Positions 1-64,000 of a stretch of 64,000 bases of DNA are shown piece after piece. Numbering within the stretch: the stretch's first letter is position 1; each line of letters starts with the position of its first letter. This DNA is from Myxococcus sp. RHSTA-1-4 (GTDB lineage Bacteria; Myxococcota; Myxococcia; Myxococcales; Myxococcaceae), in contig NZ_JAIQDG010000018.1 of assembly GCF_020037125.1 (NCBI RefSeq), forward strand, positions 62,001 to 126,000, written 5' to 3'. The notes under the pieces were generated by a model. The model made no database searches. It was not told the origin of the DNA and saw nothing but the letters and a program-made list of their open reading frames with translations. The position numbers and the translations under genes are program-made.

Positions 1-2
1 CG

Positions 3-2495
3 GCCGCCGCGGGAGTCACCAAGCCCGTCGTCATCAAGAAGATTCTCCCCGGCTACGCGGGCAACAGCGCCTTCGTCTCCATGTTCGTCAACGAGGCGCG
101 CATCGCCGCGGGGCTGAGCCACGGCAACATCGCCCAGGTCTTCGACTTCGGCGAGGTGGACGGGCAGTACTTCATCGCCATGGAGTGGGTGGACGGCCAC
201 CCGCTGTCGAGCGTGCTGCGGCGCGCGCGGGAGAAGGGGCTGTACACCCTGCCCCAGCCGCTGGCGCTGCTCATCGCGGTGGAGGTGCTGGAGGGGCTGG
301 CCTACGCGCACACGCGCCTGGACGAGCGCGGGCGGCCGCTCCACATCGTCCACCGCGACGTCAGTCCGCAGAACGTGCTCGTCAGCTACGAGGGCCAGGT
401 GAAGCTGGTGGACTTCGGCATCGCCAAGGCGCGGCTGGCCGGCCGTGGCGAGGTGGAAGACACCGAGGTGAAGGGCAAGTACGCCTACTTCGCGCCGGAG
501 CAGGCCCGCGGCCGCGAATTGGACGCGCGCACGGACATCTTCGCGGCGGGCGTCGTCCTCTACCAGATGCTGTGCGGGCGGCTTCCCTTCGAGGGGAGGA
601 TGGAGGACGTGCTGCGCAAGGTCGCCCTGGGCGACTTCCCGCGCCCCAGGGACCTCAACAAGGACCTCCCCCCCGCGCTGGAGCGCATCCTCCTCACGGC
701 CCTGGCGGTGGAGCGGGAGCAGCGATTCCAGACGGCGGAGTCCTTCGCGGAGGCGCTCACCCGCCACCTCCACACCGCCGCGCCCGACGTGTCCCCCCGG
801 GCCCGCGCCCACTTCATGAGCTACCTCTTCGAGGCGGAGCTCGTGGAGGACGGCCGCCCGGTGCTGCTGCCGCGCGAGTTCCTGGCGCAGATGGCCCGCT
901 GGACGAACGGCTCCTCGGAGCGCCGCGCCGTCCGCGACCTCACTCCGCTCCGTGAGCTCACACCGCCCCCCGTCACGCCCGCGCCCGTCCAGGGCCGCCG
1001 CGAGCGCATCACCCAGCCCATCCCCGTGGTGTCCCCCTCCTCCGCGCCGCCGGCCGGGGAGCGCATCACCACCCAGCGGGTGGACCTGCCTCCGGACCTC
1101 GCGGAGGACTCCGCGCTGGGGCGTAGCACCACCCAGCGGGTGGACCTGCCTCCGGACCTCGCGGAGGACTCCGCGCTGGAGCGCGGCACCACCCAGCCGG
1201 TGGACCTGCCTCCGGACCTCGCGGAGGACTCCGCGCTGGAGCGCGGCACCACCCAGCCAGTGGCCCCGCCGCCGGACCTCACCTCGCCCTCCGCTCCGGA
1301 GCGTGGCCCCCAATCCGGGGCCCCGCCGCCGGGCCTCGCCGAGCCCTCCGCCAACGAGGCGCTGGCGCACTTCGCCCGGGGCGCGGGCCTGCCTCGCCGG
1401 GTGATGCTGGGCGCGCCGGTGGTGATGGCCCTGACGGCCATTGCGGTGATGCTGGTGATGGGCAACACGGGCACCTTCTCCGTGGAGCTGAGCTCCACGC
1501 CGCCGGGCGCCACCATCCGCGTGGACGGCCGGCCCCTGCCGTCCCGCACGCCCGCGCTCATCACCCACCTGCCCGCGGACTCCGAGCACCTGCTGGAGGT
1601 CCATGTGACGGGCATGGTGCCGTGGAGCCAGACGGTGCGCGCCGAGCGCGGCACCACGCTGGCCGTCCACGCCCGGCTCCGGCCGAGGGTGGCGCCCGGG
1701 TCCTCGGCGCCGGGCGTGCTCGCGTCGAAGCCGGGCCGGGCCCCGCCTCCCCAGGAGGCCGTCATGCCCGCCGGGCGTATCATCCTGTCCGCCGTGGGAC
1801 ATGCCTTCCGCGTCCCCGTCCTGTCCGCCGCGGAGCTGAGGCTGGACCCGGCGCGGACCTACGCGGTGCGCGTGGAGGGACGGGCGTCGGTGGGCGGCCC
1901 CGAGACGGTGGAGCAGGCCGGCTACTACCTGGAGGGCGGCGAGCGGCTGCCGGCGCACGAGTCCTTCGGCCTGCTGAGCGCCGAGGAGCGGCTGGTCCGT
2001 CATGCCACCCGGCTCTACGTCTTCCTGCTGGACGCGCGGAAGGAGGACAACCACGGCACCCTGCAGGTGCGGGTGCGCGAGCGGGACAGCGGCACCGTCA
2101 CCACCGTGCGGCTGGACGCGCGCGAGCACGCGGTGAAGCTGTCTCGCACGGACCGCTTCCTGCTGCGCCAGCTGGACCCGGCCACCACGTACGAGGTGGT
2201 GCTGCGCGACAGCCCCGAGCCCGCGCGCACCCGGGGCTACGAGGGCGGGCCCGTGGGCCGGGTGCTCGGCCTCCATGGTACGGGCGACGGCCCCGAGGTC
2301 TCCCCGGGCGTCATGGAGTTGTTGGAGGTGGGGCAGCCCGTGCGCCTGCGGGGCGCCTCGTGGCTGCAGCTCGCCTTCCCGGATGACCATCTGGCGGACA
2401 ACACGGGCACCCTGCTCCTGGAGGTGTCGCCCGTGGCGCCGCCCGGCGGCCCGGCCCCTCCTCGCGCTCCGAGCCGGCTCTTCAACGCCCCCTAG
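3..2495 (+). CDS. Ser/Thr protein kinase with C-terminal PEGA-like domain (5' end cut by window)
   Basis: The reading frame is open from the first base, so the true start and glycine loop lie upstream. The visible part begins in the N-lobe: the VVIKKIL stretch supplies the ATP-binding Lys (codon at 36-38). The HRDVSPQN catalytic loop has its Asp at 357-359 and DFG is at 411-419, so the kinase looks active. The variant HRDVSPQN loop is typical of myxobacterial Hanks-type kinases. After the kinase comes a Pro-rich linker with tandem repeats, one membrane helix (about 1399-1461), and a PEGA-like segment (SSTPPGATIRVDG) followed by an extracytoplasmic region of about 300 residues of unknown function. 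The likely role is membrane signalling; the ligand is unknown. Confidence 0.93.
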   Translation, partial: AAAGVTKPVVIKKILPGYAGNSAFVSMFVNEARIAAGLSHGNIAQVFDFGEVDGQYFIAMEWVDGHPLSSVLRRAREKGLYTLPQPLALLIAVEVLEGLAYAHTRLDERGRPLHIVHRDVSPQNVLVSYEGQVKLVDFGIAKARLAGRGEVEDTEVKGKYAYFAPEQARGRELDARTDIFAAGVVLYQMLCGRLPFEGRMEDVLRKVALGDFPRPRDLNKDLPPALERILLTALAVEREQRFQTAESFAEALTRHLHTAAPDVSPRARAHFMSYLFEAELVEDGRPVLLPREFLAQMARWTNGSSERRAVRDLTPLRELTPPPVTPAPVQGRRERITQPIPVVSPSSAPPAGERITTQRVDLPPDLAEDSALGRSTTQRVDLPPDLAEDSALERGTTQPVDLPPDLAEDSALERGTTQPVAPPPDLTSPSAPERGPQSGAPPPGLAEPSANEALAHFARGAGLPRRVMLGAPVVMALTAIAVMLVMGNTGTFSVELSSTPPGATIRVDGRPLPSRTPALITHLPADSEHLLEVHVTGMVPWSQTVRAERGTTLAVHARLRPRVAPGSSAPGVLASKPGRAPPPQEAVMPAGRIILSAVGHAFRVPVLSAAELRLDPARTYAVRVEGRASVGGPETVEQAGYYLEGGERLPAHESFGLLSAEERLVRHATRLYVFLLDARKEDNHGTLQVRVRERDSGTVTTVRLDAREHAVKLSRTDRFLLRQLDPATTYEVVLRDSPEPARTRGYEGGPVGRVLGLHGTGDGPEVSPGVMELLEVGQPVRLRGASWLQLAFPDDHLADNTGTLLLEVSPVAPPGGPAPPRAPSRLFNAP
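1081..1260 (+). repeat. 60-bp in-frame tandem repeat in kinase linker (3 near-identical copies)
   Basis: Three consecutive 60-bp units start at 1081, 1141 and 1201 and differ at only a few positions. Each encodes a 20-residue unit containing VDLPPDLAEDSAL and TTQ. Two more degraded units continue to about 1380. The repeats fall between the kinase domain and the membrane helix, so copy number would change linker length without breaking the frame. Confidence 0.9.
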
Positions 2496-2583
2496 CAGGC
2501 CGCTACAGCCGTGCAGCGACCTGTTGCCGAAAAGTTGATCACCCGGGCGCGCCCCCTACCCTGGGTGCCCTGGAGGCATCACC

Positions 2584-2802
2584 ATGAAGAAGCTGGTGGC
2601 AGTGCTCGTGTTCGGGGTGGCGCTGATGGGGACGTTGGGTGTGTCCGCGCGCGTGGACGCGCAGCCGGGAGTCCGGGGCGGTGAACTGGAGCCGACGGAG
2701 GCCCAGGTGGAGGCGGCCCTGGATGCCCGGCAGAAGGAACTGCTCGGTACCCTCCTGAAGGGTCAGGCGGCGGACGCACGCACGGCGGCATTCCACCGGT
2801 AA
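2584..2802 (+). CDS. small secreted protein, unknown function
   Basis: 72 residues. A basic start (MKK), a hydrophobic core and an AQP-type site near residue 27 indicate a Sec signal peptide, leaving about 45 charged, Ala/Glu-rich residues. The ATG is preceded by a GGAGG at about 2571-2575. It has no recognisable domain and sits alone between the kinase and carD. The mature part may form one amphipathic helix. Confidence rests on the signal peptide and ribosome site, not on homology. Confidence 0.65.
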   Translation: MKKLVAVLVFGVALMGTLGVSARVDAQPGVRGGELEPTEAQVEAALDARQKELLGTLLKGQAADARTAAFHR

Positions 2803-2875
2803 TCTCGTGGCGTCCGGCGCGGCTCGGTGCTAAGCCCGGGTTTCTCCTGACGTTTACCTCGCCCGTGAGGGGGAC

Positions 2876-3829
2876 ATGCCTGAAGGGTCCGCGTCACTCC
2901 AGCTCGCGGTCGGCGACCGGGTCGTCTATCCGAACCAGGGGGTCTGCCGCGTTTCCGCCATCGACGTGAAGGAGGTGGCGGGCCAGAAGCTCACCTTCGT
3001 CACGATGCGCCGCGAAGAAGACGGTGCCGTCGTCATGGTGCCACAAGGCAAGGTGGTCTCCATCGGCGTGCGCAAGGTCGCCACCGCCGAGGACGTGGAG
3101 CGCATCTTCGAGTTCCTGCGTTCGGACAGCGACAAGGCCGACCTGGACTGGAAGCAGCGCGCCCGCACCAACCTGGACCGGATGACCCAGGGCGGCATCC
3201 TGGGCATGGCCGAGGTGGTGAAGGGACTCCAGGTCCTCAGCGAGCTGCGCCCGCTGCCCACCAAGGAACGTGAGCTTTACGACAATGCCCGGCACCTGCT
3301 GGTGATGGAGGTGGCCGCCGCGCTGGGCACCGCCGAGGTCAACGCCGAGGACGCCATCGACATCGTCCTCTTCCCGCCCGGCCGCGAGCGCCCCAAGCGC
3401 ACCGCCGCCGAGTTCCAGCGCGACGAGGACGAGCTCGGCCTGGACGGCGACCTGATGGGCCTGGACGGCGACCTGGACCTGCCGCCGGACGAGGAGGCGC
3501 CCGCCGAGTCCTCCGAGGAGGAGGCTCCCGAGGAGGGTGAGGAGGCCGAGGCCGAGGAGGGCGAGGAGGCCGCCCCCAAGAAGCGCGGCCGCCCGCCCAA
3601 GGCGAAGGCCGAGGCCCCCGCGGGGGGAGAGGCGCCCGCCCCCAAGAAGCGCGGCCGCCCGCCCAAGCCCAAGCCGGAGGCCACGGCCGCCGCGGGAGGA
3701 GAGCCTCCCGCGCCCAAGAAGCGCGGCCGCCCGCCCAAGCCCAAGCCGCCCGAGGCCGAGGGGGCCGCTCCCGCCGCGCCCAAGAAGCGTGGCCGCCCGC
3801 CCAAGGCGAAGCCGCCCGAGAGCGAGTGA
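2876..3829 (+). CDS. carD: CarD, AT-hook global transcription regulator
   Basis: 317 residues, matching Myxococcus xanthus CarD (about 316). The N-terminal half (1-180) is the CarD/CdnL fold: an RNA-polymerase beta-interacting Tudor-like domain (VGDRVVYPNQGVC) followed by a helical domain. Residues about 183-233 are strongly acidic, then four AT-hooks (KKRGRPPK) lie at 235-242, 257-264, 281-288 and 303-310. This HMGA-like tail distinguishes CarD from the short, essential CdnL. In M. xanthus CarD acts with CarG on ECF-sigma-dependent promoters in light-induced carotenogenesis and starvation-induced development. The gene precedes carG, its obligate partner, which supports the assignment. Confidence 0.97.
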   Translation: MPEGSASLQLAVGDRVVYPNQGVCRVSAIDVKEVAGQKLTFVTMRREEDGAVVMVPQGKVVSIGVRKVATAEDVERIFEFLRSDSDKADLDWKQRARTNLDRMTQGGILGMAEVVKGLQVLSELRPLPTKERELYDNARHLLVMEVAAALGTAEVNAEDAIDIVLFPPGRERPKRTAAEFQRDEDELGLDGDLMGLDGDLDLPPDEEAPAESSEEEAPEEGEEAEAEEGEEAAPKKRGRPPKAKAEAPAGGEAPAPKKRGRPPKPKPEATAAAGGEPPAPKKRGRPPKPKPPEAEGAAPAAPKKRGRPPKAKPPESE

Positions 3830-3847
3830 CAGAAGCACTGGACCGAC

Positions 3848-3891
3848 GGGCCTTCCGGGGCGGGTACGCCGCCCGGCCACCGGAAAGGCCC
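3848..3891 (+). terminator. stem-loop between carD and carG (attenuator or processing hairpin)
   Basis: GGGCCTTCCGG at 3848-3858 pairs with CCGGAAAGGCCC at 3880-3891 with a single bulged A, and an inner GGCGGG/CCGCCC pair extends the stem. No T-run follows, so it is not a classical intrinsic terminator. Its position between carD and carG suggests partial termination or RNA processing within the operon. Confidence 0.5.
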
Positions 3892-3911
3892 TCCCGCCGA
3901 GGTGACGCCCC

Positions 3912-4424
3912 GTGATTCGCGTCGTGACGCTGGATTCCTTCGACGACAAGCAGCTCGCGAAGCTCAACCGCACGCTCTACACGGCGTTCGGTGTGGGCAG
4001 CGAGCACTCCGGCACCGCCGACGTGCCCGCCGGCCTGTCCGAGCCGCTGGACGCGGAGAAGCTGGTGGACCAGGTGAAGGGCATCCGCTCCTACCAGGAC
4101 GACAAGGTGCTGCTGCTGACGCTGCGCAAGCTGAAGGAGCGCGAGCTGCCCAGCGGCATGGCGCCCACGCAGGGCTTCGCGCGGTTCGGCAAGGACCGCG
4201 CGGTGCTCAGCGTCCATCCGCACAAGGACCTGGAGGCCGGGTACAAGGCCATTGCCCGGCACGCGCTGCACCAGCTCGGCCACCTCTGGGAGCTGCACCA
4301 CTGCCTGGACCCGCGGTGCTCGATGTACCCGCCCTGGACGCCGTCGTTCGCCCAGGGCGAGCCCATCTTCTGCACCTTCTGCCGGGAAAAGAGCGAGCAG
4401 AAGATCCGCCTTGCGAAGTCCTAG
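3912..4424 (+). CDS. carG: CarG, zinc-binding partner of CarD (non-catalytic archaemetzincin-like)
   Basis: 170 residues with a GTG start and a GAGGTGA ribosome site 6 nt upstream. The zinc-binding segment HQLGHLWELHHC, then CSM and a terminal CTFC, follows the archaemetzincin layout (HExxHxxGxxH-C-x4-C-x-M...CxxC). The catalytic Glu is replaced by Gln and the Gly by Glu. This agrees with what is known of M. xanthus CarG, which binds zinc but is not a protease and works with CarD in transcription. The placement just downstream of carD is diagnostic. Confidence 0.95.
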   Translation: MIRVVTLDSFDDKQLAKLNRTLYTAFGVGSEHSGTADVPAGLSEPLDAEKLVDQVKGIRSYQDDKVLLLTLRKLKERELPSGMAPTQGFARFGKDRAVLSVHPHKDLEAGYKAIARHALHQLGHLWELHHCLDPRCSMYPPWTPSFAQGEPIFCTFCREKSEQKIRLAKS

Positions 4425-5361
4425 CTTCCTGCGTGCGTTGCCCCTCGTGGAGCTGGGGGGCCTCGTCCTCGTCGCGCTCCTGAGCCTGCTCTTCCACCTG
4501 CGCCTGCCGGGGCGCCTTCCCTCGGAAGGTGATTACCGCGCCGTGGCGGAGCGGCTGAAGGCCGAGGCCCGTCCCGGCGACGCGGTGCTCCTCTTCCCCT
4601 GGTGGGCGGAGCGCGCCCGCCTCTTCGTCCCGCCAGAGGTGCCGGTATACGGCTACCTGGGCTCGGACAAGGACGACCTGGCCGCGCACCCGCGCGTGTG
4701 GGTGCTGGGACAGCCGGAGCTGCCGCGCTCGGACGAGGACGGCTTCCTCGCGAGCTTCCTGCCCGAGCGCCGCGCGGTGGGTGCGCCGGTGCGCGAGGGC
4801 CCGCTGTCGCTCGCGCTCTACGAGAATGGCCGCCACCGGCCCCGGCGCTTCGTGGCCACGGACGCGTATGCGCGGGCCCGGGTGTACCTGGAGTCGCCGG
4901 ATGGCACGCGCCGCGACTGTCCCTTCAACGGGCAGGCGCACCGCTGCCCCGGTCCCGGTTACCTGTACGTCGCGCCGGAGTGGCACGAAATCCTCTACGA
5001 GCCGCGCCGCTGCCTGTGGATGCACGCACCCGGCGGGCAGCAGCGACTGGTGGCGGAGTTCGACGGGATTCCGGGCGGGCTGGGCCTGCGCCTGGAGGGC
5101 GGCATCATCTGGGAGCACGCGTGGCCGAAGGACGCGCGCTTCACCACGACGTACCTGGGCGTGGACGACGCGGGAAGCGGCGCGCGGCTGCTGGAGGTGG
5201 CGGTGCCGCCAGGCCTGGAGGGCGTGCAGAAGGCGGAGGTACGGCTGCCGGAAGGTGAGGCCCGCACGGTGAAGGTCTGGGTGCGGTCCGACAACGCGGA
5301 CCGGCGGCAGGTGTGCCTGGACGTGCTCGCGGTGGAGCCCGCGGTGGGGGTGCGGAGATGA
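4411..5361 (+). CDS. membrane-anchored protein of unknown function, partner of the downstream glycosyltransferase
   Basis: I chose the TTG at 4411, inside the end of carG, because it gives MRSPSFLRALPLVELGG followed by a hydrophobic helix (about residues 10-30), with AAG-rich sequence upstream as a possible ribosome site. This gives 316 residues. The rest looks extracytoplasmic, with no domain I recognise; Cys, Trp and Pro are frequent. Its TGA overlaps the ATG of the GT39 gene by 4 bases, so the two are translationally coupled and may act on the same glycan substrate. Confidence 0.75.
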   Translation: MRSPSFLRALPLVELGGLVLVALLSLLFHLRLPGRLPSEGDYRAVAERLKAEARPGDAVLLFPWWAERARLFVPPEVPVYGYLGSDKDDLAAHPRVWVLGQPELPRSDEDGFLASFLPERRAVGAPVREGPLSLALYENGRHRPRRFVATDAYARARVYLESPDGTRRDCPFNGQAHRCPGPGYLYVAPEWHEILYEPRRCLWMHAPGGQQRLVAEFDGIPGGLGLRLEGGIIWEHAWPKDARFTTTYLGVDDAGSGARLLEVAVPPGLEGVQKAEVRLPEGEARTVKVWVRSDNADRRQVCLDVLAVEPAVGVRR

Positions 5362-7205
5362 TGGGCCGGGCTCCCACGCGGGACGAGAAGCGGCTGGCCT
5401 GGGCGCTGTGGGTGCTGGGCTTCGTGGCGCTGTGGCTGACGGAGTCCGCGGTGGGCTACACGCGCGACGAGAGCGTCTACTTCGCCGCGGCGGAGGGCTA
5501 CGCGAGCTGGTTCCGGCAGCTCTTCCAGTCGCCGGCACGGGCGCTGACGGACGCGGCCATCGTCCGCGCGTGGGACTACAACCACGAGCACCCGGTGCTG
5601 ATGAAGACGCTGTTCGGGCTGAGCCACCTGCTCTTCCACGACGGGCTGGGGTGGATGCGCTCGGCCACGGCGTTCCGGCTTCCGGCCTTCGCGGTGGCGG
5701 CGCTGGTGCCCGCGCTGAGCTTCCTGCTGGGCAGCGCGCTGTACGGGCGCGCCGCGGGGCTGTTCGCCGCGCTCGCCTTCCTGCTGGTGCCGCGGCAGTA
5801 CTTCAACGCGGAGCTGGCGTGCTTCGACGTGCCGGTGGCGGCGCTGTGGCTGCTCGTCGTGTACTGCTTCTGGCGCGCGCTGGAGGACGCGAAGTGGGGG
5901 CTGTGGTGCGGCGTGGCCTTCGGCCTGGCCATCGCCACCAAGCACAACGCCCTCTTCCTGCCCTTCGTGCTGACGCCCTTCGCGCTGTGGCGCGCGTGGA
6001 CGGCGAGCGAGGGCCAGCCGGAGGCGCGCACGTGGTTCCTGCGCCTCGTGGGCCTGTTCACGGCGGTGGCCGTGTTCTACGGGCTGCTGGTGGTGTCGCT
6101 GGGCGGAGGCGAGGGCTTCCAGCGGAAGTTCCTGCTGCTCAGCCCGCACACGCTGCTCTTCGCCGGACTGGCGGCGGGCGCCACGTGGGTGCTGAAGGGC
6201 GTGGAGAAGGTGAGCGCGCCGGTGACGCGGGCGCTGGTGCCGGTGGTGGCCATGGCCGTGCTGGGGCCGGTCATCTTCTATCTGCACTGGCCCTATCTGT
6301 GGCACGAGCCGGTGGAGCGCACGGCCTGGTACCTGGCCTTCCACGCGAAGCACAACCACTACGCCTGGTTCTACCTGGGCACGCTGCTGCGCGAGCCGCC
6401 CTTCCCGCTCGCGTACGTGGTGGTGAAGACGGCGCTGACGGTGCCCACCAGCCTCTTCGTCCCCATGGTGACGGGGCTGCTGGCGCTGGCCGCGAGGGCG
6501 GTGCTGGGGCTCTTCGAGCGGACGCGCGCGTGGGTGGAGCGGCCGGTGACAATGGCCGAGGCGCTGGTGGGGGTGAACGCGGTGACGTCCATCCTCATCA
6601 TCAGCCACCCGCAGGTGCCGCACTTCGGCGGGGTGAAGCACTGGTTCCCGTCCATGGTGTTCCTCGGCATCCTCGCGGGGGCGGCGGTGGCGCGGGGCTG
6701 CGCGGCGCTGTGGGAGCGGATGAAGGCGAAGCGGCCGTCCCTGCCCTTCGCGGCGGTGGCGGCGCCGGTGTTCCTGGTGCTGCTGGCCCCCGCGGCGGTG
6801 TACTCGGCGCGGGTGTTCCCCTACGGGACGGCGGCGTACTCGGAGTTGGCGGGTGGGCTGCCGGGCGCGGCCACGCTGGGCATGCAGCGGCAGTTCTGGT
6901 CCAGCCACGTGACGGGCGTGCTGCCGTGGATCAACGAGCACGCGAAGCAGGGCGCGCGGCTGTTCCTGCACGAGGTGCACAACGGCTCGTTCCGCGACTA
7001 CCAGCGCAACGGCCTGCTGCGGAAGGACCTGCGCCCGGTGGGCAGTCCCCTCGACGCGGACATCGTCGCGTACCAGTACCACCAGGAGTTCCGCGAGCAC
7101 GAGTTCCTCACGTGGCAGGCCTTCGGCACGCGCACGCCGGTAACGGGCCTGTACCTGGACGAGACGCCGCAGGTGGTCGTCTACGTCCGGCCCGAGGCGC
7201 GGTAG
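5358..7205 (+). CDS. GT39/ArnT-like polytopic glycosyltransferase
   Basis: 615 residues and about 11-13 predicted membrane helices. The first periplasmic loop carries YTRDE (Asp37-Glu38), the acidic pair used by GT-C enzymes of the ArnT/PMT families, followed by an NHEHP motif at the position expected for family 39. Such enzymes transfer a sugar from a polyprenyl phosphate to lipid A or protein on the outer face of the inner membrane. The acceptor here is unknown. ATGA overlap couples it to the upstream membrane protein. Confidence 0.87.
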   Translation: MMGRAPTRDEKRLAWALWVLGFVALWLTESAVGYTRDESVYFAAAEGYASWFRQLFQSPARALTDAAIVRAWDYNHEHPVLMKTLFGLSHLLFHDGLGWMRSATAFRLPAFAVAALVPALSFLLGSALYGRAAGLFAALAFLLVPRQYFNAELACFDVPVAALWLLVVYCFWRALEDAKWGLWCGVAFGLAIATKHNALFLPFVLTPFALWRAWTASEGQPEARTWFLRLVGLFTAVAVFYGLLVVSLGGGEGFQRKFLLLSPHTLLFAGLAAGATWVLKGVEKVSAPVTRALVPVVAMAVLGPVIFYLHWPYLWHEPVERTAWYLAFHAKHNHYAWFYLGTLLREPPFPLAYVVVKTALTVPTSLFVPMVTGLLALAARAVLGLFERTRAWVERPVTMAEALVGVNAVTSILIISHPQVPHFGGVKHWFPSMVFLGILAGAAVARGCAALWERMKAKRPSLPFAAVAAPVFLVLLAPAAVYSARVFPYGTAAYSELAGGLPGAATLGMQRQFWSSHVTGVLPWINEHAKQGARLFLHEVHNGSFRDYQRNGLLRKDLRPVGSPLDADIVAYQYHQEFREHEFLTWQAFGTRTPVTGLYLDETPQVVVYVRPEAR

Positions 7206-7233
7206 CCGCCGGCACGGGAGGTATGTTCCTCCC

Positions 7234-8205
7234 ATGGGCCCCCTCATCCTCGTCTGCGCCTGTGGCCTCCTGGCCGTGGGCCTCTGGGTGATGCGCCGCT
7301 GGCAGGTCCGCCGGTGGCTCCGGTGGACGTGTGGCGGGGTGCTGGTGCTTCCGGCCCTCGCCGGCTGTATCGGCGGTGGGTACTGGACCTGGTTCACCCT
7401 CCTCCGGGGTCCACCCGAGCAGGTGCGCGAGACGTGGTTCGAAGGCGTGGAGTACACGCGCGAGGTGCGGCGGCAGCCGCGGCCCATGGTGGCCCACGTC
7501 GTCCGCGTGGACCTGGAAGCGCCGGGCATCGACTTCCTCGTCACACCGGCCGAGCCCTCCGAGGCGGGCGACCTGCGGGCCGACACGGTGAGCGGGTTCG
7601 CGGCACGGCACGGCGTGCAGGTCGCCATCAACGCCAACTTCTTCTACCCCTTCAACGCCAACAGCCCGCTCGACTACGCGCCCCGGGTGGGCGAGCCGGT
7701 CCATGTCGTCGGGCGGGCGGCCTCGCGGGGCGTGACGTACGGCGGAGCGCAGGAAGGAACCGCCACCCTCTACCTGTCACCCGAGCGGCGCGCCGGGTTC
7801 GAGCCACCCGCGGGCACGATGTGGCACGCCATCTCCGGGCTTGGCTACCTCGTGCGTGAGGGGGCGCGGGCCCCGCGCGAGGCTTCGCCCGTCGGGGATG
7901 CGCCCTACCCGCGCACGGCCATCGGCGTCGATGCCAGCGGGCGCTACCTGCTGCTCGTGGTGGTGGACGGCAAGCAGCGCGGCTACAGCCAGGGCGCCAC
8001 GCTGGCGGAGGTGGCGGACCTGATGCTGAAGCACGGCGCGCACACGGCCCTCCAGTTGGATGGAGGCGGCTCCTCCACGCTCGTCCGGAGCGAGGCGCCG
8101 GGCCGCGTCCTGCGCATCAACTCGACGAGCAACTTCCGCATGCCCTGGTGGGAGCGGCCCGTGGCCAACCACCTCGGAATCTTCGCCCGGCCGCCCGGGC
8201 CTTGA
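7234..8205 (+). CDS. phosphodiester glycosidase (NAGPA-fold) with N-terminal membrane segments
   Basis: 323 residues. The N-terminus has one or two membrane helices (about 1-20 and 32-55), then a NAGPA/DUF2233 domain: INANFF, then SGLGYLV, then LQLDGGGSST near residue 275, the family's signature metal and substrate loop. Family members cleave GlcNAc-1-phosphodiester caps or process exopolysaccharide. It lies 28 nt after the glycosyltransferase, suggesting a shared role in envelope glycan modification. Substrate not deducible. Confidence 0.88.
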   Translation: MGPLILVCACGLLAVGLWVMRRWQVRRWLRWTCGGVLVLPALAGCIGGGYWTWFTLLRGPPEQVRETWFEGVEYTREVRRQPRPMVAHVVRVDLEAPGIDFLVTPAEPSEAGDLRADTVSGFAARHGVQVAINANFFYPFNANSPLDYAPRVGEPVHVVGRAASRGVTYGGAQEGTATLYLSPERRAGFEPPAGTMWHAISGLGYLVREGARAPREASPVGDAPYPRTAIGVDASGRYLLLVVVDGKQRGYSQGATLAEVADLMLKHGAHTALQLDGGGSSTLVRSEAPGRVLRINSTSNFRMPWWERPVANHLGIFARPPGP

Positions 8206-8238
8206 GCCAGACTCCACGAACGAAACCGGGGGGAGTTC

Positions 8239-8652
8239 ATGACGACGACCATTGGATGCCTGTGTGGCGCGGTGAAGCTGGAGCTCAGCGGCGCCGCCAT
8301 GGCGCACCTCTACTGCCACTGCGACGACTGCCAGCGGGTACACGGCGCCGCCTACCTTCCCGCCGTGATGTACCGCGCCTCGCAGGTGCGCCTCGTGGCC
8401 GGAGAGCCCGTCCTCTGGAAGCTGAAGACCACGGCACGCGCGACCTGCCGCGAGTGCGGCACCCGCCTCTACGCCGAGCCCCCGGGCCTGGGCGTCCGCA
8501 GCGTCACCGCCACCCTGCTGCCGGAGGGCATGTTCCAGCCGACCTTCCACATGCAGTGCCAGCACGCCCTGCTGCCCGTGCGGGACGGACTGCCCCACTA
8601 CAAGGGCTACCCGAAGATGTTCGGCGGCTCCGATGACGTGATGCCCTGGTGA
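8239..8652 (+). CDS. GFA/CENP-V zinc-binding domain protein
   Basis: 137 residues and a GGGGGGAG ribosome site before the ATG. Cysteines follow the GFA layout: CxC at 7/9, CHCxxC at 26-31, and a later CRECG. The family includes glutathione-dependent formaldehyde-activating enzyme (S-hydroxymethylglutathione synthase), but most members are uncharacterised, so formaldehyde metabolism is only a possibility. Confidence 0.88.
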   Translation: MTTTIGCLCGAVKLELSGAAMAHLYCHCDDCQRVHGAAYLPAVMYRASQVRLVAGEPVLWKLKTTARATCRECGTRLYAEPPGLGVRSVTATLLPEGMFQPTFHMQCQHALLPVRDGLPHYKGYPKMFGGSDDVMPW

Positions 8653-8670
8653 CGCCCGCCCCGGCCCCGT

Positions 8671-8689
8671 GGAATGGAGCCTCCATTCC
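8671..8689. terminator. short perfect hairpin after the GFA gene
   Basis: GGAATGGAG and CTCCATTCC are perfect 9-base inverted arms separated by one base (effective loop GCC). It lies 18 nt after the GFA stop and has no T-run. It may terminate transcription in either direction, since minus-strand genes approach from the right. Confidence 0.5.
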
Positions 8690-8690
8690 G

Positions 8691-8885
8691 TCAGCGCGGG
8701 GGCGCCGCCGCGCGGCCGGATGCGCGCTTCGGAGCGCGGTGTATGGGCCGCTGCTTCCCGGCGGGCTCGGCCCCCTTCGCCGCTCCGGTCCGGGGCTCAG
8801 AGGCCGCGGGACGGCGCTTCGGTTTGACGGGGCAACACGCCCACGCGAGGGGCACGGGCAGGAAATACAGCAGGAAGATGTCCAC
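8691..8885 (-). CDS. possible small membrane protein (64 aa)
   Basis: A GTG start at 8885 has GAGG 8 nt upstream and gives one hydrophobic segment at the very N-terminus (MDIFLLYFLPVPLAWACC), then a basic, Ala/Pro/Lys/Arg-rich tail. It would follow the DUF2239 gene on the same strand after 74 nt. Apart from this ORF the 8653-8959 interval shows nothing else. The tail has a composition that GC-rich noncoding DNA can mimic, so this call is weak. Confidence 0.25.
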   Translation of the reverse strand: MDIFLLYFLPVPLAWACCPVKPKRRPAASEPRTGAAKGAEPAGKQRPIHRAPKRASGRAAAPPR

Positions 8886-8959
8886 GACGGAGTCCTCGGA
8901 ATGGGGTGCGGTCCTCACGACGAGCGGCGGCGCGCGAGGGTGGCGGAGGTCCAACACCG

Positions 8960-9610
8960 CTACGGGGTGGCACGTGTCACTTCGGCCTCGTCACGGATGA
9001 CGAAGGCGACAAGCCTTTTGACGTGGTCCCGGATGTCGCGGGGCCACGGCTGGATGAGCTGGTCGAAGCGCTCGTAGTTCTTCGCGTAGAAGGCCCGGGT
9101 GGCCTCCTCGAAGCCGGGGAGGTCTCCGGCCACGGCGAGCATGAACCGGCCCGCCGCTTCCTGGGACTTCCGCGCCCGCTCGCGGCCCTGCCCGTCGCGC
9201 ATCGCCTCCTCGACGAGCCTTCGCAGCGCCGCGGACGCGCCACTCGGCTGCGCGTTGAGCCACTCCCAGTGGCGGGGCAGGAGAGAGACCTCGCGAGAGA
9301 CAACGCCCAGCTTCGGCCGCCCCGGCCCGCTCCTCCGAGGCTCCTCCGCCTCCTCCCTGGCGGCCCGTGCACGCCGCTCGGCGAGCCCACGCAGGACGTC
9401 CTCGCGAGTCCCCCGCAGGTCCGGGTGCACCGGGTAGCCCGTCGCGTCCTCGTAGATGACGACCGGAGCCACCTCGCCCCCATCCACCCACGCCTTCACC
9501 TTCAGCGCGACCTCCTCCAACCCTCCCGAGGCGATGCAGCGCGCCCCCGCGAAGGCCATGTACCCGGCCCGCGCCACCTGCCCTTCCCCCGCCTGACTGT
9601 CGTGGCTCAA
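8960..9610 (-). CDS. DUF2239 family protein
   Basis: About 216 residues. I chose the TTG at 9610 because AAGGAGG lies 4 nt upstream; the first in-frame ATG is at 9559 (MAFAGARC, where family homology begins). The family block GRPKLGVVSREVSLLPRHWEWL and following helix are present; the pattern (beta-strand, then WLNAQPSGASAALRRLVEEA) resembles a ribbon-helix-helix-like unit, which is my inference. The C-terminal part is helical. The biochemical function of DUF2239 is unknown. Its upstream region carries two strong palindromic sites, so it is likely tightly regulated, possibly by itself. Confidence 0.85.
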   Translation of the reverse strand: MSHDSQAGEGQVARAGYMAFAGARCIASGGLEEVALKVKAWVDGGEVAPVVIYEDATGYPVHPDLRGTREDVLRGLAERRARAAREEAEEPRRSGPGRPKLGVVSREVSLLPRHWEWLNAQPSGASAALRRLVEEAMRDGQGRERARKSQEAAGRFMLAVAGDLPGFEEATRAFYAKNYERFDQLIQPWPRDIRDHVKRLVAFVIRDEAEVTRATP

Positions 9611-9636
9611 GTGCCCTCCTTGCTTCGGCCGGGGCT

Positions 9637-9680
9637 TATTACCCGGGTAATATTCGGCGGTCAATATCACCCGGGTAAAA
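9637..9680 (-). promoter_or_regulatory. twin ACCCGGGT palindromes upstream of the DUF2239 gene
   Basis: TATTACCCGGGTAATA at 9637-9652 is a perfect 16-bp palindrome. A second core, ACCCGGGT at 9669-9676 in the context TATCACCCGGGTAAAA, has its centre 28 bp away. The AT-rich flanks stand out from this GC-rich genome. They sit 27-70 nt before the TTG start of the DUF2239 gene, where an operator or promoter overlap is expected. The protein that binds is not identifiable from sequence. Confidence 0.75.
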
Positions 9681-9997
9681 ACCACGAGCCTTCACGAGGG
9701 GTGGGTTCCGGCCGGGGACACGCCCCTCGTCCGAGCAGGCGCACATACCTGACAGAAGGCTGTCATCGCCGAGGCCCAGGGTAGCGCCATCGAAGCCGCT
9801 CGCCCCGACGCGCACCGCTCACCGGTGCGCCCATCCGAGCCCGGAGACAGGCCGCCATGCTCCCCTTCTTCTTTCCGCTCCTGCCCTTCGCGCTTCCCGC
9901 CGGCCGTGCGCCCATGGGTTCCCGCACGGCGCGTGCCGTAATCTCGTTGCGAGAGGCGGCACCGCGCCCGGTGCCCCCCGGACGCGCGAGGAAGATG
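9681..9997. other. intergenic region between DUF2239 gene and winged-helix gene
   Basis: Divergent promoter region. Beyond the twin palindromes to its left I see no convincing gene; the open frames here are GC-driven. A run of short hydrophobic codons at 9857-9940 is in frame with the next gene but lacks a ribosome site, so I left it out of that gene. Confidence 0.4.
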
Positions 9998-11155
9998 ATG
10001 CCTGGCCGGAAGTCAGCGACCGTGACACCGCGCACCCGGAGCCGTCCGGCCCGGGTGCTCACCCAGCGTGCCCTCAATCGCGCCCTGCTCGAGCGGCAGT
10101 GGCTGCTCCGGCGTGCGAAGCGGTCCGCGCCCGAAGCCATCGAGCACCTGGTGGGCCTGCAGGCCCAATCGCCGAACCCGCCCTACTACGGCCTGTGGAC
10201 GCGGCTGGAGGGCTTCCGGCAGGAGGAGCTGGCCACGCTGCTCCTCGAACGGCAGGTGGTGCGCATCGTGTTGATGCGAGGAACCATCCACCTGGTCACC
10301 GCTGACGACGCGCGGAGGTTGCGGCCCCTGGTGCAACCCATGATGGAGCGCACCCTGCTCGCCCATGCGACGTATGGACGGAGCATCGCGGGCCTGGACC
10401 TGGACGCGCTCGTGGCGGCGGGCCGGGCGCTGGTGGAGGAGGAGCCGCGCACCATGACGGAGCTCGGGGCGCTGCTCGCCGAGCGCTGGCCGGACCGGGA
10501 CCCGAACTCCCTTGCCCAGACCCTCCGCGGCTTCGCGCCCCTGGTCCAGGTGCCGCCGCGTGGCATCTGGGGTGTCGGCGGGCAGACGCGCTGCACCACC
10601 CTGGAGTCGTGGTTGGGCCGTCCGCTCGACTCCAGCATGTCGCTGGAGGACCTGGTCCTGCGCTACCTCGCCGCGTTCGGTCCGGCGACGGCGCAGGACG
10701 TCCAGACCTGGTCCGGCCTCACCCGGCTGAGTGAAACCCTCGAGGGGCTCCGGCCCCGCCTGCGCACCTTCCGCGACGAGCAGGGCCGCGAGCTGTTCGA
10801 CCTGCCCGATGCGCCGCGGCCCGACCCGGACACTCCGGCCCCGGTGCGCTTCCTGCCCGAGTTCGACAACGTGCTCGTCTCTCACGACGACCGCACCCGC
10901 GTCATCTCCGACGAGGACCGCAAGCGCATCGCCACCCGCAACGGCATGGTGCCCGGAGGCCTGCTCGTGGATGGCTTCTTCCGAGGCGTCTGGAAGCTCC
11001 GCCAGAGCCGGGGCACCGCCACGCTGCTCATCGAGCCGTACAAGCGGCTGTCCGCGCAGGAACGCGCCGCCGTCGAGGAGGAGGGAAAGCAACTCCTCGA
11101 CTTCGCCGCCGCCGACGCGAAGGCGCGCGACCTCCAGTTCGCCCGGTTGAAGTGA
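9998..11155 (+). CDS. winged helix DNA-binding domain protein (HTH_42 / PF06224 family)
   Basis: 385 residues from the ATG at 9998, which has GAGGA 5 nt upstream; a GTG at 10022 is an alternative. Family features are seen: LTQRALNRALLERQ at the start, HLVGLQAQSPNPPYYGLWTRL, the VRIVLMRGTIHLV block, and the C-terminal LPEFDNVLVSHDDR and VDGFFRGVW. Related proteins include AlkX/YcaQ-type DNA glycosylases, which unhook interstrand crosslinks, but the catalytic QxQ/QxD motif of YcaQ is not clear beyond QAQ, so activity is uncertain. It converges with the MocR-type gene. Confidence 0.88.
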   Translation: MPGRKSATVTPRTRSRPARVLTQRALNRALLERQWLLRRAKRSAPEAIEHLVGLQAQSPNPPYYGLWTRLEGFRQEELATLLLERQVVRIVLMRGTIHLVTADDARRLRPLVQPMMERTLLAHATYGRSIAGLDLDALVAAGRALVEEEPRTMTELGALLAERWPDRDPNSLAQTLRGFAPLVQVPPRGIWGVGGQTRCTTLESWLGRPLDSSMSLEDLVLRYLAAFGPATAQDVQTWSGLTRLSETLEGLRPRLRTFRDEQGRELFDLPDAPRPDPDTPAPVRFLPEFDNVLVSHDDRTRVISDEDRKRIATRNGMVPGGLLVDGFFRGVWKLRQSRGTATLLIEPYKRLSAQERAAVEEEGKQLLDFAAADAKARDLQFARLK

Positions 11156-11170
11156 GCGGTTCGTGCTGCC

Positions 11171-12691
11171 CTACGCCCCCTGCGAGCGCGTGGAGCGCCG
11201 CGGGCCCGGCGCGGTCGTCCGTCGCGCACTCCCCGCGGACATGGGCACCGCACGGGCGAGCCGGCGCACCGCCTCGGCGAGCTCACGGGGGGTGAGCGAG
11301 GCGAAGCCCAACCGCAGGGCGGGCAGAGGCGTGCCGTCGAAGCTGAAGACGCCGCCGGGCTGCACCGCCACGCCCTCCTCGAGCGCCCGCGCGGCCCACG
11401 CGTATGCATCGAATGGGGTGGGAGCCCACAACGTGAGGCCACCCGCGGGCGGCGTCACCTGCAACGCATGGGGTAGCTCGCGCCCGAGCATCTCCACCAG
11501 CGCGTCGCGCCGCTTCCGGTACTCGCCCCGCACGCGCCGCACGTGACGGGCCACTTCGCCGTCCTCGAGCAGCTCCGCCACCGCGGCCTCCAGCGCGGTT
11601 TCCCCCTGGCGGTCCACCGCCTCGCGCACCGCGAGCGCGCGTTCGATGAAGGCGCGTGGAGCCACGAGGTAGCCCAGGCGCAGGCCGGGCGCGAGCACCT
11701 TGGACAGCGTCCCCACGTACACCACCACCCCGGAGCGGTCGGCGCTGGCCAGCGGCAACACGGGCCTGCCCTCGTAATGGAACTCGTGGTCGTAGTCGTC
11801 CTCGAGCAGCGCCACCCGCTCCCGCGCCGCCCATGCGAGAAGCCGGAGCCTGCGCGCGGCGGAGAGCGTGACGGTGGTGGGGTACTGGTGATGGGGCGTG
11901 AGGTACACGGCGCGCAGGGGCGCCTCCGCATGCGCGCGCGCGAGCGCATCCACGTCCAGGCCCTGCGCGTCCACCGGCACGGGGACGAGGCTGGCGCCGG
12001 CAAGCCGCAACACCTCCCACGCGGGCCGGTAGCCCGGCGTCTCCACCGCCACGCGCGCGCCCGGCGAGAGCAGCGTGCGCGCCGCGAGGTCCAGCGCCGC
12101 CTGGCTGCCCCGGGTGACGAGGAGCCCGTCCTCGTCGAGCGCGAGGCCGCGCGTCTCGGAGAGCATCTGCGCGAGCACGCGGCGCAACCCCGCGTGCCCC
12201 CGGCCGTCCGTGTAGTCGAGCAGCCGCGCTCCCTGGCGGCGGAGGGCCCGGCGGAAGGCGCGCGCGAGCAGCTCGGTGGGGACGAGCCGCGTATCCGGCG
12301 AGCCGGCCCACAGGGCGAGCGCGTGGGGCGGCGGCACCTCACGAGGGTGCGCGCGGCCGGAGAGGGGAAAGCCCGGCGCATCGGGACGCGGGGCCGGGCC
12401 GAGCGGGGAGGCGCCAGCACGCGGACGCGGCTCGGGCAGCGCGAGAGAGATATAGGTGCCCTGTGCGGGGCGCGTCTCCAGCCAGCCCTGTGCCTCGAGC
12501 TCGCGCAGCGCGGCGAGCACCGTGTTGCGGTGCACGCCCAGCTCCCGCGCCAGCGCACGCGAGCTGGGCAGGGGCGCGCCGGGCCGAAGCCGCCCACGCC
12601 GCACGTCCTCCTCCAGCGCGCGCGCAATCTGGAGGAAGAGCGGCACGCCCGAAGCCGGGTCGAGCGAGACGGGGAAGGACCAGGCGCGCAT
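11171..12691 (-). CDS. MocR/PdxR-type transcriptional regulator (GntR HTH fused to class I aminotransferase)
   Basis: 506 residues. Residues about 10-80 form a GntR winged helix (PSSRALARELGVHRNTVLAALRELEAQGWL). The rest is a fold-type I aminotransferase: PHHQYPT at 266-272, EDDYDHEF at 297-304 and the PLP-binding Lys331 in TLSK. Such proteins sense PLP or amine/amino-acid adducts and control nearby genes. The partner GNAT gene ends 8 nt upstream on the same strand, so the two form an operon. Repeated half-sites precede the operon. Confidence 0.93.
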   Translation of the reverse strand: MRAWSFPVSLDPASGVPLFLQIARALEEDVRRGRLRPGAPLPSSRALARELGVHRNTVLAALRELEAQGWLETRPAQGTYISLALPEPRPRAGASPLGPAPRPDAPGFPLSGRAHPREVPPPHALALWAGSPDTRLVPTELLARAFRRALRRQGARLLDYTDGRGHAGLRRVLAQMLSETRGLALDEDGLLVTRGSQAALDLAARTLLSPGARVAVETPGYRPAWEVLRLAGASLVPVPVDAQGLDVDALARAHAEAPLRAVYLTPHHQYPTTVTLSAARRLRLLAWAARERVALLEDDYDHEFHYEGRPVLPLASADRSGVVVYVGTLSKVLAPGLRLGYLVAPRAFIERALAVREAVDRQGETALEAAVAELLEDGEVARHVRRVRGEYRKRRDALVEMLGRELPHALQVTPPAGGLTLWAPTPFDAYAWAARALEEGVAVQPGGVFSFDGTPLPALRLGFASLTPRELAEAVRRLARAVPMSAGSARRTTAPGPRRSTRSQGA

Positions 12692-12699
12692 CGCGGGCC

Positions 12700-13128
12700 C
12701 TAGCCTAGCTCCTCACGGAAGTGGAAGCTGCTGATGTGCATGCCCTCGCGGAAGTAGAAGCGGTGCGCGCGGGTACGGTGCGTGCCGCTGTCGAGCTCGA
12801 GCGTGCGGCAGCCCGCCTCCCGCGCCCGCTCACGCAGCCAGCCGAGCAGACGTGCGCCGTGGCCCCGCGAGCGCAGCTCCCCGTCGGTGACGAGGTCATC
12901 CACATACAGGTGAAGCCCCGTGTGCAGCATCTCGATGAGCCGCCAGCCGGCCACCGCGCGCACCTGCCCATCCTCCCGGACGCAGGTGAGCTGGTAGCCG
13001 CCCGTGGACATGCGGCGCCACATGGTGAGGAACGTGGCCTCATCCAGGTGCGGACGCAGCTGGTGCATCACCCGGAAGCACGCAGCCGCCTCCGCGTCCG
13101 ACCTCACCTCCAACACTTCGACCTTCAT
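12700..13128 (-). CDS. GNAT-family N-acetyltransferase
   Basis: 142 residues from the ATG at 13128, which has AGGAGG 5 nt upstream; longer frames lack a ribosome site. The acetyl-CoA loop is visible as ELRSRGHGARLLGWL (RxxGxG/A), preceded by the LYVDDLVTD strand and followed by LELDSGTHRTRAHRFY. It begins an operon with the MocR-type regulator, so its substrate is probably an amine or amino acid sensed by that regulator. Confidence 0.9.
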   Translation of the reverse strand: MKVEVLEVRSDAEAAACFRVMHQLRPHLDEATFLTMWRRMSTGGYQLTCVREDGQVRAVAGWRLIEMLHTGLHLYVDDLVTDGELRSRGHGARLLGWLRERAREAGCRTLELDSGTHRTRAHRFYFREGMHISSFHFREELG

Positions 13129-13170
13129 CGAGACCTCCTGATGCAAGAGGCCCCGGAGCCTGCGTCCGAG

Positions 13171-13215
13171 CTGGTCTGTCTGAAAGGACCAGAAATGAGA
13201 AATCGGATGGACCAG
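13171..13215 (-). promoter_or_regulatory. candidate MocR operator: three CTGGTCY half-sites
   Basis: On the minus strand CTGGTCC occurs twice as a direct repeat 23 bp apart (13209-13215 and 13186-13192, read as GGACCAG on plus), followed by an inverted AGACCAG (13171-13177). The spacing of about two helical turns and the mixed direct/inverted arrangement fit known MocR-family operators, which have multiple half-sites. It lies 43-87 nt before the GNAT start, in AT-richer DNA. Confidence 0.55.
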
Positions 13216-13253
13216 GCGTCGCTGGCCCGAGCCCACGATGGCCCGGGAGCCTC

Positions 13254-13937
13254 TCAGCGGACGACGGGAACCGGCATTCCCTCGACGACCACCTGCTGCT
13301 TGAGCGGCTGCACGCGGCCGCTCTTGCGCACCTGGAAGGTGGTCTCGACGAGCTGGCTGCCCATCAGCACGGTGGCCACGGCCTCGAAGCCCTCGGCGCC
13401 CTGGGAGACCTGGACGGGGTGGAGCTTCGCGACGGCGTCCGCCTTCTTCGCGCCGAGCGCCGCGTCGGTGTTGGTGGCCGGCAGCCAGACGATGTCCGCC
13501 GCGCCCTCCACCACCTTCTGCTTGCCGCCGTCGGTGTTCGCCACGAAGAACTTCACGTACTCGGCGACCTGCGAGGCGTCCAGCGCGAGCCCCTCGTCCT
13601 GGTTGATCTTGTAGATGGACTGGGGGTCTCCCGCCGTGAGGTTGACGACGTGCTTGCCGTCATCCGCGTACCGGAACTGCAGCGCCCGGTGCGGCAGCCT
13701 CACCTCCGCCTTCAGCAGCTTGAAGCGCTTGTAGAAGCTCAGCGGCTGCGAGGTGAAGGTCGTCGGCTGCCGGCTCATGGTGTCCGCATGCACCGGGTCG
13801 ACCTGGGCGATGCGCTGCAGCGTCTGGGCGTCGGCATTCACCTTCGATTCCTCCATGGGCCCGGCCTTGGGGGACCGGGCGCTTTCACAGTGGAGCACGG
13901 CCAGTGCCAGCGCGACGGCCAGAAGGACCCGGGACAT
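13254..13937 (-). CDS. putative lipoprotein, partner of the HExxH protein
   Basis: 227 residues. The N-terminus MSRVLLAVALALAVLHC is a lipoprotein signal with Cys17. The mature part is mixed alpha/beta with no recognised domain. Its ATG overlaps the upstream stop by one base (TGATG), so expression is coupled to the HExxH protein. The pairing is compatible with enzyme and inhibitor/immunity protein, or with joint export, but neither is shown. Confidence 0.75.
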   Translation of the reverse strand: MSRVLLAVALALAVLHCESARSPKAGPMEESKVNADAQTLQRIAQVDPVHADTMSRQPTTFTSQPLSFYKRFKLLKAEVRLPHRALQFRYADDGKHVVNLTAGDPQSIYKINQDEGLALDASQVAEYVKFFVANTDGGKQKVVEGAADIVWLPATNTDAALGAKKADAVAKLHPVQVSQGAEGFEAVATVLMGSQLVETTFQVRKSGRVQPLKQQVVVEGMPVPVVR

Positions 13938-14773
13938 CAGGGCGTCGTCGGGTGGTTGCTGTCCCAGGCCGAGCCGTAATAGTCGGGGTAGTTCTGGCCG
14001 TTGGTGCTGGTCACGACCTTGCCCGTCTTGAAGCCATCCAGGACGGCATCGTACCCCGCCTTCTCGCCAATGGCACGAAGCTCATCGGCCGTCAGGTCCG
14101 GGTCCTTCTTCTTGGCGTCGTCCACGGCCTTCTTGTAGGCGTCGTTGTACTCCGTCTCCAGCGGGAAGGAGGCCGTCACGTTCTTGCCGTTGGCCACCAG
14201 CTCGTTCTTCGCCTTGATGCTGTCGACGGTGCCGCGCACCTCCTCGTCCAGCATCTTCTGCACGTAGTCCGCGCGCGTGTCGTTGACGATGTCGGCCTTC
14301 GGACCGTCGATGCTCGCCTTGGCGTGGTTGATCTCATGGACGAGCGTGAGCGCCGCCTCCTGAGGATCCTGGCTGCGGTCGATGACGATCTTGTTGCCGT
14401 CCCAGTAGGAACCGCCGCCGTCGGCGAACTCGACCGGAATCTTCTTGTCCTCGAGGTACTTCACGGCCTCGGCGCCGGTCGGCGAGTCCGCGAGGATGTC
14501 CTTCACGTCCTTGAGCTTCTGCGCGTCCTTCGCCGCCTGGACCGCCTTCTGGACGATCTCCCCGACGCCGCCCGCGACTCCGCCCCAGATGCCCTCGACG
14601 CCTTCCTTGACCTTCTCGAAGGCGTCCTTGAAGAAGTCGCCCACCGGTCCGGGCTGGGACGCGGTGTTGGAGGTCTCGGTCGCCGCCGGGCGAGGGCTCA
14701 CGGGCGCCTGAGGAGCCCGCGTCTCAGTCGTCTGCGCCGGGCGGCTGCCACGGCCAATTCCGTCAACACCCAT
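13937..14773 (-). CDS. HExxH-motif protein (putative zinc metallopeptidase, possibly exported)
   Basis: 278 residues from the ATG at 14773 with GGGAGAG upstream. The first 45 residues are polar and Pro/Thr-rich, then an amphipathic helical stretch rich in Gly and Val (50-90). The putative active site is VHEINH at 145-150, followed by acidic helices (DEEVRGTVDSIKAK) that could give the third zinc ligand. The preceding strand (NKIVIDRSQDP) resembles effector-type M91 peptidases, but this is a resemblance only. There is no Sec signal. A lipoprotein gene follows with a 1-base overlap. Confidence 0.72.
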   Translation of the reverse strand: MGVDGIGRGSRPAQTTETRAPQAPVSPRPAATETSNTASQPGPVGDFFKDAFEKVKEGVEGIWGGVAGGVGEIVQKAVQAAKDAQKLKDVKDILADSPTGAEAVKYLEDKKIPVEFADGGGSYWDGNKIVIDRSQDPQEAALTLVHEINHAKASIDGPKADIVNDTRADYVQKMLDEEVRGTVDSIKAKNELVANGKNVTASFPLETEYNDAYKKAVDDAKKKDPDLTADELRAIGEKAGYDAVLDGFKTGKVVTSTNGQNYPDYYGSAWDSNHPTTP

Positions 14774-14956
14774 GATTGCTCTCCCAGGAAGGATTCGACT
14801 CCACGTCCCTATCATCGGGAAATGCCACCCCGGTGTTGCGTGCCATCCTACATGAGCGCCAGGGTGGATTCCGGGCCCCTTGAAAACCCCAGCCTTCTTC
14901 GAGGGTTGCGGGCCCGCTGGAGCGCCGCGCAGACATCCGGTGGGACCTGGGACACC

Positions 14957-15460
14957 ATGCGTGCCATGCGATCTCCCCTCCTGCTCTGCATCCTCCTGCT
15001 GTCCTTCGGCTGCGCGCGCTCCGTGGAGCCCATGGGCCGTGCCCGGGACGCGGCGCCGGCGGAAGCCAGCGGCGCGGGAGCCGATGACGCGGGACAACAT
15101 GCCGGAGCGGAGGCGCAGGAACTCCAGGCTCCCGGGCAGCGCCCCCACGCGCCGGACGCCACGACAAGTCCGGAGACGCGCGACGCGGGGCGTCAGGCGG
15201 ACACCTCCGCCGCGGAGTGTCGAAGCGACGACGACTGCACCCTCACGCTGGTGCCCGAGGGGGACTGCTGCCCTCGACTGTGCGTGGGGCGCGCGGTGCC
15301 GGCGGCGGAGGGCTTGAGGCTGGACGAGCGCCAGCGCGCCTGTGAGGAGAGCGGCCGGGCCTGCCCGGACCCGGTGTGCGCGCGTCCTCGTACCCGCCCC
15401 GTGCCGGTGTGCACTGGAGGTCGTTGCACGACGCGAATGGTTCCGATGGAAGAGCGCTGA
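14957..15460 (+). CDS. Cys-rich lipoprotein
   Basis: 167 residues; the ATG at 14957 or 14966 could be used. A lipobox-like LLLSFGC ends the signal peptide. An Asp/Ala/Glu-rich spacer follows, then a Cys-rich domain with CRSDDDC, DCCPRLC and CPDPVC patterns, similar to other small myxobacterial disulphide-rich surface lipoproteins in this window. Function unknown. Confidence 0.75.
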   Translation: MRAMRSPLLLCILLLSFGCARSVEPMGRARDAAPAEASGAGADDAGQHAGAEAQELQAPGQRPHAPDATTSPETRDAGRQADTSAAECRSDDDCTLTLVPEGDCCPRLCVGRAVPAAEGLRLDERQRACEESGRACPDPVCARPRTRPVPVCTGGRCTTRMVPMEER

Positions 15461-15536
15461 CTTCCCCCAAGTACGAGGCTCCGAAGTACGCTGGCAGCGC
15501 AGATGGTGGTTCTTCCACGCCCCTTGGGAGGGACAC

Positions 15537-16133
15537 ATGAAGCGCTGGAGTGTGGTGATGGCAGTGGTCGCGCTGTGTGCGGGCTGCGAAGGAAAGAAGG
15601 AGGACCGGCCCGCGCGCGCGCAGTTGCGCAGGACAGGGCCCGCGACGGTGGAGGTCGTCCCGCTCGAGGGACAGCTCCCCTTCTGCATGCTCTACACGGT
15701 GTCCGAGAAGGGGGTCATCCGGCAGCTGACGCTGACGCGGGAGAACCGCTCCATCCGGTGCGACCCGAACCGGCCCGTGGCCAACACGAGCTTCCGCATC
15801 CCCGTGCAGGAGGGGAAGGTGCGGATGTACGTCTTCTTCTCCGACGACCGCATTCCCGCGGGCCCGGTGGCGCAGCAGCTCTATGACCTGCGCGGGCAGG
15901 AGCGCATCAACGCCATGGACCTGCGCCTGCCCGGGCGCGTGTTCGTGGAGACGCTGGAGTTCACCCCCGAGGAGTCCGCCCCGCCCGTGACGGGTGGCGT
16001 GGTCGGCGCGGGTGGCGAGGTCGTCGACGGCGGCACGAACGGCAATGGAGGCGGAGCGCTCGGCGCGGGCGCCCCGGTGCTCCCGGATGGCGGCACCACG
16101 GGCGGCCCGGCCGCCACGGAAGAAGCGCCCTGA
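15537..16133 (+). CDS. putative lipoprotein, unknown function
   Basis: 198 residues from the ATG at 15537, with GGGAGGG 5 nt upstream. The signal MKRWSVVMAVVALCAGC has a lipobox with Cys17. The middle is beta-rich (residues 35-150), and the last 50 residues are a Gly/Ala/Pro linker-like tail. No family recognised. Confidence 0.8.
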   Translation: MKRWSVVMAVVALCAGCEGKKEDRPARAQLRRTGPATVEVVPLEGQLPFCMLYTVSEKGVIRQLTLTRENRSIRCDPNRPVANTSFRIPVQEGKVRMYVFFSDDRIPAGPVAQQLYDLRGQERINAMDLRLPGRVFVETLEFTPEESAPPVTGGVVGAGGEVVDGGTNGNGGGALGAGAPVLPDGGTTGGPAATEEAP

Positions 16134-16142
16134 ATCCTCCCG

Positions 16143-16162
16143 GGGGAGGCACACGCCTCCCC
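16143..16162. terminator. bidirectional hairpin between convergent genes
   Basis: GGGGAGGC at 16143-16150 and GCCTCCCC at 16155-16162 pair perfectly around an ACAC loop. It lies 9 nt after the lipoprotein stop and 16 nt from the end of the convergent dehydrogenase gene, so it can serve both. Confidence 0.7.
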
Positions 16163-16178
16163 GAAGCACGAGCCCGCG

Positions 16179-17363
16179 TCAGAAGGCCTCGCGGGCCATG
16201 GCCAGCAGGTCGGCCTCGGTCACCTTGCGCGGGTTGCCCAGGTGCGAGGCGTCCTGGAAGGCCTTGTCCGCGATTCTCGGCAGGTCCTTCTCCTGCACGC
16301 CCACGTCGCGCAGGCGCGCGGGGATGCCGATGGCGGCGTTGAGCTTGCGCACGCGGTCGATGGCGTTGCTCGCGAGCACCTCCTCGCGCGCGTTGGACGT
16401 GTCACCCATGGCCACCGCCACCCGGGCCAGCCGCGCCGTGCAGACCGCGCGGTTGAACTCCATCACCACGGGCAGGACGATGGCGTTGGACAGGCCGTGG
16501 TGCACGCCGGAGATGGGCGTGAGCGCGTGCGCCAGCGCGTGGCAGGCGCCCAGGCCCTTCTGGAAGGCCATGGCCCCCTCCATGGCCGCCACCATCATGT
16601 CCGTGCGCGCGGCCAGGTTGCCGCCCTCACGCACCGCCGTCACCAGCGAGCGCCCCACGCGGTGGATGCCGTCGATGGCCACCGCGTCCGCCAGCGGGTG
16701 GAAGCCGTTCGCCAGGTACGCCTCCAGGCAGTGGGTGAAGGCGTCCATGCCCGTGGCGGCGGTGACTCCGGGCGGCAGCCCCAGCGTCAGCTCCGGGTCG
16801 CAGATGGCCGCCTTCGGCAGCAGGTACGGGCTGAAGATGACCGTCTTGCGGCCCGTGTCCTCCAGCGTCACCACGCCCGAGCGCCCCACCTCGGAGCCGG
16901 TGCCCGCGGTGGTGGGAATCGCGATGAGCGGGGGCAGGTCGTCACGCACGTACTGGTCGCCGCCCTTCGCGTCGTCATAGCGGCTGAGCGGAGGCTCGTG
17001 CGTGGTGAGCAACTGCACCAGCTTGCCCGCGTCCAGCGCGCTGCCGCCGCCCAGCGCGACGATGCCGTCACAGCCCGCGCTCCGGTAGGCCTCCAGGCCG
17101 GCGAAGACGTCGCGCTCGGTGGGGTTGGGCTCCACGCGGTCGAAGACGGCGCACTCGAAGCCGGCGGTCTTCATCACCTCCAGCACGCGCGCGGCCAGCC
17201 CCGCCTTCACCACGCCCGCGTCCGTCACCAGCAGCGGGCGCTTCATCTGGAGGCGCTTCGCCTGCGCGGGCAACCGCTGCAAGGCCCCGGCGCCGAAGAC
17301 GATGCGCGTGGGCCACGCCATCTCGGTGACACGTGGCTCGGTGGGGATGTCGAACGGCTTCAT
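16179..17363 (-). CDS. iron-containing alcohol dehydrogenase
   Basis: 394 residues. I chose the ATG at 17363 (AAGGAG 7 nt upstream); an ATG at 17387 overlapping the upstream stop is possible. Family III motifs are present: GGGSALDAGK (nucleotide binding), TTAGTGSEV, and the metal-binding histidines in the CHALAHALTPISGVHHG segment. It follows the glutamine-synthetase-like gene in the same operon, so it may oxidise or reduce an amino-alcohol or aldehyde from that pathway. Confidence 0.93.
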   Translation of the reverse strand: MKPFDIPTEPRVTEMAWPTRIVFGAGALQRLPAQAKRLQMKRPLLVTDAGVVKAGLAARVLEVMKTAGFECAVFDRVEPNPTERDVFAGLEAYRSAGCDGIVALGGGSALDAGKLVQLLTTHEPPLSRYDDAKGGDQYVRDDLPPLIAIPTTAGTGSEVGRSGVVTLEDTGRKTVIFSPYLLPKAAICDPELTLGLPPGVTAATGMDAFTHCLEAYLANGFHPLADAVAIDGIHRVGRSLVTAVREGGNLAARTDMMVAAMEGAMAFQKGLGACHALAHALTPISGVHHGLSNAIVLPVVMEFNRAVCTARLARVAVAMGDTSNAREEVLASNAIDRVRKLNAAIGIPARLRDVGVQEKDLPRIADKAFQDASHLGNPRKVTEADLLAMAREAF

Positions 17364-17386
17364 CTCGGACTCCTTCGTCGGGCTCA

Positions 17387-18853
17387 TCAGATGAGCTCCA
17401 GGTAGCGCTCCAGCTCCCAGTTGGTGACGGCGCGCTCGTACTGGCGCACCTCCCACTCGCGCGTGCGCACGAAGTGGTCCACGAAGCCCTCACCCAGCAA
17501 CTCACGCGCGCGCGCGCTGCCCTTGAGCAACGCCACCGCGTCCTTCAGGTTGCGCGGCAGGGGCCGGGTGTCCGTTTCGGCATACGCGTTGGAGTTGCAG
17601 GCGGGGGGCGGCTCCACCTCGTTCTCGATGCCCCACAGGCCCGCGGCCAGGCTCACCGCCATGCCGATGTACGCATTCATGTCCGCGGCGAGCTGCCGGT
17701 ACTCCAGCCGCATCGCCTTGGCATCCTCCCCGATGACGCGGATGGCGGTGGTGCGGTTCTCCAGGCCCCACGTCGCGGTGGTGGGCGCCCAGGTGTTCTC
17801 CACGCTCCGCTTGTAGCTGTTGATGGTGGGCCAGTAGAGCGCCGTCAGCTCCGGCATCAACTCGAGCTGCCCGCCGATGTAGTGCCGCATCATCCGGCTC
17901 ATGCCGTGGGGCGCGCCCTCCTCGTGGAAGAGGTTGTGCTCGCCCTTCAAGTCCCAGAGCGACTGGTGCACGTGCCCCGAGCAGCCCGGCAGCTTCGCGT
18001 TCACCTTGGCCATGAAGCACGCGGTGAGGCCGTGGCGCGCGCAGATTTCCTTCACCACCGTCTTGAAGAGCGCCGCCTTGTCGGCCGCCCTCTCGATGTC
18101 GTCGTAGCGGATGGCGGCCTCGAAGACGCCCGGCCCCGTCTCCGTGTGGAAGCCCTCGATGTTCACCCCGAAGCCGTTGCACCCGTCGATGAGCGCGTGC
18201 ACCAGCGGTGCGTTGAGCGAGGTGCGCAGCCACGAGTAGCCGAACATGCCCGGCGTCAGCGGCGTCAGCTCCTGAAAGCCCTTCTCCTTCAGGCTGTGGG
18301 GCTGCTCCTTGAAGATGAAGAACTCGTACTCCGCGCCGAAGCGGGGCAGGTAGCCCAGCGCCCTCGCACGCGCCGCCACCTTCTGGAGCAACTGCCGCGG
18401 GCTGGCCTCATAGGGCGAGCCGTCCGGGTTGACGAAATCCAGGATGAAGGCCGCCGTGTCCGGCTCCCAGGGAATGACGCGCCCGGTGGTGGTGTCCACC
18501 TTCGCGTGCGCGTCCGGGTAGCCCGTGTGCCAGCCCGTCACCCGGGTGTTGTCCAGCAGCTCGTCGCCCAAATCCCACCCGAAGACGACGTCGCAGAAGC
18601 CGAGGCCCCCCTTCGCGGCGCTGAAGAACTTCTCCAGGGAGATGTACTTGCCACGCCAGACGCCATCGACGTCCATCGCGGCCACCTTCACCTTCTTCAC
18701 GCCCCTCACGTCCAGCCAGCGGCGCAGGGTGTCCGGCCCGTGGGAGTCGCGGGGAGAGGCACCGCCGCCGCGAGAGCGCTCGCGCTCCTTGGCGCGCGCC
18801 CTCCGGGCCATGGCGGGATGCGTGAGGACCTTCGCCTTGGAACGGGTCGGCAT
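17387..18853 (-). CDS. glutamine synthetase family protein (gamma-glutamyl-amine synthetase-like)
   Basis: 488 residues. GS catalytic-fold motifs are visible: GAEYEFF, NIEGFHTETGPGVFE, GCSGHVHQSL, and ENRTTAIRV. The residues around HVHQSL resemble PuuA and related enzymes that glutamylate amines more than GlnA. The basic 40-residue N-terminal extension is unusual. An ATP-dependent ligation of glutamate to an amine is the likely reaction; the amine is unknown. The dehydrogenase follows, and an amidotransferase is divergent, as in gamma-glutamylation pathways. Confidence 0.88.
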   Translation of the reverse strand: MPTRSKAKVLTHPAMARRARAKERERSRGGGASPRDSHGPDTLRRWLDVRGVKKVKVAAMDVDGVWRGKYISLEKFFSAAKGGLGFCDVVFGWDLGDELLDNTRVTGWHTGYPDAHAKVDTTTGRVIPWEPDTAAFILDFVNPDGSPYEASPRQLLQKVAARARALGYLPRFGAEYEFFIFKEQPHSLKEKGFQELTPLTPGMFGYSWLRTSLNAPLVHALIDGCNGFGVNIEGFHTETGPGVFEAAIRYDDIERAADKAALFKTVVKEICARHGLTACFMAKVNAKLPGCSGHVHQSLWDLKGEHNLFHEEGAPHGMSRMMRHYIGGQLELMPELTALYWPTINSYKRSVENTWAPTTATWGLENRTTAIRVIGEDAKAMRLEYRQLAADMNAYIGMAVSLAAGLWGIENEVEPPPACNSNAYAETDTRPLPRNLKDAVALLKGSARARELLGEGFVDHFVRTREWEVRQYERAVTNWELERYLELI

Positions 18854-18906
18854 GGGTTCCTTCCTTGCTGGCCACCGAGGGTGGCGAACGGGCCATCGAT
18901 GCGCAG

Positions 18907-18928
18907 CTTGACCCCATCAGTGGTCAGG
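18907..18928. promoter_or_regulatory. inverted repeat in the divergent GS/GATase promoter region
   Basis: CTTGACC at 18907-18913 and GGTCAGG at 18922-18928 form 7-base arms with one mismatch around 8 bases. It is centred in the 116-bp gap between the divergent genes, where a shared operator would lie. Support is by position and symmetry only. Confidence 0.4.
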
Positions 18929-18969
18929 AGCGGACACGCGTGGCACGAGACGTTAGGAACGAGGCAAGG

Positions 18970-19725
18970 ATGCGGCAACCTGCGGTGGTGAAGAACGTCC
19001 TCTTGCTGAAAGCCGGTGACGCGGCCCTCTCCGTCCGCCTCTCGGTGGGCGACTACGAGCACTGGTTTCTGCAAACCATTGGACTGTCCGGCTACCGCTT
19101 CGACATCCTGCCGCTGCACCGCAACGCTCCGCTGCCGGCCAGCGCGGACGGGTACGACGCGGTGATGATGACGGGCTCGCCGCTGTCGGTGACGCAGCTG
19201 GCGCCGTGGATGGAGCGCGCCGCGGACTTCATGGTGGAGGCGGGAGAGCGGGGCATCCCGGTGCTCGGCGTGTGCTTCGGCCAGCAACTCCTCGCCCATG
19301 CGTACGGCGGCCGCGTGACGCGCAACCCCCAGGGCCGGGAGACGGGCACCGTGGAGGTGGCGCTCACCGGCGAGGGCCGGAAGGACGCACTCTTCGACGG
19401 GCTGCCCGAGCGCTTCACCGTGCAGGCCACCCACGAGGACATCGTCTCCCAGCTTCCCGAGGGCACACGCGTGCTGGCGGGCAACACCAACACGGCAGCC
19501 CAGGCGCTGGCCTTCCGGCCGAACGTGCGCGGCGTGCAATTCCACCCCGAGGCGACCCCGGACGCCATGCGCGCCGTCATCCTCGCGCGCCAGGAGGGCC
19601 TCGAACGAGACGCCGTCGCGCGCGGCGCCGCCCCGGGAGAACGGGTGCCCCGGCTGCTCGCGGGCCTTGCTCCCACTCCCGCCGGCCGGCGAATCCTGGT
19701 GAACTTCCTCGAGCGCTTCACCTGA
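18970..19725 (+). CDS. class I glutamine amidotransferase-like protein
   Basis: 251 residues from the ATG at 18970. The catalytic triad is intact: Cys102 in GVCFGQQ, His192 and Glu194 in FHPE. The sequence resembles GMP-synthase-type GATase domains more than the C26 peptidase PuuD. Standing alone and divergent from a GS-like gene, it may hydrolyse a gamma-glutamyl bond or serve as an amidase in that pathway. Confidence 0.88.
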   Translation: MRQPAVVKNVLLLKAGDAALSVRLSVGDYEHWFLQTIGLSGYRFDILPLHRNAPLPASADGYDAVMMTGSPLSVTQLAPWMERAADFMVEAGERGIPVLGVCFGQQLLAHAYGGRVTRNPQGRETGTVEVALTGEGRKDALFDGLPERFTVQATHEDIVSQLPEGTRVLAGNTNTAAQALAFRPNVRGVQFHPEATPDAMRAVILARQEGLERDAVARGAAPGERVPRLLAGLAPTPAGRRILVNFLERFT

Positions 19726-19741
19726 CCGCCCGAGGCTCCGC

Positions 19742-20239
19742 TTGCCGCGTCCCGCTCCGCCGCTTCTCCTCCTCGTCAGCTTCGCCCTCCTCGCCTCCGC
19801 CTGCTCGGGCGGAGACCTGTGCGCCCAGGCCCCCCGCTGTGACGACTCGGAGGCCATCAACTGCGAGACGGGGTGCACGGTGGGCCCCTGCTCCACCGGC
19901 CCCACCGTGCAGGACTGTGACAACGGCGCCACCTGCACCGTCGTCCCCGGAGACCGGACGGACGCGCGCTTCTACCGGACGCGCGCGGTGTGCGCGTTGA
20001 GCCTGGCGGCCTGCAATCCGGCGGATGCGCCCCCGCCCGTGTGCGAGGGCGAGCGGTTCGTCACCGGCTGCAGCGCCTACCGCCGGGACATCCGCGTTCC
20101 GTGCTCCCAGGCGGCCCTGTACTTCGCGCAGGTGCCCGCGTGCTGCCGGGGTGGCGCGGGAGAGGGTGGCTCGGACGCGGGGACGGGGGATGGTGGGATT
20201 CCCGACGCTGGCGCCACCGGAGCCGACGCGGGACGTTGA
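19742..20239 (+). CDS. Cys-rich lipoprotein
   Basis: 165 residues with a TTG start and GAGG upstream. The signal LLLVSFALLASAC ends at a lipobox Cys. About 14 cysteines in the mature part, spaced in pairs, indicate a disulphide-stabilised surface domain. The tail is Gly/Asp/Ala-rich. Function unknown. Confidence 0.75.
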   Translation: MPRPAPPLLLLVSFALLASACSGGDLCAQAPRCDDSEAINCETGCTVGPCSTGPTVQDCDNGATCTVVPGDRTDARFYRTRAVCALSLAACNPADAPPPVCEGERFVTGCSAYRRDIRVPCSQAALYFAQVPACCRGGAGEGGSDAGTGDGGIPDAGATGADAGR

Positions 20240-20378
20240 GCCATCCGCGGCGTGCCCGTCCCACCTGGCGGGCAGGCCGGCGGTCGCGGGGCACGCCGCA
20301 CCGGGGCTCGAGGCTGGCGCACCGGTACGACACGCGCTGACGCTGCCGGGCGCCTCGCCCTGAGGTAGAGAGAACGCC

Positions 20379-20837
20379 ATGCCGTCGCGCTGGGACCACC
20401 TCTTCGACCTCAAGCCCGTCACCCTGCTGGACCACCTGCTGGAGGAGGTGGCGAAGCTGCTGGCCAAGGACCTCCAGCAGTGGCCACCGCCGGTGCAGGA
20501 GCTGGACCTGGACACGGGGGGAAGCTTCGCGCCCCTCTTCACGGAGGCCCGGCCCCGCCCCGCTCCGGCCGTCTACACGGAGGCCCTGCGGCTGACGCGC
20601 TGGGAGCTGGCGCACGAGACGGACGCATATGACGACTACATGCGCAACAAGCGCTACCTGGAGCGTGGCCTGGGCCCGGAAGACAGGCTGCCGCTGCTGT
20701 TCCTCAGCCGCTGGCTGACCGAGCAGATGACGGGCCTGGGCGAGGCCACCGAGGGACGCGTCAAGCGCAAGCACATGCGCGAGTGCCTGGACAAGTTGGA
20801 GTCGAAACTACGGCCCATCGTGGTACCCGGCGCCTGA
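20379..20837 (+). CDS. hypothetical cytoplasmic protein
   Basis: 152 residues, helical, with no signal or membrane helix. It starts MPSRWDHLFDLKPVTLLDHL, and the C-terminal half is charged (RVKRKHMRECLDKLESKL). Codon usage is normal for the window, and a GGTAGAGAG site lies upstream. I recognise no family. Confidence 0.75.
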   Translation: MPSRWDHLFDLKPVTLLDHLLEEVAKLLAKDLQQWPPPVQELDLDTGGSFAPLFTEARPRPAPAVYTEALRLTRWELAHETDAYDDYMRNKRYLERGLGPEDRLPLLFLSRWLTEQMTGLGEATEGRVKRKHMRECLDKLESKLRPIVVPGA

Positions 20838-20959
20838 GGGGCCGCCTGCAATGTTGCACGCGCACCACACGCCGCTCGCCTGCTCGCGAACAGGGTGGGC
20901 CGGAACGGCGGCGGCGCCCCTTGTCAGGGCGGGGGCACTGCCATAAGCCAGACGCCATC

Positions 20960-22186
20960 ATGCTGCATCCCCTGGACTCCTCCACCGCGACCTCCACCGC
21001 AGCCGAACGACGCAGGCGCATGCTCCTGCTGGGGGGACTGTGGCTGTCCATGGTGGTGGCGCTGTTCGCCTTCCGCTCGGTGGTGATGCCGTTCGCGGGC
21101 GCCGCGCTCATCGCCTACCTCGTGCAGCCGCTGGTGGCGCGCATCACCCGGGTGAAGGTGGCGGGCCGGCCCGTGCCACGCTGGGTGGCCATCCTCCTCA
21201 TCTACGCCGGCTTCTTCGTGGGCGTGTACCTCTTCTTCGTCGCGCTGGTGCCGCAGCTCTACCTCGAGCTGGCGCGCGTCAGCCGCGACGCGGTGGCCTT
21301 CGCCAACACGCTCACCCCGGAGCACGTGCAGGAGCTCGCGCAACGCGCGGAGACGTGGCTCAGCACGCGGGGCATCCCCGTGGCCCTCTCCAACCGCGCC
21401 CTGGAGGGCGCCGACGCCGCGGCCCACAACGGGCAGTTCAGCCTCGCGCTGGACCTGGAGCAACTGCTGGGCGACTCGGTGAAGCGCGCCTCGTCCCTGG
21501 TGCAGGAGAACCTGGGCGACATCGTCAACGTGTCGCGCAGCATCGTCGCCGGGGTGGCCGCGGGCGTCTTCATGCTGTTCTTCGTGCTGATGGTGGGCGC
21601 GTTCTTCTCCATCGACGCGCAGGCCATCCGCAGCTACTTCGGCACGCTGATTCCGCACGAGTACGCGCACGACGCGCGCCAGCTCGTCGCGCGCATCGAC
21701 AGCTCGCTGGCCGGCGTGGTGCGCGGACAGGTCACCATCTGCATCGTCAACGGGGCGCTCACCTTCATCGGGCTGCTGCTGTTCGGCGTGAAGTTCGCCT
21801 TCCTGCTGGCCACCATCGCCACGCTCTTCAGCCTCATCCCCATCTTCGGCACCATCCTCAGCTCGGTGCCCATCGTCCTCATCGCGCTGGCGGACGGCTT
21901 CCAGAAGGGGCTGGCGATTCTCGCGTGGATTGTCGGCATCCACGCGCTGGAGGCGTACTTCCTCAACCCCAAAATCATGGGGCAGGCGGCGCACCTCCAC
22001 CCCGTCATCGTCGCCTTCTCCCTCATCGCCGGGGAGCGGCTCTACGGACTGGTGGGCGCGCTCTTCGCCGTCCCCGTCGCCGCCATCCTCGTGGCGTGCT
22101 TCGACTACGCGCGCCTCAAGGCCCAGCCCCGGCCCGCGGTGGCGGCCCCGGTAGCGGCGGAGCCGCCGGTGCGCTCGGAAGGTTGA
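20960..22186 (+). CDS. AI-2E family transporter / PerM-like membrane protein
   Basis: 408 residues from the ATG at 20960. Hydrophobicity matches the PF01594 layout: a pair of N-terminal helices, a long soluble loop (about 100-190), then clustered C-terminal helices including the conserved LIPIFGTILSSVP and LEAYFLNPKIMGQAAHLHP segments. Members export AI-2 or act as Na+/H+ antiporters; the substrate cannot be inferred. A short TGCAATGTTGCA inverted repeat at 20847-20858 lies in the 122-bp upstream gap. Confidence 0.92.
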   Translation: MLHPLDSSTATSTAAERRRRMLLLGGLWLSMVVALFAFRSVVMPFAGAALIAYLVQPLVARITRVKVAGRPVPRWVAILLIYAGFFVGVYLFFVALVPQLYLELARVSRDAVAFANTLTPEHVQELAQRAETWLSTRGIPVALSNRALEGADAAAHNGQFSLALDLEQLLGDSVKRASSLVQENLGDIVNVSRSIVAGVAAGVFMLFFVLMVGAFFSIDAQAIRSYFGTLIPHEYAHDARQLVARIDSSLAGVVRGQVTICIVNGALTFIGLLLFGVKFAFLLATIATLFSLIPIFGTILSSVPIVLIALADGFQKGLAILAWIVGIHALEAYFLNPKIMGQAAHLHPVIVAFSLIAGERLYGLVGALFAVPVAAILVACFDYARLKAQPRPAVAAPVAAEPPVRSEG

Positions 22187-22249
22187 GCCCGGGCGAAAGC
22201 GGCGCGGGAAGGCGCCTGCTTGCGTCCCCTCGGGCAGCGAGGCCCGCCG

Positions 22250-22567
22250 TCACTGACAGGCGGCGGAGCAGCGCGAGTCGCGGCAGATGGGGATGCAGCG
22301 CCCGCAGTCGATGGAGCCCGCGGGGCAGCCGCCGGTGCAGGTGACGCCGCCGCAGCTCGGGCCGTCCGCCTCGTGCGTGACGGCGGTGCCGAGGCCACAG
22401 CAGGCGTCGGCCACGCACTCGTCATCCACGTAACAGGTCCGCTCGGAGAGCACCGGGGGCTGTCCGCCCACCGGTGGCTCCAGGACGCCCACGTCGCACC
22501 CCGCCAGGCCTCCGAGTGTCATCCCAACGACAAGGGACAGCAGGCGGACGAGCTGGGGACGGCGCAT
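22250..22567 (-). CDS. small Cys-rich lipoprotein
   Basis: 105 residues. The signal peptide MRRPQLVRLLSLVVGMTLGG ends in LAGC (Cys24). The mature part has 14 cysteines in CxxxxxC/CC/CxxC patterns, so it is likely a compact disulphide-rich outer-surface domain. It sits 20 nt before rho on the opposite side of its stop, on the same strand as rho and downstream of it. Confidence 0.78.
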   Translation of the reverse strand: MRRPQLVRLLSLVVGMTLGGLAGCDVGVLEPPVGGQPPVLSERTCYVDDECVADACCGLGTAVTHEADGPSCGGVTCTGGCPAGSIDCGRCIPICRDSRCSAACQ

Positions 22568-22587
22568 GGGCGCTCCTTTCCCGGTAC

Positions 22588-24201
22588 CTACCGGTTCATC
22601 GAGCCGAGGAAGTCGGCGTTCGATGCCGTCGGACGCATGTGCTTGAGCACAAATTCCATCGCGTCAATCGGCGTGAACGGGTGCAGCACCTGGCGCAGGG
22701 CGGTGATGCGCACGAGGTCGCCCGGCGACAAGAGCAGCTCTTCCTTACGCGTGCCGGACTTGTTGATGTCCAACGTCGGGAAGATGCGCTTCTCCATCAG
22801 CTTCCGGTCCAGGACGATTTCGGAGTTACCGGTGCCCTTGAACTCCTCGAAGATGACCTCGTCCATGCGGCTGCCGGTGTCGATGAGCGCGGTGCCGATG
22901 ATGGTCAGCGAGCCGCCCTCCTCGATGTTGCGCGCGGCGCCGAAGAAGCGCTTCGGCTTGTGGAGCGCGTTGGCGTCCACGCCGCCGGACAGAATCTTGC
23001 CGGACGCGGGCACCACCGTGTTGTAGGCGCGCGCCAGACGCGTAATCGAGTCCAGGAGGATGCAGACGTCGTACTTCTGCTCGACCAGGCGCTTGGCCTT
23101 GTCGATGACCATCTCCGCCACCTGCACGTGGCGCGTGGCGGGCTCATCAAACGTCGAGGACACCACCTCGCCGCGCACGTTGCGCTCCATGTCCGTGACT
23201 TCCTCCGGGCGCTCGTCCACGAGCAGCACGATGAGGTAGACGTCCGGGTGGTTGCGGCTGATGGCGTGCGCGATGTTCTGCAGGAGCACCGTCTTACCGG
23301 CCTTCGGCGGCGCCACGATGAGGCAGCGCTGGCCCAGACCGATGGGGCAGAACATGTCGATGATGCGCGTGGTCATCTCCGACGACTCGTGCTCCAGCTT
23401 GAGCTTGCGCGTCGGATAGAGCGGCGTGAGGTTGTCGAACAGGATGCGCTCGCGCGCCGCGTCCGACATGGGGTCCGCGAAGTTGACCTTGTCCACCTTC
23501 TGCAGCGCGAAGAAGCGCTCGCCCTCGCGGGGCTGGCGGATGGGGCCCGTCACCGTGTCGCCGGGCCGCAGGTTGAAGCGGCGCACCTGCGACGGGGACA
23601 CGTAGATGTCGTCCGGGCTGGGCTGGTAATCGCTGTCCGCGCTGCGCAGGAAGCCGAAGCCGTCGCTGAGCAGCTCCATCACGCCCTCCGCGTGGACCTC
23701 GAAGCGCTTGTCGGCGATGCCGCCCAGCAGCGCGAAGATGAGGTCCTGCTTCTTCAGGCCCTGGTAGCCCTCGATGCCCACGTCGTGGGCCATGCGGGCC
23801 AGGTCGGTAATCTTCATCCGCTTCAGGTCGTTCAGCTTGATGACCTGCATCGGCGCGCCGTCACGGGTGACCTCGGTGATGGCGGGGGCCTCGGGGGCCT
23901 CGGGAGCGGGCGTCAGGGTGGCGGCCGGCTGCTCCTCCTCACCACCGGAGATGCGCGCCTCCTGGAGGTCATCGTCACGCACGGGGCGGGAGATGGGGGT
24001 GAGCACCGGACGGGGCGGCTCGGCGGGCGCCTCGGCGGCCTCCCCGGCGTCCTCGTCGCGGCGGGCGCGGCGGGTGCGGGCGGGCTTCTCCGTGTCGTCG
24101 CGGTCGGCCGTCTTCGCCGCGCGCTTGCGGCGGGGCTTCTCGTCGACCTCGACGATTTCGGGGGCGGCAACCTTCTCTCTCGAAGTACGTGCTTTGCGCA
24201 T
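22588..24201 (-). CDS. rho: transcription termination factor Rho
   Basis: 537 residues, about 118 more than E. coli Rho. The additional N-terminus (1-118) is charged and disordered, basic then acidic, and is typical of GC-rich bacteria. The Rho_N helical domain begins at [10 protein letters not shown], the RNA-binding cold-shock-like domain around GFGFLRS, and the ATPase has Walker A (APPKAGKT, about 297-304), Walker B (CILLDSITR) and the Q/R-loop region. The start is the ATG at 24201, not longer frames. A strong promoter lies about 200 nt upstream. Confidence 0.97.
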
Positions 24202-24400
24202 GTCTGTAACGCTGGGGGAGGAACGGAGCGACCGAGGGGTCGGACGGGTGGAATTGCGGGGGAAATGTCCGCGGGGCCCTCGGAAGCACCTTCCAGAAGG
24301 ACGGCCTCGCCGGAATCCCTGAACGGGACTGCGCGGGCGTGGGCCTGTTGGTTGGGAAGCGTTGGCGCCGGAGGAAGACCTGCGCCATGAACCGCGAGGG

Positions 24401-24429
24401 ACGTTATTGACCCCCTCCGGGCGTGTCAA
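24401..24429 (-). promoter_or_regulatory. sigma-70-type promoter of rho
   Basis: On the minus strand TTGACA (24429-24424), a 17-nt spacer and TAACGT (24406-24401) form a near-consensus vegetative promoter. Transcription from about 24394 would give a leader of about 190 nt before rho, long enough for Rho autoregulation as in other bacteria. Confidence 0.65.
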
Positions 24430-24780
24430 GGCATCCTTGCTTCCCGGGGTGCGGCGACTTCCTGATGGGCAACAGGGAGTGGAGGCGGCACATTTCCGCC
24501 AGTCGGTCCGGGCGGGCAGAGCCGGTCTGGTCCTCCGAATCCAGGACCCGGAGGGTTGCCGCGCCGGGCCGCCCACCCGGGGTATCAGCACGCCGGCCCG
24601 GGCCCCCCTCCCCCACCCGCCTTCCGGGGCAGCCCCCACCCGGGCCGGGCCCTACCGCGCGAGTCTCCTCCCCGTCCACGCCGCCGCCCGGCCAGCGCGG
24701 GAACACGCCCGGACCACGGGGCGGCGCATCCCCCCTACTCCCTGGGTGGTGGCCGCGGACCCGCTCCGGCGCATCCATGG
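24430..24780. other. C-rich spacer between the rho and ligA transcription units
   Basis: The plus strand from about 24590 to 24720 is unusually rich in C and poor in G and A (runs such as CCCCCCTCCCCCACCC). No gene is convincing here; all frames are composition-driven. If transcribed toward ligA the C-rich, weakly structured RNA would be a good Rho-loading (rut) substrate. Confidence 0.4.
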
Positions 24781-24794
24781 AAGGAGGTCTCGCC

Positions 24795-26898
<2,104 letters not shown>

Positions 26899-26910
26899 GG
26901 CTTCGGGGCC

Positions 26911-27198
26911 ATGAGTGGCACGCGGCGGGCGACGCTGCGAATCGAGGGCAAGGTGCAGGGCGTCTTCTTCCGGGAGGGCGCCCGCGTCGAGGCCTCGCGC
27001 CTGGGCCTCACCGGGTGGGTGCGCAACCGCTCCGACGGCACCGTGGAAGCCGTGGTGGAGGGCGCACCCGCCCCACTCGAGGAGTTCATCCGCTGGTGTC
27101 ACCGCGGTCCAACCCAGGCTAGGGTGTCGCGCGTCGAGCGCACGGACGGCGAAGCCTCCGGCGAGTTCAGTCATTTCTTCGTGGAGCGCACCTCATGA
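26911..27198 (+). CDS. acyP: acylphosphatase
   Basis: 95 residues. The conserved [11 protein letters not shown] loop holds catalytic Arg21, and [12 protein letters not shown] holds Asn39. It hydrolyses acyl phosphates such as carbamoyl- and acetyl-phosphate. It starts 12 nt after ligA and its TGA overlaps the next ATG by 4 bases (ATGA). Confidence 0.95.
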
Positions 27199-27638
27199 CG
27201 CCCTACGCGCTGGCATCCCTGCCGGCCATGCTGGGCATCCGGGCCGGGTCCAAGGTCTCCGTCATCAATCCGCCGCGGGGCTTCGTGCAGAAGCTCAACC
27301 CGCTGCCGGATGGGGTGGAGTTCCTCATCACCGCGCAGACGGGTCTGGATGTCATCCTCTTCTTCACCTCGGACGCCCAGGAACTGGTGCAGCGGCTGCC
27401 CGCCCTGGCACGCGCCATGGCCGTCACCGGCGGCATCTGGGTGTGCTGGCCCGGCGGCGAGGGCGTCAAGACGAGCCTCTCCGAGGACTTCGTCCGCCAC
27501 GCGGCGCTCGATATCGGCCTGGTGGACAACAAAATCTGCCTGATTGACGCCACGTGGACGGGCCTGCGGCTCGTGCGCCGGCCCCGTGGGAGGCTGGACA
27601 AGCCCGAGGGCCGCAAGCAGGCCCCGGCCCAGGCCTGA
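27195..27638 (+). CDS. DUF3052 family protein
   Basis: 147 residues. The family pattern is clear: [15 protein letters not shown] near the start, then [45 protein letters not shown]. No catalytic residues are known for this family, and its role is unknown. It is translationally coupled to acyP through ATGA. Confidence 0.88.
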
Positions 27639-28188
27639 GGTCCGGCCGGCCGGGCGTCCCGGTGTGGCAGCCAGTGAATGGAAGCGGTTTCTCGGCTTTA
27701 CACAGCAGGCGGGGGCGTGAAAAACTCCCCGTGTTTCTGGACGGTTGTGTGACGCTCCGCGTTGTCGGAGGTCGAGTCCGGTAGGGATTTTGACGGGTTG
27801 CGTTCCCGGTCTCCTCCGGGCGCGCCGGCTGCACCGAGGCTCCAGTCGCCCCCCCAAGGTGGCCCCAGAGGGCACCGACCGGGTGCGGATAGAAGAGCGG
27901 GTGGCCCGCGCGTGATGGAGGGACTCGAACGCGGTGTGAAGACAAAGGCCCCGCCCGGCACGGTGCCGGTCGCAATGCGGGGCGACATGAACTTGGAGGA
28001 GCAGGCGGTGGTCCCCTCGGTCCTCGACAGCGCGACACGAGTCTCACCCGGAAGGTCCGGGGTGGTTCGCTTCGCGGAAGGTCCTCAGGAGGCCGCCTCT
28101 CCCTTCGCAGCGTGCTCGGAGGCGCGGCGTCTTGCCGCCTCCCGTCCGGTGAGGTCCGCCCTACCGCGCGCGCGTGCAGGATTCATCC
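27639..28188. other. intergenic leader region before the RNase E/G gene
   Basis: 550 bp without a convincing gene. A GGCCGGCC-rich block just after the DUF3052 stop may form a terminator. The stretch 27670-27800 is less GC-rich and holds several TTG/TAG-rich elements (including TTGACG at about 27790) that may hold the promoter, but no pair with good spacing stands out. The remaining 350 nt may be a long 5' leader; rne leaders in other bacteria mediate autoregulation. Confidence 0.4.
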
Positions 28189-30864
28189 ATGAGCAGCATC
28201 CTGGTCATCAACGCCGCGGGTCGGGAGACCCGCGTCGCGCTCGTCGAGGGCGGCCACATCGCGGAGTTCTACCTCGAGCGTAAGAAGGACAAGGGCGTCG
28301 TCGGAAACATCTACAAGGGCCGGGTCGTCCGGGTGCTCCCGGGCATGCAGGCCGCCTTCGTGGACATCGGCCTGGAGAAGGCCGCCTTCCTCTACGTCAG
28401 CGACGTCGTCTACGACCCTGACTTCGCGCGCGCCCAGTTCGAGCTGACCGAGGGCGAGCACGAGGACGCCCCGGACGTCCCCACCGAGCTGGAGGCCGAT
28501 GCCGCCGAGGCCGCCGCCCACACCGGCGCCCCGGGCGCGGAGGCCGAGGCGGAGGAGCTGGCCGGCGAGGCCGCCGCCGCGCACTCCACCGAGCACCTGC
28601 CCCGCGACACCATCATGGAGCTGGCCGCCAACGCGCCGGCCGTGCCCATTCCCGAGGCCTCCCCGGCCCCGATGGAGGTTTCTGCCGAGGCGCCCGCCGC
28701 CGCTTCCGTGGAGGCTCCGGCCGAGGCGGCCGCCGTCGAGGTGACGGAGGCGACGCCCGTGGCCGAGGCCGTCCCGGCCGTGGCTGCCGCCGGAGGCTCC
28801 GTCGAGGCTCCGGCCGCGGTTGCCGCTCCCGTCTCCGACGAGGGCGCCGCCGCGCTGGCCCTGGCGATGCTGCCGCCCGAGCCGCCTCCGCACGCGGCCA
28901 CCGCGCTGAGCGAAATCATCCCCGCGCCCGAGGCCGCGCCCGCTCCGGCCGCGCGCCCCGCCGAGGTATCCGGCGAGCGTCGCACGCCGCGCGAGGCCCG
29001 GGAGGCGCGCGAGCCACGCGCCCGCGAGGGCCGTGAGAAGGACCGCGAGAAGGACAAGGGCCGGCGCCCGCAGGAGGAGAAGCGCCGCGACAAGCGCGAC
29101 GAGGAGAAGGAGAAGCCCAAGCAGCGCCGGACGGACAAGATTGAGGACCTGCTGAAGGTGGGCCAGGAAGTCGTGGTCCAGATTTCCAAGGACCCCATCG
29201 GCACGAAGGGCGCGCGGCTCACCTCGCACATCTCCATCCCCGGCCGTCACCTGGTGTTCATGCCCACGGTGGACCACGTGGGCATCAGCCGCCGCATCTC
29301 CAACGAGAAGGAGCGCCGGCGGCTGCGCGAAATCGTGGACAAGATGCGCCCGCCCGGGACGGGCTTCATCGTCCGCACCGTCGCGGAGAACGTGCCTCAG
29401 GAGAAGCTGGAGAGCGACATCCGGTTCCTCATCGAGGTGTGGAACCAGGTGGTGCGCCGCAACGAGAAGCGCGGCGGCCCCGGCCTGCTGCACCCGGACC
29501 TGGACCTCATCCTGCGCGCCACGCGTGATTTGTTCGCGCACGACGTGGAGAAGCTCGTCGTCGATGACCGCGAGGAGTACGAGCGCATCCTCGGCTTCGT
29601 CACCGCGCAGGACCCCGCGCTGCGCGACCGGGTGGCGCTGCACGAGGGCGACGACACCGTCTTCGACGCGTACGGCATCGAGCAGGAGCTGCAGCGCGCC
29701 ACCCAGCGCAAGGTGTGGCTGAAGAGCGGCGGCTACCTCATCATCGACCAGGCCGAGGCGCTCACCGCCATCGACGTCAACTCGGGCCGCTACGTCGGCA
29801 AGAAGAGCCTCGAGGAGACGATTACGAAGATCAACGTCGAGGCGGCCAAGGAGATTGTCTACCAGCTCCGGCTGCGCAACATCGGCGGCATCATCATCTG
29901 CGACTTCATCGACATGGAGAAGGCGCAGAACCGCGACAAGGTCTTCAAGGCGCTGCAGGAAGCGCTGGGCCGCGACAAGGCGAAGACGAACGTGCTGCGC
30001 ATCTCCGAGCTGGGCCTCGTGGAGATGACACGCAAGCGCGTGCGCGAGTCCATTGGCCGCATGCTCCACGAGGACTGCCCGTACTGCGACGGCAACGGCT
30101 TCGTGAAGACGGCCACCACCGTGGCGTACGAAATCTTCCGGGAGATCCGCCGCGAGGCGCCGGGCTACAAGGACTCCACGCTGGTCATCAACTGCAACGC
30201 GGAAGTGGCGCGCCTGCTCCAGGGCGAGGAGCGCAACGAGCTGCGCCACCTGATGGACCGGTACAACAAGTCCATCCAGGTCAAGGCGCAGCAGAACTAC
30301 CACCGCGAGCAGTACGACATCTACGGCCGCTCGGCCACGGGCCCCGAGCACAAGGTGGCCTCGTCGCCGGGCTCCGGTGACGGCGAGCTGGCGATGCAGC
30401 AGCGCAAGCCGGACAGCAATGGCGGTGGCGGCTACGGACGCCAGGACCAGGGCCGGCGTGGCGGGAGGGACCGGGACCGCGGCGAGCGCGGTGAGCGAGG
30501 CGACCGGGGCGACCGCGGTGGTGACAGGCGGGACGACCGGCGCGATGGCCGGCGCCCTGACCGGGGTGGAGACCGTCCCCGGGGAGAGCGTGGCGGCGAG
30601 CAGCGTGGCGAGCGTGGCGACCGCGGCGGTGAACAGCGCGGTGAGCGCGGCGGCGAGCGTGGGGACCGCGGCGGTGAGCGCGGAAACCGTGGCGAGCGCG
30701 GTGAGCGCCGGGGTGGTGAGTCGCGGGGTGAGCGGGGCGAGCGCGGCGGCGGCGAGCAGGGCTCGGCCGGCGGCGGTGGGGAGGGCGGTGGCGGCTCGAC
30801 GCCTCCGACTCCACCGGCTTCGACGGGGGGCGGCTCGGAGCCCTCGGGCGGCGGCACGGCCTGA
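28189..30864 (+). CDS. rng: ribonuclease E/G family endoribonuclease with split S1 domain and RGG tail
   Basis: About 891 residues from the ATG at 28189; a GTG at 28174 is possible. The S1 domain starts normally (VGNIYKGRVVRVLPGMQAAFVDIG) but is interrupted at about residue 76 by 240 residues of Ala/Pro/Glu then Arg/Lys/Glu-rich low-complexity sequence, and resumes at KIEDLLKVGQEVVVQISKDP. The catalytic domain has Asp529 (AIDVNSG) and Asp572 (ICDFID), and the CPYC zinc link is at 630-633. The tail from about 728 is Arg/Gly/Asp/Glu-rich (RGERGG-type), a likely RNA or degradosome-partner interaction region. Role: rRNA maturation and mRNA decay. Confidence 0.94.
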   Translation: MSSILVINAAGRETRVALVEGGHIAEFYLERKKDKGVVGNIYKGRVVRVLPGMQAAFVDIGLEKAAFLYVSDVVYDPDFARAQFELTEGEHEDAPDVPTELEADAAEAAAHTGAPGAEAEAEELAGEAAAAHSTEHLPRDTIMELAANAPAVPIPEASPAPMEVSAEAPAAASVEAPAEAAAVEVTEATPVAEAVPAVAAAGGSVEAPAAVAAPVSDEGAAALALAMLPPEPPPHAATALSEIIPAPEAAPAPAARPAEVSGERRTPREAREAREPRAREGREKDREKDKGRRPQEEKRRDKRDEEKEKPKQRRTDKIEDLLKVGQEVVVQISKDPIGTKGARLTSHISIPGRHLVFMPTVDHVGISRRISNEKERRRLREIVDKMRPPGTGFIVRTVAENVPQEKLESDIRFLIEVWNQVVRRNEKRGGPGLLHPDLDLILRATRDLFAHDVEKLVVDDREEYERILGFVTAQDPALRDRVALHEGDDTVFDAYGIEQELQRATQRKVWLKSGGYLIIDQAEALTAIDVNSGRYVGKKSLEETITKINVEAAKEIVYQLRLRNIGGIIICDFIDMEKAQNRDKVFKALQEALGRDKAKTNVLRISELGLVEMTRKRVRESIGRMLHEDCPYCDGNGFVKTATTVAYEIFREIRREAPGYKDSTLVINCNAEVARLLQGEERNELRHLMDRYNKSIQVKAQQNYHREQYDIYGRSATGPEHKVASSPGSGDGELAMQQRKPDSNGGGGYGRQDQGRRGGRDRDRGERGERGDRGDRGGDRRDDRRDGRRPDRGGDRPRGERGGEQRGERGDRGGEQRGERGGERGDRGGERGNRGERGERRGGESRGERGERGGGEQGSAGGGGEGGGGSTPPTPPASTGGGSEPSGGGTA
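30470..30770 (+). repeat. RGE/RGG/DRGG low-complexity repeat tract in RNase E/G tail
   Basis: Codons for Arg, Gly, Glu and Asp alternate as short irregular units (GAGCGTGGCGACCGC and similar). It encodes an intrinsically disordered, highly charged tail. DNA slippage would make unit number variable between strains. Confidence 0.8.
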
Positions 30865-30898
30865 GTTCCTGCCGTGTGGAGCGCGGGCGCTCCTCGAA

Positions 30899-30941
30899 CC
30901 CATGCCGTGAGCCCTTCCGGCATGGGCTCCCCAAGGGGAGC
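30899..30941 (+). terminator. tandem hairpins after the RNase E/G gene
   Basis: CCCATGCCG (30899-30907) pairs with CGGCATGGG (30918-30926), and immediately GCTCCCC (30926-30932) pairs with GGGGAGC (30935-30941), followed by TCTTCC. A third stem, GAGCCC (30909-30914) with GGGCTC (30924-30929), would exclude both. It begins 35 nt after the stop and probably terminates transcription. Confidence 0.6.
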
Positions 30942-31212
30942 GTCTTCCTCCGGCACTCCCCTGGCCTCACGGTGGTGTCGGATGGTGCTCCCTGGCCACC
31001 CACTTCCCCCTGGGGTGGGCTGGCCCCGGGGGCCCCGGATTCGCTAGCCTTGAGGCTCCCTGCCGCGGAGCGTCGTCAGCTTCCGGGCCCTGCTGGCTCC
31101 CTCGGATGACTTCCTCCTTTCCCCCCTGCGCTCAGCCCCTGACGAGGCACCGGGTCATCGGCCTCGGGCGGGCTGCCGCCCACCCGTTCCGGAATGCCTG
31201 GGGGAGAGCGTG
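30942..31212. other. intergenic region before the BrkB gene
   Basis: No supported gene. Presumably it carries the promoter of the BrkB-family gene; I found no consensus pair. Confidence 0.3.
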
Positions 31213-32595
31213 ATGTGGAGTCCGCGGCGGTGGCTGTGGGCCACCCGGGACAGGCTGGTCGGCTGGGGCCTCCGGGTGTGGGCCCCCGTGCAGGACACCC
31301 AGGTCGGCCGCTTCGCGACGGACACCTTCCTGGCCGCGCGGACGGTGGCCCAGGGCTTCCGGGGGGAGAACCTCCGGCTGCGGGCCGCGGCGCTCACGTA
31401 CATGAGCATGTTCTCGCTGGTGCCGCTGCTGACGGTGGGACTGGTCTTGCTGAGCGCCTTCCACCAGGAGCAGTTCAAGGAGCGGCTGCGCTTCGTCGTC
31501 GGCGAGCTGCTGGACCCCGGGGTGGTGGGGAAGACCTCCGCGTTCCTCGACAAGTTCCTTCAGCCGAGCAACTCCATCGCCATCGGCAGCGTGGGCTTCC
31601 TCGCGGTGATGCTGTCGGCGGGCTCTCTGCTACGGCAGCTCGATGGCGCGGTGAATGAGCTGTGGGGAATCCGCCGTCAGCGGCCCTGGGGCATCCGCCT
31701 GCTCATCTACGGCGGCCTGCTGCTGCTGGGCCCCTTCTTCCTCGCCGCCTCCTTCTCGGGAACGGGCAAGGTCCGCGCCTTCCTCCAGAGCCACGCCCCC
31801 CACGCGGGCGCCTTCATCTTCCTGGGCACCGCCCTCATCACCGTGGCCAGCCTCACCCTGCTCTATTTCTGGACGCCCTACTCCCACGTGCGCGTGCGCT
31901 CCGCGCTGGCGGGGGGACTGGTGGCGGGCCTTGGGTGGATGGTGGCCAAGCAGGTCTACGCCGAGTTCGCCGTCCGCAGCTTCCGCCACAACCCCATCTA
32001 CGCCTCCCTGGGTGCCCTGCCCCTGTTCCTCGCGTGGGTGTACGTGAGCTGGCTGCTGCTGCTCTTCGGTGCCCGGCTGTCCTACGCCGTGGAGCACGCC
32101 GCCTTCCGGGACTCGCTCTTCGCCTTCGGCAGCCACCCCCGTGCGCACGAGCTGGTGGCCGCACGAATCGCCCAGGAGGCCACCCTGGCCTGGGTGGACG
32201 GGACGCAGCCCCCCACGCCCCGCGAGCTGGCGACCCGGCTCCGGGTCCCCGAGTCGCTCGTCCACGAAGTCGTCGACCGCATGGTGGAGGCCGAGCTGCT
32301 GGAGCGCCTGCGCCGGGGCGGCGTCCGGCCCGCGCGAGAGCCGGCCCTCCTCACCCTGGCGGACACCACGCTCGCGGTGCACGGGGTGATGATCAGCGGT
32401 GACACGAAGACCTGGCAGGGCCCCCGCGCCCCCGGCTTCGAGCAGATGGAGCCCCTGTTCCAGGCGGCCGACTGTGCCGGTATCGACCTGCTGCGCCGCA
32501 CGCGGTGGCTGGACCTGGTGGTGCCGCTGCGCCCGGGACTGGCCGACACCCCACCCGCCGCGCCCCCCAGGGTTGCGGCCGGCGGAAATCCGTAG
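31213..32595 (+). CDS. YihY/BrkB family inner-membrane protein with C-terminal winged helix
   Basis: 460 residues from the ATG at 31213 (GTG at 31210 possible) with GGGGAGAG upstream. The YihY core has six membrane helices, including LRAAALTYMSMFSLVPLL and NPIYASLGALPLFLAWVYVSW, both family hallmarks. Beyond about residue 320, a helical segment (TPRELATRLRVPESLVHEVVDRMVEAELLERL) looks like a winged helix, as in a known YihY subgroup. Once called RNase BN, the family's role is unknown. Confidence 0.9.
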   Translation: MWSPRRWLWATRDRLVGWGLRVWAPVQDTQVGRFATDTFLAARTVAQGFRGENLRLRAAALTYMSMFSLVPLLTVGLVLLSAFHQEQFKERLRFVVGELLDPGVVGKTSAFLDKFLQPSNSIAIGSVGFLAVMLSAGSLLRQLDGAVNELWGIRRQRPWGIRLLIYGGLLLLGPFFLAASFSGTGKVRAFLQSHAPHAGAFIFLGTALITVASLTLLYFWTPYSHVRVRSALAGGLVAGLGWMVAKQVYAEFAVRSFRHNPIYASLGALPLFLAWVYVSWLLLLFGARLSYAVEHAAFRDSLFAFGSHPRAHELVAARIAQEATLAWVDGTQPPTPRELATRLRVPESLVHEVVDRMVEAELLERLRRGGVRPAREPALLTLADTTLAVHGVMISGDTKTWQGPRAPGFEQMEPLFQAADCAGIDLLRRTRWLDLVVPLRPGLADTPPAAPPRVAAGGNP

Positions 32596-32625
32596 AGGTT
32601 CCAGGTGGTTGGGAGTCCACCCTGC

Positions 32626-32653
32626 TTGCATGGGGGAGGCGTTCTGTTATGTT
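32626..32653 (+). promoter_or_regulatory. sigma-70-type promoter of the HU/IHF gene
   Basis: TTGCAT at 32626-32631, a 16-nt spacer and TATGTT at 32648-32653 lie about 70 nt before the start codon, in a local low-GC patch. Confidence 0.5.
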
Positions 32654-32720
32654 TTCAGGATTCGACCACGGGCCAGAGTGCCCTGTTTCCAAGGGGTCAC
32701 AGGCTTTGCGGGAGCGTCCG

Positions 32721-33074
32721 ATGCTCAAGTCCGATCTGATCAACATCCTCGTCGCCAAACGGGGCGTGACGCAGAAGCAGGCTGAGGCCACCATCGAGAC
32801 GATTTTCGAGTCGATGAAGGATGCCCTCTGCCGCGGGGAGAACATCGAGATTCGGGGCCTGGGCGCCTTTCACGTGAAGAACTACCAGGGCTACCAGGGG
32901 CGCAATCCGAAGACGGGCCAGGTCATCCCGGTGAAGCCCAAGCGTGGCCTGCTGTTCCGGACGGGCAAGGAGCTTCGGGACCGCGTCAACCGCCCGCCGC
33001 CGCAGCAGGCCCAGACGGACCTGCCCCCCGTCTCCGAGAGCAAGGGCCCCGGCAACACCGGCACGGGACTCTGA
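32721..33074 (+). CDS. HU/IHF family nucleoid protein with short Pro-rich tail
   Basis: 117 residues from the ATG at 32721 (GGGAG upstream). The HU fold is complete: MLKSDLINILVAKRGVTQKQ, then the beta-arm GRNPKTGQVIPVKPKRGLLFRTGKEL with the tip Pro that intercalates DNA. The beta-arm resembles IHF more than HU. A disordered 25-residue Pro/Gln tail follows. It likely bends DNA as a homodimer or IHF-like partner. Confidence 0.9.
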   Translation: MLKSDLINILVAKRGVTQKQAEATIETIFESMKDALCRGENIEIRGLGAFHVKNYQGYQGRNPKTGQVIPVKPKRGLLFRTGKELRDRVNRPPPQQAQTDLPPVSESKGPGNTGTGL

Positions 33075-33086
33075 GTCGTCACCCCC

Positions 33087-35165
33087 TCAGCGCCCCACCG
33101 GCACCGGCGACAGCCGGCCGATGGGGCGAATCTGCAGAGCTCCATCCAGCTCACCGTAGGTGAGCACCGCCACGTCCGGGAACGCGCCCTCGCAGAGCCT
33201 GCGCAGCGGCCTCCGGACATCCGGCGCGGTGAGAAGCACCGCCTGCCCGCCAGTGGCCACCTGCCGCACCCCTTCCAGGATTTCCGCCACGCGCTCCGGG
33301 TCCGGCGCGGGCCCCCGAGGCCCCGTGGCCCGCAGCACCTCCTCCACCTCCGGGTCCACGAGGTAGGCGTACAGCGGCCCCGTGGGGGCGAACTTGTGGC
33401 TCAGGTACCGGCGCAGCGCCTGCCGGCAGCGCTCGGCGAGCGCGGCGGCGTCCCCTTCCGTGGTGGGCGACACGAGCGCCTCCAGGATGGCACGCAGGTC
33501 GCGGATGCTGACGCCCTCCTGGAGCAGCTTGCGCAGCACGTCCGTCAGCAGCGGCAGCGGCACCTTCTGCAGCGCCTCCTTCACCAGGACGGGGGACTGG
33601 GCCTCCAGCCCCTCCAGCAGTCCCTGCACGTCCTGGAGCCCCAGCAGGTCCGCGGCGCGCGTCCGCAACACGCTTCTCAGGTGGTCCGCCAGCAGCCCTC
33701 CCGGGCGCCTCAGGGCGACCTGCGCCGTCTCCAGCAGGACCCGCCCCGACTCCGGAATCCGGCTGATGGCCTTGCCGGTGGCGGGCTCCACCGCGGGCTC
33801 GGCCTTCACCTGGAGGAAGACGAGTTCTTCCGGGGGAACCAGCGCGTAGAGCGCGCCCGGCACCACCTGCCCGCCCCCCGCGGGCACCTCGTCCACCAGG
33901 ATGCGGTACTCCCCCTGAGACAGGTACGCGGCCTGGGTCCGCACGCGGATGCCCGGGACGCGAACCCCCAGCTCGAAGAACAGCTCGTCCCGCACCGCGT
34001 TCAGCGTCTTGTGGACAAACGCCCCCCCCTCCTCCTCCGCCATCGCGGTCAGGTCCGGCGCCAGGTCCAGCGTCAGCGGTGAGACACCCACGGGGACCGA
34101 GGCGCTCTCCGGCGCCGCGCCCGCCGCGCCCGCCGTGGCGCCTTCCGCGGGCGCCCCCTGTTTCGCGCCATCCTTGCCACCCGTCTCCGAAGGCCCCAGC
34201 CGGGTCAGCGCGTAGCCGAGCCCGCCCAGCCCTCCGGCGAGCGCAAGGAACGTCAGGTGCGGCATGCCCGGCATGAGGGCCAGCGCCACACAGAGCCCCG
34301 CCACCACCCAGAGCGTCCGGGCCTCCCCGAAGAACTGCGAGCCAATCTCCGAGCCCAGCGAGTCCTCCTCCTTCTCCGAGGCCACCCGCGTGACGACGAG
34401 GCCCGCCGCCACTGCGATGCAGAGCGAAGGCACCTGGGACACCAGCCCGTCGCCAATGGCGATGAGCGCGAAGGTGGACGCGGCCTCCGCCAGGGGCATT
34501 CCGCCCTGCAACACGCCAATGAGCGTGCCGCCCAGCAGGTTCACCGCGACGATGACCAGGCCGGCGACCACGTCTCCCTTCACGAACTTCATCGCGCCGT
34601 CCATGGCGCCGAACATCTGCGACTCGCGCTCCAGGTCGCGCCGCCGCCGCCGGGCCTGCGCCTGGTCGATGGCCCCCGCGCGCAGGTCCGCGTCGATGGA
34701 CATCTGCTTGCCCGGCATCGCGTCCAGCGTGAAGCGGGCGGACACCTCCGCGACACGCTCGGCGCCCTTGGCCACCACCAGCAACTGCACCAGCGTCAGG
34801 ATGGCGAACACCACCGCGCCGACCACGTAGTCGCCCCGCACCACGAACTCGCCGAAGGCCTGGATGACTTCACCCGCGTGTCCCTCCGCGAGCGCAAGCC
34901 GCGTGGACGACACGTTGAGCGACAGCCGGAACAGCGTGGTGAACAGCAGCAGCGTGGGAAACGCCGTCACCTTCAGCGCATCTTTCGCGCGGAGCGCCGC
35001 CACGAGCAGCGCCACCGCCGCCGCCAGGTTCAGCGCGAGCCCCGCGTCCAGCAGCCACGCCGGCAGGGGAATGATGAGCGCCCCCAGGACGGCGGCCATC
35101 GCCACCGCGAGCACCACGTCCGAGGACTTCCGGGCCTTCAGCAACACCTTCGAGAGCGGGTTCAT
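33087..35165 (-). CDS. sctV: T3SS export apparatus protein SctV (FlhA/YscV family)
   Basis: 692 residues. The N-terminal half has eight membrane helices with the FHIPEP region (VTAFPTLLLFTTLFRLSLNVSSTRLAL, split over 35 residues) and FTLDAMPGKQMSIDADL. The C-terminal cytosolic domain builds the nonameric ring that receives substrates. It is last in the operon. ATGA overlap with sctU at 35162-35165. A Gly/Ala/Pro-rich linker (residues about 320-370) is longer than usual. Confidence 0.95.
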   Translation of the reverse strand: MNPLSKVLLKARKSSDVVLAVAMAAVLGALIIPLPAWLLDAGLALNLAAAVALLVAALRAKDALKVTAFPTLLLFTTLFRLSLNVSSTRLALAEGHAGEVIQAFGEFVVRGDYVVGAVVFAILTLVQLLVVAKGAERVAEVSARFTLDAMPGKQMSIDADLRAGAIDQAQARRRRRDLERESQMFGAMDGAMKFVKGDVVAGLVIVAVNLLGGTLIGVLQGGMPLAEAASTFALIAIGDGLVSQVPSLCIAVAAGLVVTRVASEKEEDSLGSEIGSQFFGEARTLWVVAGLCVALALMPGMPHLTFLALAGGLGGLGYALTRLGPSETGGKDGAKQGAPAEGATAGAAGAAPESASVPVGVSPLTLDLAPDLTAMAEEEGGAFVHKTLNAVRDELFFELGVRVPGIRVRTQAAYLSQGEYRILVDEVPAGGGQVVPGALYALVPPEELVFLQVKAEPAVEPATGKAISRIPESGRVLLETAQVALRRPGGLLADHLRSVLRTRAADLLGLQDVQGLLEGLEAQSPVLVKEALQKVPLPLLTDVLRKLLQEGVSIRDLRAILEALVSPTTEGDAAALAERCRQALRRYLSHKFAPTGPLYAYLVDPEVEEVLRATGPRGPAPDPERVAEILEGVRQVATGGQAVLLTAPDVRRPLRRLCEGAFPDVAVLTYGELDGALQIRPIGRLSPVPVGR

Positions 35166-36211
35166 GACGTCTGTCTCCGTGGATGGCCGTCCACGCTCCG
35201 CGACTCCATCGCCGTGCGCAGGACAACGGCGGCCGCCTCGTACAGCTCCTCGGGGATGGCCTCGCCGAGGTCGTAGTGGATGAGGCTTCGGGCCAGCGGG
35301 ACATCCCGGACCACCGGAATCCCCTGCCGCCGTGCCTCCTCCCGAAGCGAGAGCGCCTCCGCCTCGCGGGCCTTGGCCACGAGGTAGGGCGCCTCGCATT
35401 CCTGGACGTCGTAGCGGAGCGCGACCGCGATGTGCGTGGGGTTGACGACCACGGCGTTGGCCTTCTGCACTCCACGTGCCGGTCCGCCCTGAGCGAGCTG
35501 GCGGTGGAGCGCCTTCCGCTGCCCCTTGTGGCGCGGGTCGCCCTCGCTCTCCTTGTGCTCGCGCCTCACCTCCTCGCGGGTCATCATCAGGTCCTTGAGG
35601 TGGCGCCGCCGCGCGAGCGCGTAGTCCCCCACGCCCAGCACCAGCACCACCCAGGCCAGCCGGGTGGCGAGCCCGCCCAGGCGCTCCATCAGCAGGCCCA
35701 GCCCTTCCGCCCCACCCATCCACGCGGCGCGCAGCGCGTCCGGCCCGACCTCCTCCACCTCGTTCCAGACGAGCACCGTCACCAGCGCCACCACCACCAG
35801 CGCCTTCGCAACCTCCATCAGGGGACGCAGGCTGAACAGCCGCTTCAGGCCCGCCGCGGGACTGATGCGCTCCAGCTTCGGCGCCGCGTGGCTCGGCTCC
35901 AGCTCGAAGCCCACGGTGGCCATCGACACCGCCAGCGACGCCACGAGCGCTCCGCCCAGTGCCGGCCCGCAGAGGCGCGCGGCAATCCAGAGCCCCTCCT
36001 CCCATGCTCCGGTGGCCTCATGCTCGAGGAACAGCCGCGCGGTCCACGCCTGGAGCCGCGCGAAGCCCTCGGACGCGAACGCGGTGAAGCCGAGCAGTCC
36101 ACCCAGGGTCACCGCGCTGGACGACAGCAACCGGCTGCGTGGAATCTGCCCCTTGCGCCGCGCCTCGCGAAGCCGCTTCGCAGTGGGCTGCTCCGTCTTC
36201 TCTCCACTCAT
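35162..36211 (-). CDS. sctU: T3SS switch protein SctU (FlhB/YscU family)
   Basis: 349 residues. MSGEKTEQPTAKRLREARRKGQIP is the standard start of the family (first 20 residues enough). Four membrane helices follow, and the cytoplasmic domain has the autocleavage motif NPTH at residues 257-260 (VVVNPTHIAVAL). Cleavage between Asn and Pro changes substrate specificity. Overlaps sctT by ATGA. Confidence 0.95.
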   Translation of the reverse strand: MSGEKTEQPTAKRLREARRKGQIPRSRLLSSSAVTLGGLLGFTAFASEGFARLQAWTARLFLEHEATGAWEEGLWIAARLCGPALGGALVASLAVSMATVGFELEPSHAAPKLERISPAAGLKRLFSLRPLMEVAKALVVVALVTVLVWNEVEEVGPDALRAAWMGGAEGLGLLMERLGGLATRLAWVVLVLGVGDYALARRRHLKDLMMTREEVRREHKESEGDPRHKGQRKALHRQLAQGGPARGVQKANAVVVNPTHIAVALRYDVQECEAPYLVAKAREAEALSLREEARRQGIPVVRDVPLARSLIHYDLGEAIPEELYEAAAVVLRTAMESRSVDGHPRRQTS

Positions 36212-37002
36212 CGCGCCACCTCCCCCAGCCTCACCAGCGCCCCTTCCGTGGAGAGCACGCCCGCCAGCAGCCGCTCGCAGAGCACCCCGGTGCCGAGCCA
36301 CAGCAGCGCGCCACCTCCGAGAATCCGCACCGGCGCCCCCAGTTCCTGCAGGTTCACCTGCGGCGCCGCTCGCGAGGCCAGCCCCAGGAAGCAATCCACC
36401 GCCAGCACCGCCGCCGCCACCGGGGCCCCCACCGCCAGCCCCGTAGCCAGGGCGCCTCCCGCCAGCATGATGACGTGGAGCGTGGCCGCCTCGGTGGGAA
36501 CGAAGGCGCCCGGCCGCACCACCGCGAAGCCGCGCAGCAGTCCGGAGAGCACCAGCGGGAACAACGCGCCCGATACCACCAATGCGACGAGCAGATGGTA
36601 GAGCCCATCTCCGGTGGCCGACTCACGGCTCCCCGCCACGGGCAGGCTCGCCTCCGCCGACGTGCCACGGAACAGGTCGATGAAGCGCCCGCCCATCCGC
36701 GCCGCGTCGAAGGGCAGCGCCGCGACCAGCCCCACCGACATTCCGTAGACCAGCTCGCGAATCACCAGCGCCGCCAGCTCCAGCGAGGAGTCCACCGGGG
36801 CCGTCAGCTCCACTCCCGCCTCCACGCGCAGGAAGAGCGCCAGCGCGAGCACCAGCGCCAGCCGCACCGGCGTGGGCGTGGCCTGCCCGCCCAGCAGCGG
36901 GCACAGGAAGGCGATGGGCACCAGCCGCGCGGAGCACAGCGCCACCACGACGATGTCCGGCCCCAGCGCCTCGAGCCAGACGCGAAGCGGTTCCAGGTTC
37001 AT
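36208..37002 (-). CDS. sctT: T3SS export apparatus protein SctT (FliR/YscT family)
   Basis: 264 residues and about six membrane helices, with the RxxPxxxxxPLLGG region near the start and ELVYGMSVGLVAALPFDAARMGG, the conserved central block. It forms the export gate with SctR and SctS. ATGA overlaps on both sides. Confidence 0.93.
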   Translation of the reverse strand: MNLEPLRVWLEALGPDIVVVALCSARLVPIAFLCPLLGGQATPTPVRLALVLALALFLRVEAGVELTAPVDSSLELAALVIRELVYGMSVGLVAALPFDAARMGGRFIDLFRGTSAEASLPVAGSRESATGDGLYHLLVALVVSGALFPLVLSGLLRGFAVVRPGAFVPTEAATLHVIMLAGGALATGLAVGAPVAAAVLAVDCFLGLASRAAPQVNLQELGAPVRILGGGALLWLGTGVLCERLLAGVLSTEGALVRLGEVAR

Positions 37003-37268
37003 GCCGCCACCTCGGCGATGAGCAGCAGGAGCTGGTGCGTGAAGCGAGTGAGCTGCGCGGCAATCCACGGCCCCGCGAAGATGAGCGAGAGGACGGCAGC
37101 GCACAGCTTGGGCACCACCGAGAGGGTGCTCTCCTGGAGCTGCGTGGTGGCCTGGAAGAGGCTCGCCAGGAAGCCCACCAGCAGACTCGAGCCGATGGGC
37201 GGCAGCGAGGCGAGCACCATCAGCAGCAGCGCCTCACGCCCCAGGGTGAGCAGGACGTCCTGCGTCAT
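36999..37268 (-). CDS. sctS: T3SS export apparatus protein SctS (FliQ/YscS family)
   Basis: 89 residues with two membrane helices. LGREALLLMVLASLPPIGSSLLVGFLASLFQATTQLQE (split over 38 residues) is the family pattern, with the conserved QATTQLQE. It wraps the SctR/SctT core. Start ATG at 37268, 4 nt after sctR ends. Confidence 0.93.
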   Translation of the reverse strand: MTQDVLLTLGREALLLMVLASLPPIGSSLLVGFLASLFQATTQLQESTLSVVPKLCAAVLSLIFAGPWIAAQLTRFTHQLLLLIAEVAA

Positions 37269-37272
37269 GGGG

Positions 37273-38004
37273 TCACCGGTAGCCGAGGATGAGGCCGCGC
37301 GCGAGCAGCGCCCAGCCATCCACGGCGACGAAGAGGAGGATTTTGAAGGGCAGGCTCACCTGGCTCGGTGACAGCGTCTGCATCCCCAGCGCGAGCAGCA
37401 CGTTGGCGATGACCATGTCCAGCACCAGGAACGGGAGGAAGACGAGGAAGCCAATCTGGAACGCCTCCTTCAGCTCGGTGATGACGAAGGCCGGGATGAC
37501 GACGAAGGGGTCCGTCTCCCGCACCGCGTCCGCCTCCTCGGGCGGCCGGAGCTCGCGCGCCAGGTCCACGAAGCGCGCCCGCTCCTCCGGGCTGCCGTGC
37601 TTCACCAGGAAGGCGCGCAGCGGCTCCGCCACACGAGACGCCGCGGAGAGCATCTGCGTCCCCGAGCCCGACTCCAGCTCCTGGTACGCCAACTGTCCCG
37701 CGTCGTACATGCGCTCCATGACCGGAGCCATGATGTGGCCCGTGAGCACCGCCGCCAGCCCCGTCAGTACCAACGTGGGTGGCGCCTGCTGCGTCCCCAT
37801 GGCCGAGCGCGCCAGCGACAGCACCACGGCGATCTTCGAGAAGCTCGTCAGCATCAGCACCGCGAACGGCAGCAGCGACATCAGCGCGAGCATCCCCATC
37901 ATCGACAGCGGGCTGCCCGCGTAGGACATCCGGGAGAGCGACCCCTCCGCCGCGGTGGCCACAACCGGAGCCAACAGCCCTACCCCCAGGAGCACGCGCC
38001 TCAT
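37273..38004 (-). CDS. sctR: T3SS export apparatus protein SctR (FliP/YscR family)
   Basis: 243 residues. A signal-like N-terminus (ends near AAEGS) as in FliP, then the PFAVLMLTSFSKIAVVLSLARSAMG block and C-terminal DMVIANVLLALGMQTLSPSQVSLPFKILLF (split over 30 residues). The signal peptide-like start and a FliO-like gene upstream are flagellum-type traits. ATGA overlap with the upstream gene. Confidence 0.94.
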   Translation of the reverse strand: MRRVLLGVGLLAPVVATAAEGSLSRMSYAGSPLSMMGMLALMSLLPFAVLMLTSFSKIAVVLSLARSAMGTQQAPPTLVLTGLAAVLTGHIMAPVMERMYDAGQLAYQELESGSGTQMLSAASRVAEPLRAFLVKHGSPEERARFVDLARELRPPEEADAVRETDPFVVIPAFVITELKEAFQIGFLVFLPFLVLDMVIANVLLALGMQTLSPSQVSLPFKILLFVAVDGWALLARGLILGYR

Positions 38005-38438
38005 CGCCCCACCCCCTTGTTCCTTCCCGGGGTGCGCCGCCTCGGCATCGGCCTGCGCGCCTGGGCCAGGGCCCGTGAGAACATGGACTCCGGGTCCTCC
38101 GTCTCGCGGATCTCCGCGAACGAGTCACCGAAGGCGACCAGGAAGCTCCGCCCGTCCACTTCCACCAGCGCCAGGCCACAGCGCGGGGACAGCCCCGCCC
38201 GCGAGACGACCTGCATCCGGTCGATGGAAGGAATGCCCGGCCCCGCCGCACCGCGCCGCCGGAGCCACCAGCCCAGGCCGCCCAGCGCCACCGCGCCCAG
38301 CATCCACCGCGCGGCGGACGTCATGGAGAGTCCTCCGAGCGGGCCCAACGCCGCCAGCCCGAGAACGAGGACTCCCGCCGCCAGCAGACGTGAGCGCGGG
38401 GACAGGGATGAGAGGGGATTGTTCATCGCGTGGCTCAT
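38001..38438 (-). CDS. FliO-like membrane protein of the T3SS operon
   Basis: 145 residues with one or two membrane helices (about residues 17-57), then a small soluble domain with the FliO pattern: VVSRAGLSPRCGLALVEVDGRSFLVAFGD. FliO guides FliP assembly; its place directly before the FliP homologue SctR supports the same role. NF-T3SS of pathogens usually lack FliO. Overlaps sctQ and sctR by ATGA. Confidence 0.75.
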   Translation of the reverse strand: MSHAMNNPLSSLSPRSRLLAAGVLVLGLAALGPLGGLSMTSAARWMLGAVALGGLGWWLRRRGAAGPGIPSIDRMQVVSRAGLSPRCGLALVEVDGRSFLVAFGDSFAEIRETEDPESMFSRALAQARRPMPRRRTPGRNKGVGR

Positions 38439-39694
38439 GGCAGCAGGGCCAGGACACGGGCACCGACCTCGCCCTCGATTTCCACCAACTCCGCGCGAGC
38501 CACCGCGCGGTCTCCCACGCGCAGCAGCACCGGCTCGTTGGCGTTGATGTGCAGCGGCAGCAGCGCGCCCGGCTTCAGCGCCGCCAGCTCCGACAGCGGC
38601 ACCATCACCCGTGTCAGCTCGATTTCCACGTCCACCGGCAGCGGGGGCATCCCCTCGCTCTTCTCCTTCATGGCCACCATGTCCGACTCCTTTGAAGTCG
38701 CGCGCCCCTGCGCGCGCGTCAGCGAAAAACCCTCGGCGAGGTAGTCCCCCGCCAACGCGAAGCCATGGGTGACGAGCCGCCCACGCCCCAGGAGGCGCCC
38801 GCCGTCTCGGCGCACCCCCTCGAAGAGCACGACGTCCCCCACCACGAGCGCCTCCAGCGCCGTGGCCGGCAGCGGCGTCTGTCCGATGAGACACCGCGCC
38901 TCCAGCGCCGCCGCGAGCACCTCCGGCGCGAGGTCCTGCCCTCGCTCCACCGGCAGCGCCTGGAACACCGTCTGGAGCACCGACGCCGGCAGCAGCAACC
39001 GAGCCCCCGCGACCACCTGCCCCACCGTCAGGGACAGCTCCACCGCCACCAGCGGCTGCCGGCCATCCAGCCGCGCCGTCACGTCCGCCCTCCGCATCGT
39101 CACCCCCGCCAGCCGGGGCCCCAGCCTCGGGTACAACCCGGCCTGGGTACGCACCGCGGAGAGCGCCAGCAGCAGCAGGTAGGCCAGCGTCGCCTCCTCC
39201 AGGCGCGCCAGCTCCGTCACCACGCCTGGCCGCTGCCCCGCCCCGGCGATGCGCTCCAGCGCGGCGAAGGCGAGGGCCGGCTCCAGCTCCAGAACCCCCG
39301 TGCCCCCCACCGCCGACAGCTCCAGCAGCGCGAACACCGCTGGCTGCGCGAGCCCCGTCGCCGGAGGCACTGCGGCCTCCAGGAGCCGCGCCTCCGCCTT
39401 CACCGGACAGCCCAGCTCACGAGACAGCGCGTCCGCCACCACCCCCAGCGCCTCCCTCCCAAGAGCGGCGACCTGGGGCCGCTCCGCGAGCGTCAGGTGA
39501 GCCCGGGTCAACCGGCGCGAGCCCAACCCGCGCAGCGGGCGGACCTTCCGGGTGGGAGAAAACCCGGCGTCGGCCTTCATCGAAGGCTCCGTGGCCGTGT
39601 TCGGGCCCCCCCCCACCCGCGTACGGCGCCCGCCGGCTGGCGAGCCCGTGAGGACGCGGCCCTGGGTGGGGGACTGCTCAACGTCGACCTTCAT
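38435..39694 (-). CDS. sctQ: T3SS C-ring protein SctQ (FliM/FliN-type SpoA protein)
   Basis: 419 residues from the ATG at 39694 (GGGAG upstream), or 381 from the ATG at 39580; both starts lie in copies of a 114-bp duplication, so the start is unresolved. The C-terminal SpoA domain is clear (VDVEIELTRVMVPLSELAALKPGALLPL...VLLRVGDRAVARAELVEI). An upstream SpoA-like region lies at about residues 260-340. It builds the sorting platform below the export gate. Confidence 0.88.
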   Translation of the reverse strand: MKVDVEQSPTQGRVLTGSPAGGRRTRVGGGPNTATEPSMKADAGFSPTRKVRPLRGLGSRRLTRAHLTLAERPQVAALGREALGVVADALSRELGCPVKAEARLLEAAVPPATGLAQPAVFALLELSAVGGTGVLELEPALAFAALERIAGAGQRPGVVTELARLEEATLAYLLLLALSAVRTQAGLYPRLGPRLAGVTMRRADVTARLDGRQPLVAVELSLTVGQVVAGARLLLPASVLQTVFQALPVERGQDLAPEVLAAALEARCLIGQTPLPATALEALVVGDVVLFEGVRRDGGRLLGRGRLVTHGFALAGDYLAEGFSLTRAQGRATSKESDMVAMKEKSEGMPPLPVDVEIELTRVMVPLSELAALKPGALLPLHINANEPVLLRVGDRAVARAELVEIEGEVGARVLALLP

Positions 39695-39773
39695 CGAAGA
39701 CTCCCTTGCCGCGTTCGGGACACACCCCACCCGTGCACGGCGCCCGCCAGGGGCCGGGCCCGTGAAGACGCGG
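39546..39773 (-). repeat. 114-bp tandem duplication around the sctQ start
   Basis: Units at 39546-39659 and 39660-39773 are diverged copies (best 91 bp: 39569-39659 and 39683-39773) with identical length, so the frame is kept (38 codons). Each copy carries a GGAG site and an ATG (39580 and 39694). Confidence 0.85.
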
Positions 39774-39847
39774 GGTTGAAGAGACAGGGCATCCGGATGC
39801 GGGATGCCGGGTACACGGGCCGGGACGGAGTCCCGCCGCGCGGAGGC

Positions 39848-40339
39848 TCAGCGCGTGGCCTCGCGGATGAGCCGCTCGGCCAGGGCGCCCAGCGCGGGCG
39901 GCGCCCCGGAATCGGCGGGCTCCACCTGACGCCCGGGGAACAGGGTCCGGTGATAGGGCGGCAACCGCCGGAAGATTTCCTGGCGCAGCGGCTCCGACAC
40001 CTCGTTCATCAAGGCCTTCAACCTCGCGGCGGCGTCGGCCCGCTCTCCGAACTCCACCGCCACCTTCGCCTGCCGCTGCGCCGAGGGCAGGGCCGCGATG
40101 TGCAGCAGGTGCTCCTTCGCACGCTCCGCCTCGCGCTCGCGCAGCCCGCCCAGCAGCTCCGCCGCCCGCGCCCGCCCCAGCACCCACGCCACCAGCGCGA
40201 AGCGCTCCAGGGGCAGCGGCATCGGCGGAGGAGGCCGGACATGCGTCTTCTCCTCCCGTTCCGGCGCACGGGCCTGGACTGGCGGTGGCGAACTCTTCCT
40301 TCCCGGGCGGAGAGCCCGGCCCACACGTGTCGCCTGCAT
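39848..40339 (-). CDS. T3SS operon protein of unknown family (SctK position)
   Basis: 163 residues. The first 40 are basic and Pro-rich; the rest is helical (VAWVLGRARAAELLGGL..., LRQEIFRRLPPYHRTLFPG). No membrane helix. It occupies the place that SctK holds after SctJ in the Yersinia operon, and SctK is a helical sorting-platform protein that binds SctQ, the product of the next gene. Only position and composition support this. Confidence 0.7.
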   Translation of the reverse strand: MQATRVGRALRPGRKSSPPPVQARAPEREEKTHVRPPPPMPLPLERFALVAWVLGRARAAELLGGLREREAERAKEHLLHIAALPSAQRQAKVAVEFGERADAAARLKALMNEVSEPLRQEIFRRLPPYHRTLFPGRQVEPADSGAPPALGALAERLIREATR

Positions 40340-40361
40340 GATGAGGTCCTCCCGCGGCCGC

Positions 40362-41165
40362 TCACGCCACCTTGCGCGCCGCGCCCGGATTCACCACCGG
40401 CCGCGCGGGCACCGGAGGAGCGGGCGGCGCCGAGGCCCGCTCCCGGTAGTGGCGCATCCGCAGCGTCACCAGCACCAGCGCCACCGCCAGCCCCGTCACC
40501 ACCACGCCGAGCGCCGCGAGCAACGCGCGCAGCCTCGTCAGCGGCGACACTCCCGCCCCCACGGGGACCTCCACCCGGGAGGAGACCTCGTCCACCAGCA
40601 GCGACACCGCGTCCGGCGACAAACCCTCCACACCGCCCGCGATGAGGGCCTTCAGCGTCTCCCCGGACTGCCGCACCCGCGCCGCGCTTCCCGGCGCCAC
40701 GCGCAGCATGGCCGACGCCTTCGACGGCGCGGGCGTCTGCCCCGGCCTCGGCGGCGCCGGCACCACGAGGTGGACGCGCGCCAGCAGCACGCCCTCCACC
40801 GTCTGCAGCGTCTTCTCCATCCCCCGCTCCAGCACCCGCACGCGGCAGACGGACTCCTCCACCGGCGTGCGCACCAGCCCGCCGCCACCGAAGACGTCGC
40901 ACCCCACCTCCGCCGCGGGCCTCGGCAGCCCCAGCTCCGCGAGGATTCGCACCGCGTCCGTGGCCTGCTCGTCCATCACCTCGATGGACCACGTGGGCTT
41001 CTTGCCCGCCTCCGGAACCTTGCGGGCGTCGAGCCCGCGTTCGAGGAGCACGGCCTGCAGCTCGTTGGCCTGCCGCTCGTCGAGGCCGTGCTGGATGCGC
41101 TCCCGGCACGCGGTGGCGCACAGGAGCAGGAGGAAGATGAGACAGCGTCGGGGAGGGAAACGCAT
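40362..41165 (-). CDS. sctJ: T3SS inner-ring lipoprotein SctJ (YscJ/MxiJ family)
   Basis: 267 residues. The lipobox ends in Cys20 (LLCATAC), then the family's QANELQAVLLERGLDA motif, two small ring-building domains (about 25-75 and 115-190), a membrane helix near 210-235, and a short basic tail. It builds the inner-membrane ring with SctD, whose gene is not in view. Confidence 0.93.
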   Translation of the reverse strand: MRFPPRRCLIFLLLLCATACRERIQHGLDERQANELQAVLLERGLDARKVPEAGKKPTWSIEVMDEQATDAVRILAELGLPRPAAEVGCDVFGGGGLVRTPVEESVCRVRVLERGMEKTLQTVEGVLLARVHLVVPAPPRPGQTPAPSKASAMLRVAPGSAARVRQSGETLKALIAGGVEGLSPDAVSLLVDEVSSRVEVPVGAGVSPLTRLRALLAALGVVVTGLAVALVLVTLRMRHYRERASAPPAPPVPARPVVNPGAARKVA

Positions 41166-41177
41166 GATGGGTGCTCC

Positions 41178-41663
41178 TCAAACCTGGGTCTGGAGGACCT
41201 GCTTGACGCCGCCGGTCGCCTTCTCGACGACCTTGCCGGCGAGGTCGAGCTCCTGGCTCGCGCGGTAGACGTGGGCCTGCAGCGCGAGCAGCTCCGCGGG
41301 AGTGAAGGTGCGGCCGGACTCCGCCATCTTCAGGATGTGGTCCAACCGCTTCTGCGCCTGCCCCACCCTGTCCAGCACCTGCGCCGCCTGCTGCTCGCGC
41401 GCCGCCTGCACCGAATCCACCCGCGCGCCGGGCTTCACCTCCGCGCAGCCCGGCGCCGCGCGGCTCGCGGCCTCCGCCCGGGCCACGCCGCGTGGCGCCT
41501 CCGCGGGCGCGGGCCGTGAAGGCCCTTCCGTGGCCACCGGCAGCCCGGTGCCCCGAGCCGGTCCGCGCGCCTCTTCCAGCACCTTGCCGAACCGCTCCCG
41601 TCCGGGCTCCACCGCGGGCGACACGCCCGCTCCGCCCACCGGGCCCACCTTGTCCATGGCCAT
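41178..41663 (-). CDS. sctI: T3SS inner rod protein SctI
   Basis: 161 residues. The long N-terminus is Pro/Ala-rich and disordered. The last 60 residues match the SctI pattern: FTPAELLALQAHVYRASQELDLAGKVVEKATGGVKQVLQTQV (split over 42 residues). It precedes sctJ, as in many T3SS operons. Confidence 0.85.
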   Translation of the reverse strand: MAMDKVGPVGGAGVSPAVEPGRERFGKVLEEARGPARGTGLPVATEGPSRPAPAEAPRGVARAEAASRAAPGCAEVKPGARVDSVQAAREQQAAQVLDRVGQAQKRLDHILKMAESGRTFTPAELLALQAHVYRASQELDLAGKVVEKATGGVKQVLQTQV

Positions 41664-41678
41664 GGCTCGCGAGGCTCC

Positions 41679-42155
41679 TCAGCGGATGTTGTTGATGGCC
41701 GCCTTCGCGGAGTCGTGGCGGACCTTCATGATGTTGGAGATGGCGTTGTGCTCGCGGCTCTCCCGCTGCATCTCGTTCTGGAGCGCCAGGTAGGCCATGT
41801 TGAACTTCTGGCCGTCCGCGCTGAGCGCCCGCTGCGCCTCCAGCAAATCCCACGCATCTCCGCTGCCCGTCGCTCCGCCCACCGCGCTCGGGCCCACGTT
41901 CCCCGCGCTTCCCGGCATGGGCGCCGACTTGCCGAGCCCGTCCGTGGAGGCCACGGTCGACACCACGCTCCGCGCGCTGGACACGGCGGCGCTGACGATG
42001 GGACCCGCCGGAATCATCCCCCCGACGAGCCCGACGCCCGAGCGCGCCACCTCGTGGGCCGCGCGGGCCAGCACCGTCCCGAATTCGTTCTTCGGCGTCT
42101 GGCGCGGGACGGTATGGGTGATGGTCAGCGAGGGAATCCGGTTGTCGGGGTCCAT
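41679..42155 (-). CDS. candidate T3SS needle-like subunit (SctF position) with long N-terminal extension
   Basis: 158 residues from the ATG at 42155, with AGGAG 9 nt upstream. The N-terminal 100 residues are Gly/Ser/Ala/Val-rich. The C-terminal 55 are helical and end ISNIMKVRHDSAKAAINNIR at the last residue. Position for position this agrees with the C-terminus of needle proteins such as MxiH (SNTVKVIKDVDAAIIQNFR) at 9 of 19 sites, recalled from memory. It is first in the operon, directly before sctI, as sctF often is. Typical SctF is only about 80 residues. Confidence 0.6.
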   Translation of the reverse strand: MDPDNRIPSLTITHTVPRQTPKNEFGTVLARAAHEVARSGVGLVGGMIPAGPIVSAAVSSARSVVSTVASTDGLGKSAPMPGSAGNVGPSAVGGATGSGDAWDLLEAQRALSADGQKFNMAYLALQNEMQRESREHNAISNIMKVRHDSAKAAINNIR

Positions 42156-42192
42156 TGGGCAGTCTCCTGCGGCGAGTTGCGGGAGGCCCAGT

Positions 42193-42207
42193 TCAGGCGG
42201 CGTGCCA
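42193..42207 (-). promoter_or_regulatory. weak sigma-54-like element before the T3SS operon
   Basis: On the minus strand TGGCACG matches the -24 box exactly; after 4 bases the -12 box reads CTGA instead of TTGC. It sits 38 nt before the first start codon. The imperfect -12 makes the call tentative. Confidence 0.3.
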
Positions 42208-42381
42208 GCGCCAAACCCCAGCAATCCCAGGCACCTGGCCCTGGCGCGGGGCCGGCGTGCGCTCCACGGGACGGGAGGGGAGTCCGTCCAACGGGACGGG
42301 GCGCGGCGGACGGAAACTTGCCTCTTCGTCCCCGTGCCTCAGAGTTGTCGCACCCTGTCGCACGCAAGAAGAGAGGGAACG

Positions 42382-42708
42382 ATGATGACTCCCGCTGGCG
42401 GTCCCCGGACGGTCGAGCGCTACCACCCGCGCGTCGAGGCCCACATTCCCGTGAAGGTGCTCCTGCCGGGACGCACCGTGACGGTCCAGGCGCGCGACGT
42501 GTCCATGGCGGGCCTGTTCCTCCAGGCCCATGCGCCGGACGCCACGCAGCGGCTCACCATCGCCGTGCCGCTGCCCGGAGACCGCGAGGTCGTCACCACC
42601 TGCGAAATCCGCCGCCGCGAGGTGGATGGCGTGGCGCTGGAGTTCGGCGAGCTGGACTGGGACGACCTCATCGCCCTGGCGCGCTTCCTCCACCCGCGCC
42701 TGCCCTGA
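42382..42708 (+). CDS. PilZ domain protein
   Basis: 108 residues from the ATG at 42382, with GAGGG upstream. The c-di-GMP-binding motifs are ERYHPRVEAHIPV (RxxxR) and ARDVSMAGLFLQA (D/NxSxxG). It is a stand-alone PilZ, typical of myxobacteria, where many lack high-affinity c-di-GMP binding. It is divergent from the T3SS operon (226-bp gap) and converges with the response regulator. Confidence 0.9.
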   Translation: MMTPAGGPRTVERYHPRVEAHIPVKVLLPGRTVTVQARDVSMAGLFLQAHAPDATQRLTIAVPLPGDREVVTTCEIRRREVDGVALEFGELDWDDLIALARFLHPRLP

Positions 42709-42711
42709 CGC

Positions 42712-43119
42712 TCAGGCGGGCTCGCTCTTCGCCCGCGCCGCGCGCAGCCGCTCCACCAGGGCCATCAGCTCCGCGCCCCGGAAGGGCTTGTGGATGTAGC
42801 CGTCCGCGCCCGCCAGCGTCGCGCTCTCCATGTCCGACTTCTTCGCCTTCGCGGTGAGCATGTAGAGCGGCACCCCGGCGGTCGCCGGGTCGCTCTTGAG
42901 GATGCGGCACACGGAGATGCCGTCGAGCTGCGGCAGGACGACGTCCATCAGGATGAGGTGGAACGTCCCGTTGCGCGCCAGCTTCAGCCCCTCCAGCCCG
43001 TTGGCCGCGCACACCACGTCCACGGTGCCGTCGCTCAGCATGGAGCGCACCAGCTCCCGGATGACCGGTTCATCCTCGACGAGCAGGATGTGGAAGGGTG
43101 CCTGGGAATTGCCAGCCAT
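42712..43119 (-). CDS. single-domain response regulator
   Basis: 135 residues: only a receiver domain. The acidic pocket (ED at 15-16), phosphoryl-acceptor Asp59 (LMDVVLPQLDG), Thr at TAK and Lys in HKPF are all present. No output domain, so it works by protein contact; no kinase gene is adjacent. Confidence 0.93.
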   Translation of the reverse strand: MAGNSQAPFHILLVEDEPVIRELVRSMLSDGTVDVVCAANGLEGLKLARNGTFHLILMDVVLPQLDGISVCRILKSDPATAGVPLYMLTAKAKKSDMESATLAGADGYIHKPFRGAELMALVERLRAARAKSEPA

Positions 43120-43434
43120 GGTTCTCCGGACGCGACTCTAGGCCACTGCGGGGCGGCTCGCGGGCCTGCGCCACCCCCCGATGCCGGTGCCACCTGCGGC
43201 GCGCGGTATAGCCCCGACCGCACCCCACGCAACAGGGTGGTCTCGACGATTGTCCGATGCGCCCCGCACCGCCCATACGTAAGCCTGACATGAAGCGGTT
43301 GCCCCACTTCCCACGTCGTGTCTCCCCGCACGTCCGCCCACCTGCGAATTAGGCAGCCTGACAAGGCCCTGAAGCAGACATGGGTCCAGCCCTGGTGGGC
43401 GGGCGTGGACTCCGGCCGTTATGATGGGCCGGAA
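43120..43434. other. divergent promoter region, no gene
   Basis: The 315-bp gap separates the response regulator from the zinc-ribbon gene. It is locally less GC-rich around 43250-43300. A TACGTA palindrome lies at about 43275. I could not place a consensus promoter. Confidence 0.3.
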
Positions 43435-43983
43435 ATGGCTGCGAAACTGGAATGTCCAGAGTGCCGGGGAAGAGTGGCTGCAAACGACATCCGGTGCGGC
43501 CACTGTGGACGGCTGCTCGCCCCGGAGCTGGCCGGCAGGGAGTCCTTCGTCCCGGAGAGGCCGCTGCCGCCCCAGCGCCGGCCCACCCTGGAGCTGCCGA
43601 GCATTCCGGTGAAGCAGCCCACGCCGCATGACCTGGCCACCACGCGCTTCACGGTGCCCCTGGACGCACACACGGTACCGCGCCTGCGAGCCCGGCTGGA
43701 CCTCGAGGGGCGGCCGCTCCAACCCTTCGAGGCGCACGTCGCGTCCTTCATCGACGGAGTGCAGTCCGTCCCGGACCTGGCGCGCGCCGCGCGGCTGCCG
43801 GAAATCGAGGTGAAGGTCGTCCTCAAGGGCCTGCTGGAGCGCGGCCTGGTGGAGCTGCACCACACGTCCACCGGGGAGCTGCCGGTGCTCGACGGCAACG
43901 AGTTCCTCGTGCTGGAGCCCATGGCGCTCGGTGACGAGGAGCCGCCGCCACCACCCCGGCGCCTCACCGGCCACAAGCGCTGA
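43435..43983 (+). CDS. zinc-ribbon protein
   Basis: 182 residues from the ATG at 43435. The N-terminus carries CPEC...CGHC, a zinc ribbon. The middle is linker-like and the C-terminal half (about 85-160) looks like a winged helix: FIDGVQSVPDLARAARLPEIEVKVVLKGLLERGLVELHH (split over 39 residues). This arrangement is seen in myxobacterial DUF4388-like or PilZ-linked regulators; function unknown. Confidence 0.8.
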   Translation: MAAKLECPECRGRVAANDIRCGHCGRLLAPELAGRESFVPERPLPPQRRPTLELPSIPVKQPTPHDLATTRFTVPLDAHTVPRLRARLDLEGRPLQPFEAHVASFIDGVQSVPDLARAARLPEIEVKVVLKGLLERGLVELHHTSTGELPVLDGNEFLVLEPMALGDEEPPPPPRRLTGHKR

Positions 43984-43995
43984 AGCAGGGGCCGC

Positions 43996-44364
43996 TCACG
44001 GCCACCCGCCGTCCAGGAGCTGCTCCGCTTCCTCCAGCGAGAAGGCCAGGTGCGCCTCGTGTCCAATCGCCCGGCTGGTGCGCTCGAAGACCACGGCCGC
44101 TTCCAGCGAGCGCCCCACCACCCGCACCACCCGGCGGAAGCCTCGCGCCCGCCCGCTCTCGATGATGCGCCTGAGCTGGCCCGCCGCCTGCGGGGGGACC
44201 CGCGTGACGCCGCTCAGGTCCGACACCATGTCGAACCCCGGGCGCAGCCGGTCCATGGCGGCCACGGCGGCGTCCCCAACCCGGAGCGCCTCCGCGTCAT
44301 CGATTTCGCCCCACAGGCGCACCACCAGCCGGTTCTTGCCGACCCGCGCCTCAACCTCGAACAC
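43996..44364 (-). CDS. STAS/SpoIIAA-like protein
   Basis: 122 residues with a GTG start. The sequence pattern (RLVVRLWGEIDDAEALRVGDAAVAAMDRL..., MVSDLSGVTRVPPQAAGQLRRIIE) matches a STAS fold like the STAS-type proteins (PF11964) that act in partner switching. Without a conserved Ser/Thr phosphorylation site I can point to, regulation is unclear. It is 116 nt after batE on the same strand. Confidence 0.7.
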   Translation of the reverse strand: MFEVEARVGKNRLVVRLWGEIDDAEALRVGDAAVAAMDRLRPGFDMVSDLSGVTRVPPQAAGQLRRIIESGRARGFRRVVRVVGRSLEAAVVFERTSRAIGHEAHLAFSLEEAEQLLDGGWP

Positions 44365-44479
44365 TGAGCCGCGCCCTCCAGGAAAGACCAGCCTTCCTTC
44401 CGGGCTTCAGTCTACCGCCGGGCTCACACGCTCTTCCAAACTTCCTTGAGAAGCTGACGAAAGACTGTCCGCCAGCATT

Positions 44480-45190
44480 TCAGATTTCCGCCACGCCATC
44501 TCGCTCGGCCCAACCTTCCAGGCCATTGGGGAGGCGGATGCGAACGAAGCGGCCGGTCTCCTCGAGCAGCCGCACCTTGAGGCCGGCGTGGACCTCGAAG
44601 ATGGAGCGGGCGCCGGGCTGGGGCAGCTCGCGGGCCACCAGCGTGGGGGAGAGGACCACGGCCTCGTGCACCGTCTCCTCCACCCAGGCGTGCGTGGCCA
44701 GCAACAGCCCGGAGGGCACCGCCACGGCGAAGAGCAGCGCGGTGATGATGCCCACCGCCGTGCGCCGGCCCGGGCGCAGCGCGCGCCACAGCAGCACCAG
44801 GGCGAAGGCCGCCACCCAGGTGCCCAGGAAGGTCCACGCCACCACGTTGCCGTCGGTGGCCGCCGCCACGCGAGGGAGGAACTCCTCCTCCGCGGTGGCG
44901 CCCACCACCTTGTCCACCTGGCGCGCGCGGGCCACGGCGAGGTTGGCCTCCAGGTCCGGCGCGCGGCCGCCCTGCTTCTTCGCCTGCTCCAGCGCCAGCA
45001 CCGCCCGGCCCAGGTCTCCCCGCGCCAGGTGCGTGGTGCCCAGGTTGTAGAGCACGTCCGGCCCGCCGTGGCCGTGCGACAGCAGCTTCTCGTAGCCCGC
45101 CTGGGCCGCCGCGTAGTCCTCGCGCGCGTACGCCTCGTTGGCCTTGAGGAAGACGTCCTGCGCCTCTTCCGGCGTGTAGTAGCCGCTCAC
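44480..45190 (-). CDS. batE: BatE, TPR and SH3-like protein
   Basis: 236 residues. TPR units (about 5-100), then two membrane helices, then an SH3-like C-terminus (GLKVRLLEETGRFVRIRLPNGLEGWAERDGV). This is the classic BatE layout. GTG start overlaps batD stop (GTGA). It ends the Bat operon. Confidence 0.85.
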   Translation of the reverse strand: MSGYYTPEEAQDVFLKANEAYAREDYAAAQAGYEKLLSHGHGGPDVLYNLGTTHLARGDLGRAVLALEQAKKQGGRAPDLEANLAVARARQVDKVVGATAEEEFLPRVAAATDGNVVAWTFLGTWVAAFALVLLWRALRPGRRTAVGIITALLFAVAVPSGLLLATHAWVEETVHEAVVLSPTLVARELPQPGARSIFEVHAGLKVRLLEETGRFVRIRLPNGLEGWAERDGVAEI

Positions 45191-47049
45191 GCCCAGCCCT
45201 CCATGGCCGCCGCCGCGGCATCCATCACCTTCTGGCGCTCGGCCGGGTTGCCCCCACCGCCGTAGCGGCCCAAATCACACGCCTCCAGCACGAAGAGCAC
45301 CCGCGAGCGCCGCTCCGCGTCCGCGCCGGCGGCCGTCATCCGCTCGGTGAGCACGTCTCGCGTGAGGCCGCCCACCGGCATGCCCAGCCGCGCCTCCAGG
45401 AAGCCGTGCAGCGCCTTCTCCACCTCCGCGTAGAAGGCCCCCACGTTGCTCCCGCCCTGCAGCTTCTCCGCCTCCGCCAGCCGCCGGCGCGCGGCCTTCG
45501 CCTGCTGCCGGCCGCGGTCCGCCTCCGAGCGGGTGGCCAGCTTCCCACGCACCCCGCCGATGAGGGCCACCCCCAGCAGCAGCCCCAGGGGCGCCAGCAC
45601 CACCGGAAGGAAGAAGCCCCGCTTCCAGGGCGGCTCGGAGGGGGCCTCGAAGCGCGCCTGGTAGCGCACCGGGCGCAGCCCGCCCGCGGTCAGCACGTTC
45701 TTCTGCTCGTTGGCCGCGTCCGCCATCTGCGACGGAGACGACGGCAGCGCCGACACGCCGCCCGCGCCCGCCTCCACGGTAATCGTCACCGGGTCCGTGC
45801 GCGCGACGTCATAGGCGCGTGCGCGCGGGTCGAAGAAGGGGAACTCCAGCGCGGGCAGCGTGAAGGTGCCCGTGCGCTGCGGCATCACCAGGTACTCCAC
45901 CACGCGCCGGCCCTGCACGCGGTTGCGCTGGGGCGTCACCTTGTCGGTGGTGGTCGGGTCATAGATTTTGAGCGCGGCCGGGCCGGTGAGCTTCGGCGGG
46001 GTGACGTTCTTCACGTTGCCCACGCCCTCCAGGATGACCTTCACCGTGACGGGCTGGCCCAGTTCCACCCGCGTCTGCGACACCTCCATGGACATCCGCC
46101 AGCTCCCCACGTGGGCGTTGGACATGCCTGGCGGGGCCCCCGGCGGCAGCGGCTTCACCTTCACCTTCAGCCCGTTGGATACGCGGTGCACGCGGTGGCC
46201 GGCGAAGAGGAAGCCGGTGGTGATGTCCGCCTCCGCGGGGGTGATGGACAGCGTGCCGGGCTTCACCGGGAAGAGCGCGCGGCGGCGCAGCAGGTAGGCG
46301 CGGTAGGGGACGCCGTCGACGATTCGCTGCTCGCCGGACAGCTGCGTGGGGCTCTCCACCTCCTCCGTCCAGAAGCCCTCCAGCTTGGGCATGGTGACGG
46401 AGTCCACGCTGGACAGGTCCACCCGCGAGTAGATGTAGAGCGACAGCGTCACCTGCTCGCCGACGAACACGTCGTCCCGGTCCAGGCTCGAGCGCAGGAA
46501 CAGGTCCGAGTCCCCTCGTGGAATCGTGGGCTCGTCCTCCTCCAGCTCGTCGGCGAACGGGTCCGGCGGCTGTGATGGCATGCTGGCGAACGGGTCCGGC
46601 AGCCTCGAGCCTCCAGGCTGGCCGGCGGACGACCCGAGCCGGCCGGTCCGCACCGAGATTTCCACCGGCTGCGTGCGGTACGTCTTTCCGCGCACCGTGA
46701 TTTGCGAGGGCGGAATCTTCAGCCGTCCGGCGCGATTGGCGCGCATCACCAGCACGTACCGGGTGATGTCCTGGATGACGGCCGGGCCGCCGCCGGACAG
46801 GGAGATGGAGCGCTGGCTGCTACGCGAGCTGGAGAGGACCTCGAAGTCCTCCGACTCCGGCAGTTGCACCTGCGCGTTGGGCGGCGCGTCCACCACCACC
46901 ACCGTGAGGCGGAAGGTGTCGTCGCTGCCGACCTCCTGCCGGTCCACCGTCTGGTAGAAATCGAGGTCGTCGTTCGCCCAGGCCGGCGCCGTGGCCAGCA
47001 GGGCAAGCACGGCGAGCAGGGCCCCGCGGGCGCTACCAGTCCTTCTCAT
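45187..47049 (-). CDS. batD: BatD, large secreted/membrane protein
   Basis: 620 residues. Signal peptide ends near AWA-ND (residue 25). Several Ig-like beta domains follow (DRDDVFVGEQVTLSLYIYSRVDLSSVD), then a membrane helix around 500, and a helical cytoplasmic tail. It matches the BatD/PF13584 family. Overlaps batC by 17 bases and batE by 4 bases. Confidence 0.88.
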   Translation of the reverse strand: MRRTGSARGALLAVLALLATAPAWANDDLDFYQTVDRQEVGSDDTFRLTVVVVDAPPNAQVQLPESEDFEVLSSSRSSQRSISLSGGGPAVIQDITRYVLVMRANRAGRLKIPPSQITVRGKTYRTQPVEISVRTGRLGSSAGQPGGSRLPDPFASMPSQPPDPFADELEEDEPTIPRGDSDLFLRSSLDRDDVFVGEQVTLSLYIYSRVDLSSVDSVTMPKLEGFWTEEVESPTQLSGEQRIVDGVPYRAYLLRRRALFPVKPGTLSITPAEADITTGFLFAGHRVHRVSNGLKVKVKPLPPGAPPGMSNAHVGSWRMSMEVSQTRVELGQPVTVKVILEGVGNVKNVTPPKLTGPAALKIYDPTTTDKVTPQRNRVQGRRVVEYLVMPQRTGTFTLPALEFPFFDPRARAYDVARTDPVTITVEAGAGGVSALPSSPSQMADAANEQKNVLTAGGLRPVRYQARFEAPSEPPWKRGFFLPVVLAPLGLLLGVALIGGVRGKLATRSEADRGRQQAKAARRRLAEAEKLQGGSNVGAFYAEVEKALHGFLEARLGMPVGGLTRDVLTERMTAAGADAERRSRVLFVLEACDLGRYGGGGNPAERQKVMDAAAAAMEGWA

Positions 47050-48034
47050 TCGGCTTCCTCTGCTTCTTCTTCTGCTGGAAACGCCAGAGCTGGAGATTCT
47101 TCTCGTTCTGCTTCATCGCATCCAGCAGGCGCTCCGCCTCCTGCCGGTCCAGGTCCGACGGGCTCGCGCCGCCATCCGCGGCCTCCTCCGCCTCCTGTTC
47201 TCCCGCGCTGCCGCCGTCAGCGCCACCGTCCTGGGGTTCACCCTCACCGTCGTCCTGGCCGCCGTCCGCGCCACCGTCCGCGCCGCCATCGCCCTTCTGT
47301 GGCTGCCCCTGCTCTCCACCATCCGCGCCGCCGTCCGCGCCGCCGTCCGCGCCACCGTCACCCGGGCCCCCGTCCGCGCCGCCGTCCGCGCCACCATCAC
47401 CGGCGCCGCCGTCCGCGCCACCATCCGCGCCGCCGTCCGTGCCCCCGTCCTGGGGCGTGCCGCCATCTCCCGGCGTGCCACCATCCTGGCCCGCGTCCGG
47501 ACGCCCGCCGTCGCTGCCACCGTCGGTCCCGCCGTCCGCGCCGCCGTCCGGCTTCTTGTCATTCTGGGGCGGCGGCAGGTTGCGCAGCACCACCTCGTAG
47601 TTGTGGCGCGCCTGCACGTCCCGCGGGTCCAGCGTGAGGGCACGCCGGTAGGCCTTCAGCGCCTCCTGCCGGTCCCCCGTGGTGGCGTGCAGGTTGCCCA
47701 GGTTGTACCAGGCCTTCTGCCGCAGGTCGGGCCGGTTGGACTCCGTCACCCCCTGGAAGACCTCCCGTGCCTCGGGGATGCGGCCCAGCTTGGCCAGCGC
47801 GTCCCCGCGGTTGAAGTCCACCACCGGGTCGTTGGGCCGCTCCTTCTTCGCCGCCTCGAAGGCCCGCAGCGCCTCTTCGTAGTTGCCCGCCGCGTACGCC
47901 TCGCGCCCCTGCTGCACCAGCGGGTGGTCCCGCTCCAGCGGGCCCGCGGCCCACGCCGTCGAGGACAGCGCCAGCGACACCACCAGCCCCCACGCCACGA
48001 GCCCCCGTGCCTTCATGCCCTGGCCCGCGCTCAC
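47033..48034 (-). CDS. batC: BatC-like TPR protein with Gly/Asp repeat tail
   Basis: 333 residues from the GTG at 48034, with GGAGG 8 nt upstream (ATG at 48016 possible). A signal peptide, then three TPR units (about 36-150) and a long tail of Asp-Gly-Gly repeats, then a short charged end (DRQEAERLLDAMKQNEKNLQLW), which is the conserved C-terminus in BatC proteins. Confidence 0.85.
   Translation of the reverse strand: MSAGQGMKARGLVAWGLVVSLALSSTAWAAGPLERDHPLVQQGREAYAAGNYEEALRAFEAAKKERPNDPVVDFNRGDALAKLGRIPEAREVFQGVTESNRPDLRQKAWYNLGNLHATTGDRQEALKAYRRALTLDPRDVQARHNYEVVLRNLPPPQNDKKPDGGADGGTDGGSDGGRPDAGQDGGTPGDGGTPQDGGTDGGADGGADGGAGDGGADGGADGGPGDGGADGGADGGADGGEQGQPQKGDGGADGGADGGQDDGEGEPQDGGADGGSAGEQEAEEAADGGASPSDLDRQEAERLLDAMKQNEKNLQLWRFQQKKKQRKPNEKDW
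47165..47551 (-). repeat. GGAD/DGG repeat tract in batC
   Basis: Codons for DGG, GAD and variants are repeated for about 129 residues (162-290) with Asp every third residue. It is a calcium-binding-like or purely acidic flexible tail. Short DNA units suggest slippage-driven length change. Confidence 0.85.
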
Positions 48035-49092
48035 GGTGACGGCCTCCGGCGCGAGGACGGCAGCAGCAACATGCCCAGCGCGAGCAGCGCCAGCCCCGGA
48101 ATGGCGAAGGTCTGGAAGCGCTCGTCGTAGCGGACCGTCACCCGGCTCTCCAGCTCGCTCTTCTGCATCTGGTCGATGCGATCCACCACCTGCGCCATGG
48201 CCACGCCACGCGGCTGGTGGAAGAACGTCCCTCCGGTCGCCTCGGCGATGGCCGTCAGGCCCGCGCGGTCCAACCGGGTAACCACCGTCTCCCCCGTCGC
48301 GTCCTTCTTGTAGTCCACGAACTCGCCCCGCCGGTCATACACGGGAATGGGCTCACCGGACTCCGAGCCCACGCCCACCGCCAGCACCGGCACGCCCGCC
48401 TCCTTCAGCGCCTCGCTGGCCTCGGACACCTCGCCGAAGAGGTCCTCGCCGTCGGACAGCAGCACCACCACGCGCTCCTTCGAGCCCCGGTCCGCGTTGT
48501 CCAGCACCTGCTTGGCCAGCTTCAGCGCCGCGCCCACGTTGGTGCCGCCCTGGGGCATCACCTCCGGGTCCACCGCGCGAAGGAACAGCTTCACCGCCGA
48601 GTAGTCCGACGTCAGCGGCGACTGGATGAAGGCGTCGCCCGCGAAGACGACGAGGCCCACGCGGTCGCCCTTCAGCTCGTCCAGCAGCGTCGTCAACTCC
48701 AGCTTCGCGCGCTCCAGGCGGCTGGGCTGCACGTCTCGCGCGAGCATGGACTTGGACGCATCCAGCGCCACCACCACGTCGATGCCGCGCCGCTTCGTCA
48801 GCTCGCTCTTGGTGCCACACTGGGGCTGCGCCAGCGCGAAGCCGAAGAGGGCCAGCCCCAGCCCATACAGGCCGCTCTGCATGGCGGGGCGCCACACGGA
48901 GACGCCCGGCGTGAAGCGCTCCGCGTGCCGCTCGTTCAGGAGCGCGCGCACACGCGAGCGGCGCCGCAGCGCCCCCATCAGCGCCAGCATGCCGAGCAGC
49001 ACGCCCAGCAGCATCAGCAGCAGGAAGAAGGGCTGGGCGAGTCCCGCCTGGTAGCCGAGCACGGTGAAGCGCCAGGGTTCCACGGGCGTCAC
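48031..49092 (-). CDS. batB: BatB, VWA-domain membrane protein
   Basis: 353 residues from the GTG at 49092, overlapping batA stop (GTGA). Two N-terminal membrane helices, then a VWA domain with metal site DASKS (Asp111) and the distal Thr/Asp (GGTN, LLSDGED), then a final membrane helix. With BatA it forms a membrane complex; known in Bacteroides and spirochaetes for aerotolerance. Confidence 0.9.
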   Translation of the reverse strand: MTPVEPWRFTVLGYQAGLAQPFFLLLMLLGVLLGMLALMGALRRRSRVRALLNERHAERFTPGVSVWRPAMQSGLYGLGLALFGFALAQPQCGTKSELTKRRGIDVVVALDASKSMLARDVQPSRLERAKLELTTLLDELKGDRVGLVVFAGDAFIQSPLTSDYSAVKLFLRAVDPEVMPQGGTNVGAALKLAKQVLDNADRGSKERVVVLLSDGEDLFGEVSEASEALKEAGVPVLAVGVGSESGEPIPVYDRRGEFVDYKKDATGETVVTRLDRAGLTAIAEATGGTFFHQPRGVAMAQVVDRIDQMQKSELESRVTVRYDERFQTFAIPGLALLALGMLLLPSSRRRPSP

Positions 49093-50099
49093 GGGAAGAC
49101 CCTCAGGAAGGAGGCGCGCAGGAGCAGCTCCAGCGCGGCGAGGCCGAAGGCGGCCAGCAGGAACGGATGGAACTCCTCGCGGTAGGTGGCGCTGGCGCCG
49201 CCCTCCATCAGCTTGGAGCGCTCCAGCGAGTCGAGCACCTTCTGCAGGCCCGCCCGCAGCCCCTCCGGGTCCGTGGCGCGGTAGTACTCGCCGCCGGTGC
49301 GGTCCGCGATGTCCTGCATCAGCTCCGGGTTGATGGGAATCTCCGTCTCGCGCCACACGGTGTTGCCGAACAGGTCCGTGCCCTGCGGGAAGGGCACCTT
49401 GCCGCCCTTGCCCACGAGGATGGTGTAGATGGGCACCTTCAGCGAGTGCGCCATGTTGGCCGCGTCCATGGGCGAAATCTTCCCGGCGTTGTTGTCACCG
49501 TCGGTAATCAGCACCACCACGCGGCTCTTCGCGTCCGAGTCGCGCAGGCGGTTGAGCGACGTGGCCAGCGCGTCGCCAATGGCGGTGCCGTCCTCCAGCA
49601 CGCGGGTGCGCAGCTGCTTGATGACCTCCTTCAGCACGCCGTAGTCCAGCGTCAGCGGCGCCTGGGTGTACGCCGCGCCCGCGAACACCACGAGGCCGAT
49701 GCGGTCATTCACCCGGTTGGCGATGAACTCGCTGAGCACCTCCTTGGCCACGTGCATGCGGTTCTGCGGGCGGAAGTCTCCGGCCTCCATGGAGGTGGAC
49801 AGGTCGAGCGCCACCACGATGTCGATGCCCTCCACCGACAGGTCGCGCACCCGGGAGTCGCGCGCCTGCGGCCGGGCGATGGCGAGGATGGCCGCCGTCA
49901 CCGCCGCCGCGCGCAAGAAGGGTAGCAGGGGCAGCAGGTACGTGCGCAGCCCCTTGCCGTTCCGGGCGAAGACATGCGCGGCGGAGAAGCGCAGCGTGGC
50001 GCGGGCGCGCCGCTCCCGCCACGCCTGCACCAGCAGCAGCGGCACGAGCAGCAGCCCCCAGAGCGCCTCGGGGTTATTGAACGCGGGGAGCGGCGGCAT
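49089..50099 (-). CDS. batA: BatA, VWA-domain membrane protein
   Basis: 336 residues. Membrane helices at the N-terminus and C-terminus flank a VWA domain with MIDAS DLSTS (Asp99), then GTAIG and LITDGDN. The family's N-terminal PEALWGLLLVPLLL is present. It overlaps the upstream DUF4381-like gene by 26 bases. Confidence 0.92.
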   Translation of the reverse strand: MPPLPAFNNPEALWGLLLVPLLLVQAWRERRARATLRFSAAHVFARNGKGLRTYLLPLLPFLRAAAVTAAILAIARPQARDSRVRDLSVEGIDIVVALDLSTSMEAGDFRPQNRMHVAKEVLSEFIANRVNDRIGLVVFAGAAYTQAPLTLDYGVLKEVIKQLRTRVLEDGTAIGDALATSLNRLRDSDAKSRVVVLITDGDNNAGKISPMDAANMAHSLKVPIYTILVGKGGKVPFPQGTDLFGNTVWRETEIPINPELMQDIADRTGGEYYRATDPEGLRAGLQKVLDSLERSKLMEGGASATYREEFHPFLLAAFGLAALELLLRASFLRVFP

Positions 50100-51060
50100 T
50101 GGCGGGAGCCTGGGGCGGCGGGGGCGGAACGTACGTCTTGTCGATGAGCGCGTAGCCGAAGGCGAGCGCGTCGCGGCAGGACTCGGGTGACGCGTCCGCG
50201 CGCGCGTACTTCACCATGTCCGACTCGGACACGAAGCGCATCAGCGCGTCCTCGGGGAGACCGGGCGTGGGCAGGCGGCGCAGCGAGGCCATCAGCTCGG
50301 AGCTGGTGCACTCCAGCGCCTCGAAGCCGTAGCGCTCGCCGAGGTAGCCGCGGATGATTTCGGACAGCCGGAAGTAGAAGTCCTTCACGTGGCCGCGCGC
50401 GGGCAGATTCTCCGCCTTGAGCGCGTCCAGCGCCTTGCGGGTGCGCACGTCCAGCGGCAGCAGTGGCGGCGCCTCCACGTGCTTCGGGCGCTTCTTCCAC
50501 CAGCGCCACAGCGCCCACGCCAGCAGCGCCGCGGCCAGGGCGCCCAGCAGGCCCAGCACCAGCCGCCACGAGCGGATGAGCACCTCCTGCGGAGGCTGGT
50601 AGTCGAAGAGATCCGCGCCCTGCCCGTCCGCGTCCGGCGGCAGCGTGGACGCCACCTCCACCTCGCGGCCCGGCAGGGTGAACTTCCGGGGACCGTCCGG
50701 CGTGGCCACGTCGAAGGACAGCGGCGGCACCTGCAGCTTGCCCAGCGCGAAGGCGGACATCCGCACCCGGAAGGTGGTGGTCGCCGCGTCCGTGCCGTCC
50801 TTCCGCTGGCGCGTCTGGTCCAGCAGCTCGAAGTCCCCCGCCTCCGTGGGCAGCGTCAGCTCGTAGCGCTGGTCCAACGGATGGGTGATGACCACCTCGT
50901 ACGTGAAGGGGTCGCCGATGCGCACCTGCTGGGGGTCCACGCGCACCGACAAATCCTGGGGCTGCACCGTCTCGTGCGCGGGCGCGCCGGGGGGCTCGGC
51001 GCTCCACGCCGGGAGCGGGGCCACCAGGAGCAGGGCCAGCACGGGCAGGAGCCGCTTCAC
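50074..51060 (-). CDS. DUF4381-like membrane protein of Bat operon
   Basis: 328 residues with a GTG start overlapping the DUF58 stop. A signal peptide, an Ig-like periplasmic domain (about 35-145), a membrane helix near 175-195, and a helical cytoplasmic domain with the FYFRLSEIIRGYLGERYGFEA motif found in BatD/DUF4381 proteins. It likely binds the VWA proteins. Confidence 0.8.
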   Translation of the reverse strand: MKRLLPVLALLLVAPLPAWSAEPPGAPAHETVQPQDLSVRVDPQQVRIGDPFTYEVVITHPLDQRYELTLPTEAGDFELLDQTRQRKDGTDAATTTFRVRMSAFALGKLQVPPLSFDVATPDGPRKFTLPGREVEVASTLPPDADGQGADLFDYQPPQEVLIRSWRLVLGLLGALAAALLAWALWRWWKKRPKHVEAPPLLPLDVRTRKALDALKAENLPARGHVKDFYFRLSEIIRGYLGERYGFEALECTSSELMASLRRLPTPGLPEDALMRFVSESDMVKYARADASPESCRDALAFGYALIDKTYVPPPPPQAPANAAAPRVQ

Positions 51061-51938
51061 GCCGCCATCCTCCGGGCCCGCGCGCGGAAGAACTGCGCGA
51101 GCGCCTTGCCATGGTCATCGCCGGCCCGCAGCTCCACGTGGTCCAGCTCCAGCTTCTTGAACAGCTTGCGCCGTTCGTCGCGCGCGGCCTGCATGGCCCG
51201 GGCGAAGCGGCCGCGCACGCGCGGGTCGCTGGTGTCCACGACGAAGCGCTCGCCCGTCTCCGGGTCCTCCATCTCCACCAGCCCCAGGCGGGGGAACTCC
51301 GCCTCCAGCGGGTCCTCCACCACCACGGGCACCAGGTCGTGCCTGCGTCCCACCAGCCGCAGCGGCTTCTCGTAGTCGCGCGCCTGGAAGTCGGAGATGA
51401 GGAAGGTGACGGCCTTCCGCTTCGCCACCTGCGTCAGGTACGTGAGCCCCGCCGCCAGGTCCGTCCCCTTCCCCGCCGGCCGGAAGGTGAGGATGTCGCT
51501 CACCAGCCGCAACACGTGCGTGCGGCCCTTGCGCGGCGGCACCACCTTCTCCACCCGATCCGAGAAGAGGATGAGCCCCACCCGGTCGTTGTTCGCGATG
51601 GCGCTGAAGGCAATCTGCGCGGCGACCTCCGCGGAGATTTCCGCCTTGGTGCGCTCCCTGGAGCCGAACTCCTTGGAGGCGGACACGTCCACCACGAGCA
51701 TCACCGTCAGCTCGCGCTCCTCGGTGAAGACCTTGACGTAGGCCTCGTTCATGCGCGCGGTGACGTTCCAGTCGATGATGCGAATCTCGTCACCGGGCTG
51801 GTACTGGCGCACCTCGGAGAAGGCCATGCCGCGGCCCTTGAAGACCGAGTGGTACTGGCCCGCGAGCATGTCGGAGACCACCTTGCGGGTGCGAATCTCC
51901 AGCTTGCGGATGCGGCGGATGAGGTCCTTGGGGAGCAC
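51057..51938 (-). CDS. DUF58 domain protein
   Basis: 293 residues with a GTG start. The family signature is clear: GQYHSVFKGRGMAFSEVRQYQPGDEIRIIDWNVTARM (split over 37 residues), followed by a VWA-like domain with DVSASKEFG. It is a regular partner of MoxR ATPases. Start and stop overlap or abut its neighbours. Confidence 0.92.
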   Translation of the reverse strand: MLPKDLIRRIRKLEIRTRKVVSDMLAGQYHSVFKGRGMAFSEVRQYQPGDEIRIIDWNVTARMNEAYVKVFTEERELTVMLVVDVSASKEFGSRERTKAEISAEVAAQIAFSAIANNDRVGLILFSDRVEKVVPPRKGRTHVLRLVSDILTFRPAGKGTDLAAGLTYLTQVAKRKAVTFLISDFQARDYEKPLRLVGRRHDLVPVVVEDPLEAEFPRLGLVEMEDPETGERFVVDTSDPRVRGRFARAMQAARDERRKLFKKLELDHVELRAGDDHGKALAQFFRARARRMAA

Positions 51939-51965
51939 GGGGTGCCTGCGGCTCGGGAGGGGACG

Positions 51966-52955
<990 letters not shown>

Positions 52956-53151
52956 GTCGCCTCGTGTCGGACTGGCGGCGGGCAGCCTAGGGGTTACAGG
53001 GTATCTGGCTCAACACCGCAGAAGCCCGGGCATTCCAGTAAGTTGCGTGCCTGTCCACCCCTTCTGGAGCCCCCCTTCCCATGTCCCACCCCACCCCGCG
53101 GTTCCACTCCCGGTGGAAGCCGGCCCGTCCCCCGGGTCCAGGAGGGCGGCC

Positions 53152-54069
53152 ATGAAGGCCCCGGCGAAGGCTCCGGCGGTGGGGCCGGTGGAGGCCGGGC
53201 TGCTGGGGCAGCTGGCCCCGGCGGTGACGGCCACGGTGCGCTGGCTACCGGGCGGCGGGGCCCTGCGGGTGCTGGAGGGCGGGCAGGGGCCCACGGTGGT
53301 GCTGCTGCACGGGCGCGGCGGGGCGGCATCCACGTGGTTCGTCTACCTGACGGCGCTGGCCCGGGGGCACCGGGTGCTGGCGGTGGACCTGCCCGGTTTC
53401 GGGATGTCCTCGGCGCCCGAGGGCCCGCTGGCCACGGCGGAGGACGGGGTGCGCTTCTTCACCGGCCCGGTGGAGGAGCTGCTGCTCCAGCTCGCTCCGG
53501 GGCCGGCGGCGGTGGTGGGCCACTCCCTGGGCGGGCTGGTGGCGGTGGAGCTGGCGCTGCGCGGCCGGGTGCCCGTCGAGCGGCTGGCGCTGGTGGATGC
53601 GATGGGGCTGGGGCCGGAGATGCAGCGCAAGGCGCGCCTGTTCTTCCGCGCGGGGCCGGAGCGGCTGGCGCGCTCACTGGGGCCGTGGGCGTGGTCGCGC
53701 CTGATGCCGCCCTCCCCCACCCCGCTGGGCGAGCGGATGGGGGCGCTGGGTTACGAGCTGCTGGCGGTGCCGGGTGGCAGGGACGCGGCGACGCGGGCGT
53801 TCAACACGCTGGTCCCCGTGGCCGGTCCGCTGTTCCACCGGAGGGAGCGGCTGGGTGAGGTGAAGGTGCCGGTGCTGCTCGTGTGGGGCGAGAAGGAGGA
53901 CACCCTGCCCCTGTCGCTCGCGGAGGAGGCGGCACGAAGGCTTCCCCAGGCGCGGCTGATGCGTGTGGACGCGGGGCACAGTCCGCATCAGGAGCATCCC
54001 GAGCGCGTGCTTCCGGAACTGAAGGCGTTCCTGGATGAGAGGTCCTCTGTCAGCGGGATGCCCGAGTAG
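53152..54069 (+). CDS. alpha/beta hydrolase
   Basis: 305 residues from the ATG at 53152 (AGGAGGG upstream). LLHGRGG (oxyanion hole), Ser in GHSLGG, Asp in WGEKEDT and His in GHSPHQEHPERV form the expected triad. Lipase/esterase or C-C hydrolase roles are both possible. It is divergent from moxR, with a 196-bp gap. Confidence 0.92.
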   Translation: MKAPAKAPAVGPVEAGLLGQLAPAVTATVRWLPGGGALRVLEGGQGPTVVLLHGRGGAASTWFVYLTALARGHRVLAVDLPGFGMSSAPEGPLATAEDGVRFFTGPVEELLLQLAPGPAAVVGHSLGGLVAVELALRGRVPVERLALVDAMGLGPEMQRKARLFFRAGPERLARSLGPWAWSRLMPPSPTPLGERMGALGYELLAVPGGRDAATRAFNTLVPVAGPLFHRRERLGEVKVPVLLVWGEKEDTLPLSLAEEAARRLPQARLMRVDAGHSPHQEHPERVLPELKAFLDERSSVSGMPE

Positions 54070-54111
54070 CAGGCCACGGCTGCCCCCGCGGATCCCCGTA
54101 TAGTCCCGGCA

Positions 54112-55164
54112 ATGGGACGTCGCAGGCTCTGGCATTGGTGGGCCATCTCCTTCGTCTACTGGACGCTGGCCGGTCTCGCGGACGCCAGCGAGACGCACTC
54201 CGTGGACGGCGTGAGCTGGGAGCACGCGCTGCTCACGTCGTTGCTTGCCCACGTCCTCTGGGTCCCCCTGACGGTCATCATCCTCCCGTTCGGGCTGCGC
54301 TTCCCGTTCGAGCGGCGGCGCTGGCGCTCACGCGTCGCACTCCACCTGGCGGCGGCGGTCGCCGTCTCGTGCATCCGGGCGTCGGTCATCTTCTCACTGG
54401 ACCCCTGGGTCGGCTGGTACGCGCAGCGGCCCGAGTTCCTGGATGTGCTCGAGCACGCCCTCCTCTACAACCCCTTCATCTACTTCACCCTCCTCGGCGT
54501 GGCGAACGCGCTCTACTACGCCGACCAGCTCCGCCTGCGGGACTCCCAGCTCGCCCGCGCGCAACTGCATGCGCTCAAGGCCCAGCTCCATCCCCACTTC
54601 CTCTTCAACACGCTCCACTCCATCTCCGCCCTCGTGCATCGCGACCCCAACGGGAGCGAGCGGATGATTGCGCGCCTGAGCGACCTCCTGCGCTCCACGC
54701 TCGATGCCGCAACCCGGGAGGAGGTCTCGCTCCAGGAGGAGCTGCGCACCGTGCAGCTCTACCTGGACATCCAGGGGGTACGCTTCGCCGACCGGCTCAC
54801 GGTGCGGCAGGACATCGAGCCGGAGGCGCTCACCGCGCACGTCCCCCACCTGGTGCTCCAGCCGCTGGTCGAGAACGCCATCCAGCATGGCATCGCCCCG
54901 AGCTCCGAGCCGGGGACGGTGACGCTGGCCGCACGGCGGGCGGGCTCGGAGCTGCTCCTGGAGGTGCGGGACGACGGCGTCGGCCTGAGCGACACCCCGG
55001 CGGCGCTCTCTGGCGGCAAGGGCGGAGGCCGGGGGCTGTGGCTCACCCGCGAGCGCCTCGCGCAGCTCTACGGAACGGACCACCGGATGGAGCTCCGGGA
55101 GGCCTCGGGCGGAGGCACGGAGGTGAGGCTCGCGATTCCATTCCGCACGGAGCCCTCCCCGTGA
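54112..55164 (+). CDS. LytS/YpdA-type sensor histidine kinase
   Basis: 350 residues. About four membrane helices (residues 10-140), then the His_kinase domain with phospho-acceptor His162 in LHPHFLFNTLHS and a C-terminal HATPase (ENAIQHG, DDGVGL, GGGRGLWL). This arrangement is typical of LytS-family sensors, with no long sensory loop. Its stop overlaps the regulator start (GTGA). Confidence 0.93.
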   Translation: MGRRRLWHWWAISFVYWTLAGLADASETHSVDGVSWEHALLTSLLAHVLWVPLTVIILPFGLRFPFERRRWRSRVALHLAAAVAVSCIRASVIFSLDPWVGWYAQRPEFLDVLEHALLYNPFIYFTLLGVANALYYADQLRLRDSQLARAQLHALKAQLHPHFLFNTLHSISALVHRDPNGSERMIARLSDLLRSTLDAATREEVSLQEELRTVQLYLDIQGVRFADRLTVRQDIEPEALTAHVPHLVLQPLVENAIQHGIAPSSEPGTVTLAARRAGSELLLEVRDDGVGLSDTPAALSGGKGGGRGLWLTRERLAQLYGTDHRMELREASGGGTEVRLAIPFRTEPSP

Positions 55165-55946
55165 ACAGCAGGATGCGCGTGCTCATCGTCGATGACGAGC
55201 CGCTCGCTCGCGAGCGCCTGAAGGACCTGCTGGCCGAGGCCGCCGACATGGAGCTCATCGGCGAGTGCCGCAACGGCCGCGAGGCCATCTCGGCCATCGA
55301 GGCGAAGCGCCCGGACCTCGTCCTCCTGGACGTGGAGATGCCCGGGCCCGATGGCTTCGGCGTCCTCCGCGCCCTCGCGCCCGAGCACCAGCCCGCGGTC
55401 ATCTTCGTGACGGCCCACCGCGACTTCGCGGTGCAGGCCTTCGAGGCCAATGCCCTCGACTACCTGCTCAAGCCGTTCGACCGGGAGCGTTTCCTCATGA
55501 GCCTGGCGCGTGCGCGCGAGCGCCGCCGGAGCCTGACGCCCCACCTGGACACGGAGGTGCTGGCGCGGCTCGAGGCGCTCACGCTGCGCGAGCCCCCGGG
55601 AACGGGCCGCTACGTGACACGGCTCGTGACGCGGACGGGGTGGCGCATGCGCTTTCTCCGCGTCGAGGACATCGACTACCTGACGGCGGAGGGGAACTAC
55701 GTCTCCGTGCACCTGGGCGCCCAATCGCACCTCATGCGAGAGACGCTGAACGCGCTGGAGGCGAAGCTCGACCCGAAGAAGTTCCTGCGCGCCCACCGCT
55801 CGTTCATCGTGCAGCTCGACCGCATCGAGGAGGTGGAGCCGCTCCCGCCCGGCGAATACGTGCTCACGCTGCGGGACGGCACCCGGCTGACCTCCGGCCG
55901 GAGCTATCGCGCGCGAGTGCAACGCGCGCTCGACCTGCCGAGCTGA
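55161..55946 (+). CDS. LytTR-family response regulator
   Basis: 261 residues from the GTG at 55161. A receiver domain with phospho-acceptor Asp57 (LLDVEMPGPDG) and Lys in KPFD is followed by a LytTR DNA-binding domain (about 155-255; FLRVEDIDYLTAEGNYVSVH and FLRAHRSFIVQL). It pairs with the overlapping kinase gene. Confidence 0.95.
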   Translation: MNSRMRVLIVDDEPLARERLKDLLAEAADMELIGECRNGREAISAIEAKRPDLVLLDVEMPGPDGFGVLRALAPEHQPAVIFVTAHRDFAVQAFEANALDYLLKPFDRERFLMSLARARERRRSLTPHLDTEVLARLEALTLREPPGTGRYVTRLVTRTGWRMRFLRVEDIDYLTAEGNYVSVHLGAQSHLMRETLNALEAKLDPKKFLRAHRSFIVQLDRIEEVEPLPPGEYVLTLRDGTRLTSGRSYRARVQRALDLPS

Positions 55947-56059
55947 ACCGTACGCGGACGGCGTTCCACCGTTCGCCCCAGACCCTCCACGGTTCGTCAC
56001 ATCCGCTTGGACCGCCTCCCCGATGCCGCGCGACTGTGTCCGCAGCAAAGGAGATGCGC

Positions 56060-56995
56060 ATGCACCGATTCACCAGGAAGTGGGCGTGGTCGATGAACCT
56101 CCTCGTCGCCGTCTCCGCGGTGGCGATGTCCGGCACCGCCGTGGCGGAGGAGTCCGAGCAGCCAGTCCCCACCCTCGCGGGCTCCGGCTGCGAGCCGGGA
56201 GGGCGTCTCTTCGCGCCCGGGGAAATCTCCCTGCCGGACCGCTCGGAGTACCGGCTCAGCTTCGCCCCGGACGGGAAGACCGCGTACTACCACGTGGACG
56301 CGGCGACGCCACCGTACCAGGCCATCTACGTGACGCGCCTCCAGGACGGCCACTGGACTCCCGGCGAGGTGGTGTCGTTCTCGGGGACGTACGATGACTC
56401 GGACCCCTTCGTCTCCCCGGACGGCCAGTCCCTCTACTTCTCGTCCATCCGCCCCGTGAATGGCGTCCCGCGCGAGGACTACGACCTCTGGGTCGTGCGC
56501 CGCGTCGGCAATGGCTGGGGCACACCCGAGCACCTCGGGCCGGCCGTGAACTCGCCGCGGCACGAGCTCTACGTGAGCGTGACCACCGACGGGACGCTGT
56601 TCTTCGCGAGAGGCACGTTCGACTCCGACTTCGAAATCCACCAGGCCCGGCGCGACGGCAGCGGCTACGCCGCGGCGCAGAACCTCGGCCGGGGCGTGAA
56701 CAGCCCCGACACCTGGGAATACAACCCCTGGGTCTCACCGGATGGCCGCTTCCTCATCTTCGCCTCGCTGTGGCGCCCCGAGGGCTACGGGCTGGGTGAC
56801 CTCTACGTGAGCATCAACCTCGGGGGGACCTGGATGCCGGCCGTCAACCTGGGGCCCTCGGTGAACACGGAGAAGGACGAGTTCCACCCCTCCATGAGCC
56901 CGGACCTGCGGCGCCTCTACTTCGTGCGGCAGACGTGGGACCCGTTCACGCCCTCGGACTTCTACCAGTTCGACACGCGCTGCCTCTGGCGCTGA
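56060..56995 (+). CDS. secreted PD40/TolB-like beta-propeller protein
   Basis: 311 residues from the ATG at 56060 with AAGGAG upstream (ATG at 56054 possible). A signal peptide ends near AVAEE (about residue 30). Repeated units with DPFVSPDGQSLYFSS, NPWVSPDGRFLIFAS and FHPSMSPDLRRLYFV are PD40 blades. It is probably periplasmic or outer-membrane; it follows the LytS/LytTR pair and may be its target or sensor partner. Confidence 0.82.
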   Translation: MHRFTRKWAWSMNLLVAVSAVAMSGTAVAEESEQPVPTLAGSGCEPGGRLFAPGEISLPDRSEYRLSFAPDGKTAYYHVDAATPPYQAIYVTRLQDGHWTPGEVVSFSGTYDDSDPFVSPDGQSLYFSSIRPVNGVPREDYDLWVVRRVGNGWGTPEHLGPAVNSPRHELYVSVTTDGTLFFARGTFDSDFEIHQARRDGSGYAAAQNLGRGVNSPDTWEYNPWVSPDGRFLIFASLWRPEGYGLGDLYVSINLGGTWMPAVNLGPSVNTEKDEFHPSMSPDLRRLYFVRQTWDPFTPSDFYQFDTRCLWR

Positions 56996-57012
56996 GGGCC
57001 CGGGGAGCGGGT

Positions 57013-58116
57013 CTACTTGTCGACCCGCTCCTTCACGTCGAACCTGCCCGCCGTCACCTGGTGATGGTCGACCGTCAGGATGTCGGCCGTCAGCACGCCG
57101 CGAACCTCCAGGCCGTAGTCGTTGTAGACGGCCTCGACAGCGCGGGCCCGAAGGTCACCTCCGATGACCACGGGCCCTTCCGTGTAGAACGTGTCGCACT
57201 CGAAGTCGCCACCCACGAAGAGCTGGCGGCCCTGACGGTTCGCCGCGTTCCCCTTCACCTTCAGGTTCCCGGTCACCATCAGCGAGCCCACGGTCAGGTT
57301 CCCGTCGATGTCCAGGTCTCCATGGTGGACGTGGGCCGTCTTGGAGAGCTTCTTGACGGCCTTGTGCTTGGGCTCACGGGTCGCGACCTGCTTGATGAGG
57401 TCGATGCAGGCGAAGACCCGGTGAGGCTTCGTGCCGCCGTGCTCCTCGATGCTCTCGTAGAGCTGGTCGATGGTGACCGAGTGCTCTTCGACGAAGACGC
57501 TGTCCATGAACGCCTTGAGTGCCTCCCAGTCCCGGGCACCGAGGGTTGCCGGCGCGACGCCCGACAGATACCGGGTGACGTTCTCCTCGGAGAGTTCCTT
57601 GAGCTTCTTCGGAGGTGGTGGTCTCTCCGACTTCGTCCTGCTCAAGATTTCGACGAGCAGGGGGACGACGCTCCTGCTGTGCCGCGAGCTTCGCGCGGCC
57701 GACAGGACCGACCTACCGCCTGGGGACTTTGCTCGCGGGTCCAGCCCCTGCTCGATGAGGAGCCGGACCACGCGATCGGCTCCGAATTCCGCCGCCCTGT
57801 GCAGGGGTGTGTCGTAGCCCATGGGCGCGCGGATGTCGGCGCCATGCTCCATCAGGAGCTGGACCAGCTCGACGCTGTTCTGGGTCACCGCGATGGCCAG
57901 GGGCGTGTGGCCGTTGATGGTCTTGAAGTCGAGGCTCACGCCCTCGGCGAGGAGCTGGCGGATTCTCCCGAGGACCTCCGCATTGTGGTGCTCGGCCTTG
58001 CGCAGGACCGCGAGGTACTCGGCCTCCGGCATCTCGACCCGGTTGTAGGTCTGGATGTAGTGCAGGTCGTTGATGCTCCGGATCAGGTCACACAGCGTGT
58101 TCTGCTGTTCCGTCAT
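57013..58116 (-). CDS. ankyrin-repeat protein with C-terminal bactofilin-like beta-helix
   Basis: 367 residues. Ankyrin repeats at about 62-150 (NGHTPLAIAVTQNSVELVQLLMEHGAD, YDTPLHRAAEFGADRVVRLLIEQG). The C-terminal 110 residues show strand-turn repeats of the polymer-forming type (GDLDIDGNLTVGSLMVTGNLKVKG... FVGGDFECD...VIGGDLRA). The pairing of ankyrin and such a beta-helix is unusual. ATGA overlap with the upstream gene. Confidence 0.8.
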   Translation of the reverse strand: MTEQQNTLCDLIRSINDLHYIQTYNRVEMPEAEYLAVLRKAEHHNAEVLGRIRQLLAEGVSLDFKTINGHTPLAIAVTQNSVELVQLLMEHGADIRAPMGYDTPLHRAAEFGADRVVRLLIEQGLDPRAKSPGGRSVLSAARSSRHSRSVVPLLVEILSRTKSERPPPPKKLKELSEENVTRYLSGVAPATLGARDWEALKAFMDSVFVEEHSVTIDQLYESIEEHGGTKPHRVFACIDLIKQVATREPKHKAVKKLSKTAHVHHGDLDIDGNLTVGSLMVTGNLKVKGNAANRQGRQLFVGGDFECDTFYTEGPVVIGGDLRARAVEAVYNDYGLEVRGVLTADILTVDHHQVTAGRFDVKERVDK

Positions 58117-58706
58117 GTGCCCATCCCCGGGGTGACCTGGGCCACCGTTTCCCGAGCCGCGCGCAGGAGCTGTGTGAGCTCGACCCGCGCCCGGCTCCTC
58201 GCCTCCTTGTCCTGCTCCTCCAGTTCCTGCTGGTACACCCAGGCCGTCACCATGGCCGCCGATGCGGCCTTCGCTCGTGCCCAGGGCTCGGTCTCCGCAT
58301 CCCTTTCATCGGTGGTGACAGCGGCCCATACCTCGCAGAGGTGGTTGGCGGCGTCCGCGAACGCTGCCGCAGCGGGCCGCCGTGCCAGGATGTTCTCGTT
58401 GCGGAGGTCCACCAGCCCACCCGCGACGACATGGGCCTGACGAGGAGCCCCCGAGCGCGCCCGGGCGAACAGCGCGGCGGCGGGCTCACTGCCCTTGATG
58501 CGTGCGGCACACAGCCGCAGCCATTCGACGCAGGTCTCGAAGGCTCGCGCGTCGGGGAAGCTGGCCGTCAGCCATCCCAGAAGTGGGTAGAGATGCTCGG
58601 CGCGCCGCCATGCGTCCTCGACGGACTCGAAGTGGATTCCCGACTGCTGAAAGATGAAGAGCAGGCGCGTGCTGGGAGATTCGGTCATCGCAAGACGCAT
58701 TCTCAC
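58113..58706 (-). CDS. hypothetical protein coupled to the ankyrin protein
   Basis: 197 residues (ATG at 58706; ATG at 58688 also possible). Cytoplasmic, helical, Ala-rich with Trp and Cys residues; no recognised domain. Its stop overlaps the ankyrin gene start (ATGA), so they are translated together and may interact. Confidence 0.7.
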   Translation of the reverse strand: MRMRLAMTESPSTRLLFIFQQSGIHFESVEDAWRRAEHLYPLLGWLTASFPDARAFETCVEWLRLCAARIKGSEPAAALFARARSGAPRQAHVVAGGLVDLRNENILARRPAAAAFADAANHLCEVWAAVTTDERDAETEPWARAKAASAAMVTAWVYQQELEEQDKEARSRARVELTQLLRAARETVAQVTPGMGT

Positions 58707-58903
58707 TGGCCATCATGGGGGCACGAAGCGGAATCAGGCGACGTTCCTCAACGGCCACGTCCGATGCCCATGGAGGCGGGTCCTACCGCACGCTGGCGAA
58801 CCACCTGCTCCAGAGAGAGGACCTGCTCCGCTGAAGACAGTGCAGGTGCCGCCAGGCCGTGGCCGGCTGGGAGGACATCCGCGACGCGAGCTACGCTGCG
58901 GCC

Positions 58904-60367
58904 ATGCCCCCAGCCCCTGGTGACAGCCCCACCCCACGCCGCTCCGGACGCCTCTCCATCCCGTGGGCGCTGCTGCTCACGGGCTCACTGCTGGCCAGTG
59001 CATGCACCTGCGGGAGCAACGTCATCCCCGCCAGCCCGCTCGAACGGGACGCGCCCGGTGATGGCGAGGGCCCTCCCTCTCGCGACGGCGAGGTGGCGAG
59101 CCGGGGACCACGGCCGTCCTCCTTCCGCCCCTGTCCGGAGAAGGTGCCAGGGGGCTGCGACTACGGTGAGGCGTGTGACTTCACGGAGTACGACCTCCTC
59201 TGCCCGGAAGGACCGTGTGACGGGCCCCAGACAGGAGACCTGCGCTGCCACCGGGTCTGCGACGACGGAAGCTGTGGCCCCGGCGAGACGTGCGGACAGC
59301 GCACCGTGGCCGTCAGCGACACGGGCTCGAAGCAGCTCCCGCTCTGCCTGTGCTCCGGCAAGGACTGCCCCGAGCGAGGACCAGGCGGAATCCCCTGGCC
59401 CCCCGAGGGAGGCCTCGCGCTCTGGCGGCCGGAGCGCGCCATGCCGTCCGACGTCTACTACCACGCCGCCACCACCACCCAGGACCGCCTGTTCGTCTCC
59501 GGCGGAATGCGAATCGAGGAGCTCACCGGCTCGGGCGCCTCCCTCACGCCGAACGCGAAGGTGTTCTCCGCCCCGCTCCAGGCCGATGGACGCCTCGGCG
59601 AGTGGCGGGAGAGCGGGATGCTTCCGGTGCCGCTCCATCACCACGGGATGGCCGTGCTGCGAGGACGTCTGTTCATCGCGGGCGGGCAGCGGTCGAGCGA
59701 CTTCACGAACGCTGTGATTTCAGCGCTCATCCAGGAGGACGGAACGCTGGGGCCCTGGCGCGAGGAAGCGCCCCTGCCCGAGCCTCGCGCCTGGCACTCA
59801 CTCGTCGCCAGCGGAGATGCGCTGTGGGTCGTCGGGGGCTCGCTCAACAGCGCCTCCTTCACCGAAGGCGCACCCAAGGTCCTGCGCGCGAAGGTCTCCG
59901 CAAGTCCCGAGGCGCGGGTCTCCGGCTGGGAGGTCATCGAGGCACCGGCCGCGCTCCACTATGACCAGGGCGCGACGCTCGCGAATGGGCGGCTCTACTC
60001 CGTGGACACACGCGGGCGGCTCTACTCCTTCACTCCCGGCGCGGGACAGGACTGGCGCGCGGAGTCCCAGCCTCCCTGGATGGGATGGGTGGGCTTTGGG
60101 GGCTCCGGGCAGCACGGGGTCCGCCTCGTGGCGCTGCCCGAGATGCTCCTCGTCCTCATGCCGCGGGGGCTGACACTCACCGCGGACCTGCGGGCCGATG
60201 GCAGCGTGACGAACTGGCGGCCGGCCTCCAGGCTTTACGGCCCCGGCAGCGGCTTCGCCACCGCGCTGAGCGCTGAGGGCCGCGTCTTCGTGCTCGGAGG
60301 CACGAGCGACACTCCGTCCCCGCGGCGCAACCCGGAGGTCTGGTCCACCCAGCGGCTCGTGCCGTAG
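58904..60367 (+). CDS. kelch-like lipoprotein with Cys-rich N-terminus
   Basis: 487 residues from the ATG at 58904. Signal and lipobox end in LLASAC (about Cys34). A Cys-rich part (about 75-155; CDYGEACDF, CGPGETCGQR) precedes a beta-propeller with kelch-type units: YYHAATTTQDRLFVSGG, HHHGMAVLRGRLFIAGG, RAWHSLVASGDALWVVGG. Function unknown; myxobacteria have many such surface proteins. Confidence 0.82.
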   Translation: MPPAPGDSPTPRRSGRLSIPWALLLTGSLLASACTCGSNVIPASPLERDAPGDGEGPPSRDGEVASRGPRPSSFRPCPEKVPGGCDYGEACDFTEYDLLCPEGPCDGPQTGDLRCHRVCDDGSCGPGETCGQRTVAVSDTGSKQLPLCLCSGKDCPERGPGGIPWPPEGGLALWRPERAMPSDVYYHAATTTQDRLFVSGGMRIEELTGSGASLTPNAKVFSAPLQADGRLGEWRESGMLPVPLHHHGMAVLRGRLFIAGGQRSSDFTNAVISALIQEDGTLGPWREEAPLPEPRAWHSLVASGDALWVVGGSLNSASFTEGAPKVLRAKVSASPEARVSGWEVIEAPAALHYDQGATLANGRLYSVDTRGRLYSFTPGAGQDWRAESQPPWMGWVGFGGSGQHGVRLVALPEMLLVLMPRGLTLTADLRADGSVTNWRPASRLYGPGSGFATALSAEGRVFVLGGTSDTPSPRRNPEVWSTQRLVP

Positions 60368-60471
60368 GCCGTGATACTCACGGCCTCGTGAAGTCGAGTC
60401 CCCGTGCGTCGAGGCCCCCATCCAGCGGGAGCCGGACATCCACTTCCCATGGCGCTACCGCGCCAGGGTGA

Positions 60472-61103
60472 GCCGCAGGGCTGAAGGGCGCCGGGCAGCC
60501 CGGCACCATCGCCGGGAGCCTGGCGGCGGTGGGACCGGCGGCCATTCCCTTCAACCTGCAGACCGGCCCGCAGGTCATCGACGATGACGCGGGCGTGCTC
60601 GCGCCCGACTTCGACGCCTATATCGGAGCCCATGCCGCCGAGGCCCGGGCCGGCATCTACCTGCATACGCTGGCCGACCGCATCTCCCACCACGTCTGCA
60701 CCGATGCGTCCTCCAGCTACGGCCCCACCGGCCTCCAGCGCACCTTCACCATCGACATGTCCAACGCCGAGTGCGTCCAGACGATGCACGTGCTGCGGCA
60801 CGTCTGGGAGACCGGCGTGGACTTCTCCGCGCTGCCGCCCGCCGAGCGCACCACCGAGGCGGCCCTGAGCGAGGTGTTCGACGCGCTGCTCGAGATTGCG
60901 ACCTGGCGGGGGTGGCCTCCGGTCCGAGCAGCCAGACCGAGGCCCTCAAGGCCCAGCTCGTGGCGGAGCTCACCACGGCCTTGCAGGTCTTCGATGCCCG
61001 GCAGCGCGCCCTCGCCATCCGCGATGTCGGCTGCCGGCGGGGGTACTCCGCCTTCCCCGGCATGGCCGCGTGCAGGAGCACCTCGCTCGACGATGCCCCC
61101 TGA
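60472..61103 (+). pseudogene. truncated, frameshifted gene remnant
   Basis: The frame at 60472-60905 encodes a protein-like stretch with no start codon before GAYIGAHAAEARAGIYLHTLADRISHH-type sequence. It then breaks: similarity continues in another frame (…VASGPSSQTEALKAQLVAELTTALQVFDARQRALAIRDVG... to a stop at 61101-61103). The switch lies at the GGGGG run near 60907-60911. The gene thus lacks its 5' end and contains a frameshift. Family unknown; LHTLADRISHH has metal-ligand-like residues. Confidence 0.65.
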
Positions 61104-61200
61104 CGGGCAAGGCGAGTCGAGGCCCACACGCGGGCGCCATTTTCCGTGCGACGGAATTCCCGCCGGTGTGTCCGTGGGCAACACCGGAGGAATCTTCATC

Positions 61201-62442
61201 ATGCGGAAGCACATCGGCGCGGCCTGCGTGGCCACGGTCATCTCTCTCGGCTCCCTGCCCGCGGGAGCGGCGAACCTCGACGGCCTCGCGCGGAAGCTGG
61301 ACGCGCTGGAGCAGGACCTGGACGCGGGCCGGCTGCACACGTGGTCCAACCCCCACTACTCGCTGCGTGAAGCGCTGTACGGCCCGGAGGCTCCGGCGGA
61401 GGGAACGGCGGGGCTGAAGCAGGCGCGCGGCCGGCTGCTCGCCATCGAGCAGAAGCTGATGGAGCGGGCGGGCCCACGCGCGAAGCAGGCCTTCGGTGAT
61501 GGGACTCGCGTGACGCAGGCGGACCCGGAGGCGCTGGAGCTGGTGGATGAAGCCATCTCCTCCTGCCGGAACGTGGGCGAGCGCGGCACGGAGCCGCGGG
61601 AGCTGGAGGAGCAGGTCCACAAGCAGCTCGACCGGGCGGCGCGCGCGGACGCGACGGTGCTCCGCTACTCGGGCCCCGTGGACATCGGCGTCATGGACGT
61701 CCCCGTCTCCCTCGCCCTGTGCGAGCTGGCCCTCCAGGAGCAGCGGCTGAGCGACGAGGACGTGTATCCCTACGCCAAGGTGGAGCGGCAGCGCTTCTCC
61801 GGCTGCGGCTACGTGGACTACGGCTTCCAATCCATCGAGGAGCACCCGGGCACCGGCCGGTACGGCGCATGGCAGTCCATTGGCACGCCCATCGCGGCCC
61901 AGCAGCTCGACTGCAAGAAGTTCCCCAAGCCGGGCGCCATCCCCGCGGACATCAAGAAGTCCTTCAAGCGCGAGTTCCCGGGGCTCAGCCGCAAGGACGT
62001 GGTGGTGATGTCCGCGCCGGTCGACGTGGAGATGAGAGGCATCATCCGCGTGAAGACGGCGACGGTGCGCATCTACAGCCAGGACACGAGTCTCACCACG
62101 ACGACCTGCGGCTCCACGGACCCGAAGCTGGTGTGCGAGGCCTCCGGCTCCCGGGGCGCCGCGGCGTACAACCAGCTCCAGCACTTCGTGCGGCGCGGAG
62201 AGCTGCACCGGGACGCCGGCCGGGTGGAGCGCTGCAAGGCGATGAACCAGGAGGCCTTGAAGGTCTACGAGGAGTTCGAGCAGTTCCACAAGGAGTCCCT
62301 CGCCAACGGGAGCTGGACGACAGGACTGACCTACAAGACGCTGGACGGGACGATGGACCAGGAGAAGCTGCTCGCGGGCCTGCGCGAGCGCGGCCAGCAG
62401 GCCGAGGAGCGAGCCATCGGCAAGTGGTGCTCCAAGGGCTGA
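61201..62442 (+). CDS. secreted protein, unknown function
   Basis: 413 residues from the ATG at 61201. Signal peptide ends at AGA-AN (about residue 23). The mature protein is helical at first (LDGLARKLDALEQDLDAG), then contains conserved-looking Cys residues (about 10) and beta-rich segments. No family recognised. It follows the gene remnant after 97 nt. Confidence 0.78.
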   Translation: MRKHIGAACVATVISLGSLPAGAANLDGLARKLDALEQDLDAGRLHTWSNPHYSLREALYGPEAPAEGTAGLKQARGRLLAIEQKLMERAGPRAKQAFGDGTRVTQADPEALELVDEAISSCRNVGERGTEPRELEEQVHKQLDRAARADATVLRYSGPVDIGVMDVPVSLALCELALQEQRLSDEDVYPYAKVERQRFSGCGYVDYGFQSIEEHPGTGRYGAWQSIGTPIAAQQLDCKKFPKPGAIPADIKKSFKREFPGLSRKDVVVMSAPVDVEMRGIIRVKTATVRIYSQDTSLTTTTCGSTDPKLVCEASGSRGAAAYNQLQHFVRRGELHRDAGRVERCKAMNQEALKVYEEFEQFHKESLANGSWTTGLTYKTLDGTMDQEKLLAGLRERGQQAEERAIGKWCSKG

Positions 62443-62462
62443 GCCTCCGGGCTTCCGGAGGC
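62443..62462 (+). terminator. hairpin after the secreted-protein gene
   Basis: GCCTCCGG (62443-62450) pairs perfectly with CCGGAGGC (62455-62462) around GCTT. It begins at the base after the stop codon. No T-run. Confidence 0.6.
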
Positions 62463-62540
62463 CCCTCACCGTGCGCAGCAGGGGTTCATCACACCGCGCA
62501 ACCAGGGCACAATGCGGGTCCTGTCCTTCCAGGCCCGCGG

Positions 62541-63401
62541 ATGCCTTCCGACGCAGAGTCAGAGTTCCCCGACACACACGATGTCCCCCCGGCGTCCCAG
62601 CAGGACCGTGAGGCGTGGCTGCGCGCGCAACTGGAGGCCGCCGCCTCCGCGTGCGCGGCCTGGGGCGTACCGCCTTCACGGCTGCGCGAGGCGCTCCAAC
62701 GGAGCTTCCGCGACGGCGCCCTTCCCGCCACCGTGTACCTGGAGGACCGGGTGCTGACCCTGGCCTGCGCGGACGGCAACCCCCGCGCCCAGCAGGAGCT
62801 GGACCGGCGCGTGAGCGAGCGGGTGGCCCAGGCGGCCCGCCGCGTGGACGCATCCGCCGCCTTCATCGAGGAGGTGCGGCAGGGCGTCCGCGAGCGGCTG
62901 CTGCTGGGCTCCGCGGGCAGCGCGCCCCGCATTCTCGAATACGCCGGCCGGGGCCCGCTGGAGGCGTGGGTGGGCGTCGTCGCCACGCGCGTGGCGCTCA
63001 ACCTGCGCCGGGGCGTCCAGCCGGTGAGCCTGGACGAGCGGCTCGTCACGGGGCTGTCCATGCCCTCGCCAGACCCGGAGCTGGCGCTCATCAAGGGCGA
63101 GTACCGCGAGGCCTTCCAGCAGGCCTTCCGCGCGGCGCTCGCGGAGCTGGAGGACACCGAGGTGAACGTGCTGCGGCTCCACTTCGCCAAGGGCCTGACC
63201 ATCGATGACCTTGGCCGCACGTACGGGGTGCACCGGGCCACGGCGGCGCGGTGGATTGCCCGGGCCCGGGAGCGGCTGCTGGCCGGCATCCGCGCCCGGC
63301 TCATGGAGGCGCTGCGCCTGGGGCCGGAGGAATTCGAGTCGCTCATGGAGCTGGTGCGCAGCCAGGTCCACCTGTCGCTCTCGAAGGGACTCGGAACATG
63401 A
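62541..63401 (+). CDS. sigma-70 family RNA polymerase sigma factor
   Basis: 286 residues. Sigma region 2 is diverged (RILEYAGRGPLEAWVGVVATRVALNLRR), and region 4 is clear (LHFAKGLTIDDLGRTYGVHRATAARWIARARERL). It resembles myxobacterial sigma factors paired with Ser/Thr kinases. Its stop overlaps the kinase start by ATGA, so they are coupled. Confidence 0.88.
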   Translation: MPSDAESEFPDTHDVPPASQQDREAWLRAQLEAAASACAAWGVPPSRLREALQRSFRDGALPATVYLEDRVLTLACADGNPRAQQELDRRVSERVAQAARRVDASAAFIEEVRQGVRERLLLGSAGSAPRILEYAGRGPLEAWVGVVATRVALNLRRGVQPVSLDERLVTGLSMPSPDPELALIKGEYREAFQQAFRAALAELEDTEVNVLRLHFAKGLTIDDLGRTYGVHRATAARWIARARERLLAGIRARLMEALRLGPEEFESLMELVRSQVHLSLSKGLGT

Positions 63402-64000
63402 GCCCGTCGGCGACGCCCTGCCCCGAGGACGAGGGGCTCGTCGCCTTCGCCGACGGCACGCTCTCCACCCGCGAGCGCGAGGCGGTGGAGCGCCACCTGC
63501 GCGGCTGCGCGGAGTGCCTGGAGGCCGTGGCCCTGCTGGCGGACCGGGGAATCACTCCCCGGACGATGTCCCTCGCGGGGACCGAGGCCACGGCGGGCGA
63601 TGCGCCGTTGCTGGCGCGCGGCACGGCGCTCGGGCGATACGTGCTGCTGGAACCACTGGGCTCCGGTGGCATGGGCGTGGTGTATGCCGCGTATGACCCG
63701 GAGCTGCACCGCCGGGTAGCACTCAAGCTGCTGCACCCGACACGGAGCGGTCCATCCGCGGAGGCACGCACGCGGCTCCAGCGCGAGGCCCAGGCGCTGG
63801 CGCGGCTGTCCCACCCAAACGTCGTCCCCGTCTTCGACGTGGGCACCTGGAAGGACCAGGTCTTCGTCGCCATGGAGTGGGTGGACGGCGGCACCCTGTC
63901 GGCGTGGCTGAAGGAGCGTCCTCGCACGTGGCGCGAGGTGGTGCGCGTGGTGTGCGACGCGGGACGGGGCCTGGCCTCCGCACACGCCGCAGGGCTGGTG
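63398..64000 (+). CDS. Ser/Thr protein kinase with N-terminal anti-sigma zinc finger (3' end outside window)
   Basis: At least 201 residues, open to the window end. Residues 33-40 read HLRGCAEC, an HxxxCxxC zf-HC2/anti-sigma motif. The kinase follows: GSGGMG loop at about 88-93, Lys110 in VALKLL, Glu130, and the hinge region MEWVDGG. Catalytic loop and DFG lie beyond the window. The arrangement implies that the kinase binds and controls the coupled sigma factor. Confidence 0.9.
   Translation, partial: MSPSATPCPEDEGLVAFADGTLSTREREAVERHLRGCAECLEAVALLADRGITPRTMSLAGTEATAGDAPLLARGTALGRYVLLEPLGSGGMGVVYAAYDPELHRRVALKLLHPTRSGPSAEARTRLQREAQALARLSHPNVVPVFDVGTWKDQVFVAMEWVDGGTLSAWLKERPRTWREVVRVVCDAGRGLASAHAAGLV

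Follow-up and report, generated by a model that had tools for sequence, protein, structure and literature searches.

The window, meaning the whole 64,000-nucleotide stretch analysed here, carries at 8960–9610 of its minus strand a gene of the DUF2239 family (PF09998), which is proposed below to encode an autorepressor. Its frame (9607–8960) matches PF09998 with an E-value of 9e-73 and a score of 244.4 bits, above the gathering cut-off of 25, which places the protein in the family. The start is likely the TTG at 9610–9608, as judged from the Shine-Dalgarno sequence AAGGAGG at 9621–9615. The gene stands alone, with an AlkZ-like gene divergent from it and a GFA gene convergent, and the closest named relatives of the window among the matches listed are Pyxidicoccus.

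Two palindromes sit 27–70 bp upstream of the inferred TTG start. The perfect 16-bp palindrome TATTACCCGGGTAATA occupies exactly 9637–9652, and a second core, ACCCGGGT at 9669–9676, lies within TATCACCCGGGTAAAA (9665–9680), a near copy of TATTACCCGGGTAATA spaced 28 bp from it; both elements that a sequence-only reading of this DNA had singled out are thus present. From the site searches and the comparison across loci, we regard them as candidate operators, one promoter-proximal (9637–9652) and one promoter-distal (9665–9680, TTTTACCCGGGTGATA on the minus strand). Between the two lies a putative −35 box, TTGACC (9659–9664, minus strand), assigned from the sequence and from the recurrence of a similar motif at other loci. 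A putative −10 box, TAATAA (9636–9641, minus strand), follows after a 17-bp spacer and overlaps the proximal operator. On the minus strand the order is therefore TTTTACCCGGGTGATA, TTGACC, TATTACCCGGGTAATA with TAATAA at its edge, AAGGAGG and the start. The −10 assignment is approximate, TAATAA agreeing with TATAAT at only three of six positions; a scripted search preferred AATAAG at an 18-bp spacer, and a consensus promoter scanner called no promoter in window positions 8700–10100.

The full palindrome is rare. Searching the window with TATTACCCGGGTAATA at up to three mismatches returns only the sites at 9637–9652 and 9665–9680, and 100 shuffles return no match. The same search of the 11.24-Mb genome finds five places, of which only the two window sites have two mismatches or fewer, and TTACCCGGGTAA has a single occurrence genome-wide. 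Taken alone, the bare core ACCCGGGT is unremarkable, with four copies in the window against 1.51 expected and as many in 7 of 100 shuffles. In published sequence the core is found in PMC545781 as part of a TTTGACCCGGGTCAA-type site for a different regulator, and in PMC7480387 within a cloning primer. Elsewhere in the window, a lone weaker match, ATCACCCGGGTGAA, lies at 21143–21156 with three mismatches to the operator consensus. Separately, a perfect inverted repeat, TGACAGAAGGCTGTCA, lies at 9750–9765, and similar sequence recurs in the same intergenic region across the window's clade; a match of this type has a chance level of one shuffle in ten, and the repeat may belong to the divergent AlkZ-like gene.

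DUF2239 loci for comparison were gathered by protein search only, giving 30 loci from 119 related genomes (31 genomes matched) and further loci from the best 80 of 106 relatives in a species-level collection. Among the 110 loci are the copy in the window itself and two pairs of duplicates, and the loci are not independent, 47 of the 80 species-level loci being titled Bradyrhizobium. The operator consensus is TTTAYCCGGRTAAA, and a site was called where a stretch in the 150 bp before the assigned start matched at least 11 of its 14 positions. Such a site precedes 108 of the 110 DUF2239 genes and occurs in 2 of 2200 control windows taken from other parts of these loci; raising the threshold to at least 12 changes the counts to 98/110 and 0/2200. 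Loci below 80% identity behave alike (48 of 50 with a site of at least 11/14, against 4 of 1000 controls), and dinucleotide shuffles of the upstream stretches reach 11/14 in 64 of 2200 cases. The two misses are L032, where an operator pair lies farther upstream, and L058, whose best score is 10.

Because this consensus was read from the same 110 loci as those counted, tests with the core alone or with further loci are less biased. The exact core ACCCGGGT lies within 200 bp upstream of DUF2239 in 74 of the 110 loci, compared with 1 of 2200 controls. In a sample of 13 of the 24 DUF2239 plasmid records, all 13 loci score at least 11, including those from Paenibacillus, Acinetobacter and two Deinococcus plasmids. 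Loci found by profile search, scored from 200 bp upstream to 20 bp downstream of the start, reach at least 11 in 30 of 32 cases (27 of 29 among the new ones). The corresponding controls score in 24 of 1600 cases, all stemming from five loci: in one the match is the genuine site of L240, whose start had been misassigned, and in the other four the matches are isolated. Weak sites occur at L230 (scores of 10 and 9, ACCTTGGT/ACCAAGGT), L236 (10 and 10) and L058 (10). Where a genome holds two DUF2239 copies, as two genomes do (L231/L252 and L242/L253), sites are found at both. When seven loci from the window's clade are aligned, no variation is seen in 31 of the 32 operator columns, versus 28 of 165 other columns. 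The sequence-only reading had staked its proposal on the palindrome recurring upstream of orthologues, and it does so at nearly all loci of the three collections.

The sites are, moreover, usually paired. A second site lies 24–60 bp away in 47 of 50 non-redundant loci, and the spacing among these 47 is 27–29 bp in 37 and exactly 28 bp in 25. The central CCGG bases are kept in 97, 95, 96 and 97 of 97 sites, respectively. Downstream of the distal CCGG, 40 of the 47 paired loci carry TTG[AC], at a distance of exactly 10 nt in 36, and a −10-like hexamer matching at least four of six positions is found in 33 of those 40, taken as the best of three spacers and without a control; in most cases this hexamer overlaps the proximal site at its downstream edge. 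What the DNA itself shows is the existence of the operator, the way it is linked to DUF2239 and paired, and where it stands with respect to promoter-like boxes. A minority of loci are arranged more widely. In the related loci L020, L021, L023, L024, L031 and L033 the operators are 53–57 bp apart, compared with about 28 bp elsewhere, and in L020, L024 and L031 (53–55 bp) the −10-like hexamer comes before the proximal one. Wide spacing is also seen in L019 (51 bp) and L048 (52 bp, three sites). Both spacing arrangements could block RNA polymerase.

This geometry bears on the sign of the proposed control. DUF2239 might instead be an autoactivator or have a mixed role, since the end of the distal site falls immediately before the −35 box, a position also used by some activators. 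We consider this quite improbable: the proximal site overlaps the spacer and the −10-like hexamer in most paired loci, and its placement past the promoter in L020, L024 and L031 fits exclusion or a roadblock.

Site anatomy also speaks to whether a protein reads these repeats at all. As inverted repeats they might represent a transcribed RNA hairpin, and in one group of loci the proximal copy would indeed fall in the 5′ leader; the distal copy, by contrast, precedes the −35-like box. The symmetric position pair 5/10 reads C/G in 73 of the 147 sites examined, T/G in 34, C/A in 29, T/A in 6 and other combinations in 5. The halves vary independently, with C/A about as common as T/G and T/A rare, a pattern that fits half-sites read by protein rather than an RNA stem. 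T/G could be a wobble pair, but the frequent C/A is unable to pair, and the hairpin was rejected. Chance repeats were likewise discarded, given the empty shuffles, the genome-wide rarity and an enrichment far above controls (108/110 vs 2/2200); the probability left to hairpin and chance together is negligible.

A few loci hint that operator and protein may have changed together. In the Acinetobacter locus L216 both operators are altered to CCTG, and the protein block reads LQKKHW instead of LLPRHW. In genome G352 (L230) both operators are again altered (ACCAAGGT/ACCTTGGT) and the block has KG where most members have VA. L250, however, pairs one CCTG site with a standard protein block, so no conclusion is drawn, and any such covariation is anecdotal.

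The link between operator and gene was also approached from the operator side. A strict pair pattern was searched in the 119 relatives, and both sites were scored at each of the 37 places found. Nineteen are operator-like pairs, 18 of them in DUF2239-bearing genomes. The 19th, in G114, a genome with no DUF2239 profile match, precedes a DUF2239 start whose gene is cut by the contig end. By placement, 14 pairs lie at a full DUF2239 gene, one at the cut DUF2239 and four elsewhere in DUF2239-bearing genomes; the other 18 places (4 in DUF2239-positive and 14 in DUF2239-negative genomes) do not score as operators. The pairs, then, are not found mainly at unrelated genes, the second outcome that the sequence-only reading had set against itself. 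Of the 31 DUF2239-positive relatives, only 15 yield operator-like pairs with the strict pattern, an underestimate that makes the absence of pairs from the 88 other relatives a weaker control. Among the 44 genomes of the other loci, the pattern matches in 31; 30 of those loci divide into 22 with both an operator-like pair and DUF2239, 7 with neither and 1 (L174) with an operator-like pair and no DUF2239. The operator alone can find the gene, having pointed to the contig-end-cut DUF2239 that the profile search did not report.

Neighbouring genes were surveyed at 155 loci, duplicates included, 62 of which have only about 1.5 kb of flank; they vary between lineages. MATE efflux genes lie near DUF2239 at 47 of the 155, mostly in Bradyrhizobium and also at L009/L010, L115 and the Phyllobacterium loci L219 and L227. 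GST genes occur at 48, of which 47 are of the Bradyrhizobium type and divergent. A small GIY-YIG-like gene is found at 21 loci, downstream in 8 and divergent in 13 (e.g. L020, L114, L217, L219 and L231). An RPE65-like oxygenase occurs at three loci and DUF1330 also at three. Pfam searches with representatives confirmed MatE, adh_short, RPE65, GST_N, Amidase and TetR_N and gave a sub-cutoff row for DUF1330. Three GIY-YIG-like proteins had no Pfam match, the label resting on PLSDB annotation of relatives and on sub-cutoff or weak homing-endonuclease matches. On a mobilizable Paenibacillus plasmid (L213, 1756–4588), a DUF2239 gene with a strong pair (14 and 13 of 14) is followed by a DUF1330 gene, and the whole unit lies downstream of tet(L). 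AlkZ-like neighbours, as in the window, are confined to 9 of the 155 loci, two duplicate pairs among them and all within the window's clade, and an operator belonging to the divergent AlkZ-like gene was therefore rejected as a general explanation. Similarly, no conserved neighbouring regulator emerged, since none of the families queried is general and the maximum is 48 of 155 loci.

The operator pairs located away from a full DUF2239 gene point to candidate targets. In G063 an RPE65-like gene is preceded by two sites, at distances of 48 and 20 bp; this gene is 88% identical to one found 13 bp behind DUF2239 in L007. In G157 a pair stands just before a GIY-YIG-like gene whose identity is 50% to a DUF2239-divergent one in Phyllobacterium and 31% to one that follows DUF2239 in L020. 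In G061 (L147, about 1800–2100) three sites are followed by a 42-residue DUF2239 remnant, truncated so that it is without the proposed DNA-binding block, and then by an SDR gene that shares 88% identity with the SDR immediately following DUF2239 in L017; this SDR was rejected as a relocated target because it sits behind the remnant. Each of these three genomes has a full DUF2239 elsewhere.

Two operator-like pairs have no known DUF2239 tie, one before an amidase gene (G061) and one before a TetR gene (G002). These are what one would expect if some other widespread, unlinked regulator owned the operator and controlled DUF2239, and DUF2239 as binder is a prediction. We nevertheless judge an unlinked owner unlikely. 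The site travels with DUF2239 on Paenibacillus, Deinococcus and Acinetobacter plasmids, the strict-pattern search of the 119 relatives saw no operator-like pair in a genome lacking DUF2239 except that before the cut-off gene, and no queried neighbour family exceeds 48 of 155 loci.

If DUF2239 is the binder, its conserved core is the obvious place to look for the DNA-binding part. An alignment of 41 members (40 of the best-80 relatives at below 85% identity, plus the window copy) has most of its invariant columns in GRPKLGVVxREVxLLPRHWEWLNAQPGGASxxLRxLV. From the alignments and an AF2 model, a block running from GRPKLG to the second helix (9197–9322, minus strand) is proposed to contact DNA; it consists of an AT-hook-like GRP arm, a possible β strand and two helices. 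G96, R97 and P98 are invariant in 41 of 41 members, with basic neighbours and low pLDDT around them, a likeness to AT-hook and H-NS-type GRP motifs. An AT-hook consists of a GRP core flanked by basic residues within an unstructured segment and binds AT-rich minor grooves, so this likeness would explain the AT flanks of the operator. Unlike in those motifs, the GRP of DUF2239 directly precedes a conserved block that probably reads CCGG. No match to the AT-hook profile was reported for the 41 members in Pfam.

The fold of the block is less clear. The sequence-only reading had likened it to a ribbon-helix-helix (RHH) unit and looked to a structure prediction of residues 90–150. In the AF2 monomer (mean pLDDT 84.9) an N-terminal β-α part precedes helices at 111–119 and 124–160 and a helical C-terminus. 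The two helices are thus present, whereas residues 102–108, the possible strand region, have pLDDT below 50, and no convincing fold match was obtained. Neither Foldseek with the whole model (best E 1.8) nor a PDB sequence search (best E 0.24) returned anything convincing. In VIA the whole model reached at most Z 6.9, to helical proteins, a result in which the lack of RHH entries excludes nothing. The isolated block (pLDDT 66) had no Foldseek match; a monomer cannot show an intermolecular sheet. Among Pfam rows for the 41 members at E up to 5 there is no RHH family, only DUF2239 itself being matched by more than three members. A local RHH_1 profile, built from 26 of 30 fetched loci after four near-duplicates were dropped and run with background, shuffled and reversed controls, gives DUF2239 at most 0.0 bits, compared with 4.1 for the best background and 5.5 for the best shuffled sequence. 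hhalign against RHH gives a probability of 0.09%, though with strand and turn in register.

A strand followed by a helix-turn-helix is therefore visible by eye only, and DUF2239 is not recognised by the RHH sequence profile. A true RHH protein, each dimer sitting on one 8-bp ACCCGGGT much as MetJ recognises 8-bp palindromes, nonetheless retains somewhat less than an even chance; it is a claim about fold, compatible with autorepression. REVTLLP-helix-GGAS-helix resembles strand-helix-G.S-helix, and AF2 helix 111–119 and the helix from 124 onward follow an unstructured stretch. A monomer prediction would not display an intermolecular ribbon in any case. Beyond the hhalign, profile and Foldseek results, helix A seems shorter than its RHH_1 counterpart by roughly one turn. 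DUF2239 resembles MetJ, CopG and NikR in its short palindromic boxes and in the possible strand-helix-helix reading of its block. It differs from RHH repressors in going unrecognised by RHH_1 profile, hhalign and Foldseek and in its large extra N- and C-terminal parts, and from MetJ, whose boxes are contiguous, in having boxes mostly 28 bp apart.

The overall layout recalls a different class of regulator. Local repressors of the TetR/MarR type have palindromic operators over their own promoter and an efflux or detoxification gene next to them or transcribed divergently, and DUF2239 shares both the palindromes over its own promoter and such neighbours. It departs from them in that no known DNA-binding domain is reported in the 41 members, Pfam returning neither a TetR_N nor a MarR row that would assign them to those families, and in that its operator is a short CCGG core with AT flanks.

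Taken together, an operator dedicated to DUF2239 lies on the gene's own promoter and is conserved with it (108/110, 13/13 and 27/29 loci, pairs in 47/50). We consider it likely, with a probability of roughly 0.8, that DUF2239 is an autorepressor acting on the paired operator TTTAYCCGGRTAAA, often beside efflux or detoxification genes. Of the sequence-only interpretation, one part, that the site is the operator of a DNA-binding, autoregulated DUF2239, draws strong support from comparison among loci; the other, the RHH assignment, was not confirmed. We infer both that DUF2239 is the binder and that it represses. In the mechanism proposed, DUF2239 would be a one-component repressor of its own promoter, where it would bind two palindromic operator copies: the first immediately before the −35 box, the second covering the spacer and −10 region (or, in one group, situated downstream of the promoter). 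Occupancy would exclude RNA polymerase, resulting in negative autoregulation. The GRP arm would read the AT flanks and the REVxLLP block the CCGG. Promoter, operators and gene would then form a self-contained cassette present in many phyla, and genes behind or beside it (MATE pumps, GIY-YIG-like genes, the RPE65-like oxygenase, SDR) would share the same control. A small-molecule inducer presumably exists and, because many partners are export or detoxification genes, is perhaps toxic.

A more far-reaching reading is held only tentatively, namely that DUF2239 constitutes a new family of transcription factors with a new DNA-binding unit and an inducible cassette to which efflux, nuclease-like or detoxification genes are attached. 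That unit would not be RHH; it would combine a GRP minor-groove arm for the AT flanks with a near-invariant REVxLLPRHWEWL helix-turn-helix for CCGG, and sites 28 bp apart would lock the RNA polymerase promoter between them. The cassette would recur in eight phyla, as counted by record titles (those of MAGs may be wrong), and would probably be drug- or metabolite-inducible.

The GRP arm, the promoter between the sites and the efflux and detoxification neighbours go beyond what had been proposed for this locus. A search of a collection of open-licence papers for DUF2239, PF09998 and COG3644, which we take to be its COG number, found no paper. The analysis thus gives a widespread, unstudied family a function, a binding site and candidate targets, all of them predicted. 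It may bring to light inducers of MATE efflux in soil bacteria, and it offers a repressor–operator pair that might work in laboratory strains independently of host regulators.
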